From an uncultured Clostridia bacterium (GTDB lineage Bacteria; Bacillota; Clostridia; RUG12999): a stretch of 34,738 bases of DNA. The stretch lies in contig CAMNSU010000016.1 in the NCBI GenBank assembly GCA_946555455.1, positions 1 to 34,738 on the forward strand. The letters run 5' to 3'. Below, in pieces: positions 1 to 34,738 of the stretch (the stretch's first letter is position 1; the number at the start of each line of letters is the position of its first letter). Below the pieces are notes generated by a model. It searched no databases and was not told the DNA's origin. It worked only from the letters and a program-made list of their open reading frames with translations. Position numbers and translations under genes: made by a program.

Positions 1-250
1 TCCTTGTTCTCACTGTCTCAAAATCGGGGCATTTTTCGCCGTATCCAGTGTCAACATGTACTTTCTCCACCCATTCCCTGAATTTATCCTTGGGAACAAT
101 AATTCTGCTGCCCACTTTCATCCTCGGAAACTCTTTTTCATGTATTAATTCATGCGCAGATGTAAGAGATATCCCCAGTACATCCTTCACCATTTCTACA
201 TTCAGCATTATGGGCAGTTCATCATACGATTTGTAGACGGATTCCTTCAT
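1..250 (-). CDS. Excisionase-type helix-turn-helix DNA-binding protein, C-terminus cut by window edge
   Basis: About 83 codons are visible and the frame is still open at the left edge. The start ATG at 250-248 follows an AAAGGAGTG ribosome site seven bases upstream. The visible protein carries the compact winged HTH pattern of the excisionase/MerR-like family: MLNVEMVKDVLGISLTSAHE, then LIHEKEFPRMKVGSRIIVPK, then a helix with FREWVEK. In this family the first helices contact DNA and the basic wing (MKVGSRI) grips the minor groove. Members are small regulators of mobile-element excision or of neighbouring genes. It is divergent from the zinc-cluster gene at 396, so it could regulate that intergenic region. 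The target is unknown. The family call is secure; the role is inference. Confidence 0.75.
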   Translation of the reverse strand, partial: MKESVYKSYDELPIMLNVEMVKDVLGISLTSAHELIHEKEFPRMKVGSRIIVPKDKFREWVEKVHVDTGYGEKCPDFETVRTR

Positions 251-273
251 TATCATCACTCCTTTTCTCAATA

Positions 274-300
274 GATGTTATCTACTCAAATTGTAACATC
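274..300. promoter_or_regulatory. Short inverted repeat between the HTH gene and the DUF6076-like gene
   Basis: GATGTTA (274-280) and TAACATC (294-300) are perfect 7-base inverted arms around a 13-base spacer. They lie 24 bases upstream of the HTH gene start and just before the plus-strand promoter candidate. It could be an operator for the HTH protein, but the region is A+T-rich and a chance match is possible. Confidence 0.3.
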
Positions 301-304
301 ACCT

Positions 305-333
305 TTGCATCTTGATAATAGGTGTCGTATAAT
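305..333 (+). promoter_or_regulatory. Candidate sigma-A promoter for the DUF6076-like gene
   Basis: A -35-like TTGCAT (305-310) is followed after exactly 17 bases by a perfect TATAAT -10 box (328-333). The predicted start near 340 would give a leader of about 55 bases before the ATG at 396. The -35 box matches consensus only in its first three bases, so the perfect -10 and ideal spacing carry the call. Confidence 0.5.
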
Positions 334-395
334 TAAATTACATTCTCTATTTTGATGTATGTATTATCTATTTCGGAAAATTTTTGGAGGGCATT

Positions 396-1565
396 ATGTT
401 TGCATTCAAAGCGTACTTTTGGCACGGCGATGTGTATATCAACAAGAAATATAAATATGCAGCCGGAGAAATCTTGACCGCATCCTTGAACACAGATTTT
501 TTCGATAGGATTGAAGGCGAGGATTGGTCTGCCCAACTGAAAAAATACAAAAAGAAACTCCTTTTATCCCAAGATATGGATTATCTAAATTACAACTCCA
601 ATGTCTATAAGGCATCCGATATTTTAGAGAGAATCAACGATTTACTTATGAAACTGCCGCCGTATAAAGATATACTTACTTTGCCAATCAAGCGATTGGA
701 TGATATTCTGAATGACTATTCAATCTTTTTTGAAAACGGTTTGAAAAATGATGAAAGAGAAAATATTACTTGGGATACTGTAAGTGAATATGGCACCGGC
801 GAAATTGACGACTATGGCAAAGGTAGATTCTATCTTCACAAATTTGCGCCGGAGGAACCTGAAAAAATATTGGAGTATGATAAAAACTTTGCGAACGAAC
901 TACAAAATTTCAATCGCAAAGTGTCAGACTTTTTTGACGGATATACATCTTTTGTGGAATCATATTTAGTGGTTCATAGGATTTTTGCTCTCTTCATAGA
1001 TGCTTTTCTGCACCAAAAAGAGACCTTTCTCAACGATAATGAATTAGCAGAATTTTTTGATGCATTCAATAAGACACACGGAATGAATTTTCAAAACATT
1101 CCATGCCGCATGAATTCGTTCCGCTATAAATCTTTGAAGGATGCATCTGGCAATTCTATTCTGTGTGAGGAAATCCATTTCGATGATTTACAATCGTTTC
1201 TGTATTTCGATTTCTTTCACGGAATTAAGTATAACTATATCCCTAATAAATGCAAGCAATGCGGGAAATATTTTTTAATTCAAGGCGGAAAATATTTCAG
1301 TTATTGTGACAAAAAATTAGCAGATGACCCGCGCAAAACCTGCCGAGACATAGGCTCCAGACGCAGATACGGCGACAAATGCAAAAATGACCCAATCTGG
1401 CAAACCTACAACCGTGCATACAAGGCGCATTACGCAAGGTATATGAAAAAGAAAATGACAGTCTCCGAATTTGAGCAATGGTCAAGGTTTGCTTCCGAAA
1501 TCCGCGATAAAGCAATCGGCGGAGAGATTCCGTTTGATGCGTACTACACCGAAATCCGCCGATAG
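396..1565 (+). CDS. DUF6076-like protein with C-terminal zinc-binding cysteine cluster
   Basis: This 389-residue cytoplasmic protein resembles the DUF6076 family of Clostridia, whose function is unknown. The start ATG at 396 lies five bases after GGAGG; an in-frame TTG at 384 sits at the edge of that ribosome site and was rejected. The N-terminal ~280 residues are acidic and aromatic with no recognisable catalytic motif. The C-terminus carries CKQC (Cys286, Cys289), Cys304 and Cys316, then a basic stretch (GSRRRYGDKCK), which suggests a zinc ribbon that contacts nucleic acid or another protein. There is no signal peptide or membrane segment. It is monocistronic and faces the excisionase-like gene, which hints at accessory origin. 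Its codons are more A/T-rich than those of the sugar locus. The family assignment is from memory of sequence style. Confidence 0.7.
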   Translation: MFAFKAYFWHGDVYINKKYKYAAGEILTASLNTDFFDRIEGEDWSAQLKKYKKKLLLSQDMDYLNYNSNVYKASDILERINDLLMKLPPYKDILTLPIKRLDDILNDYSIFFENGLKNDERENITWDTVSEYGTGEIDDYGKGRFYLHKFAPEEPEKILEYDKNFANELQNFNRKVSDFFDGYTSFVESYLVVHRIFALFIDAFLHQKETFLNDNELAEFFDAFNKTHGMNFQNIPCRMNSFRYKSLKDASGNSILCEEIHFDDLQSFLYFDFFHGIKYNYIPNKCKQCGKYFLIQGGKYFSYCDKKLADDPRKTCRDIGSRRRYGDKCKNDPIWQTYNRAYKAHYARYMKKKMTVSEFEQWSRFASEIRDKAIGGEIPFDAYYTEIRR

Positions 1566-1696
1566 CTCTTTTCTTTGTTTACTGTGGCTTAAAATTTGCA
1601 CATCTTTGAAATAATTCTCAGATAGATTTATCCATCATGAATCTGTTGCCCTTCGCAGCATAATACGAAATACGATATTTTGTTTCTCATCTATTT

Positions 1697-2382
1697 TTAC
1701 CAGAATAGCATATCAAAACCTTTCAATTTATAGATTGGCTCTGTAAAGAAATAATCACCGTAAATAAGCGAAATATGTTTGCCGCTACCAGAATAATAAT
1801 ATGCCTCCGTTCCGCCTTGCAGAATAGATTCCTCTTTGTCACTCCAGTCGCAAAAATCTTTATCCAAAGCCTTTAAGATACGCAAAGCCGCTTTCATGTA
1901 TAACGGCTGTTCATGCTGCGGCACATTTTTTGCAATTTCAATCAATCCGCAAGCAGCGCAGACGCCTGCCGTAGTATCGTAAATCTCCGGCTCTTTCGGT
2001 GTACGGAAGTCGCACAGTGGTACTGCATATTCGGCAGTATTCGCGATAAAATAATGTGCCACGCGCTTTGCGGCATCCAAATAATCCTGCTTTTTCGTAT
2101 GGATATAACCGAGAACATATCCGTATAGTGCCCAACTCTGTCCGCGTGACCATTACGAACCCAATTCATATCCCTGACCGCCGAACACCTCCACAGGTTC
2201 ATCGGTTACAATATCAAGGTCTACAATATGATGAACGGATCCATCTGCACGCAAATGCGTTTTCATGGTTGTGTCCGTATGACTCATGGCAACATATTTG
2301 TAACGCGGGGCACCCGTCTCACGCGAAGCCCAATAGAGCAGCGGGATATTCATCATACAGTCAATGATGAAGTAATCTCGAC
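1697..2382 (-). pseudogene. GH88 unsaturated glucuronyl hydrolase remnant (N-terminus missing, internal stop)
   Basis: The reading resumes with DYFIIDCMMNIPLLYWASRE near 2380, runs to a TAA at about 2153-2151 immediately before WSRGQSWALYGYVLGY, and continues in the same frame to a natural end at 1697 (SLIYGDYFFTEPIYKLKGF). Both halves align with the intact GH88 protein at 6209-7369: IIDCMMNIPLLY, ADGS, W-SRG-WA-YG, YDTTAG versus IDTSAA, and YGDYFF versus YGDYFYFE. About 170 N-terminal residues, including the first catalytic Asp, are absent, and a TGA lies just upstream of the visible homology. The break is therefore a 5' truncation plus one in-frame nonsense codon. The gene is dead unless a sequencing error explains the stop, and that would not restore the missing N-terminus. 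Confidence 0.85.
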
Positions 2383-2470
2383 CCGTTCAAACAGATTTTG
2401 GATATAACAAAGGTGTCGGAAGTAATTCCGATACCTTATTTTTGGCACATTAGCTTGAAAAAACCACTGG

Positions 2471-2556
2471 TTATACCAATTTTAGTATAATAAAACCACC
2501 TGATATAATAGTAATAAGATTTGGCAATTGCATTACTAAAAATATCAGGTGTTTTA
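2471..2556. repeat. Two inverted repeats between the pseudogenes
   Basis: TTATAC (2471-2476) pairs with GTATAA (2485-2490) across eight bases. CACCTGATAT (2497-2506) pairs with ATATCAGGTG (2542-2551) across 35 bases. They sit in the 200-base gene-free gap between two broken genes, where a decayed mobile-element end would be plausible. No transposase, target duplication or T-run was found, so the meaning is uncertain. Confidence 0.35.
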
Positions 2557-2579
2557 AACATGAAAAATGAAATAAAACA

Positions 2580-3106
2580 TTACAGACGAATAAGCAAATC
2601 ATTTTTTCGCTTGATATTTTTCGGATACCCTCTTGAAATCAACGCCATATTGTTATCAAAATTCGATGCTAAGTCTAAAATATCGCCTGTTTTAACATCA
2701 CGAAGGATTCCGAAATTAAAAGTATGCCTATGGGGATTTGCACAGACAGTATCCAGAAACAGCATTTTTACATAATCGCCGATACAATCGGGACATAACT
2801 CTCTGAAAATATTAACCGTCGCGATATAATCTTCATTATCACCCATAAAACGAAATGCAGGTTCAAAGTTCACACGCGCGTTATTAGTGAAATCCCTTGT
2901 TTTTACAATGTCCTTTCCACGTTTATATTCAGCCATCTTAAAACCCAAATTGCACGGTGGGAATCTATAGCTCTTGTTTCAAGCCACTTTTGCACATCAC
3001 TTGTACGCTGCAGGTATAACGGCAGCATATCAAAATGGATAACCTTAAATTCATTATTTTTCCACTCTGCTGCAACAGTATCGCCATTTAGTATAAAAAA
3101 ATCCAT
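2580..3106 (-). pseudogene. HipA-like kinase remnant (internal deletion, frameshift, C-terminal truncation)
   Basis: The N-terminal part starts at the ATG at 3106 after GAGGTGGG and reads MDFFILNGDTVAAEWKNNEF through LETRAIDSHR. At about 2940-2965 the homology jumps to another frame at GFKMAEYKRGKDIVKTRDFT and runs to a stop at 2580 after NIKRKNDLLIRL. Intact members of this HipA-domain family carry roughly 150 residues between these points and more C-terminal sequence, so a deletion shifted the frame and the end is lost. The catalytic-loop motif, normally NPDRHTFNFG, reads NPHRHTFNFG here, so the presumed catalytic Asp is gone as well. The metal-binding NFDNN motif survives. HipA kinases act as toxins or signalling Ser/Thr kinases; no partner antitoxin is seen. 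Confidence 0.75.
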
Positions 3107-3452
3107 ATATCCCACCTCGCTTTCTGTGGCTATTATTGCCATCCTATGTCATAAAAATAATATAATTAGAAATCTAGCAGAAAGTCAAATAAGCAGCTTA
3201 TATTTATAGCTCCTTGTTAAAACTCTATAAAATATTGTTACAAATTTCACATTAAATATGTTATATGATATTATATAACTCAAATTATAATAATTCTGAT
3301 TATATGAAGTGAATAATATATTTTTACGCTATTGTAATATTTTTATCGCCTTTACAGCACCATTGGATTCCTATTATACAACTAACATCATTATATCATA
3401 CCTCTCATATTTTAACGTGAACAATAATTATATTTTCAAACAGTCATTCCTG
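3107..3452. other. A+T-rich gene-free stretch downstream of the sugar operon
   Basis: No coding region is supported here. The stretch is strongly A+T-rich and holds one AT-only hairpin with 7-base arms (GTTATAT 3260-3266, ATATAAC 3273-3279). It should contain the terminator of the leftward operon ending at 3453. Only a weak 4-base stem (ACAG/CTGT) is visible just after that stop codon, so no convincing intrinsic terminator was identified. Confidence 0.5.
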
Positions 3453-4127
3453 TCATAAATCAATTTGCTGATATATTTGAGGTATCGTTTTATTACCACA
3501 TACAAATTCTTTCGGGTCAATCGAATCAAACAATCCCCAATGAAGCGGAATGACTTTCTGCGCCCCCGTCCGTTTTGCAAACCTTGCTGCATCAGCCATA
3601 TTCATATTATTCCCAGCGCCATTGATTGGCAAAAAAACTGCATATATATCATCGGGAACATCTTCAAAAATTGTTTCATTATATAATGTATCGCCTGTTA
3701 TATAATATTTTTTATCGCCGTCATCAAGGATAATGCCAATGGCGTGTGGGTCGGAATGCTCTGCTTTTACTGCCGTCAGTTTGATTCCGCGATATGTCCA
3801 CGTAGTACGGCGGTTAAACATCACATATTGATTATTTCCGCCTTGCTTTTTTGCACTCTCCCAGACGGATGTCGGCCCTAAAAACAAAACGCTGTTCTCT
3901 CTGTCAAGATAGTATGGCATTGTTTCAGGGTCTAAATGGTCGCTGTGGCAATGTGTCACTGCATATATATCCACATCTATATCGAGAAACCGTTTCTCCA
4001 CAGGCATCCGTCTGTCGTTTGCCGGATTGTGTTTGTAACAAGCATTTGAAAGATAAGGGTCAATAACAATTTTGATGTTTTCTGTCTCAAACAGTAATCC
4101 TGCTTGACCAAGCCAAATTACTTTCAT
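3453..4127 (-). CDS. Metallo-beta-lactamase-fold hydrolase, UlaG-like
   Basis: This 224-residue cytoplasmic protein carries the zinc signature HCHSDH (His59, His61, Asp63, His64), a later EHSDPHAIG histidine, TGDTLY with its bridging Asp, and PLHWGLF near the C-terminus. Length and motifs fit the compact UlaG-like branch, whose founder opens the lactone ring of L-ascorbate 6-phosphate. In a locus with a sugar-acid dehydratase and a dehydrogenase, lactone hydrolysis is a reasonable guess. The exact substrate cannot be read from sequence. It is the last gene of the leftward operon. Its AGGAGG ribosome site is inside the end of the SDR gene and only one base separates the two genes, which suggests translational coupling. 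The fold is certain; the lactonase role is inference. Confidence 0.8.
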   Translation of the reverse strand: MKVIWLGQAGLLFETENIKIVIDPYLSNACYKHNPANDRRMPVEKRFLDIDVDIYAVTHCHSDHLDPETMPYYLDRENSVLFLGPTSVWESAKKQGGNNQYVMFNRRTTWTYRGIKLTAVKAEHSDPHAIGIILDDGDKKYYITGDTLYNETIFEDVPDDIYAVFLPINGAGNNMNMADAARFAKRTGAQKVIPLHWGLFDSIDPKEFVCGNKTIPQIYQQIDL

Positions 4128-4128
4128 A

Positions 4129-4902
4129 TTAATTCCTCCTGTTTTCAGGTATGACAGGATACAACTGAATCATATTTCCTCCGTCCACCGTCAACTCCGC
4201 GCCCGTTGCATTTTTGGACAATTCACTGCCAAAATACCACGCTGCATTTGCAATATCTTCAAAGTCCGCAATATCTTGGAGCGGCGTATAGTTAGAAAGC
4301 GCCTGACGGCAATTGTTATCATTATTCTCCCATCTATCTGTTTTTATCATGCCCGGAAGAACTGCATTGACTCTGATGTGATATTTTCCAAGATCCAGCG
4401 CCATCGCTCGCATCATACCAAGTGCACCTGCTTTTGACGCACTATATGCCACACGGTCCGGAATCGCACGGTAGGCAGTGTTGGAATTAATGAATACAAT
4501 GGAACCGCCGCCTTTTTCTTTCATCTGCATCGCCGCTTGTCTTGCCAGCATAAAATTCCAGCCAATATTTGTGTTCACCACTTCCATAAACGCATTTACC
4601 GAAACGGAAAAAAACTCCTGACGAATCCCAAGGTTTGCCGCGCAAAGCACCAAACAATCCAGCAGATATCCCATAGAACGAATATCGTCAAAAATCCGAA
4701 TCACATCATTCTCGTCAAAAATTTTGGTCTCATATCCTTTAGCAAAAATCCCATATGTATTCTGCAATTCTTCCGCAACCGCAGCCGCCTTTTCTCCGCT
4801 GCGGCTGCAGACAAAAACATCATATCCCTCTTTTGCAAATTTCTCTGCAATCACTTTACCTGTGTTTGCTGTAGCGCCGGTCACTAACACCGATTGCTTC
4901 AT
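4129..4902 (-). CDS. Short-chain dehydrogenase/reductase (classical SDR)
   Basis: The 257 residues match a classical SDR in length. The dinucleotide-binding loop is TGATANTG (residues 8-15), followed by VCSRS at the end of beta-2. CAAN stands in for the usual NNAG. The catalytic set is Ser140, Tyr153 and Lys157 in YSASKAG, and the C-terminus has the common TVDGG turn. Members oxidise or reduce sugar alcohols, keto-acids or aldonates with NAD(P). Between a dehydratase and a lactonase-like gene, a role in interconverting keto-deoxy sugar acids, or in reducing the 4-deoxy-5-keto-uronate made by lyase plus GH88 action, is plausible but not proven. The start follows AAGGAGAGG, and 16 bases separate it from the preceding gene. 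Confidence 0.85.
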   Translation of the reverse strand: MKQSVLVTGATANTGKVIAEKFAKEGYDVFVCSRSGEKAAAVAEELQNTYGIFAKGYETKIFDENDVIRIFDDIRSMGYLLDCLVLCAANLGIRQEFFSVSVNAFMEVVNTNIGWNFMLARQAAMQMKEKGGGSIVFINSNTAYRAIPDRVAYSASKAGALGMMRAMALDLGKYHIRVNAVLPGMIKTDRWENNDNNCRQALSNYTPLQDIADFEDIANAAWYFGSELSKNATGAELTVDGGNMIQLYPVIPENRRN

Positions 4903-4918
4903 AAAATCCTCTCCTTTT

Positions 4919-6079
4919 TTAAAAATAAAACGCTGTTTCAGGCGGGCGAATATCGGTCAGTGCACCGGTATAGTGCCTAAGTGAATGCGGTTGATAAGGA
5001 TGTGCCAAACAAGCGTCTTCATTGATTTGGATACCCAGCCCCGGTTTATCAGGAATTTTAATATACCCATCATGATAGTCCAGTTCTTCATTTGTAATAT
5101 CTTTTCTATATATAACATCACTATACATGATTTCCAAAATAGAAAAGTTGGGACAGCATGCCGCAAGCTGCATTGTTGCCGCATTCGCAATGGGACCGGA
5201 AGGATTGTGGGGCGCAAACGGAATATATCTGCATTCTGCTTCCGCCGCTATCTTTTTCAGTTCCAGAATACCTCCTGCATGAGAAACATCAGGCTGAATA
5301 TAGTCGGCAGCCATGAGGTCAAACATTCTTTTGTAATCCCATCTGGTATACAATCGTTCTCCGGCAGAAACAGCAACCGGCGACTTTTCTTTCACCGTCT
5401 TTAGTGCGTCCAGATTATCCGGCGGCACAGGCTCTTCAAAAAACATGGGTTTAAATTGTTCAAGTTCTTTTGCAATTTTAATGCCGGTCGGGATATTGAA
5501 TCTTCCGTGTCCTTCTATCAATAAATCTATTTCATCTCCTACTGCATCGCGGACCGCACCGACGCACGCCATGGCTGCACCGAGTTCCTTATTTGAAATT
5601 TCCAAATATGCCTTGCCGAAAGGGTCCCATTTCATTGCTGTTATGCCCCGCTGCATTGCAATTTTCGCTTTTTCACCAAATTCCTGCGGCGTTTTCGCGC
5701 CTGCGAACCAACCATTCACATAAACGCGAACTTTGTCACGCACTTTTCCACCCAGCAGTTGATACACCGGCACTTGAAGCTGCTTGCCTAAAATATCCCA
5801 CAATGCCATTTCAACTGCCGAAAGAGCGGACATTAAAACTACGCCGCCGCGCCAATAGGCGTCCCGATAAATGGTATGCCAATGTTTTTCAATATCAAAC
5901 GGATTTTGTCCCACAAGATATTCTTTGATATGTTCAACGGCTCCGAGCAGCGCTTTTTCCTTATATTCCAGCGTTGCTTCTCCGCAGCCATCGATTCCCT
6001 CGTCTGTATATACTTTCACAAACACAAAATTTGTTCTAAAACAGTCTACCACAAATGTTTTTACATCCGTTACTTTCAT
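4919..6079 (-). CDS. Enolase-superfamily sugar-acid dehydratase, galactonate-dehydratase-like
   Basis: This 386-residue protein has the capping domain (residues 1-115) and the (beta/alpha)7-beta barrel of the mandelate racemase/muconate-lactonising group. Metal ligands are Glu189, Glu215 (FFEEP) and Glu241 (SAGER). His191 follows Glu189 in EGHGRF. Asp264 (QPDVSHAGG) and His291 (HNPSGP) form the dyad, with Glu316 behind. These positions sit six residues after those I recall for E. coli D-galactonate dehydratase (183, 185, 209, 235, 258, 285, 310), with Glu replacing the first Asp. Such enzymes remove water from aldonates to give 2-keto-3-deoxy acids. The start is ATG 6079, five bases after GGAGAGG; a longer in-frame start at 6112 lacks a ribosome site. 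Class is strong; substrate is not determined. Confidence 0.85.
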   Translation of the reverse strand: MKVTDVKTFVVDCFRTNFVFVKVYTDEGIDGCGEATLEYKEKALLGAVEHIKEYLVGQNPFDIEKHWHTIYRDAYWRGGVVLMSALSAVEMALWDILGKQLQVPVYQLLGGKVRDKVRVYVNGWFAGAKTPQEFGEKAKIAMQRGITAMKWDPFGKAYLEISNKELGAAMACVGAVRDAVGDEIDLLIEGHGRFNIPTGIKIAKELEQFKPMFFEEPVPPDNLDALKTVKEKSPVAVSAGERLYTRWDYKRMFDLMAADYIQPDVSHAGGILELKKIAAEAECRYIPFAPHNPSGPIANAATMQLAACCPNFSILEIMYSDVIYRKDITNEELDYHDGYIKIPDKPGLGIQINEDACLAHPYQPHSLRHYTGALTDIRPPETAFYF

Positions 6080-6119
6080 TGTATCCTCTCCCCCATCAAA
6101 CAGCTTTTCCAATCTATAA

Positions 6120-6167
6120 AATCAGACCGGAGATAGAAACCTATCCCCGGCGCCAAACACTCTGATT
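6120..6167 (-). promoter_or_regulatory. Strong intercistronic mRNA hairpin between the GH88 and dehydratase genes
   Basis: Read on the minus strand, CCGGGGATAG and CTATCTCCGG form a 10-pair stem (one G-T) with a GTTT loop (6127-6150). An outer AATCAGA/TCTGATT pair (6161-6167 with 6120-6126) closes it, with a 10-base bulge on one side. A short T-run (ATTTTAT) follows. It lies in the largest gap of the operon (129 bases). It could be a leaky terminator, a processing site or a 3' stabiliser that sets lower expression of the last three genes. Confidence 0.6.
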
Positions 6168-6208
6168 GGTGAACTTCTCCCCATATTTCGCACTGTTCTT
6201 TGATTTTA

Positions 6209-7369
6209 TTACCAGCACAGTGTTCTATCACCATTCATTAAATTGCATAATAATTCAAAATAAAAATAATCACCGTAGGATGCGTATTGATGTTTTCCGT
6301 TCTGCTCCCGCAGCGTTCCTGCCACTGTTTCATCAAACGTCACATAGGATTCTGTCAGCCGACAAAAAATTTTCTCCGCCCACGCATGGTATTCCGGCTT
6401 TTCGGCTTGTTTTGCCAGCAGCAAAAATCCGTTTGCCGCAACTGCCGCTGCGGAGGTATCTATCGCCGCTTCTTCTCCTGCCGGAAGCTTAAAATCCCAG
6501 ACCGGCAGGTCGTTCGTCTCCTGAATACGGCAGATAAAATCGTCAGCCAACCGCACGGCAACCTCTAAATAATCTTGATTTTCAGTATAGGAATATGCGA
6601 TAGCAAATCCATAAATAGCCCACGCTGCACCGCGCGACCAATAACTTTCATCGCCATAGCCACAATAATTGCAGCCTTGCGGCGCGCCTGCGCCAAAGCG
6701 GCAGCTATGATAAAGCGAACCGTCGGGACGGACAAAATGACGCATAGTTTGCTGTGCATGGCTATCCGCTATCTGCGCAAAAAATGGATTTCCTGTTTGC
6801 TGCGTCGCAAAATAGAGCAGCGGAATGTTCATCATGCAGTCAATAATTGCCAGCCCCTGACTTTCCGTATAAAAATGACATTTCGCGTCTTGGGCATTCA
6901 CATATGTAGGAATCGTATCGTCCATTCGTCCCCACGCGCGAATAATACCATACTCCGGCAAAAAACGCTGACTCAGCAGCTCCGCCGCCCGCAGTGCAAT
7001 ATCTGCTGAAGCAGGATCGCCTGTCAAACGGTAGAGCGCCACGCACTGCGGCGCATATAAAAATCCCAAATCGTGCATTGTATCCATGCCGTGACAGAAC
7101 ACTTTTTCATGGAACAGACGGTTCTTGTCAAAGACCCATTGCAAAAATTCTTTATTCCCGCTCTGCTCATATGTCAGCAAAACAATGCCTGAATAAAAAG
7201 AACTCGTCCAGTTCATCACATGCATGAAATCTGTTTTTCTTTTTAAATTTGCTTCTGAAAAATAATGTCCGTCGCTGCACGCCGGCACCTCCGGCAAATC
7301 TGCTGGACAGGTTTCCATAATGCGCCGCGCTTTTTGCAGCAACAATTTTTGTTCCCGTTCAAATTCCAT
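6209..7369 (-). CDS. GH88 unsaturated glucuronyl hydrolase
   Basis: This 386-residue protein has the (alpha/alpha)6-barrel pattern and length of family GH88. The two catalytic aspartates are recognisable as Asp100 in MHDLGF and Asp177 in IIDCMMN, matching Asp88 and Asp149 of the Bacillus enzyme as I recall them. The reaction hydrates the double bond of the 4,5-unsaturated uronic acid left by a polysaccharide lyase and so releases it from the oligosaccharide. No signal peptide is present, so it acts in the cytoplasm. The ATG at 7369 follows AAAGGAGA and overlaps the end of the lyase gene by 11 bases, so lyase and hydrolase are probably translated together. An upstream in-frame TTG at 7399 lacks a ribosome site. 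A dead paralogue lies at 1697-2382. Confidence 0.92.
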   Translation of the reverse strand: MEFEREQKLLLQKARRIMETCPADLPEVPACSDGHYFSEANLKRKTDFMHVMNWTSSFYSGIVLLTYEQSGNKEFLQWVFDKNRLFHEKVFCHGMDTMHDLGFLYAPQCVALYRLTGDPASADIALRAAELLSQRFLPEYGIIRAWGRMDDTIPTYVNAQDAKCHFYTESQGLAIIDCMMNIPLLYFATQQTGNPFFAQIADSHAQQTMRHFVRPDGSLYHSCRFGAGAPQGCNYCGYGDESYWSRGAAWAIYGFAIAYSYTENQDYLEVAVRLADDFICRIQETNDLPVWDFKLPAGEEAAIDTSAAAVAANGFLLLAKQAEKPEYHAWAEKIFCRLTESYVTFDETVAGTLREQNGKHQYASYGDYFYFELLCNLMNGDRTLCW

Positions 7370-9698
7370 GCGATGATTCTCCTTTTTCTTTTCCGCCAAA
7401 ACGGAATATTGTTTTCATAACGCCGCGCTTTTTGCCCGTTTCTATCCAAAGACGGCGCAGCGTCCGTCCTCCGCCTGCTGGAACAGTTTCCTGCCGCAGT
7501 TGACAGCCCGCTTCTGGTACAATCGTGGTTCTGCTATGCGCTCCTGTCAGCACTGCCGTTTCATTTTTCAACGTTATTTCCAGCGGCGTAATCAGGCAAA
7601 ATGCCACACCTGTACCCCGCCGCAGCGCATATTCATCCACAACCTCTAGCACCTCCGGCGTAGGCGAGTGAAGCGTACGCTGCCACACTTCATAGAATTC
7701 TTTCCATGTAGGTGTGAGGTCCATCTCCGAATGAAAATATGTTTCATTTCCTTCCGCCTTGGGTTTTGTCCCCACAGAGGTATCCGGCTGTATCAAAGCG
7801 CCTTCTTCTATCGGAATCAGCATATTATGCCAATGCACTTTCCCAAGTCCTGACCCAATGGCATCATCATATTTTCCCATACCTGGATCCATTGCAACTG
7901 TGTCGCCGCCCGCTTGAATGACAAAACTTCCTTTATCCTGATGCGCATGGTTTGCGCCGCTGTTGCCGCCGCACTGAAAAATCTTCAAATAAGTGCCGTT
8001 CCATTCGCGAACGGATGAAACCGCTCCGGTATCCGGCAGAGAAAGAAAGGTTCTCATCTTCGGTCCTTCCTGCGGAATCTCCGGTTCCAACAATAAAGTC
8101 ACCATGTCGGAAGTAATGCTACCATAATGTTTCCATGCCTGCCGAAACAAAGTCACCCAATGGCTTTCCGGCAAAATTTTTGCGAGCAACGCCAACGTAT
8201 CCGGCAGAAAAATACCACAAGGACCGTCTGCAACCGGAATCAGCCCATAGGAAGGGTCTAACGATAACAGACATTCCGCATAATCCGCCGTCCGTTTTAA
8301 GGACTCCGGTAAAATTCCTTCAAATGGCAATTGCCGCGCCCGTGCATACCAATATAACGCTTCTCCTGCCATTCGGGCAACACTTGTAAAATAAGTGGGA
8401 CCTTCCTCATATCCGCCGTCCGGCAAAATAACCCGTTGCATACTGTCGCAAATTTCTTGATAGGCAAGGTCTGTATATGCTTTTGCCGCAGGCCAGTATT
8501 GTTCTACTGCCGTATACGCAGGCAGCCGTCCCCAACTAAACCACACCAGTTGATTGATGTCGAAAATGTCCTCCGGTGGTCCTGAATATTTCCACACAAC
8601 CCAGTTGATTGATGCTAACCCTTCTTCGCCTAACCGGCGCACCAAAAACTGAATTCCTGTCGGTGTGAACAGTTCTCCCGCCAAATCCAGTATCACTGCC
8701 ACAACGCGGCAATAAATGCTGGGGGCAAATCCCTTGTGGTCAAACAGAAATCCCGGTGTGCTGCAAATAAAACTCTCCTGCCAATTTTTACACATGCCAA
8801 TGGATAGCGCATAACGCGCCGCTTTACGCAGCAATGTCTCATCTTTTGCCAAAATTCCGGCAAACGCTATTTTGATTGCCACATCCAAGTCGTTTTGATA
8901 GTCCCGTTCTCTCGGAAAACGCGTATCTGTGCCACAGTTGACAAAATCGCTCACCATTGGTTCCGGCTCCGGTTCTTTGTATGCCTCTCGCACCAATTCA
9001 TCGGTATTCAGTTTTTCCCGCAATGTCTCCAACATTTTCTCGTCTGCCAGCAATCCCAGCAGCGGTCGAAACACAGGACGGTAAGATTCATCTTTCAGCC
9101 ATGGAGACCAATCCTCTTGATTGCAGCGCAGACTTTCTGTATAAGCTTTTTCCCGCGCTTTGTGCTGCAGCAGCAAAAACTGAAAACTCCCACTATGTAC
9201 ACCGCTGCCGCTGCAAGTCAGACAGATTCTAACACTGTTCAACTGCGCTGCGCCCTCCAGTGCCAGCGAATATTCCCCTTTCTTCCCGTTTTCCGGTGCG
9301 CGATAGGTTCCCTGCCGCATCCCCTGCTCCGTTTTTACTTCAAGATGAAGTGTCGTTTCAGGCGGCAGCAGTGCGGAAAACACCAAAGTATCATATGCCG
9401 CACAATCCACCTCAAACGTTTTGCACATATCAATCACAGGAATATCCGGGCGGGCATTCGCCCACCCAAATATCGTTCCATTCCAATTATCGGAAAGATA
9501 TGCGCCTGTTCCGTTGTCTATTTCTATCCGCCGGATGTGCGTTTTTTCATAGTGATTTTCCGGTAACTCTTCCCACCATGGCGCCGTATCTTCCGTTGGT
9601 TTTGCATCTGTCACCCGCCACGCCCGCAGCGGATCCATGTTGCGATCCCAAAACGGTTCCAATACTGCTTCCGCACTGTTGATTGCGATTGGTTTCAT
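7359..9698 (-). CDS. Heparinase II/III-like polysaccharide lyase, apparently cytoplasmic
   Basis: The 779-residue product has the two-part heparinase II/III architecture: an N-terminal beta-rich segment (~1-200), an alpha/alpha toroid (~210-520) with GGYEEGPTYF near residue 430, and a C-terminal antiparallel beta domain opening with NHAHQDKGSF near residue 583. The Tyr and His of these motifs are the usual beta-elimination catalysts in related PL families (PL12, 15, 17, 21), which act on uronic-acid glycans. No signal peptide or lipobox exists, so it likely cuts imported oligosaccharides. The ATG at 9698 is six bases after GGAG; an in-frame GTG at 9710 is part of the GGAGTGGAG stretch. It is coupled to the GH88 gene that removes unsaturated uronyl ends. 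The PL family and exact substrate are unclear. Confidence 0.85.
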   Translation of the reverse strand: MKPIAINSAEAVLEPFWDRNMDPLRAWRVTDAKPTEDTAPWWEELPENHYEKTHIRRIEIDNGTGAYLSDNWNGTIFGWANARPDIPVIDMCKTFEVDCAAYDTLVFSALLPPETTLHLEVKTEQGMRQGTYRAPENGKKGEYSLALEGAAQLNSVRICLTCSGSGVHSGSFQFLLLQHKAREKAYTESLRCNQEDWSPWLKDESYRPVFRPLLGLLADEKMLETLREKLNTDELVREAYKEPEPEPMVSDFVNCGTDTRFPRERDYQNDLDVAIKIAFAGILAKDETLLRKAARYALSIGMCKNWQESFICSTPGFLFDHKGFAPSIYCRVVAVILDLAGELFTPTGIQFLVRRLGEEGLASINWVVWKYSGPPEDIFDINQLVWFSWGRLPAYTAVEQYWPAAKAYTDLAYQEICDSMQRVILPDGGYEEGPTYFTSVARMAGEALYWYARARQLPFEGILPESLKRTADYAECLLSLDPSYGLIPVADGPCGIFLPDTLALLAKILPESHWVTLFRQAWKHYGSITSDMVTLLLEPEIPQEGPKMRTFLSLPDTGAVSSVREWNGTYLKIFQCGGNSGANHAHQDKGSFVIQAGGDTVAMDPGMGKYDDAIGSGLGKVHWHNMLIPIEEGALIQPDTSVGTKPKAEGNETYFHSEMDLTPTWKEFYEVWQRTLHSPTPEVLEVVDEYALRRGTGVAFCLITPLEITLKNETAVLTGAHSRTTIVPEAGCQLRQETVPAGGGRTLRRLWIETGKKRGVMKTIFRFGGKEKGESSHGI

Positions 9699-9721
9699 AA
9701 GTTTCTCCACTCCATGCTTTT

Positions 9722-12700
9722 TTATTGTTCCATTTTAATTTCTGAGAACTGCGCCGTATTATATTCGTTCGCCACACCGCTTTGCAGTCCTACGCCTGCA
9801 TAAACGGTATCGCTCATGTCACAGGTGACTTCTCCGATTTTCGTCCATTCTCCACCGGCATTTTTATAGTAACCTGTAAATTTGTTGCCGTCTTTTTCCA
9901 GTTTCACTTCTACCGGCTGCGCTGGCGCGCCGCCCTTCTGATAGCCCGTTCCGACAAATTCTTTTGTCCGATAGGTCATAATCACATCACCATTGAGACG
10001 ATAGCGTACAAACACATTGTCACTACCCGCTGTATTGCCCGCGCGTATCATTACACCGCCGGCAGCATGAATCGCTTTTGCGCCTGTTCTGGTGTAGGAC
10101 GGCGGAGACGTCAGCTCGTGAAGCTTCGCACTGACCGTCAGCTTTCCGCTGCCGTTTACTTGTTTTAACAAGGCGCTGCACGCGTCTTCTGCATTCCATG
10201 CGTCATTGCCGCTGGTTGACATATGCACTCTGCCACCGTCTTCATAGGCGAATCCTGCCGTTGCATTGCCGCCTGTGGGTGAGAAATTGAACAGTTCAAA
10301 ACCTACCGGTAGACTCAAATTCTGCGGCAATACTGCCACATTCACGTTGGTGACAGCCACTTTACCGTCCTTTTCCACTTTTACGTCAAAGCTGCCCATG
10401 CCTGCCTTCTTGCAGATTGGCGCTCCGTTTTCAATCGCAACCACGCCTTCCCCATCGCCTTCCAGCGTCACGGCCGCGCCTGTTTTATCCATTTCGTTTC
10501 CTTTGGTATCGATAAGCTGGAATTGGTATCCCACTGCTTCTCCTGCATTGTAAACCGCTTTGGATACCTGTACATTCACATTTTTCAGCAGCGTCGGTTT
10601 CACTTCGATGTTTATACTGCCGGAAAGCCCCGGGTAGTCTGTGCTGACTGCCGTCAGTGTCACCATGCCGGTTCCGTCGAATGTCACGATACCACTTTCT
10701 ATTTGGGTCTGCGGTTGGTTCGCAGTCAGTGTGAAATTTTTCACCCATTTTTTCTTGCCAAGCGATGTCGTTGCCGTTACCTGCGGCTGTGCCTCGTCTC
10801 CCGCTTCCACCAAGCTGCTGATACCCAAAATATCCAAAGATACAATTTGGTCGTCCGCCACAATAATTTCCATTGATGTGGCAACAGATTTTCCATTTAA
10901 TTGCGCTGTCACTGCAATGTTGCATTTTCCTCTGCCCATCGCCTTTACTATGCCTGCTGCATCTACTGTGGCTACCGCTGTATTGTCACTATGATATGTC
11001 ACTGCGGCATTTTGTGCTAAATATCCATTTTCTGTCCGCACATCTGTCTTTAGTTTTGCTTGTGCTCCCAAGTCCAGCGCCATCCACGCTTTTTTGAAAT
11101 AATCTCCCTCCCGATAGGTAAATGCCTGTTTAGGCAAATCCGCCGCGTCCGCAAATGCAAAGTCTGCCGGCAGTCCAATATCGCTTTGATTGATGTCAAC
11201 AAACCCCTGTAAATAGGACGGCGACTCATATTTTAACCGATAATCATTTGTTTCCTTCGACACAAAACATGGGTCGGCAATAATGGAATTTCTGTCGGAC
11301 GGCACCTCCCGCTGTTGCCACTGTGCCAATGTTTGCACCGGAACCTTTCCAGCCAGCAGATATTGTCCGCTTTCACTATAAAACGTATTATAATCCATAC
11401 TGCCGTAAGTGTCGTTGTTCCAGCCGCCAAAATGATAGATAGTATCTTTAAATCCGCTGAAAATGTTGTGCCGTACACTAACCCTTTGACTCCGTCGGTC
11501 TGTTGCATTCATATCATTGATGGAAATGACGCCGGTCGTATAGTTTGCATCTGCAAAAATGTTGCCGCGTACCGTGGTATCCCGCGAACCATTGTTATGG
11601 AATGCAGCGCGCATCGGCCCACCTTCCACCAACTGGTTGTCATAAGACAAATTGGATTCCAAAAAGCTGCCGTTGGAATTTTCGTCAAAATAATAGGGGA
11701 ACCAAAAAGAGTCGTTTGCACGTTCTGTAATCAACGGTAAAATATTATCATGGACTGCATTTTTACGCATTACATTTCCATGGTCAATGCCCCATGCTCC
11801 CAAAGCATTGGTGTCCTGTGAATCCTGAATACAGCGCGACGCATCATTATATGCCAGCGTATTATATTCGCTCGTTTTAAAATCACGCACATTTTCTTCT
11901 GTCACCTGAACGCCTTCAATGCTTTTTCCTGTCAGGTTCTGGTCAGGCTGTCCCAGCAAATGCATAGCGTTACGCGGTGAATCATTGATTTTGTTAAACG
12001 CGCCATAGCAAAATGCCGTGTTGGAGAACCGCACGCCTGCCGCATTGCCGTTCATTTCGCCGATATGGTGAATATGGCATGCTGTCACAGTATTGCCATA
12101 GTTGGTAACTGCGCTTGTATTGCCCGGTCCTTCCGCAAACACGCCATAGAAGCCTGTCTGGTAAATTAGGCTGTTATTCACACTGCAATTTCGAACGTTT
12201 CCTTTCATATATATGCCGACATTACCGCTGCCATAGATTTTGCAGCGCTCGACAGCGATATTTTGTGCGTTTGTCATGAGAATATTGTTTTTGTTCAAAT
12301 CCGTGCTGCGAATCTCCAGACCCTCCAAACGGATATTCTGCGCCCGCTCTTTATCTGTTCCGCTGATGGTCAGCAAATCAAATTTCGGCGGCATGACAAT
12401 GACCGCTTCTTCAATATTTTTCGATTTCGGCATGTAATACAAAGTAGCATTCGCTTTGTCCACATAATATTCCCCCGGAACATCTAAAAATTCCAGTGCG
12501 TTATAGGCAAAATAACGCGACCCTGTACCGATATCATATTGTGCATTCTTGTTCAGCTGTACCGCGCGGGTGGTATAATCAACAGATACCACCTGCGGAC
12601 GTGTCATGGACCAGTTATAATGCCCGCTGGGTCCGCCCGGCCACAGGTATAATTTCAATTCTTCCGGATGTGCTACTACCGGCAAGTCTCCTTCGCGGAA

Positions 12701-14839
12701 AAAGAACCGTTGTTTGGGCGTTTCCTCCGACATCACCGCACGGTTATATCCTTCGTTGGGATAGCGCGCAATCGTGACGCGCTCTCCGTTTTCATAAAGC
12801 GTCTGCGGGTCGAATCCTTCCGGAATCTTCGTCATATAAATCCCGTTTTGATATGGTTTCCAGCCGCTCAAGCGAATTCCACCGTCAACCAGCGGCACTT
12901 CTCCTTCCGCGTTCCGATAGGTTACGGTATAGTTACCGCTGTGGGAATCCATTTGATTCATAACCCACGCTTTTTCCAGATAATAAGTGCCGCCGCCCAT
13001 CCAAACTGTGATGTTCCCTGTTTTTCCTTCTTTGAGCAATGCACGCACCCGTTTCTGTGCTTCCTCTATTGTGGCAAACGGTTTTGTTTCGGTACCGTCG
13101 CCGCCTTCCGCCGCATTTGGCGAAACATAAATTGCCGCTTCCGGCAGCAGTGTTTCATCATAGAGCCGCTGTGCTTCTGCCAAAACTTCTGCAACCTCTT
13201 CTGCCGCCAAAATACCGTCCTGCCGCATGATGAGAATGATACCTGTCTTTGCATCATAATAGGTTCCGGCAAACAATGTTTTTTCAAGCGTATCCAGCGT
13301 TGCCATCATTCTGCCGTCCGTCAGTGTTGCCGGATGGTCTAACGTAACACGCTGTCCGCCAATTTCCGCTTCCGCTGCACCCGCTGTTACAGTGGAATCT
13401 GTACCCAACAGCGAAATAATTTGTGAATTTGTAACCGCATCTAATCCTGTATCGGCAAAAAACGCCTTCGCTGCTGTTTCCAGCGGTACCATAACCACAC
13501 CGTTTTGCACGCTTGGCGCAGATGCCATTTCTTCACGGTAATTGTTGCGGTATATGGTCTTACTGCCCTCTTTCATCACCAAAATTTTTGCCAGTTCATC
13601 CGTTACACTTGCTTCTGTTTCCGCCGTTTCCGTAATTGCTTCCCCTTTATAGGCTTTCACATTATCCACCCAATAGGTTGGGTCGGCTTCATTTGCCCGG
13701 TAGAACCGTACTGATGAAATGGTTTTCGCGTCTGCACCATTATAGAATTTCGCATCAGTGACAACAGGTTCCCCATCGACCCACACAGAGAAAGTGTCCG
13801 TTTCCGTGCTGCATTGAATCACAATATGGAACCATGCCCCAAGAGTAATGGCATGTGCAGCGCGCACATTTGTACCGTCCTTAAAATGCGGAATGGATAC
13901 GTTGGATTTAATCACAGACGCCAAAACACCTTGTGTCCCGCCGTTGATATAAATATCCGGTATTTTAATTTGCGTACATTCCTCGTCCACACGGATATCC
14001 GCTTCCAGCGTCATTGTGCCTTCCACTTCCCCTAAACTCTTGGAAAGGTTTTGGCGCGACGCTGAAGTGGTGATTTGCATACATTTGTCGTCCGGCGCTT
14101 CCTCATCTGGTCTCGGCACCTGTTTCACGCCTGCCGCAATACTCCACCCTTGCGGTACCTCGTTAAATGTTTCATCAAACAAAATATCCGCTTCACTCAG
14201 CATCCCGCTGCGGTTTACACCCGACGCTTTTCCGTTTTTAACGGAAACATTATCCAAATAGACACTGCTGCGCTGCTGCCTGCTGGCATATAGAATCCGC
14301 GTTACCTTTTGCGGCTGGAATGTGTTGACAATTTTTTTGTTGACTGCCAACGGCTCTCCGTCTATCCAAACGGAAAATGTCCCTTTTTCCATATCCATTT
14401 CCAGTGTTACGCGCGTCCATGCCCCTATTTTAACAGGGAGTGCTGCGCGCGTATTTTTGTCTCCGCCTGCATATAGGACGGAAATCATTCCTTGTGAAAG
14501 CTGCACGCTGACTGCTGCCGCTTCCCTGCCCTGTGCATCCAGCGCCCGCACCTCCGGCAGAACCGCTCCTGCTTCATTTGATTCCACTAAAATTTCCGCT
14601 TCTACATGCGCCAGCGATGTGATACCCACAGCACGCCAAACGCCCTCTCCCTCGCGTCCAGTCAGACGGACGCATCTTTCTGAAGATTTTGAAGCCGGTT
14701 TCTCACAGCGCGCCGCACCGCTTCCCACCGTCCAGGAGGATGCATCCGTATCAAACCCTTCCGCTCCCTGCGCCGCTGCCGGCAGTCCTGCTGCCAGCAT
14801 AATAACTGCAATGAAAAGCGCTAAATACCGTTTTTTCAT
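9722..14839 (-). CDS. Giant secreted right-handed beta-helix protein with LamG-like, Cu-amine-oxidase-N-like and Ig-like modules
   Basis: The 1705 residues begin with a signal peptide (MKKRYLALFIAVIMLAAGLP, cleavage near AAAQG). Modules in order are LamG/concanavalin-like (~30-205 and 220-400, each with SVW(I/V)DGEP), a copper-amine-oxidase N-terminal-like domain (~410-545, MVPLETAAKAFF), a right-handed beta-helix (~568-1200), Ig-like Big_2 domains (~1230-1500) and a C-terminal concanavalin-like domain (~1510-1705). The beta-helix carries YENGERVTIARYPN, WPGGPSGHYNW, EFLDVPGEYYVD and IQDSQDTNALGAWG. This general fold is shared with carbohydrate-active families such as GH120 and GH141, so a glycosidase or lyase is likely; I cannot assign the family. 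No SLH motif or sortase signal is seen. AGGAGGG precedes the ATG, four bases after the SGNH gene. Confidence 0.85.
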   Translation of the reverse strand: MKKRYLALFIAVIMLAAGLPAAAQGAEGFDTDASSWTVGSGAARCEKPASKSSERCVRLTGREGEGVWRAVGITSLAHVEAEILVESNEAGAVLPEVRALDAQGREAAAVSVQLSQGMISVLYAGGDKNTRAALPVKIGAWTRVTLEMDMEKGTFSVWIDGEPLAVNKKIVNTFQPQKVTRILYASRQQRSSVYLDNVSVKNGKASGVNRSGMLSEADILFDETFNEVPQGWSIAAGVKQVPRPDEEAPDDKCMQITTSASRQNLSKSLGEVEGTMTLEADIRVDEECTQIKIPDIYINGGTQGVLASVIKSNVSIPHFKDGTNVRAAHAITLGAWFHIVIQCSTETDTFSVWVDGEPVVTDAKFYNGADAKTISSVRFYRANEADPTYWVDNVKAYKGEAITETAETEASVTDELAKILVMKEGSKTIYRNNYREEMASAPSVQNGVVMVPLETAAKAFFADTGLDAVTNSQIISLLGTDSTVTAGAAEAEIGGQRVTLDHPATLTDGRMMATLDTLEKTLFAGTYYDAKTGIILIMRQDGILAAEEVAEVLAEAQRLYDETLLPEAAIYVSPNAAEGGDGTETKPFATIEEAQKRVRALLKEGKTGNITVWMGGGTYYLEKAWVMNQMDSHSGNYTVTYRNAEGEVPLVDGGIRLSGWKPYQNGIYMTKIPEGFDPQTLYENGERVTIARYPNEGYNRAVMSEETPKQRFFFREGDLPVVAHPEELKLYLWPGGPSGHYNWSMTRPQVVSVDYTTRAVQLNKNAQYDIGTGSRYFAYNALEFLDVPGEYYVDKANATLYYMPKSKNIEEAVIVMPPKFDLLTISGTDKERAQNIRLEGLEIRSTDLNKNNILMTNAQNIAVERCKIYGSGNVGIYMKGNVRNCSVNNSLIYQTGFYGVFAEGPGNTSAVTNYGNTVTACHIHHIGEMNGNAAGVRFSNTAFCYGAFNKINDSPRNAMHLLGQPDQNLTGKSIEGVQVTEENVRDFKTSEYNTLAYNDASRCIQDSQDTNALGAWGIDHGNVMRKNAVHDNILPLITERANDSFWFPYYFDENSNGSFLESNLSYDNQLVEGGPMRAAFHNNGSRDTTVRGNIFADANYTTGVISINDMNATDRRSQRVSVRHNIFSGFKDTIYHFGGWNNDTYGSMDYNTFYSESGQYLLAGKVPVQTLAQWQQREVPSDRNSIIADPCFVSKETNDYRLKYESPSYLQGFVDINQSDIGLPADFAFADAADLPKQAFTYREGDYFKKAWMALDLGAQAKLKTDVRTENGYLAQNAAVTYHSDNTAVATVDAAGIVKAMGRGKCNIAVTAQLNGKSVATSMEIIVADDQIVSLDILGISSLVEAGDEAQPQVTATTSLGKKKWVKNFTLTANQPQTQIESGIVTFDGTGMVTLTAVSTDYPGLSGSINIEVKPTLLKNVNVQVSKAVYNAGEAVGYQFQLIDTKGNEMDKTGAAVTLEGDGEGVVAIENGAPICKKAGMGSFDVKVEKDGKVAVTNVNVAVLPQNLSLPVGFELFNFSPTGGNATAGFAYEDGGRVHMSTSGNDAWNAEDACSALLKQVNGSGKLTVSAKLHELTSPPSYTRTGAKAIHAAGGVMIRAGNTAGSDNVFVRYRLNGDVIMTYRTKEFVGTGYQKGGAPAQPVEVKLEKDGNKFTGYYKNAGGEWTKIGEVTCDMSDTVYAGVGLQSGVANEYNTAQFSEIKMEQ

Positions 14840-14843
14840 TTTC

Positions 14844-17800
14844 TCATCCCTCCTGCCGTTTTATTACAATCAGTTCTTTGGTTTCTCCATATTCAAAAAT
14901 ACCGATAACTTGCGTACATTCTGTACCGGAGGATGCATAATCCCGCATTTCGCCAATGCTGATTTGGGAAATTTTTTCTCCCTGTGTTGTCATATCAAAT
15001 TGCGTAATTGGCACAGTATCTGTTATACGGAACAAATTCGTCATGGATGCTTCCGGTGTGGCAGGTGTATTCCCACTATAGAGCGAAATAATGTCGTCCT
15101 CTATTTTCAGTACCGCTGCCTTAAACACCCACGGTATTGATGCAAAGGAGGAACCAACCGTCGCCAGCATTTTGTCCTGTTCAATATCATATAGAATCTG
15201 CGGTTCTTTTACTACACTGCCGCCGGCGCTTGCCTTACAGCGAATGACATCGCCCGGCTTCACTTCTGCAAACAATCCTTGCCGGCTGGAGGTATAGACC
15301 ACTTCTTTACCGCGGGAGCGTCCATAGAGCTTATCTACTGGTTCTCCTTCTTCATTCACACTGTTGACTACCTTTCCGACCAACGTAATCGGCGTAGTAT
15401 AGCGGGAGAAATTTCCGCCGTCTTCATACCAAACGACAAAATCACATGCCAGTTTGTTTTTATCCGTACGGTATCCCGCAACAGTATAATACTCTGCGTT
15501 GGTAAACGCGGAGGAATCTGATACTCTGTAGTTACTGTCGTCCGTCCCTTCCATTGTCGGTACTACAAAGACCACTGTAGACCCTTTCATAATCACTTTG
15601 CCGCCAAAATTCATGGGCGCCGCGCGGTAATAATACTCTTTTCCTGCCATAGCATCTGTATATAGCCCCGTACTCGTTTTGGAATCCGGCGCTACGGCAG
15701 TATATATTTTACTTACTTTGCCATCTTCCGTGACATTATACTGCATAACACCGCGGTATGTACCCAGTTTCTCCATCAATTCCGGTCCAGTACACTTACT
15801 ATCATCCACCAAAACAGTTGATTTGGCGTCTACTATTTTTACTTTCCCATCCGTATCCAGTAATTTCATTTGCGCTATTTGACCTTCAATACCCGATTTC
15901 AGTCCTATTTCAATCAAATAGGCATAGCCGGAAGCGGCAGGTTTCACTTCTTTGGCATAAACCACGCGTTCCCACTGATCCAGATAAAATGTTACCTGAC
16001 TGCCCGGCTTCGCATTGTCTGCACCCTGATAGTCTTTTGCAACACGATATGCTATGCCGCCAATCATCAAATAACGCTCTCCTCCGCTTTCATAGGTTTC
16101 TGTCACCGTTCCTTGAATATAGAATCTGGACACAACGCCATAAACATTTTTTCCATCCGGACTAACTGCTATAGAAATCACATCATCCTTTTTCAAATCC
16201 CCCAGTGCGACAGGAAGCCCAGATGTATTGACAAACCGATAATGGTTCCGGTTTAATTCAAATTTTTCCCCTGGCACGATAGCATTATATATCACTTCAT
16301 CTTGTATATTTACGCCGGTTACAACCACATCACGGTAATCTAAGATTTTTACAACATCCCAAACAGTATCACCATCATTATCAATCAATTCAACACTACC
16401 ATTTTTCGGTACCATATCTATATTCATACGTTCTGCTTTTTGCTGGTTATAAAGAATATCTGCCGCCGCAGGAATTTCCTGTTTTCTGGTCGTGCCGTTT
16501 TCATATATACGGTACGCCTTTCCGTCCCATTCCGCAATATCTTCTGTCAGGTACCAGTTTGACGTACCGCTGTTTTCTTCTGCATAAATCAACTGCGGTT
16601 CATCCTCTTCCTGACAACTGCGATAATAATACCGAATACGTTTCCCCAGAAAATCACGAAAATCTTCCTCGGTGTAGAAGCTCGTTCCATCAATGCATAC
16701 AAATCCGTCGGACGTCACTTTCCAACCGCCCAATGCTGCATCCTGTGTTGCCTGCATAATACCGTCCGCTCTGTATATGTCGTGATATTCTGTTAAAATG
16801 GTCTTATTCTTATTGACACGAATTTGCATTGGTTCGCCATAGACTGCAATTTCCATCATATCCGCACGCAGCGTTCGGAATATTGCGTTCTCCAACTGTG
16901 CCGCGCTCACTTGGTCTCCGCTTAATCCGGCGGATAAAATTCCCGCTTCCGCTGCCGCCCGCAAATACCCCTGCGGGTAGCCGCCGTATTGTTTTGCCAG
17001 TGGTTCATAGCCTGCCGCACATGTCAGCATTTTAATTAATTCCTGTGCTGTGACAGCGCGGTCCGGTTCAAAAGTGCCGCCTCTGCCGCTGATAATTCCT
17101 CTGTCACACAATGCCGCAACTGCACCAAAAGCAGTATGCTCTGCCGGAACATCGGTATAATAAGGTTCTCCTGCAGCACTCTGCTCGATTTTCAGCATAT
17201 CTGCAATTGTCTTTGCCGCTTCCCCGCGCGTCACTGCCGCCGGATTCGCTGTTTCAAGAGAAATACCAAGGCTGCGAAATAGTCCTCTATAGCGCGGCGC
17301 AAACCCCAATACCGTATTTTCTCCGTTTGCCGCACTGTTTGTCTCCGGCTTATTTGGCGGTATAAGCGTTGGTTTCTCCTGTGACTTTTCTGCTACGAAA
17401 AATCCGCCGATACGCGTCCAAGTCCCTGTTGCACCGTCTGATTTCCGCCCTGTTACCGTCAAGGTCAGCACATGTTCTCCTTCGGACAGGTCTGTTGTTA
17501 AAATATTATAAGTCCCGCGCGCCGCTGATTTTAATGCTGTTGCATCGCAGCCGCTGATTTCCTGCGGTGTGCCGCCGTCCACTTTCCACTGCACAATTCC
17601 TGCATCAATAGATTTTAACCAATATAATCCAATGGTACGTCCGCGAAACGGCACGGAAATCTGTGCGCCTGCCGTCTGACTGGCCAGCATATGCGGATAA
17701 CGCCCGCCCATGTTATTCTCACTTTTTTCAAATCCTTGATATGCCGTTTCCCATGCGTCCTGAATATCTGCTTTATCATAACAGGCGGCAAACAGTTTTG

Positions 17801-18563
17801 CCGGAAGCGTCACATTCTGAGGTGCACTTGGCGCGGCTGCGGAAAGTGCTTCTTTTAAAAACGTCTGAATAGACTGGCTGTATACGTCATAACCTGCATC
17901 AGTCGGGTGTGTGCCGTCTGTCAATGCCGTTTCCCATGTTAACTCTCCCGCCTCAATTTTTTGATATAAATCCAGTCCGCAATTAACGGAAGGGATTCCA
18001 TAATGCTGTGCCACTTGTTCGTGCCACAATACCGTTTTCATGGTACCGCCCTTGACATAACTATCCTCTGCGCCCGCTTTATGCATGGTGTAGACAAACA
18101 CAATATCCGCTGCCGGATTTTGGGCGTAAATCTGCCGCACAACACCTTCCATTGCATTTTTAACTTCCGCTTCTTTTTGATTCCAATCATTGACTGCAGC
18201 TTCTACAAACACCAAGTCCGGTTTTTGGGACAGCAAATCATTTTTTGCCCGAAATGTATGTGGAATGGAGCCGAATCCGCCGATACTGGCGTTAATTTCT
18301 TCTATTTTGCTGTCAGGATAGGTATCTTTTAACCATTTTGTTGTTTTCGCGCGCCAACAGTTGTCTTGACTTGTTGCACCAGTACCTGCTGTAATGGATC
18401 CTCCAAGATATCCCACGCGGAGAGATTTTTTTGCAGTCAACTGATATACCGTATTTCCCATACTTCGTGCCTCTATAGCCGCTACCGGAGCGATACTGCC
18501 TAACAACAGAATTGCCCCTAATACCAGTGGGAGAAATCCTCTGCCTTGTTTATTCCAAAACAT
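14844..18563 (-). CDS. Secreted SGNH/GDSL esterase with internal SLH motifs and a large uncharacterised C-terminal region
   Basis: A signal peptide (residues 1-29) precedes an SGNH hydrolase domain (~40-240). Its blocks are LGGSIT (Ser56), NASIGG, AAVND (Asn125) and DGTHP (Asp216, His219). SGNH enzymes in such loci usually remove acetyl or other acyl esters from polysaccharides. A beta-sandwich (~255-400) resembles the jelly-roll partner of CE2-like esterases. SLH-type repeats follow at ~425-580 (YTDVPAEHTAFGAVAALCDR, GRGGTFEPDRAVTAQELIKM), which would hold the enzyme at the cell wall. Residues ~580-1239 are beta-rich with recurring short barrel-like units, and no family is recognised. SLH motifs normally lie at a terminus, so an internal position is unusual. 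GAGGTGA is the ribosome site. Catalytic residues are complete; substrate is unknown. Confidence 0.85.
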   Translation of the reverse strand: MFWNKQGRGFLPLVLGAILLLGSIAPVAAIEARSMGNTVYQLTAKKSLRVGYLGGSITAGTGATSQDNCWRAKTTKWLKDTYPDSKIEEINASIGGFGSIPHTFRAKNDLLSQKPDLVFVEAAVNDWNQKEAEVKNAMEGVVRQIYAQNPAADIVFVYTMHKAGAEDSYVKGGTMKTVLWHEQVAQHYGIPSVNCGLDLYQKIEAGELTWETALTDGTHPTDAGYDVYSQSIQTFLKEALSAAAPSAPQNVTLPAKLFAACYDKADIQDAWETAYQGFEKSENNMGGRYPHMLASQTAGAQISVPFRGRTIGLYWLKSIDAGIVQWKVDGGTPQEISGCDATALKSAARGTYNILTTDLSEGEHVLTLTVTGRKSDGATGTWTRIGGFFVAEKSQEKPTLIPPNKPETNSAANGENTVLGFAPRYRGLFRSLGISLETANPAAVTRGEAAKTIADMLKIEQSAAGEPYYTDVPAEHTAFGAVAALCDRGIISGRGGTFEPDRAVTAQELIKMLTCAAGYEPLAKQYGGYPQGYLRAAAEAGILSAGLSGDQVSAAQLENAIFRTLRADMMEIAVYGEPMQIRVNKNKTILTEYHDIYRADGIMQATQDAALGGWKVTSDGFVCIDGTSFYTEEDFRDFLGKRIRYYYRSCQEEDEPQLIYAEENSGTSNWYLTEDIAEWDGKAYRIYENGTTRKQEIPAAADILYNQQKAERMNIDMVPKNGSVELIDNDGDTVWDVVKILDYRDVVVTGVNIQDEVIYNAIVPGEKFELNRNHYRFVNTSGLPVALGDLKKDDVISIAVSPDGKNVYGVVSRFYIQGTVTETYESGGERYLMIGGIAYRVAKDYQGADNAKPGSQVTFYLDQWERVVYAKEVKPAASGYAYLIEIGLKSGIEGQIAQMKLLDTDGKVKIVDAKSTVLVDDSKCTGPELMEKLGTYRGVMQYNVTEDGKVSKIYTAVAPDSKTSTGLYTDAMAGKEYYYRAAPMNFGGKVIMKGSTVVFVVPTMEGTDDSNYRVSDSSAFTNAEYYTVAGYRTDKNKLACDFVVWYEDGGNFSRYTTPITLVGKVVNSVNEEGEPVDKLYGRSRGKEVVYTSSRQGLFAEVKPGDVIRCKASAGGSVVKEPQILYDIEQDKMLATVGSSFASIPWVFKAAVLKIEDDIISLYSGNTPATPEASMTNLFRITDTVPITQFDMTTQGEKISQISIGEMRDYASSGTECTQVIGIFEYGETKELIVIKRQEG

Positions 18564-18607
18564 ATCTCGTCACCTCTTCTTTTTGCCTTACGGCGTTGTT
18601 TTCCGAT

Positions 18608-20314
18608 TTATTTTCCCGCTGCCCGCAGCAGCCCGCAAATAATTTTTGCCGCTTCTGCACGTGTTGCAATCCCTTGCGGCTGGAAACGGTTATCCCCCGT
18701 GCCTTGAATGACGTCGGCTGCAGTCAGCATACCAACTGCTTCACCGGCATAAGATGCAATTTCTTCTTTGTCTGCAAAAGATACGGTTCCCTTTTGCAGC
18801 GTTACACCGGCTGCCTGCACGGTACGCGCTGCCATTACCGCCATATCCTGCCGCGAAATGTTTTGTCCAATACCAAACCGACTGTTTGAAATTCCTTGTA
18901 CAATACCGTTTTCTACTGCGGCGGCGACATATGCATAACACCAATGTTCTGCCGATACATCCTCAAATGCCGCGGCGGCTCCCATATCGGTGATTCCAAA
19001 TGCTACAACCAGCATTTTCACAAATTCTTCCCGCGCTACTGCCGCGTTTGGTTCAAATTTCCCTTCCGTACGTCCTTGCAAAATTCCACGCTGTGCTAGC
19101 TCTGTAATTTCTTTTTCCGCCCACGGAACTGTGTCTAAATCAAGAAATACCGGCTGCTGACTAGGGACGGTATTTGACTCATTTTGATAAATGTCAATGT
19201 TCACGGCACTTGAAGTTCCTCCGCCCGGTCTTGCAGACGAACTACCGCCGCCACCGCCGCCAATTCCAGTACCGCCGGGTTTTGGTGTTGTTACCGTCTG
19301 TATTGCACTTTCAAACGCGGATTTGATGTTGCCCACGCTGGAAATATCTTTTTTCATCATTTCTTTATATACTAGTTCTTTTTTCTCACTTAATCCGCTA
19401 TATACAGCAGTATCAATCTCATAGACTGGCGCAAATAACAGCAGCGCCGCGTCTGCTTGAGAAAATCCCTTGTTTGTCATCATCGCGCTGACTGCTGCCG
19501 CACGCAGCAGTTCAAGCTGGGCTGATTTAAAATCAACAGCCTTTGCCTTTTGCTTCAGCAACTGTTCTGCCGCTTGTGTTTTTCCGCCGCGTTCGCCGAA
19601 TGCCCGGTCATTCCAATAAGCTAAAAATTCAGGTTTCAAACCGTGGAACCATTCCTCTTCATAACTTTGCAGCAACGCTTCCAAATCTGCTGCTTTTTCC
19701 ATATAACCTACCGCTGCCGCCAGCGTTTCCTGCCGGAAGGTGCGCCGAAGCTGTTCCACATCATGAAATGTTGTATCTGCCAAAGTCTGATATAACCGTT
19801 CCAAATTTCGTCCGGCTGCTACTAACGTATCATATGGCTCAAACTGCAATCCAAACAAACCTTTATCTGCCTCAATCTGCGCCGCCATCTTGTTTGCTGG
19901 CGTCTGGTTAAACGCTTCCAGCCGCGACTTCATTTGGGTATCGGAAACCAAATACAATGGTCGTGTTTCCCGTAGGTCTTTCCCTGCTGAAACGATAATT
20001 TCATATTCTCCGTAATCCGGTTTTTTCACAGTAAATTGATACCGTCCCTGTTCATCTGCTACTACTGTTTTTACGTAGATACTATAGTCTGTAAGCGTTC
20101 CCTCATTTGCCAGTGCCTGCAACAAATCTGCGCCCGGTTTTAGAATATTTACCGCTACCGCACGTCCCGCACCGCCTTCTATCATGCCGCTGATGATTAA
20201 TGTGTCGGACTGTTCCTCTACATTTCCAATCACTGCCGCGCAAACCGCCTGCTGCATCACTACAATACAGCACATGGTACAAACCAAGGCTTTCCAAATT
20301 CGTTTTGCTTTCAT
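18608..20314 (-). CDS. SLH-anchored surface protein with Ig-like N-domain and helical middle
   Basis: The 568-residue product has a signal peptide (MKAKRIWKALVCTMCCIVVM through AVCA). An Ig-like domain (~25-115) contains IEGGAGRAVAVNILKPG and ADEQGRYQFTVKKPDYGEYE. A helical region (~130-340) and a Gly/Ser-rich linker (GGTGIGGGGGGSSSARPGGG) follow, then three SLH motifs (~385-565) containing GRTEGKFEPNAAVAREEFVK, FGIGQNISRQDMAVMAARTV and RFQPQGIATRAEAAKIICGL. SLH triplets bind pyruvylated secondary cell-wall polymer, so this is a wall-bound scaffold or binding protein. No catalytic domain is seen. The N-domain resembles that of the beta-helix protein at 22603-25548. ATG 20314 follows AAGGA; an in-frame GTG at 20323 overlaps the previous stop codon. 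Confidence 0.85.
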   Translation of the reverse strand: MKAKRIWKALVCTMCCIVVMQQAVCAAVIGNVEEQSDTLIISGMIEGGAGRAVAVNILKPGADLLQALANEGTLTDYSIYVKTVVADEQGRYQFTVKKPDYGEYEIIVSAGKDLRETRPLYLVSDTQMKSRLEAFNQTPANKMAAQIEADKGLFGLQFEPYDTLVAAGRNLERLYQTLADTTFHDVEQLRRTFRQETLAAAVGYMEKAADLEALLQSYEEEWFHGLKPEFLAYWNDRAFGERGGKTQAAEQLLKQKAKAVDFKSAQLELLRAAAVSAMMTNKGFSQADAALLLFAPVYEIDTAVYSGLSEKKELVYKEMMKKDISSVGNIKSAFESAIQTVTTPKPGGTGIGGGGGGSSSARPGGGTSSAVNIDIYQNESNTVPSQQPVFLDLDTVPWAEKEITELAQRGILQGRTEGKFEPNAAVAREEFVKMLVVAFGITDMGAAAAFEDVSAEHWCYAYVAAAVENGIVQGISNSRFGIGQNISRQDMAVMAARTVQAAGVTLQKGTVSFADKEEIASYAGEAVGMLTAADVIQGTGDNRFQPQGIATRAEAAKIICGLLRAAGK

Positions 20315-20319
20315 CCGGC

Positions 20320-21870
20320 TCACTTCCTTCCCTTTTTTTCCAGCTTTTTATGCACATATGTCTTCAGCATCCCGCTGCGTTCCAAAACAGTTTTCTTCTG
20401 ATATCCATTGAGTGTCAGCTGCCGCGAAAATGTTTCATTATCCACCAAATCCAACACGGCATTCATTGCTTTTGTGTCTCCCCGTGCAGCGCTTTGTGTC
20501 AATGCTGTCAGCGCATAACAAAACAGACTGTAATCTTCTCTTTCCGGCAGATAGGATAACAACCAATCTGTATCTTCTCCCCTGTTTTTCTTTCCTATCA
20601 AATAAACTGCCCACTCATCTGCCTGTTGTTTCAGCTGTTCCGGAGGCAGCGTTTCTTCGGTACGCCACTGCATAGGCGTTACGTTTTCCTGCAATAAGCC
20701 GCGCTGCACCATCTCCTGCCGAACACTTTCATAACAATCCTCCGGATAGCAGTCCTGCCGCAGCGCCAAACACGCTGCTACCGCTGCCGCTTCCCCGCTG
20801 CGCATGACATTCTTTTTCAGCCGTACCGGCGGCAATGCGTCATGTGATATATCCATGCCGATTCCTGCCAGCAGCAGCCCTTTTATTCCCTTTGCCACAA
20901 ACGCCCCATAAGGCACCTGCGCAGTCAGCACTTTATCGCGCAATCCGCGCAGCAAAAAATCGTTCACCAATTCCGACTCAAAAGCCGCATCATATAAATG
21001 TGTATCATAAGGTCCTGACATGGTGAAAACCGGCTGTGGTACGTCTTCTTCCCCAAACAGCATTTCACCTGTCATTTGCGTTTGTCCCATGCCGTGCAGT
21101 CCTTCCCGTTTTCCTATCACTGCGCCGCACAGCAGCATTCTATTCTGACTGTTTCTGCTATAAGCACCCTGCGCATCGCTTTCTGCAAATGCACACGTTA
21201 CAGCTGCCGAAACCTGCATCATATCGCTGTTATTGATAAATCCGTTGTCCCGATACACATGTTCCAATTCATTTGCCTCGTTCATCACCAGACAGACTGC
21301 CGAAAATGCCTGTGCCTGTCCGTCGCTCTCCCGCCCCATATAAACCGGCAATCCCGCCAGACGGCATATATTAGCTTCCGCCGTTGCATCAATGACCATT
21401 TTACAAGCAACATCCTGCATTCTGCCATTTTCCAGTATACGCAGCCCTTGGATAGCGTCCTCCTTTGTCCATACGCCGCACGCCATACTTTCATACCAAA
21501 TTGTTCCGCCCGCGTCTGCATAAGCGGCTTCATAAACCAACTTTTTAGCTTCCGCATGAATGCCTTCGCACCAGCCTTTTTTTTGGCTGCATATGCGGTC
21601 CGACAACTGAACGATTTCCTCATCCAACGCGCTGCATTGACCTTTCAAATGGTCGCCGTGGTAATATCCCATCACAATACCGGTACCCATACCGCCCGGA
21701 AATGTCCCCATTTCAACGCAAAGTACACACGCACCCATCCGCGCCGCCGTAATACCCGCAATGATACCCGCGGTTCCCGCGCCGCAAACGATAATATCAT
21801 AGGTTTGTGTAAATACCGCTTCGCACACCGTTTCCTGCTGTACACCATCCACTCGTTCCAACAGCTTCAT
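20320..21870 (-). CDS. FAD-dependent oxidoreductase (FAD_oxidored-like), cytoplasmic
   Basis: The 516 residues include an N-terminal Rossmann site GAGTAG (residues 30-35), Glu53 placed to bind the ADP ribose, and the GGMGT loop (59-63). A second FAD signature lies near the C-terminal side: SHDALPPVRLKKNVMRSGEA followed by AAVAACLAL. This matches the PF12831-type flavoproteins common in polysaccharide loci, whose substrates are mostly unknown. No signal peptide is present. The ATG overlaps the stop of the preceding small Rossmann-like gene (ATGA), so the two proteins are probably made together and may associate. It sits between genes for exported proteins, which argues for a role on the same substrate, perhaps oxidation of a sugar or linked group after import. 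That role is inference. Confidence 0.85.
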   Translation of the reverse strand: MKLLERVDGVQQETVCEAVFTQTYDIIVCGAGTAGIIAGITAARMGACVLCVEMGTFPGGMGTGIVMGYYHGDHLKGQCSALDEEIVQLSDRICSQKKGWCEGIHAEAKKLVYEAAYADAGGTIWYESMACGVWTKEDAIQGLRILENGRMQDVACKMVIDATAEANICRLAGLPVYMGRESDGQAQAFSAVCLVMNEANELEHVYRDNGFINNSDMMQVSAAVTCAFAESDAQGAYSRNSQNRMLLCGAVIGKREGLHGMGQTQMTGEMLFGEEDVPQPVFTMSGPYDTHLYDAAFESELVNDFLLRGLRDKVLTAQVPYGAFVAKGIKGLLLAGIGMDISHDALPPVRLKKNVMRSGEAAAVAACLALRQDCYPEDCYESVRQEMVQRGLLQENVTPMQWRTEETLPPEQLKQQADEWAVYLIGKKNRGEDTDWLLSYLPEREDYSLFCYALTALTQSAARGDTKAMNAVLDLVDNETFSRQLTLNGYQKKTVLERSGMLKTYVHKKLEKKGRK

Positions 21871-22589
21871 TTGGCACCTCCCGCTATCCGCAGCCCTGCT
21901 GCATATCCTTGCTCATAGCTTTCTATCAGGTTTTCACAGTTGCAAGACGGCAACGCCGTCTCCGTTTCCGGCTGCACACGCTGGTCAAACGCTAATCCCA
22001 TTAATATTAGCTTGGTCTCCCGCAGCTCCTTCTGTTCCAACAACTCTCTCAACCGCTGCCGCGCCTGCTGCATATTCTCTTCCTGTTCCAATGGAATACG
22101 CAGTACACTCTGACCCTCCCAATATGCTGGAAGAATCGAAAATGTCCCATAATCTCCTGCCTCCGGCGCATGTTCTACCAGACAATGAAATGCTTTTTGT
22201 AAAACGGTTCCCTGCGCTCTGGTATCCAGCACCTGTTTGCACAAAATATTTCTGGTACCGTCCCAATTCTGCACTGTCACCATAAATCCTTCTCTTTGCG
22301 GAACAATTTCTTTTACAAATGTTTGGTACAATATTTCCCATTTTTTCTCCTGCGCCCGCCGGTATATCGCCAGTGCCGCTTCTCCCAAGCTGACAATATT
22401 TCCACGGACAGGAAGCGTCTCTAAAAACGCTTTTCCTGCTTCCGTATGCCAGCTTACCGGCGCAAACCGAAATGCCGGAGAATAATCCTCCAGATAGACG
22501 GAGCTGCTAATGATAAGGTTTCTGCTGCTGTTTGCACTGCAGAATCCCACTGCTGTATAGGTACCGCCCAGCACCACTGTGTCAAACAT
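21867..22589 (-). CDS. Small Rossmann-like protein partnered with the FAD oxidoreductase
   Basis: This 240-residue cytoplasmic protein starts MFDTVVLGGTYTAVGFCSAN, a beta-alpha-beta opening like a flavoprotein but with GGTYTAVG in place of the classical GxGxxG. The C-terminus ENLIESYEQGYAAGLRIAG resembles the final FAD-contact helix of FAD_oxidored proteins. It therefore looks like a shortened, divergent relative of its neighbour with most of the substrate domain missing, or a non-catalytic subunit. GGGAGG lies seven bases before ATG 22589, and a longer in-frame start at 22646 would overlap the upstream gene without a ribosome site. The stop overlaps the oxidoreductase ATG by four bases. No named family was recognised. 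Cofactor binding is uncertain. Confidence 0.65.
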   Translation of the reverse strand: MFDTVVLGGTYTAVGFCSANSSRNLIISSSVYLEDYSPAFRFAPVSWHTEAGKAFLETLPVRGNIVSLGEAALAIYRRAQEKKWEILYQTFVKEIVPQREGFMVTVQNWDGTRNILCKQVLDTRAQGTVLQKAFHCLVEHAPEAGDYGTFSILPAYWEGQSVLRIPLEQEENMQQARQRLRELLEQKELRETKLILMGLAFDQRVQPETETALPSCNCENLIESYEQGYAAGLRIAGGAK

Positions 22590-22602
22590 TGTACCATCCT
22601 CC

Positions 22603-25548
22603 CTACTGTTCAAGCACTGCCGGAACACATACCGGCTGCATATCATCCATATTATTCCAAATCATGGCAAGCGCCCGCGTCGCACCCTGCGGCACGCGCA
22701 ATGCTTCTGTTTCCCCTGCGCCGTTCAAACTCAAGTCCCGGCTGACTATACCAGCCATTTCATTTCCGCAATATACTGCCAGTACCAGTACACCGCTGCT
22801 ACGCTGTGACTGCACCGTTATGGTTTTGCCTGCTTCCAGACTTGGTGGTCGTCCATTTTCATCCGTCTTAAATTCTGCTTCTTCGGTTTCTGCCACCGTC
22901 ACATGATACACTGTGTCATACTGTTTTCCATTTATCATAACGGAAATTTTTATTTGTGCGCTGCCAGCCTGTTTCGCATGAAATATGCCGTCTTCCACAG
23001 AAACTGTCTCCGGCGCGCTGCTTTGTGCCTGCTTTACAGCTGCTGTATGTAAAAATCCGCCTGTATCCCGCCAACTAATTTTCAGCGCTGCAATTTCACC
23101 TTTATACATACTGCGTCCTGGTCCGTCTGCCGTTTCTCCCGTCCGTACAAACAGCTGCCGCAGCGGCGCTCCTGTCTGCACATAGGGATACGTTTCCAAC
23201 AGTCCGATGTCTCTGCGGTTCCAAAGTTCTATACCCATTTCCTCCAGCACTGTATTCCCCTGCACTGTCAGTCGGCAACTGTCCGCTTCCTCCATAAAAT
23301 CAATCTGTGCCCAGCGGCTATGCGTATCAAATCCTAGCGACTGCCAGCTTTGCCAGTCAGTGATTGGCGGATCTATGCTGTTGATTTCCGGCTGTCCTTG
23401 TTCCTCCCAAAACAAATTTTCATCTGCCTGCGCAATTTTATCTACCGTCCATCTATCCTGAAATGTGTATAAACATCCGCCGCTTTGGAGCGCCGCATTT
23501 TTCCTGAAAACCAGTTGTCCGCAGCCATAGGCGCCATTTGAAGAATCATAAGTATCGTTATAAAAGAATATGCTTTTGCTGTCATTGTCCACAAACAAAT
23601 TATGCTGCACCGTGATACCTGTTCCTCGCGGATAAATCAATCCTCTTACCACCGCACCGCCCACTGCACGCATTTCCGAAATAATATTATCCTCCACCAA
23701 TACGCCGTCGGAATCCTCGTCCATATAGATGCCAAACACAAAGGTATTCTGCGGCAAAACAGTAATGGGGTCCACCGTGCAATCGTGAATCCAATTTCCA
23801 CGAATGATGTTGCCTGTATTCACACCCCATGTGGCAATCGCACCGCAATCCTGCGAATCCTGTACTACATCTGATATATCATTTGCTTCCACAACATTAT
23901 CCTTGGTCTTTTGAAACGACCGAAAATTCTCTTCCGTTACCAATATACCGCCATAAGTATTGCCAATGATACGGTTGCGCGGCATGCCTTTCAAATGGAT
24001 TCCATAGCGCGGAGAACCACTCACACGGTTATGCCGTATGACATTTTCCGCACTGTCGTAGATACGGATACCGCCTGCGTTTCCGTCACACCAGCCTACC
24101 CGCTCCACCAGATTGTTTTCAATGCGGTTGCCATAGGAAACCTTTTCCGCTATATTTGATTTGCCCATCACCGCAATACCATCGCTTCCGGTTTGTGAGA
24201 CTTTATTCCCAGTCACAATATTTTCATGTGATGCGCCTTCTATCGTAATGCCACGGTATCCTATATTTTCCACCTGACAAGCCGTCACAGCACAATTTGA
24301 AGCATTCAGCAGCCGGATACCGCGTCCCGGTGTATCCACGCCGGAAACTGCAATTCCTTCGATTATCACATTTTGTATAGGCGCTTCCTCCGTTCCCTCC
24401 AGCCGAAATCCATCCGCCTTTAAAGGAACGCTCACACCCTCTGTAAGCGCTGTGGTATCATAGGGATAATAATATAAATTTCCCGCCGCAGTATCCGCAT
24501 AAAATTCGCCGGGCGCATCTAAAAATTCCGGCGCCCCTTGCAAATAATACCGCGACCCTGCACCGATTTCATATGCCGCTTTGCGTACCAGTGTTACATG
24601 TCCCGAAGCCGCATCAAAATTCTCTATGGCAATTAATTGCGTAGACCAATTATAATGTCCGTTTTTTCCGCCGGGCCAGAGAAACACTTCCAAACCGCTT
24701 ATATTTTCCGGCTGCGCAAACTGTCCCGGCTCTGTATAAAACGCTTGATTTGGCTGTGCGCTGTCCGCCGCCGCACTATGCACATAACAGTTCTTCCCAT
24801 TCTGACGGTTGGGACTGCGCGCCGGAACTGCCAATTTCCCATTTTCATAGAGGGACTCCGGTTTTTCTCCCTGCTGCAGCGGTGCACGCCAAATATTGTT
24901 CCCTACGTTCTCCCAGCCTGTGACTGTGCGGGCAAAGGTAACTTGTACATTTTCCCCCTCCGCCGCGCGTATGCGAAGTTGATGGCCGTTTTTTCCGCTC
25001 TGTTGTGCACGAATTACACAAGATTGCTGCATTGTATAAGCCCCGCCGCGAAATATTATCTCCACATCGGTGTTTTCCAGCAATGACTGTGCCGCCTGAA
25101 GCGCTTTATCAAAACCTGCAAACGGCGCGGCTTCCGTACCAAAACCGTTTTCATCACTGCCCCCCGGCGCTATGAAAATGGTTTTGGTCGCATTGCCGCT
25201 GTCCCGACAGGAAACAACCGCTCTGTGCTGCGCTCCCTGCGCCGTCAGCACCAACGGATAATCCCCCTGCTGCAAAGCCGCTGTCACTTGAAAGGTTCCG
25301 TCCGCTGCTGCCTGTACGGTTCGCATATAAGCACAAGACTTTTTTAAATCGGTTTCGTCCAGCGCACTGTATTCCGGCTGCAATATCACAACACTGACCG
25401 CCGCGCCACCGGAAGAAATGCGCCCTTCTATTTGAACGCCGCCGTTTTTTTCCGTCCAATTCACCTGTTCAAAGGAAACTGCTGCGGCAGCAGGAAATGC
25501 TGCCAGCAGTACCGCCAGAACCACCAAAACTGCCGCTGCACGTTTCAT
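22603..25548 (-). CDS. Secreted right-handed beta-helix protein (probable carbohydrate-active enzyme)
   Basis: The 981-residue protein has a signal peptide (MKRAAAVLVVLAVLLAAFPA, cleavage after AAA). An Ig-like N-domain (~25-115) is followed by a right-handed beta-helix (~123-740) and a C-terminal beta region (~780-981). The helix shares its landmarks with the larger protein at 9722-14839: SLYENGKLAVPARSPN, WPGGKNGHYNW, YEIGAGSRYY, EFLDAPGEFYAD, LVTEENFRSF and VQDSQDCGAIATWG. Asp/Glu in EFLDAPGE and VQDSQD are conserved between the two and are candidates for catalysis; this is not established. The last ~60 residues (VLAVYCGNEM, MIWNNMDDMQPV) resemble the end of the neighbouring repeat protein. 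AAAGGAGG precedes the ATG, 16 bases after the upstream stop. Confidence 0.85.
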   Translation of the reverse strand: MKRAAAVLVVLAVLLAAFPAAAAVSFEQVNWTEKNGGVQIEGRISSGGAAVSVVILQPEYSALDETDLKKSCAYMRTVQAAADGTFQVTAALQQGDYPLVLTAQGAQHRAVVSCRDSGNATKTIFIAPGGSDENGFGTEAAPFAGFDKALQAAQSLLENTDVEIIFRGGAYTMQQSCVIRAQQSGKNGHQLRIRAAEGENVQVTFARTVTGWENVGNNIWRAPLQQGEKPESLYENGKLAVPARSPNRQNGKNCYVHSAAADSAQPNQAFYTEPGQFAQPENISGLEVFLWPGGKNGHYNWSTQLIAIENFDAASGHVTLVRKAAYEIGAGSRYYLQGAPEFLDAPGEFYADTAAGNLYYYPYDTTALTEGVSVPLKADGFRLEGTEEAPIQNVIIEGIAVSGVDTPGRGIRLLNASNCAVTACQVENIGYRGITIEGASHENIVTGNKVSQTGSDGIAVMGKSNIAEKVSYGNRIENNLVERVGWCDGNAGGIRIYDSAENVIRHNRVSGSPRYGIHLKGMPRNRIIGNTYGGILVTEENFRSFQKTKDNVVEANDISDVVQDSQDCGAIATWGVNTGNIIRGNWIHDCTVDPITVLPQNTFVFGIYMDEDSDGVLVEDNIISEMRAVGGAVVRGLIYPRGTGITVQHNLFVDNDSKSIFFYNDTYDSSNGAYGCGQLVFRKNAALQSGGCLYTFQDRWTVDKIAQADENLFWEEQGQPEINSIDPPITDWQSWQSLGFDTHSRWAQIDFMEEADSCRLTVQGNTVLEEMGIELWNRRDIGLLETYPYVQTGAPLRQLFVRTGETADGPGRSMYKGEIAALKISWRDTGGFLHTAAVKQAQSSAPETVSVEDGIFHAKQAGSAQIKISVMINGKQYDTVYHVTVAETEEAEFKTDENGRPPSLEAGKTITVQSQRSSGVLVLAVYCGNEMAGIVSRDLSLNGAGETEALRVPQGATRALAMIWNNMDDMQPVCVPAVLEQ

Positions 25549-25564
25549 AAAACGCCTCCTTTAT

Positions 25565-28500
25565 CTACTCGTCAATATCCTTGGGCAACGACAATGGTAT
25601 CATGGGAATCAATTCGTCCCAGACACACGCATTGTAAGTCAGCCCATCTTCCACTGTAATCGGTTCCATTTCAACCACGCTTTTTGTTTGCCCAAGCGGA
25701 ACCGTCGCCCGTTTATAATTTGCTTTTACCATTTCATTTCCTTTATACGCTGTAACGACAAGTACAAAGGTTGTATTATTTCCAAATGCACCGTTATTGT
25801 AAATCTCCGCTACCACTTTCATTTTCCCGCCGTCAAGCTGACTGACAGCGGTAATTTCCTGTCCCGACATATCTGTAAAATAAATTTCTGCCGGAGCCGC
25901 TGTACGGAGATGGTACACTGCTGTACTGAACCCATCCGCCGCTGTTACTACCAAAGTATCTCCCTGCACAAGCGCTCCCTCTGTGCGCTGCACATTGTTC
26001 TGCGGCGTTTGCGCATCATAAACGCTGTAGATAGCCGCGGTTGCCCCAGCCGGAATCCGAATATTGTTTCGGAAAGTATCCACCGTTGTACCCTTCAAAA
26101 TTCCGCTGATTGCAGTATCCTGCACACGGTATATTTCGGATGAAGCTGCACACTCGCCGGAAACCGTTTTAATTTTGATGTTGTCAACATAATATGGCGA
26201 TGGCGCTGCCGCTGTATAATCTGCACGTTTTCCATTATAAAAACGAATTGCAGTGAGTATATTGCTGTCCTTTTTGGCTCCCTGAAATTCTGCAGTTCCC
26301 ACCAATGTACCATCCAACCAAACAGTTGCGCTGTTGCGTTTGGTGCTGGCAAGCACTTTCAACGTATGCCAAGTCCCCCAGTCGTCTGTGCCAAATGCCT
26401 GATTTTGCCGCCCAACGGATGTACCGTTTCCAGGATAATGTGTAATGACAAAACCAGTGGTGGTCGCAACGTTGCAAACCGCTAATGACTGCGCCGAAGG
26501 TTCCGTCTCATTTTTACGTTCCACTACCAACTCTACCAATTTGATTTGATTGGCATTGGCATCGTCAACACGCTGTTTCACCAAAAAATCCATGGTGATT
26601 TCCACGTCTTCCGCTTGTCTAAGCGCAAACGTTGCCTGATTGGCAGCGGAATTGTTGCTGCCGCCGGAATAGAGCGCATAATCGTTAGGATTGGGAACTG
26701 TTGTTAAACCAGGGTCTGTCTCCCCACCCAACGGACGCTGCATTGCATGATATGTATCTGCATTCATTTTCCAGCCCGCCGGCGGGATTTTCCGGTCATT
26801 AAAATCCAAATAGGTTAAAATATCTGTTGTTAAAATATGGTATACTTTCCCACCCGGTTCTACTGTCAATGTATCGGTATAGAAAACGGTTCCGGTTGTT
26901 TTTTCCTGTCCATCACTGCTGTGGAGTGTCCCGCTGCCGCCTTCGGTATAGGTAAGGTTGCCCAAAAATGCCGCAACCTCTGTTTCCGGCGCTACGCCGC
27001 GAATCATCATCTCTGTCTGATTGACGTCATACACACCAGATTGTACCTGCGACGGCACCTCCGGTCTAGCGTCTACCGTGATAGTATAAATCGTGTCGCC
27101 CGGTGTCACCACCAGTTTATCCCCTGTCACAACTGCGCCGCCCGTCTTGGCATTACCGTCGCTGTCTGTCAAACTGCCGCTGCCGTTTTCCGTGTACGTG
27201 ATATTCCCTAGAAACGCCGTTATCCCTGTCCCGTACGGTACGCCCATAATAGTCTTTTCGCTCTGATTCACAGTATAAACAGAAGATTGTGCTATTGGTT
27301 TTGCATTCACCGTGATGGTATAAACCGTGTCGCCCGGCGCCGCCACCAGTTTATCCCCTGTCACGACCGTGCCGCTCGTTTTAGCGTTGCCGCTGCCGTC
27401 CGTCAGACTGCCGCTGCCATTTTCTGTGTACGTGATGTTTCCCAAAAATGCCGCCACCCCCGTCCCATATGGTACCCCTGTAATGGTATGACTACTTTGT
27501 ACTACAATATAGACAGTAGACTGCGCCAATGCCACATTAACAGGGGGCTGCGGGTCAACTGTAATGATGTAAACCATACCGCCGGGTGTTACCGTCAGTT
27601 TATCCCCTGTCACAACAGCACCGCTTGTTTTTACGTTGCCACCACTGTCTGTCAGGCTGCCGCTGCCGTTTTCTGTATACGTGATATTTCCCAAAAATGC
27701 ATTCACTGCTATATCAAACGGAACGCCGGTCACAGTTTTTGCTTCCTGGTCTACTGCATAAGTGGTAGACCGTGCCTGCGGCTGCGGATTTACTGTCATT
27801 GTATAGGTCACTCCACCCGGCGTCACCACCAGTTTATCCCCTGTCACAACTGCGCCGCCCGTCTTGGCATTACCATCGCTGTCTGTCAAACTGCCGCTGC
27901 CGTTTTCTGTATAGGTAATATTCGCGAGAAACGTATTTACCTCTGTTCCGTAAGGCACATTTTTTATACTTTTTTCTTCTTGATTTACTGTGTAAACAGT
28001 GGATTGCGCCTGTGCAATGACAGGCGTCCGCACAATTTGTACGGAATCAATCATAAAATTCACAGCAGCTGTGCTTTTCCCATAAAATTGAAGCTGCGTA
28101 ATATCCTGAAATGTATCATTCCAAAGAGATACCGTATCTGTATCAAATATATTTTGACCGTTTATGCGAATACTGGCGCTGTTGTTTTCAACATCTACAC
28201 AAATCACCGCCGTATGCCATGTCCGATAGGCAAGCGTCGGTCCCTTGTCATTCAGCGCTGTGCCTTTTGGTCCATAAATCGGTCGAAGATGGAAACCCTC
28301 CGCCGAACTGCTGCCGGTGCTTAAACCGACCGCATCTTTTGTTGTTCCGGAGGCAGTTCCCATTAGGGAAATCAGCCTTAAACCGCCTGCTGCCAGCGTT
28401 GAAGATTGTTCTTCTACCCGAAATTGATATTGCAGTGTAAACTTTCCGGTTAATTTTCCGGTATCCATTGTCACTTTCCCACCGCTAAGTGCTTTAGAAA

Positions 28501-29683
28501 GCAATACTCTGTCTGCGCCCGCATTTTCCGTGGCTTCCGTCACCGTATCATAATTTATTACCGTGCCGTCTGCCGGTCGCTCAATGAGTTTCCAGCCCGC
28601 GCCCACGGTTGTAGTGCTTTGCGGCGGACCATCAAACGGTTCAAAATATAGGCAGCTTTCTAGTTGCAGCCGATAAGAAGGACCATCCGGTTCCACCTTC
28701 AGCCAATCGCCGTTCTCCACTGCGCCGCTTGTCCGTTCCGTTGTTCCATCTGCTGAATATACCTTTGCTTCCGCCGCCCCCTCCGGCAGCGTTATATTAC
28801 TTAGGAACGCCGCAACCTCTGTTGCATCAGGAATGTTAGAAATCACATGTTCTGATATGGTATAGACATCCGAGGTCACTCCGCCCACATTGGTTTTGTT
28901 GCGGTAAACTCTGATATTGTCTAATAAAAACGGCTGTAAATGCGCATTGTTTGCATTACTGCTGTCCACTTGCGTACCATTTGCATGTGTTGCCTGAATT
29001 TGCAGCAATGGCTTTTTATTTACGTTACCATAAAAATTTTGATTATCCACAATCGTAACATTGTCAACCATTGCCGTCACTTTTCCATTTTCCATGTCCA
29101 GTTCCGCTTTGAAATGGTACCATTTTCGATATTCCAACGCTTTTCCGTTAAGCGTAACGCCGCCGCCCGTAACGTTTTTACCAGTCTCACTGTCGGCATA
29201 TAACGGTCGCAAATTGAACCCTGTATCCGTAAAGGTTCCCATTCCTAAGGTAAACACCGATGTTGTTCCGCTGAGAAAATCAAAAAATTTCACAGTTCCT
29301 GACGGCGACTTTTTTGTGGTATCATTAATATAGGCAGGTCTTCCTTCCATACGGAAATCGCCTTCAAAAATCACTATGCCGCCAATTGAGCCATCGACTG
29401 CACCCTCCACATCAGCCATTTTAAAAGATGCCTTGCGGTTGTCCTTTTTACCCGAAAGCAAAACACGGTCTTTTCCTGCGCCCTCTGCTACAGGCGTCTG
29501 GTCCACCGCTGTACCGTCCGCCGGTCTTTCCACATAGGTAAAATCGCCACCATCTTGCAGCACTGCCTGGGAGGTACTGTTAAAATCCTCCGTATACAGG
29601 TCGCTCCCACCGGCAAACACCGGCAGGAGACCTATCTGTGCTGCAAGCAGCGCCGCCGCCAATATTATCGACAATTTTTTCAC
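25565..29683 (-). CDS. Giant secreted LamG-like/repeat surface protein without obvious catalytic domain
   Basis: Translation starts at GTG 29683, eight bases after GGAGG. A signal peptide (KKLSIILAAALLAAQIGLLP, cleavage near VFA) begins the 1372 residues. Three LamG/concanavalin-like domains (~28-265, ~345-550, ~950-1165) each contain a YxxWH(T/F)-type strand and a DN(I/V)-type end. Between and around them are seven copies of an ~80-residue beta repeat with core VPYGTxVxAFLGNITYTENG and VVTGDKL; five of these are contiguous. A final domain (VTAYKGNEM, ACVWDELIPMIPL) resembles the C-terminus of the adjacent beta-helix protein. No glycosidase, lyase, esterase, SLH or sortase motif was found. 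A polysaccharide-binding or spacer role at the surface is the best guess. It directly follows the importer genes. Confidence 0.8.
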   Translation of the reverse strand: MKKLSIILAAALLAAQIGLLPVFAGGSDLYTEDFNSTSQAVLQDGGDFTYVERPADGTAVDQTPVAEGAGKDRVLLSGKKDNRKASFKMADVEGAVDGSIGGIVIFEGDFRMEGRPAYINDTTKKSPSGTVKFFDFLSGTTSVFTLGMGTFTDTGFNLRPLYADSETGKNVTGGGVTLNGKALEYRKWYHFKAELDMENGKVTAMVDNVTIVDNQNFYGNVNKKPLLQIQATHANGTQVDSSNANNAHLQPFLLDNIRVYRNKTNVGGVTSDVYTISEHVISNIPDATEVAAFLSNITLPEGAAEAKVYSADGTTERTSGAVENGDWLKVEPDGPSYRLQLESCLYFEPFDGPPQSTTTVGAGWKLIERPADGTVINYDTVTEATENAGADRVLLSKALSGGKVTMDTGKLTGKFTLQYQFRVEEQSSTLAAGGLRLISLMGTASGTTKDAVGLSTGSSSAEGFHLRPIYGPKGTALNDKGPTLAYRTWHTAVICVDVENNSASIRINGQNIFDTDTVSLWNDTFQDITQLQFYGKSTAAVNFMIDSVQIVRTPVIAQAQSTVYTVNQEEKSIKNVPYGTEVNTFLANITYTENGSGSLTDSDGNAKTGGAVVTGDKLVVTPGGVTYTMTVNPQPQARSTTYAVDQEAKTVTGVPFDIAVNAFLGNITYTENGSGSLTDSGGNVKTSGAVVTGDKLTVTPGGMVYIITVDPQPPVNVALAQSTVYIVVQSSHTITGVPYGTGVAAFLGNITYTENGSGSLTDGSGNAKTSGTVVTGDKLVAAPGDTVYTITVNAKPIAQSSVYTVNQSEKTIMGVPYGTGITAFLGNITYTENGSGSLTDSDGNAKTGGAVVTGDKLVVTPGDTIYTITVDARPEVPSQVQSGVYDVNQTEMMIRGVAPETEVAAFLGNLTYTEGGSGTLHSSDGQEKTTGTVFYTDTLTVEPGGKVYHILTTDILTYLDFNDRKIPPAGWKMNADTYHAMQRPLGGETDPGLTTVPNPNDYALYSGGSNNSAANQATFALRQAEDVEITMDFLVKQRVDDANANQIKLVELVVERKNETEPSAQSLAVCNVATTTGFVITHYPGNGTSVGRQNQAFGTDDWGTWHTLKVLASTKRNSATVWLDGTLVGTAEFQGAKKDSNILTAIRFYNGKRADYTAAAPSPYYVDNIKIKTVSGECAASSEIYRVQDTAISGILKGTTVDTFRNNIRIPAGATAAIYSVYDAQTPQNNVQRTEGALVQGDTLVVTAADGFSTAVYHLRTAAPAEIYFTDMSGQEITAVSQLDGGKMKVVAEIYNNGAFGNNTTFVLVVTAYKGNEMVKANYKRATVPLGQTKSVVEMEPITVEDGLTYNACVWDELIPMIPLSLPKDIDE
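26835..28010 (-). repeat. Tandem ~240-base coding repeats, five contiguous copies
   Basis: Five units encode the beta repeat beginning with a (Q/R)SxxY(x)VxQ motif and ending VTPGxxxYxITV. Four share a nearly constant segment read on the plus strand as AGTTTATCCCCTGTCAC, near 27114, 27355, 27594 and 27831. The fifth (plus-strand left end) is more diverged. Two non-adjacent units match over 85 bases (27105-27189 and 27822-27906) with a single difference, closer than either is to the units between them. Confidence 0.85.
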
Positions 29684-29703
29684 ATTTCACGCCTCCTTTG
29701 GAA

Positions 29704-29731
29704 GGCGGTACAAGCATTTGCCAGCACCGCC
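29704..29731 (-). promoter_or_regulatory. mRNA hairpin between the substrate-binding-protein gene and the LamG/repeat gene
   Basis: On the minus strand GGCGGT (29731-29726) pairs with ACCGCC (29709-29704) around a 16-base loop containing a small GCAAATGC stem. It lies 3' of the SBP gene and just before the AAAGGAGG of the next gene, with no T-run. Hairpins after binding-protein genes often stabilise the upstream message; that role here is inference. Confidence 0.4.
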
Positions 29732-29743
29732 CACCTTTCCGTG

Positions 29744-31183
29744 TTACTGTTTTGTCTGCCATTCATCAATTTGCCGTTGAATCTCGGCAATTACTTTTTC
29801 ACAGCCTGCTGTTTTTAGCTTCGCAAGCATTGCATCATAATGTTCGTCCGGATTTTCTGCACCCATCTTCACGAATTCATATTCTTTCACAACTGCTTCA
29901 CATTGGGAAATTTCATTTTTCACCTGTTCCGGATTAAAATTAAATCCCCACAGCGGTGAAAGTTTTGCACTGTCATTTAGCGCTATTGTCTGTTCCCAGG
30001 TATCCGTTTCCTGTCCTTCTTTATAATAAGCGTTGAACTGGTTCCCAAACATCCACGCTTCCATTTTATAGTTAGAATCCGCTGTCAGCTGAATTTGATT
30101 TTCGCTCATTTTAGTATAATGTTTATTTTCTATCCCAAACACCAACATATTATAAAGGTCTTTATCCGTATTAAACAATTCCAGCACTTTTATTGCCTTT
30201 TCAGGATGTTTGCTGGTACGGCTGATTGCACTGAGTGTCCGCGCGGTTGCCGATGTCTGTGTATATGGGTCGCAGGTCGGAATACTGGTGATTTCTTTTT
30301 TATACTTTTGCAGATTTTCCACATCTCCGCCCGGTTTCATCGTTCCCCAGAAAAATGCATACCGCAGTCCCAACAAACTGGCAGTATCGCTTTTTGCACC
30401 AACAACATCTTTGCGGATATATCCTTTTTGATACCAATCATACATCAGTGCAATGTGTTCTTTAAATTCCGGCAGTTCAAACCAATTTTGCACCTTAACT
30501 GCTCCTTTGGATGCATCCTTTGGAATAACAGCAAAACTAGTAGGATAAATCTGTTCATAATTCATTTCCACCGCACTATATTGTGGCTGATATGGATAAA
30601 GGTCCGGTTCTGTTTCTTTGATTTCCTTCAAAAATGGTTCTAAGCTTCTCAAATCTGTAATCTTGCTGGTATCAAAGTGATGCTTTTGCACTAACTCGCT
30701 GCTTGATAACAGGCAATACTGTGTCGGCAAAATCTGATAGTTCGGCACGGCGTAAATTTGTCCATCTACCGTGGTCGAATTCCATACATAATCCGGCATG
30801 GCTGTTTTCAGTCCTGGCGCATTTTCCTCAATCAGCTTATCCAATGAAATAAACGCACCATTGGATACGTTTGATAAAAACGGAAGCGACCAGTTTGCTG
30901 TGAAACAAATGTCAAATTCTTCTCCTGAAGAAACCACCAGATTCATTTTCTCGGCATAGGAACTTTTGTCAATGTTTTTCAGGTTCAGCCGTACACCGAT
31001 TTCCGGTTCCAGCCGCCGGTTCATTTCTGCAAGCACTTCCGGCATACCGCTTTGTGCGTCGCCGGGATAGTACCACAAAATTTCGTCCACCGTTTGTTCC
31101 GAAGCGTTTTGTCCGCCGCCGCAGCCACCCAAAAGTGAAAGCGTCAGCACCGCCGCTACTACTGTCCAGATTCTTTTTTTCAT
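29744..31183 (-). CDS. ABC transporter sugar-binding lipoprotein
   Basis: The 479-residue protein starts at ATG 31183, seven bases after GGAGG. A lipoprotein signal ends in LLGGC (Cys21) followed by GGG. The mature part follows the extracellular solute-binding pattern of the LplA/LipO type that works with LplB and YtcP permeases: SYAEKMNLVVSSGEEFDICF, an aromatic lid region, and a C-terminal helical segment (NPDEHYDAMLAKLKTAGCEK) typical of long oligosaccharide binders. It would capture polysaccharide fragments at the outer membrane face and pass them to the two permeases encoded just upstream. An earlier in-frame start at 31279 overlaps the permease gene and has no ribosome site. The ligand is unknown; context suggests a uronic-acid-containing oligosaccharide. 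Confidence 0.92.
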   Translation of the reverse strand: MKKRIWTVVAAVLTLSLLGGCGGGQNASEQTVDEILWYYPGDAQSGMPEVLAEMNRRLEPEIGVRLNLKNIDKSSYAEKMNLVVSSGEEFDICFTANWSLPFLSNVSNGAFISLDKLIEENAPGLKTAMPDYVWNSTTVDGQIYAVPNYQILPTQYCLLSSSELVQKHHFDTSKITDLRSLEPFLKEIKETEPDLYPYQPQYSAVEMNYEQIYPTSFAVIPKDASKGAVKVQNWFELPEFKEHIALMYDWYQKGYIRKDVVGAKSDTASLLGLRYAFFWGTMKPGGDVENLQKYKKEITSIPTCDPYTQTSATARTLSAISRTSKHPEKAIKVLELFNTDKDLYNMLVFGIENKHYTKMSENQIQLTADSNYKMEAWMFGNQFNAYYKEGQETDTWEQTIALNDSAKLSPLWGFNFNPEQVKNEISQCEAVVKEYEFVKMGAENPDEHYDAMLAKLKTAGCEKVIAEIQRQIDEWQTKQ

Positions 31184-31212
31184 GTTTCTTTCCTCCATTT
31201 CTGTTTTCGCCA

Positions 31213-32109
31213 TTATCCTTTTACTGCGCCAACTGTCAACCCCTTGGCAAAATATTTTTGAAAAAATGGAAATACACACAGCATCGGTCCTGCTGCCAGC
31301 ACCGCCATTGCCATACGAGCACTTTCATTCGGTAATTTGGACGGGTCAATATCGAGCGCCAGTGTATCCATATTTTGTGTAATCAACTGAATGTCTTTCA
31401 TCATTTTTTGCAGCAGATATTGAAGCGTCACTAAATTATCTTTGTTGATATAAAGAAGAGATGTCATCCAATCGTTCCAGCGTGTCAGCAGCCCCAACAG
31501 CGCCACTGTCGCAATCACAGGTCCTGAAATGGGAACAATGATTTGAAATAAAATTCTGTATTCTCCTGCACCATCTATTTTTGCCGATTCAATCAGTTCC
31601 TCCGGCTGCTTTTGGAAAAATGTTCTAAGCAGCACCACATGCCACGGACTCACCAAATGCGGCAGAATATATACCCAAAAAGAATTGTTCAAATGCAGAT
31701 ATTGCGTGATTAATATGTAGGTCGGCACTAAACCGCCGCTAAACAACATTGTGAAAAACAAATAAAATGTAACGCTGCGCCGTGCTACGAAATTTTTTCG
31801 TGCCAGCGGATAAGCCACTAAAATCATGACAATAACACTCAATGCCGTCCCCAAAAATGAGGATAAAATCGTAATAACATAAGAATTCAGCAGCTGTTTG
31901 GGATTACGTAAAATAAACTGGTATGCCGTTAGGTCAAAATGCTTTGGCATTAATTGATACCCATAGGTCATAACCTCCTGTTCCGATGTAAAAGAAATGG
32001 ATATCACCAGCCACAATGGAATAATACAGCAGAGAGACAATGCAAGCAAGATGATATTAACCAAAATGCTTTCCCGCTCCCGCCGCAGTTTTTTCCGTTT
32101 TTTCAGCAT
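31213..32109 (-). CDS. Carbohydrate ABC transporter permease, YtcP/LplC-like (CUT1)
   Basis: The 298-residue membrane protein shows six hydrophobic segments. The EAA cytoplasmic loop reads EELIESAKIDGAGEYRILFQ IIVPISGP, the site that docks the ATPase. The N-terminal TM is followed by SFTSEQEVMTYGYQLMP, and the end FFQKYFAKGLTVGAVKG is the standard finish of this group. The ATG at 32109 is six bases after AGGAGGTG. An alternative start seven codons upstream would put this ribosome site inside the gene. The stop is 29 bases before the binding-protein start. The importer has no ATPase gene in this window; CUT1 systems commonly share an MsmX-like ATPase encoded elsewhere. Confidence 0.93.
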   Translation of the reverse strand: MLKKRKKLRRERESILVNIILLALSLCCIIPLWLVISISFTSEQEVMTYGYQLMPKHFDLTAYQFILRNPKQLLNSYVITILSSFLGTALSVIVMILVAYPLARKNFVARRSVTFYLFFTMLFSGGLVPTYILITQYLHLNNSFWVYILPHLVSPWHVVLLRTFFQKQPEELIESAKIDGAGEYRILFQIIVPISGPVIATVALLGLLTRWNDWMTSLLYINKDNLVTLQYLLQKMMKDIQLITQNMDTLALDIDPSKLPNESARMAMAVLAAGPMLCVFPFFQKYFAKGLTVGAVKG

Positions 32110-32167
32110 ACTCCCCACCTCCTCTTTCATTTTTGCTGCCTTGCATGACAGTCACTCCTTTCTCCCA

Positions 32168-33127
32168 TTAAAAGAGCGCATTTTCCGGCTCGATTTTTTT
32201 AACAATTGTGTTAGTTATCAGCACAAGCACAAATCCGACCAATGACTGGAATAGTCCAACCGCCGAAGACATTCCCACATCGCCCATCTGCCGCAATGCG
32301 CGGAAAACATAGGTGTCAATTACGTCAGTTGTGGGATACAAGGCTCCGGAATCCATTGTCACCTGATAAAACAGTCCGAAATCCGCACGGAAAATTTTTC
32401 CGACTGCCAGAATACCTAAGATAGTAATTACCGGTACAAGCGCTGGCAGCGAAATATACCAAATTTGTTGCAAACGGTTTGCCCCATCAATTTCAGCCGC
32501 CTCATAGTATTCGCTGTTAATGCCCATCAACGCCGCATAATATACAACGCAATCCATACCAAAATGTTTCCAGATATTAACGACTATCAATATCCATGGC
32601 CACGGTTCCGGTTTTGTATACCACGAAACACCTTCCCTGCCGCATTTTTCTAAAATGCCATTGACAAATCCAAAGGACGGATTCAAAAATGCATACACAA
32701 CATATGCTACAATGACCATAGACAAAAAGTGCGGAAAAATCATGGTTGTCTGGAAGAATTTTACCCGCCAGCGTCGTTTTACTTCATAAAGCAGCAATGC
32801 CACAATCACCGCTGCTAAAATGCCGAGAAAAATGAAAAAGAAATTTAAGTATAATGTGTTCCATGTAATTCGTGCAGCGTCATTAGACTTAAAGAAAAAT
32901 TCAAAATTCTTTAATCCGACCCATTCACTGCCCAGAATCCCTTTGTCATACTTGTAATTTTTAAATGCTAGAATAATGCCGAACATCGGTAAATAGGAAA
33001 AGATAAATACCAGCAGAACCGCCGGTGCAGCCATGCTGAAATAGGATATATTATCCTGAATATGCCCGCGATTCCTGCTTTTCTTATTCTGCCGGCGTAT
33101 CGCTGGCACTGCAATCCCAGGCTTCAT
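32168..33127 (-). CDS. Carbohydrate ABC transporter permease, LplB-like (CUT1)
   Basis: This 319-residue protein is the first gene of the leftward operon. It has a basic N-terminus, a first membrane segment (PAVLLVFIFSYLPMFGIILA), the NYKYDKGILGSEWVGLKNFE loop and further membrane segments. The EAA loop is YYEAAEIDGANRLQQIWYIS LPALVP. The ending VGLFQSLVGFVLVLITN TIVKKIEPENALF is typical of LplB-type permeases. It pairs with the following YtcP-like protein to form the transmembrane channel of an oligosaccharide importer. The start ATG follows GGGGTGG by five bases, and a candidate promoter lies 35 bases upstream. The closest named relatives belong to systems importing complex, often uronic-acid-bearing, oligosaccharides; the present ligand is inferred from context. 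Confidence 0.93.
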   Translation of the reverse strand: MKPGIAVPAIRRQNKKSRNRGHIQDNISYFSMAAPAVLLVFIFSYLPMFGIILAFKNYKYDKGILGSEWVGLKNFEFFFKSNDAARITWNTLYLNFFFIFLGILAAVIVALLLYEVKRRWRVKFFQTTMIFPHFLSMVIVAYVVYAFLNPSFGFVNGILEKCGREGVSWYTKPEPWPWILIVVNIWKHFGMDCVVYYAALMGINSEYYEAAEIDGANRLQQIWYISLPALVPVITILGILAVGKIFRADFGLFYQVTMDSGALYPTTDVIDTYVFRALRQMGDVGMSSAVGLFQSLVGFVLVLITNTIVKKIEPENALF

Positions 33128-33161
33128 AAAACCACCCCATCTTTTTTTAGTTGATAGTATT

Positions 33162-33190
33162 ATTGTACCGTATCACCGCCATGACTGCAA
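33162..33190 (-). promoter_or_regulatory. Candidate promoter of the leftward 15-gene operon
   Basis: On the minus strand TTGCAG (33190-33185) is followed after 17 bases by TACAAT (33167-33162). Predicted initiation near 33155 gives a leader of about 28 bases to the permease ATG. The -10 differs from consensus at one base; the -35 is weak, as expected for a regulator-dependent promoter. It faces away from the matching element for the kinase gene. Confidence 0.55.
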
Positions 33191-33242
33191 TCCCACTGTG
33201 TTATCATTTCATCCCTCAAATTTAACTCCCTGCTGAAATCCA

Positions 33243-33271
33243 TTGCACATAGGTCTGCTTTGTGATACAAT
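33243..33271 (+). promoter_or_regulatory. Candidate promoter of the sensor kinase gene
   Basis: TTGCAC (33243-33248), 17 bases, then TACAAT (33266-33271). The boxes nearly match those of the divergent operon promoter (TTGCAG, 17, TACAAT). Predicted initiation near 33278 falls in the loop of the palindrome at 33263-33295, giving a leader of about 140 bases. Confidence 0.5.
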
Positions 33272-33295
33272 AGTCACAAAGTGACTATTGTATCA
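33263..33295. promoter_or_regulatory. Perfect 33-base palindrome (15+3+15), candidate operator
   Basis: TGATACAATAGTCAC (33263-33277), loop AAA, and GTGACTATTGTATCA (33281-33295) are exact inverse complements. The left arm includes the TACAAT -10 box of the kinase promoter. No T-run follows on either strand, so it is not an intrinsic terminator. A bound dimeric regulator would cover the -10 and start site. Alternatively a transcript from further upstream would form a very stable hairpin. Confidence 0.7.
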
Positions 33296-33340
33296 TCGAA
33301 AGTGTCTCCGCCGCACCGACCATAAGAGTCAGCAACCGGC

Positions 33341-33367
33341 AGAGATGCACGAAACTGTATCATCTCT
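33341..33367 (+). promoter_or_regulatory. Leader inverted repeat before the kinase gene
   Basis: AGAGATG (33341-33347) and CATCTCT (33361-33367) form 7-base arms around a 13-base loop, about 35 bases before the AGGAGG of the kinase gene. It may fold in the leader RNA. The arms are short and the role is unknown. Confidence 0.3.
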
Positions 33368-33417
33368 AAAAAAGCAAAATCTGTCCAAGCCGTTTTCACG
33401 ATAGGAGGCAACTCACT

Positions 33418-34738
33418 ATGTTACAGGAATTATTAAGTTCTATGCGGTATATTCACCACTACAAATTCAATAGTGTGTTTTTCAAATATTTCCGTACCAT
33501 ATTTGCTGTTACACTATCTGCATTTCTGGGATTAGTATTATTACTTTCTTTTTATTATACTTCTTCCTATCGCGATGAGTTAGTACAGCAAAACGAAATG
33601 TCCGTTATACGCGCAAAAAAATCTTTTGATACGCTGCTATCCACTATGGTAGGCGCCTCCAATTATCTTTCTGCTGACAGATCTATTTCCGGCTTTCTCC
33701 TGTCTCCGCCAGATGCCAAATCGCCTGCTGAACAAGCGCGGTTCTTAATTGATGTACAACGCTTACTGGGTGCATTTACATTGACGGACAATTCCATTCA
33801 TTCTATCTATATCTATTCCCATTACAACCATCAGGTTCTATCCTCAGGAACACTGCTGGATTTAGAACGGTTTCAGGACCGTGAAGTGATAGAACATTAT
33901 TTGTACAGCGGTGAAACCACCTCCCTCTTATTCCCTCGCCGCATTCCGCCTGCCGGTTCCGATATGGAACCTGTGAACGCAATCACCTATATCCATCCCA
34001 TCAGTTCTCTGGGTGTTATTGTCATTAATTTTGATACCACACAGTTACCAGAAATGTTACAGTCCAAAAATGCCGCAGATGAGTCCAGTTTACTTTTTAT
34101 AACGGACCAAAACCAAGTTATTTATGCCACAGATAAATCCTGGTTTATGCAGCCGCTGGAGACAGTAGACAACGGAAGTGTATGGTGCCAACTGGAAAAA
34201 GGGAATACTGAAGCATTTCATTTTTCCGGTCGCTCTACCATTCTATCCAGTGCTGAATCCGACTTGCTGCACATCACACTTATATCCCTTCTGACAGATA
34301 CCAGTACCCGTTCCTATCAGTGGTTTTTTCCATTGACCATTATCGGCGCTCTACTTTTGAGTTTGGTATTAGCATGCACGATTTCTTTTTTGGTTGCTTC
34401 CAAGCTGTTTAAACCCATTGATTCCATTCTGCATGCAATCGAAAATCCGGAACAACTTGCACAAAGTCCTGAAAACGCACATGCTTCTGCGGAACTGCAA
34501 TTCATTTCCCAAAATATCTCCAAAAGCTTTCAAACGACCAAAGAAATGGAGAAAAAATTAGCACAGCGATTGCTGCTTTTGAAAAACGCCCAGTCGCTCG
34601 CCCTATATTCCCAAATTACACCGCATTTCTTGTTCAACACTTTGCAGACCATTAACCTTATTGCATTGGAATCATTCCACGGCGATAATCCTATTTCCGA
34701 AACCATCAGTTTGCTTGCTGATATGCTGCGCATCAGCT
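33418..34738 (+). CDS. YesM-family sensor histidine kinase, C-terminus cut by window edge
   Basis: Translation from ATG 33418 (nine bases after AGGAGG) is open for 440 codons to the right edge. A first membrane segment (~28-47, IFAVTLSAFLGLVLLLSFYY) leads to an extracytoplasmic sensor domain (~50-300, dCache-like by size and position). A second membrane segment follows (~305-327), then a HAMP-like linker and the phosphoacceptor box QITPHFLFNTL with His403. This is the His_kinase pattern of YesM/LytS-type proteins, with Thr replacing the usual Asn before Pro-His. The ATP-binding domain lies outside the window, as presumably does an AraC-type response regulator. Kinases of this type sense extracellular glycan fragments and switch on the adjacent CUT1 importer operon. 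It is divergent from that operon. Confidence 0.92.
   Translation, partial: MLQELLSSMRYIHHYKFNSVFFKYFRTIFAVTLSAFLGLVLLLSFYYTSSYRDELVQQNEMSVIRAKKSFDTLLSTMVGASNYLSADRSISGFLLSPPDAKSPAEQARFLIDVQRLLGAFTLTDNSIHSIYIYSHYNHQVLSSGTLLDLERFQDREVIEHYLYSGETTSLLFPRRIPPAGSDMEPVNAITYIHPISSLGVIVINFDTTQLPEMLQSKNAADESSLLFITDQNQVIYATDKSWFMQPLETVDNGSVWCQLEKGNTEAFHFSGRSTILSSAESDLLHITLISLLTDTSTRSYQWFFPLTIIGALLLSLVLACTISFLVASKLFKPIDSILHAIENPEQLAQSPENAHASAELQFISQNISKSFQTTKEMEKKLAQRLLLLKNAQSLALYSQITPHFLFNTLQTINLIALESFHGDNPISETISLLADMLRIS

Follow-up and report, generated by a model that had tools for sequence, protein, structure and literature searches.

A perfect palindrome at a Clostridia sensor-kinase promoter as the first hairpin of a dispersed, probably mobile repeat found at -10 boxes

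Small folded mobile repeats have already been described. YPAL/RU-2 of Yersinia, for instance, is a folded, non-coding repeat of 168 bp that contains inverted repeats and whose target duplications vary between 3 and 26 bp at targets with dyad symmetry (PMC2229807). The repeat reported here is likewise folded and non-coding, with inverted repeats inside and duplications of variable length, but it resides in another host, and the accessible account of YPAL/RU-2 describes no preference for -10 boxes (PMC2229807). Correia elements of Neisseria, one copy of which lies just downstream of the mtrCDE promoter, are similar in being short and mobile, with inverted ends, close to genes, and in bringing or touching promoters; however, they carry promoters of their own (PMC10969869, PMC2229807), whereas both the -35 and the -10 of the present repeat come from a host promoter that already exists in the empty site. 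BOX and RUP of pneumococcus are, like the present repeat, dispersed stem-loops, and BOX varies in module content; they are over-represented between convergent genes rather than at promoters, and RUP differs further in its TA targets and IS630-like ends (PMC3049150, PMC2229807). REP/REPIN are also folded hairpin repeats but are linked to the single-strand transposase RAYT (PMC3116915, PMC2817692), whereas our consensus is devoid of the GTAG/CGTC foot and the genus lacks PF01797. In the open-access literature we found no report of a repeat that targets the -10 box and could not match this preference to any described family, an absence that is weak evidence of novelty.

The window, that is, the whole stretch analyzed, comprises 34,738 nucleotides from an uncultured gut bacterium of the Clostridia. 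The features of interest lie near its 3' end:

33243 to 33248, plus strand: -35 hexamer TTGCAC of the host promoter, 17 nt 5' of TACAAT, as in the TTG placement of the family
33263 to 33362, plus strand: copy of a dispersed repeat (alignment; BLAST to near-full copies in its own genome, best E 5.7e-17)
33263 to 33277, plus strand: left arm of the palindrome, holding the -10 and 3 nt upstream of it (exact complementarity)
33266 to 33271, plus strand: -10 hexamer TACAAT within the left arm (sequence and consensus scan)
33278 to 33280, plus strand: 3-nt loop, with the predicted transcription start at about 33278, 7 nt past the -10
33281 to 33295, plus strand: right arm of the palindrome, an inverted copy of the -10 region (complementarity and comparison of arm extensions)
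33302 to 33350, plus strand: core hairpin (GTGTCTCCGCC ... GGCAGAG-AT-GCAC) with the two-base AT bulge of the family (alignment, covariation and folding)
33356 to 33362, plus strand: TGTATCA, complement of TGATACA and an inverted copy of the -10 flank on the 3' side (repeat list and alignment)
33418 to 34737, plus strand: histidine kinase gene (PF06580) with a Cache-like sensor, running off the contig

The 33-base palindrome at 33263-33295 is exact, with all 15 positions of its arms complementary around an AAA loop, and lies far above chance, as a sequence-only reading had claimed; a single weak further half-site was found in the window when 3 mismatches were allowed. That reading also holds in placing the palindrome over what is plausibly a sigma-70 promoter for the kinase (TTGCAC-17-TACAAT, with the -10 in the left arm), and a consensus promoter scan called 33244-33271, with the overlapping 16-nt spacing, 9 of 12 matches and a preceding TG. 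Its further statement that the palindrome is no terminator agrees with the lack of a T-run 3' of it (after 33295) and with a terminator scan that returned just a weak alternative stem at 33256-33283. The repeat makes up most of the 5' leader of the kinase gene, whose Cache-like sensor match is weak. Upstream of the palindrome, two BPD_transp_1 permeases and a DUF3502 protein are encoded divergently, within a carbohydrate-type locus (20320-33127) that also includes an FAD oxidoreductase and a right-handed beta-helix protein and adjoins the kinase. A separate promoter-like TTGCAG-17-TACAAT on the minus strand at 33160-33190 faces this transporter operon, and the minus-strand TACAAT of the palindrome is, read by eye, without a -35-like hexamer at 17 nt.

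That reading overlooked a longer repeat, which ends at 33362 and of which the palindrome is the first third. When the palindrome alone was searched against the 3.1-Mb source genome (G000), one full match was returned, together with recurring half-sites ATAYAATAGTCAC followed by the same downstream sequence. A search with 33255-33370 gave at least 28 matches, with near-full copies of about 100 nt at 75-78% identity, and a family consensus built from better copies gave at least 53; such abundance in the host genome had been named beforehand as the observation that would speak against a dedicated operator. Dozens of matches occur in each of the three genomes of the genus, which are G000 and the sister species G001 and G002, and the repeat was found by sequence in none of six genomes from other genera of the family. 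A scan of a GTDB contig collection matched two named MAGs only, JAAWTG01 and CATIYX01, which we take to be G002 and G001, respectively. The palindrome is almost certainly the 5' hairpin of a dispersed mobile repeat. MAG contigs break at the repeat, so that copy numbers in these draft genomes are underestimated; in G001, the ends of contigs C251, C70, C81, C214, C291 and C308 fall inside or beside it. No exact core was found in viral contigs and no match in a plasmid search, and carriage by phage or plasmid was set aside on these grounds. At gathering score, Rfam returned no element match for 12 element loci and the window, the window region giving a chance-level match only; one repeat copy (L014:1242-1437) lies near a 6S RNA gene (RF00013).

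The same dispersal bears on the proposal that some unseen repressor of the sensor kinase uses the palindrome as its operator. A long perfect dyad across a -10 is what such a site would look like, but the family is scattered before many unrelated genes, and its arms differ between copies (GTCAC, TACGC, GTCGC and GTCGT, each with its own complement) where a regulon would share one site. Since arm sequence varies while complementarity is kept, a fold is to be expected rather than the operator of one protein, and we regard the operator as scarcely credible. The suggestion of an RNA hairpin made from the kinase promoter also appears unlikely, because the predicted start falls in the loop and would leave the left arm untranscribed.

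The complete form of the repeat measures about 120-130 nt, within a family range of 100-130 nt. It starts with D (ATGGTATAATA), the -10 region of the unit, followed by a short arm, loop and arm, an inverted D (TATTATA) and an A-rich spacer; the core hairpin, GAAA, an inverted D (TTATACCA), a small hairpin and a final D complete it. Terminal inverted repeats TGGTATAAT ... ATTATACCA close the unit, which is short, non-coding and multicopy, as expected of a MITE. Cores of two types are frequent in the genus, GTGC-CTCCGCC...GGCGGAG-AT-GCAC and GCGCCGCCGAATTG...CGGCGATGCGC. The window repeat, of about 100 nt, is one diverged copy (75-78% to others) without the 3' hairpin, which was lost or never present, and without the second -10 copy. 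Extended variants L017, L022 and L025 (G000 C101, C65 and C120) have one more module, GATATAGGAGGTTCC..GTCGGGATACGAC..GGAACTGTCCTC..GAGGACA, which follows the core and precedes the last hairpin. Another dispersed repeat, longer than this one (AATATTTTCCAAGAAGGGATTCTCTCCGGC..., with GTATGCAATCTTCGGCACGTGTCCGAAGATTGCAT hairpins as well), often lies directly 3' of the final D, as at L157:8972-9150 (G000 C6) and many other loci, and is present in numerous copies in G001 and G002 too.

Folded as a single strand, 33263-33362 reaches -38.4 kcal/mol (z = -7.8 against shuffles). Across 27 copies, the 45 pairs of four helices are paired in 95.6% of cells, compared with 20-47% in slid-partner controls, and two-sided changes affect 24 of the 45 pairs where shuffles predict 13.2, although part of this signal comes from a few subfamilies that many copies have inherited, so that the cells are not independent. 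Helix 1, the palindrome, has two-sided changes in 41 cells and a single wobble change.

Placement was assessed in 59 distinct copies with left host sequence by the distance of a TTG from the first TATAAT of the unit. A spacer of 16-18 nt was found in 40 of these (exactly 17 nt in 26), the other eleven 3-nt bins holding 0-9 copies with a mean of 3.6, and 19 copies were without TTG at this spacing. The window copy fits with its TTGCAC-17-TACAAT. Downstream, 37 of 47 copies are followed within 300 nt by the start of an ORF that is on the same strand and has a Shine-Dalgarno-like motif, compared with 17 of 47 in the mirrored upstream control. Together, TTG spacing and the excess of downstream ORFs locate the element between the -10 and the gene, and the repeat is very probably placed at promoter -10 boxes. 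The ORF excess would also suit a repeat that is now mainly a cis-acting RNA leader (an attenuator, stabilizer or processing site) selected at promoters, as would the wobble tolerated by the core stem, where helix 2 has ten one-sided changes. However, the copies precede unrelated genes and are polymorphic between sister species, the first hairpin spans the predicted start and so lies outside the RNA, and the near absence of wobble pairs from helix 1 hints that this hairpin matters as DNA. A role mainly as RNA leader is, in our judgment, distinctly unlikely.

Mobility is indicated by a comparison of G000 with G002, which are 94-96% identical across long stretches. Five filled loci (G000 C6:55016, L047, L050, L054 and L055) have an uninterrupted promoter in a sister species. 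The site filled at G000 C6:55016-55145 reads without interruption at G002 C33:18328-18346 (...TTGAAAAGAATATGTTTTCATGGTATAATAGTCGCAAATAAG...); L047, L050, L054 and L055 are empty in G002, and L055 is empty in G001 as well, a hint of polarity. The empty sites already have a -35 plus a -10 or a near match (TATACT at L047 in G002), and in the filled ones the promoter is split directly at its -10, with direct repeats that include TATAAT on either side. We consider the empty sites to be the pre-insertion state, which is not formally proven, as deletion between direct repeats could yield some of them. The comparisons at L066, and at C6:51172 with G001, gave degenerate or unrelated leaders and were left out of this count. 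For the window, neither the kinase, which has no close relative in G001 and G002, nor its flanks have a counterpart in these two genomes, and we infer the insertion there from the family.

The direct repeats may be long: L055 has a 17-nt D on both sides (GCAGATATAGTATAATA), L050 one of 19 nt (GATATAATAGTCACATGAG), and C6:51172, filled in both genomes, a repeat of 18 nt (ATGGTATAATAGTCATAT). In 25 complete non-tandem copies, exact direct repeats cover 1-18 nt (median 10), and in 21 of these, 7-18 nt around TATAATA; set beside the fixed-length target duplication of a MITE, their length varies and the origin of their bases is partly ambiguous. L054 and L145 show that the -10 copies on the two sides may differ, which leaves a clean target duplication unproven. 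The flanks could be read in another way, in which there is no transposition but homologous or site-specific (Campbell-like) recombination of a tandem unit between copies of the -10-containing D, the flanking D being the unit ends. Tandem arrays with a common D (L077, L079, L073 and L064), unequal unit numbers in one pair of orthologous loci (L073 in G002 vs. C40 in G000), different cores at the same site (L046/L146) and a flanking D that is not always host-like (L054) all speak for such recombination. On the other hand, bases specific to the host locus are duplicated on both sides at L055, L050 and C6:51172, and some copies contain an inverted host flank, which a simple crossover at 7-10 common bases does not give. 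We consider recombination of this kind unlikely, though far from negligible.

The palindromes themselves seem to incorporate host sequence. Perfect first-hairpin arms of at least 12 bp occur in most of the 59 copies, and in five, the window included, they reach at least 3 nt into the host upstream of the -10. The longest measure 22 bp (L112, 10 nt of host) and 20 bp (L113, 9 nt of host), followed by arms of 17 and 16 bp and the 15 bp of the window; among 59 copies, chance would not be expected to give 9-10 matched host bases. In the orthologues L046/L146, the right arm fits host GCATAAT in G000 and not in G002, and the two differ in their loops, TTT and AAA. At L059/L145, the left flank in G002 is ATTC and agrees with the right arm, where G000 has ATGG. 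The 3' ends of L055 and L056 hold about 15 nt of the upstream flank as an inverted copy. The simplest reading of these alignments is that arms may be kept perfect by templated arm-to-arm copying, which we take to be quasi-palindrome correction. Such copying would explain a perfect palindrome in the otherwise decayed window copy, where the right arm has a G to pair with the unusual C of TACAAT.

Taken as a whole, the palindrome is probably the 5' hairpin of a miniature mobile element that is non-autonomous and inserts at -10 boxes. The mechanism could involve a few steps. First, the element would move as, or be recognized as, a folded single strand with bulged hairpins. Second, it could land in the melted -10 region or at a target that pairs with its inverted -10 ends. 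Finally, palindromes would be kept perfect after insertion by copying between arms. With the -35 and -10 intact upstream, the host gene would still be transcribed and would gain a structured 5' leader, and promoters may tolerate the element for this reason. The window kinase promoter would then have an old, decayed copy whose 5' palindrome is still perfect. We offer this combination of folded strand, melted promoter and arm copying tentatively, as possible rather than probable.

No transposase has so far been linked to the element, and no autonomous copy was seen among the element loci examined. The Y1/RAYT transposase family PF01797 is absent from G000, G001 and G002 and present in four other genomes of the family; mobilization by RAYT was rejected given its absence from the genus. 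Another mover to consider is a host reverse transcriptase, which could copy an RNA made from the host promoter, with ends complementary to the -10 region, into melted promoters in a SINE-like manner. The complement of the -10 region does occur at both ends of the predicted transcript, and all three genomes of the genus have reverse transcriptase genes. However, the carriers G007 (rated 100% complete) and G015 have no RVT_1 match, which excludes reverse transcriptase as a universal mover, whereas non-carriers such as G011 have one, and a SINE-like origin is very unlikely.

The layout extends further than the sequence. An inverted-D/hairpin/D motif was found in 10 of 291 genomes of the class compared with 2 of 291 in a backward control, and G007 (same family), G015, G035, G195 and G235 have an equal layout with different cores, those of G195 and G235 resembling the second core of the source genus. 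Copies in these five genomes again show the two-base AT bulge near the stem base, most have, read by eye, a TTG about 17 nt 5' of TATAAT, and folding of L232 and L230 supported the three-hairpin layout. G241 and G184 look like chance matches. A stricter phylum-wide pattern gave clear copies in the source genome only, with just single AT-rich, chance-like matches outside the genus. It is possible, though we hold it with reserve, that these repeats form a Clostridia element class that targets the melted -10 of active promoters (the open complex), inserts as a folded strand and copies its palindromes inverted from the target promoter, the layout being kept while cores are exchanged between lineages.

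In summary, target choice and palindrome upkeep can be tested directly, given the five pairs of empty and filled sites and a helix 1 with hardly any one-sided changes. If insertion needs open complexes, the elements would serve as a natural archive of the promoters that fire and would offer a route by which many genes gain a common structured leader.
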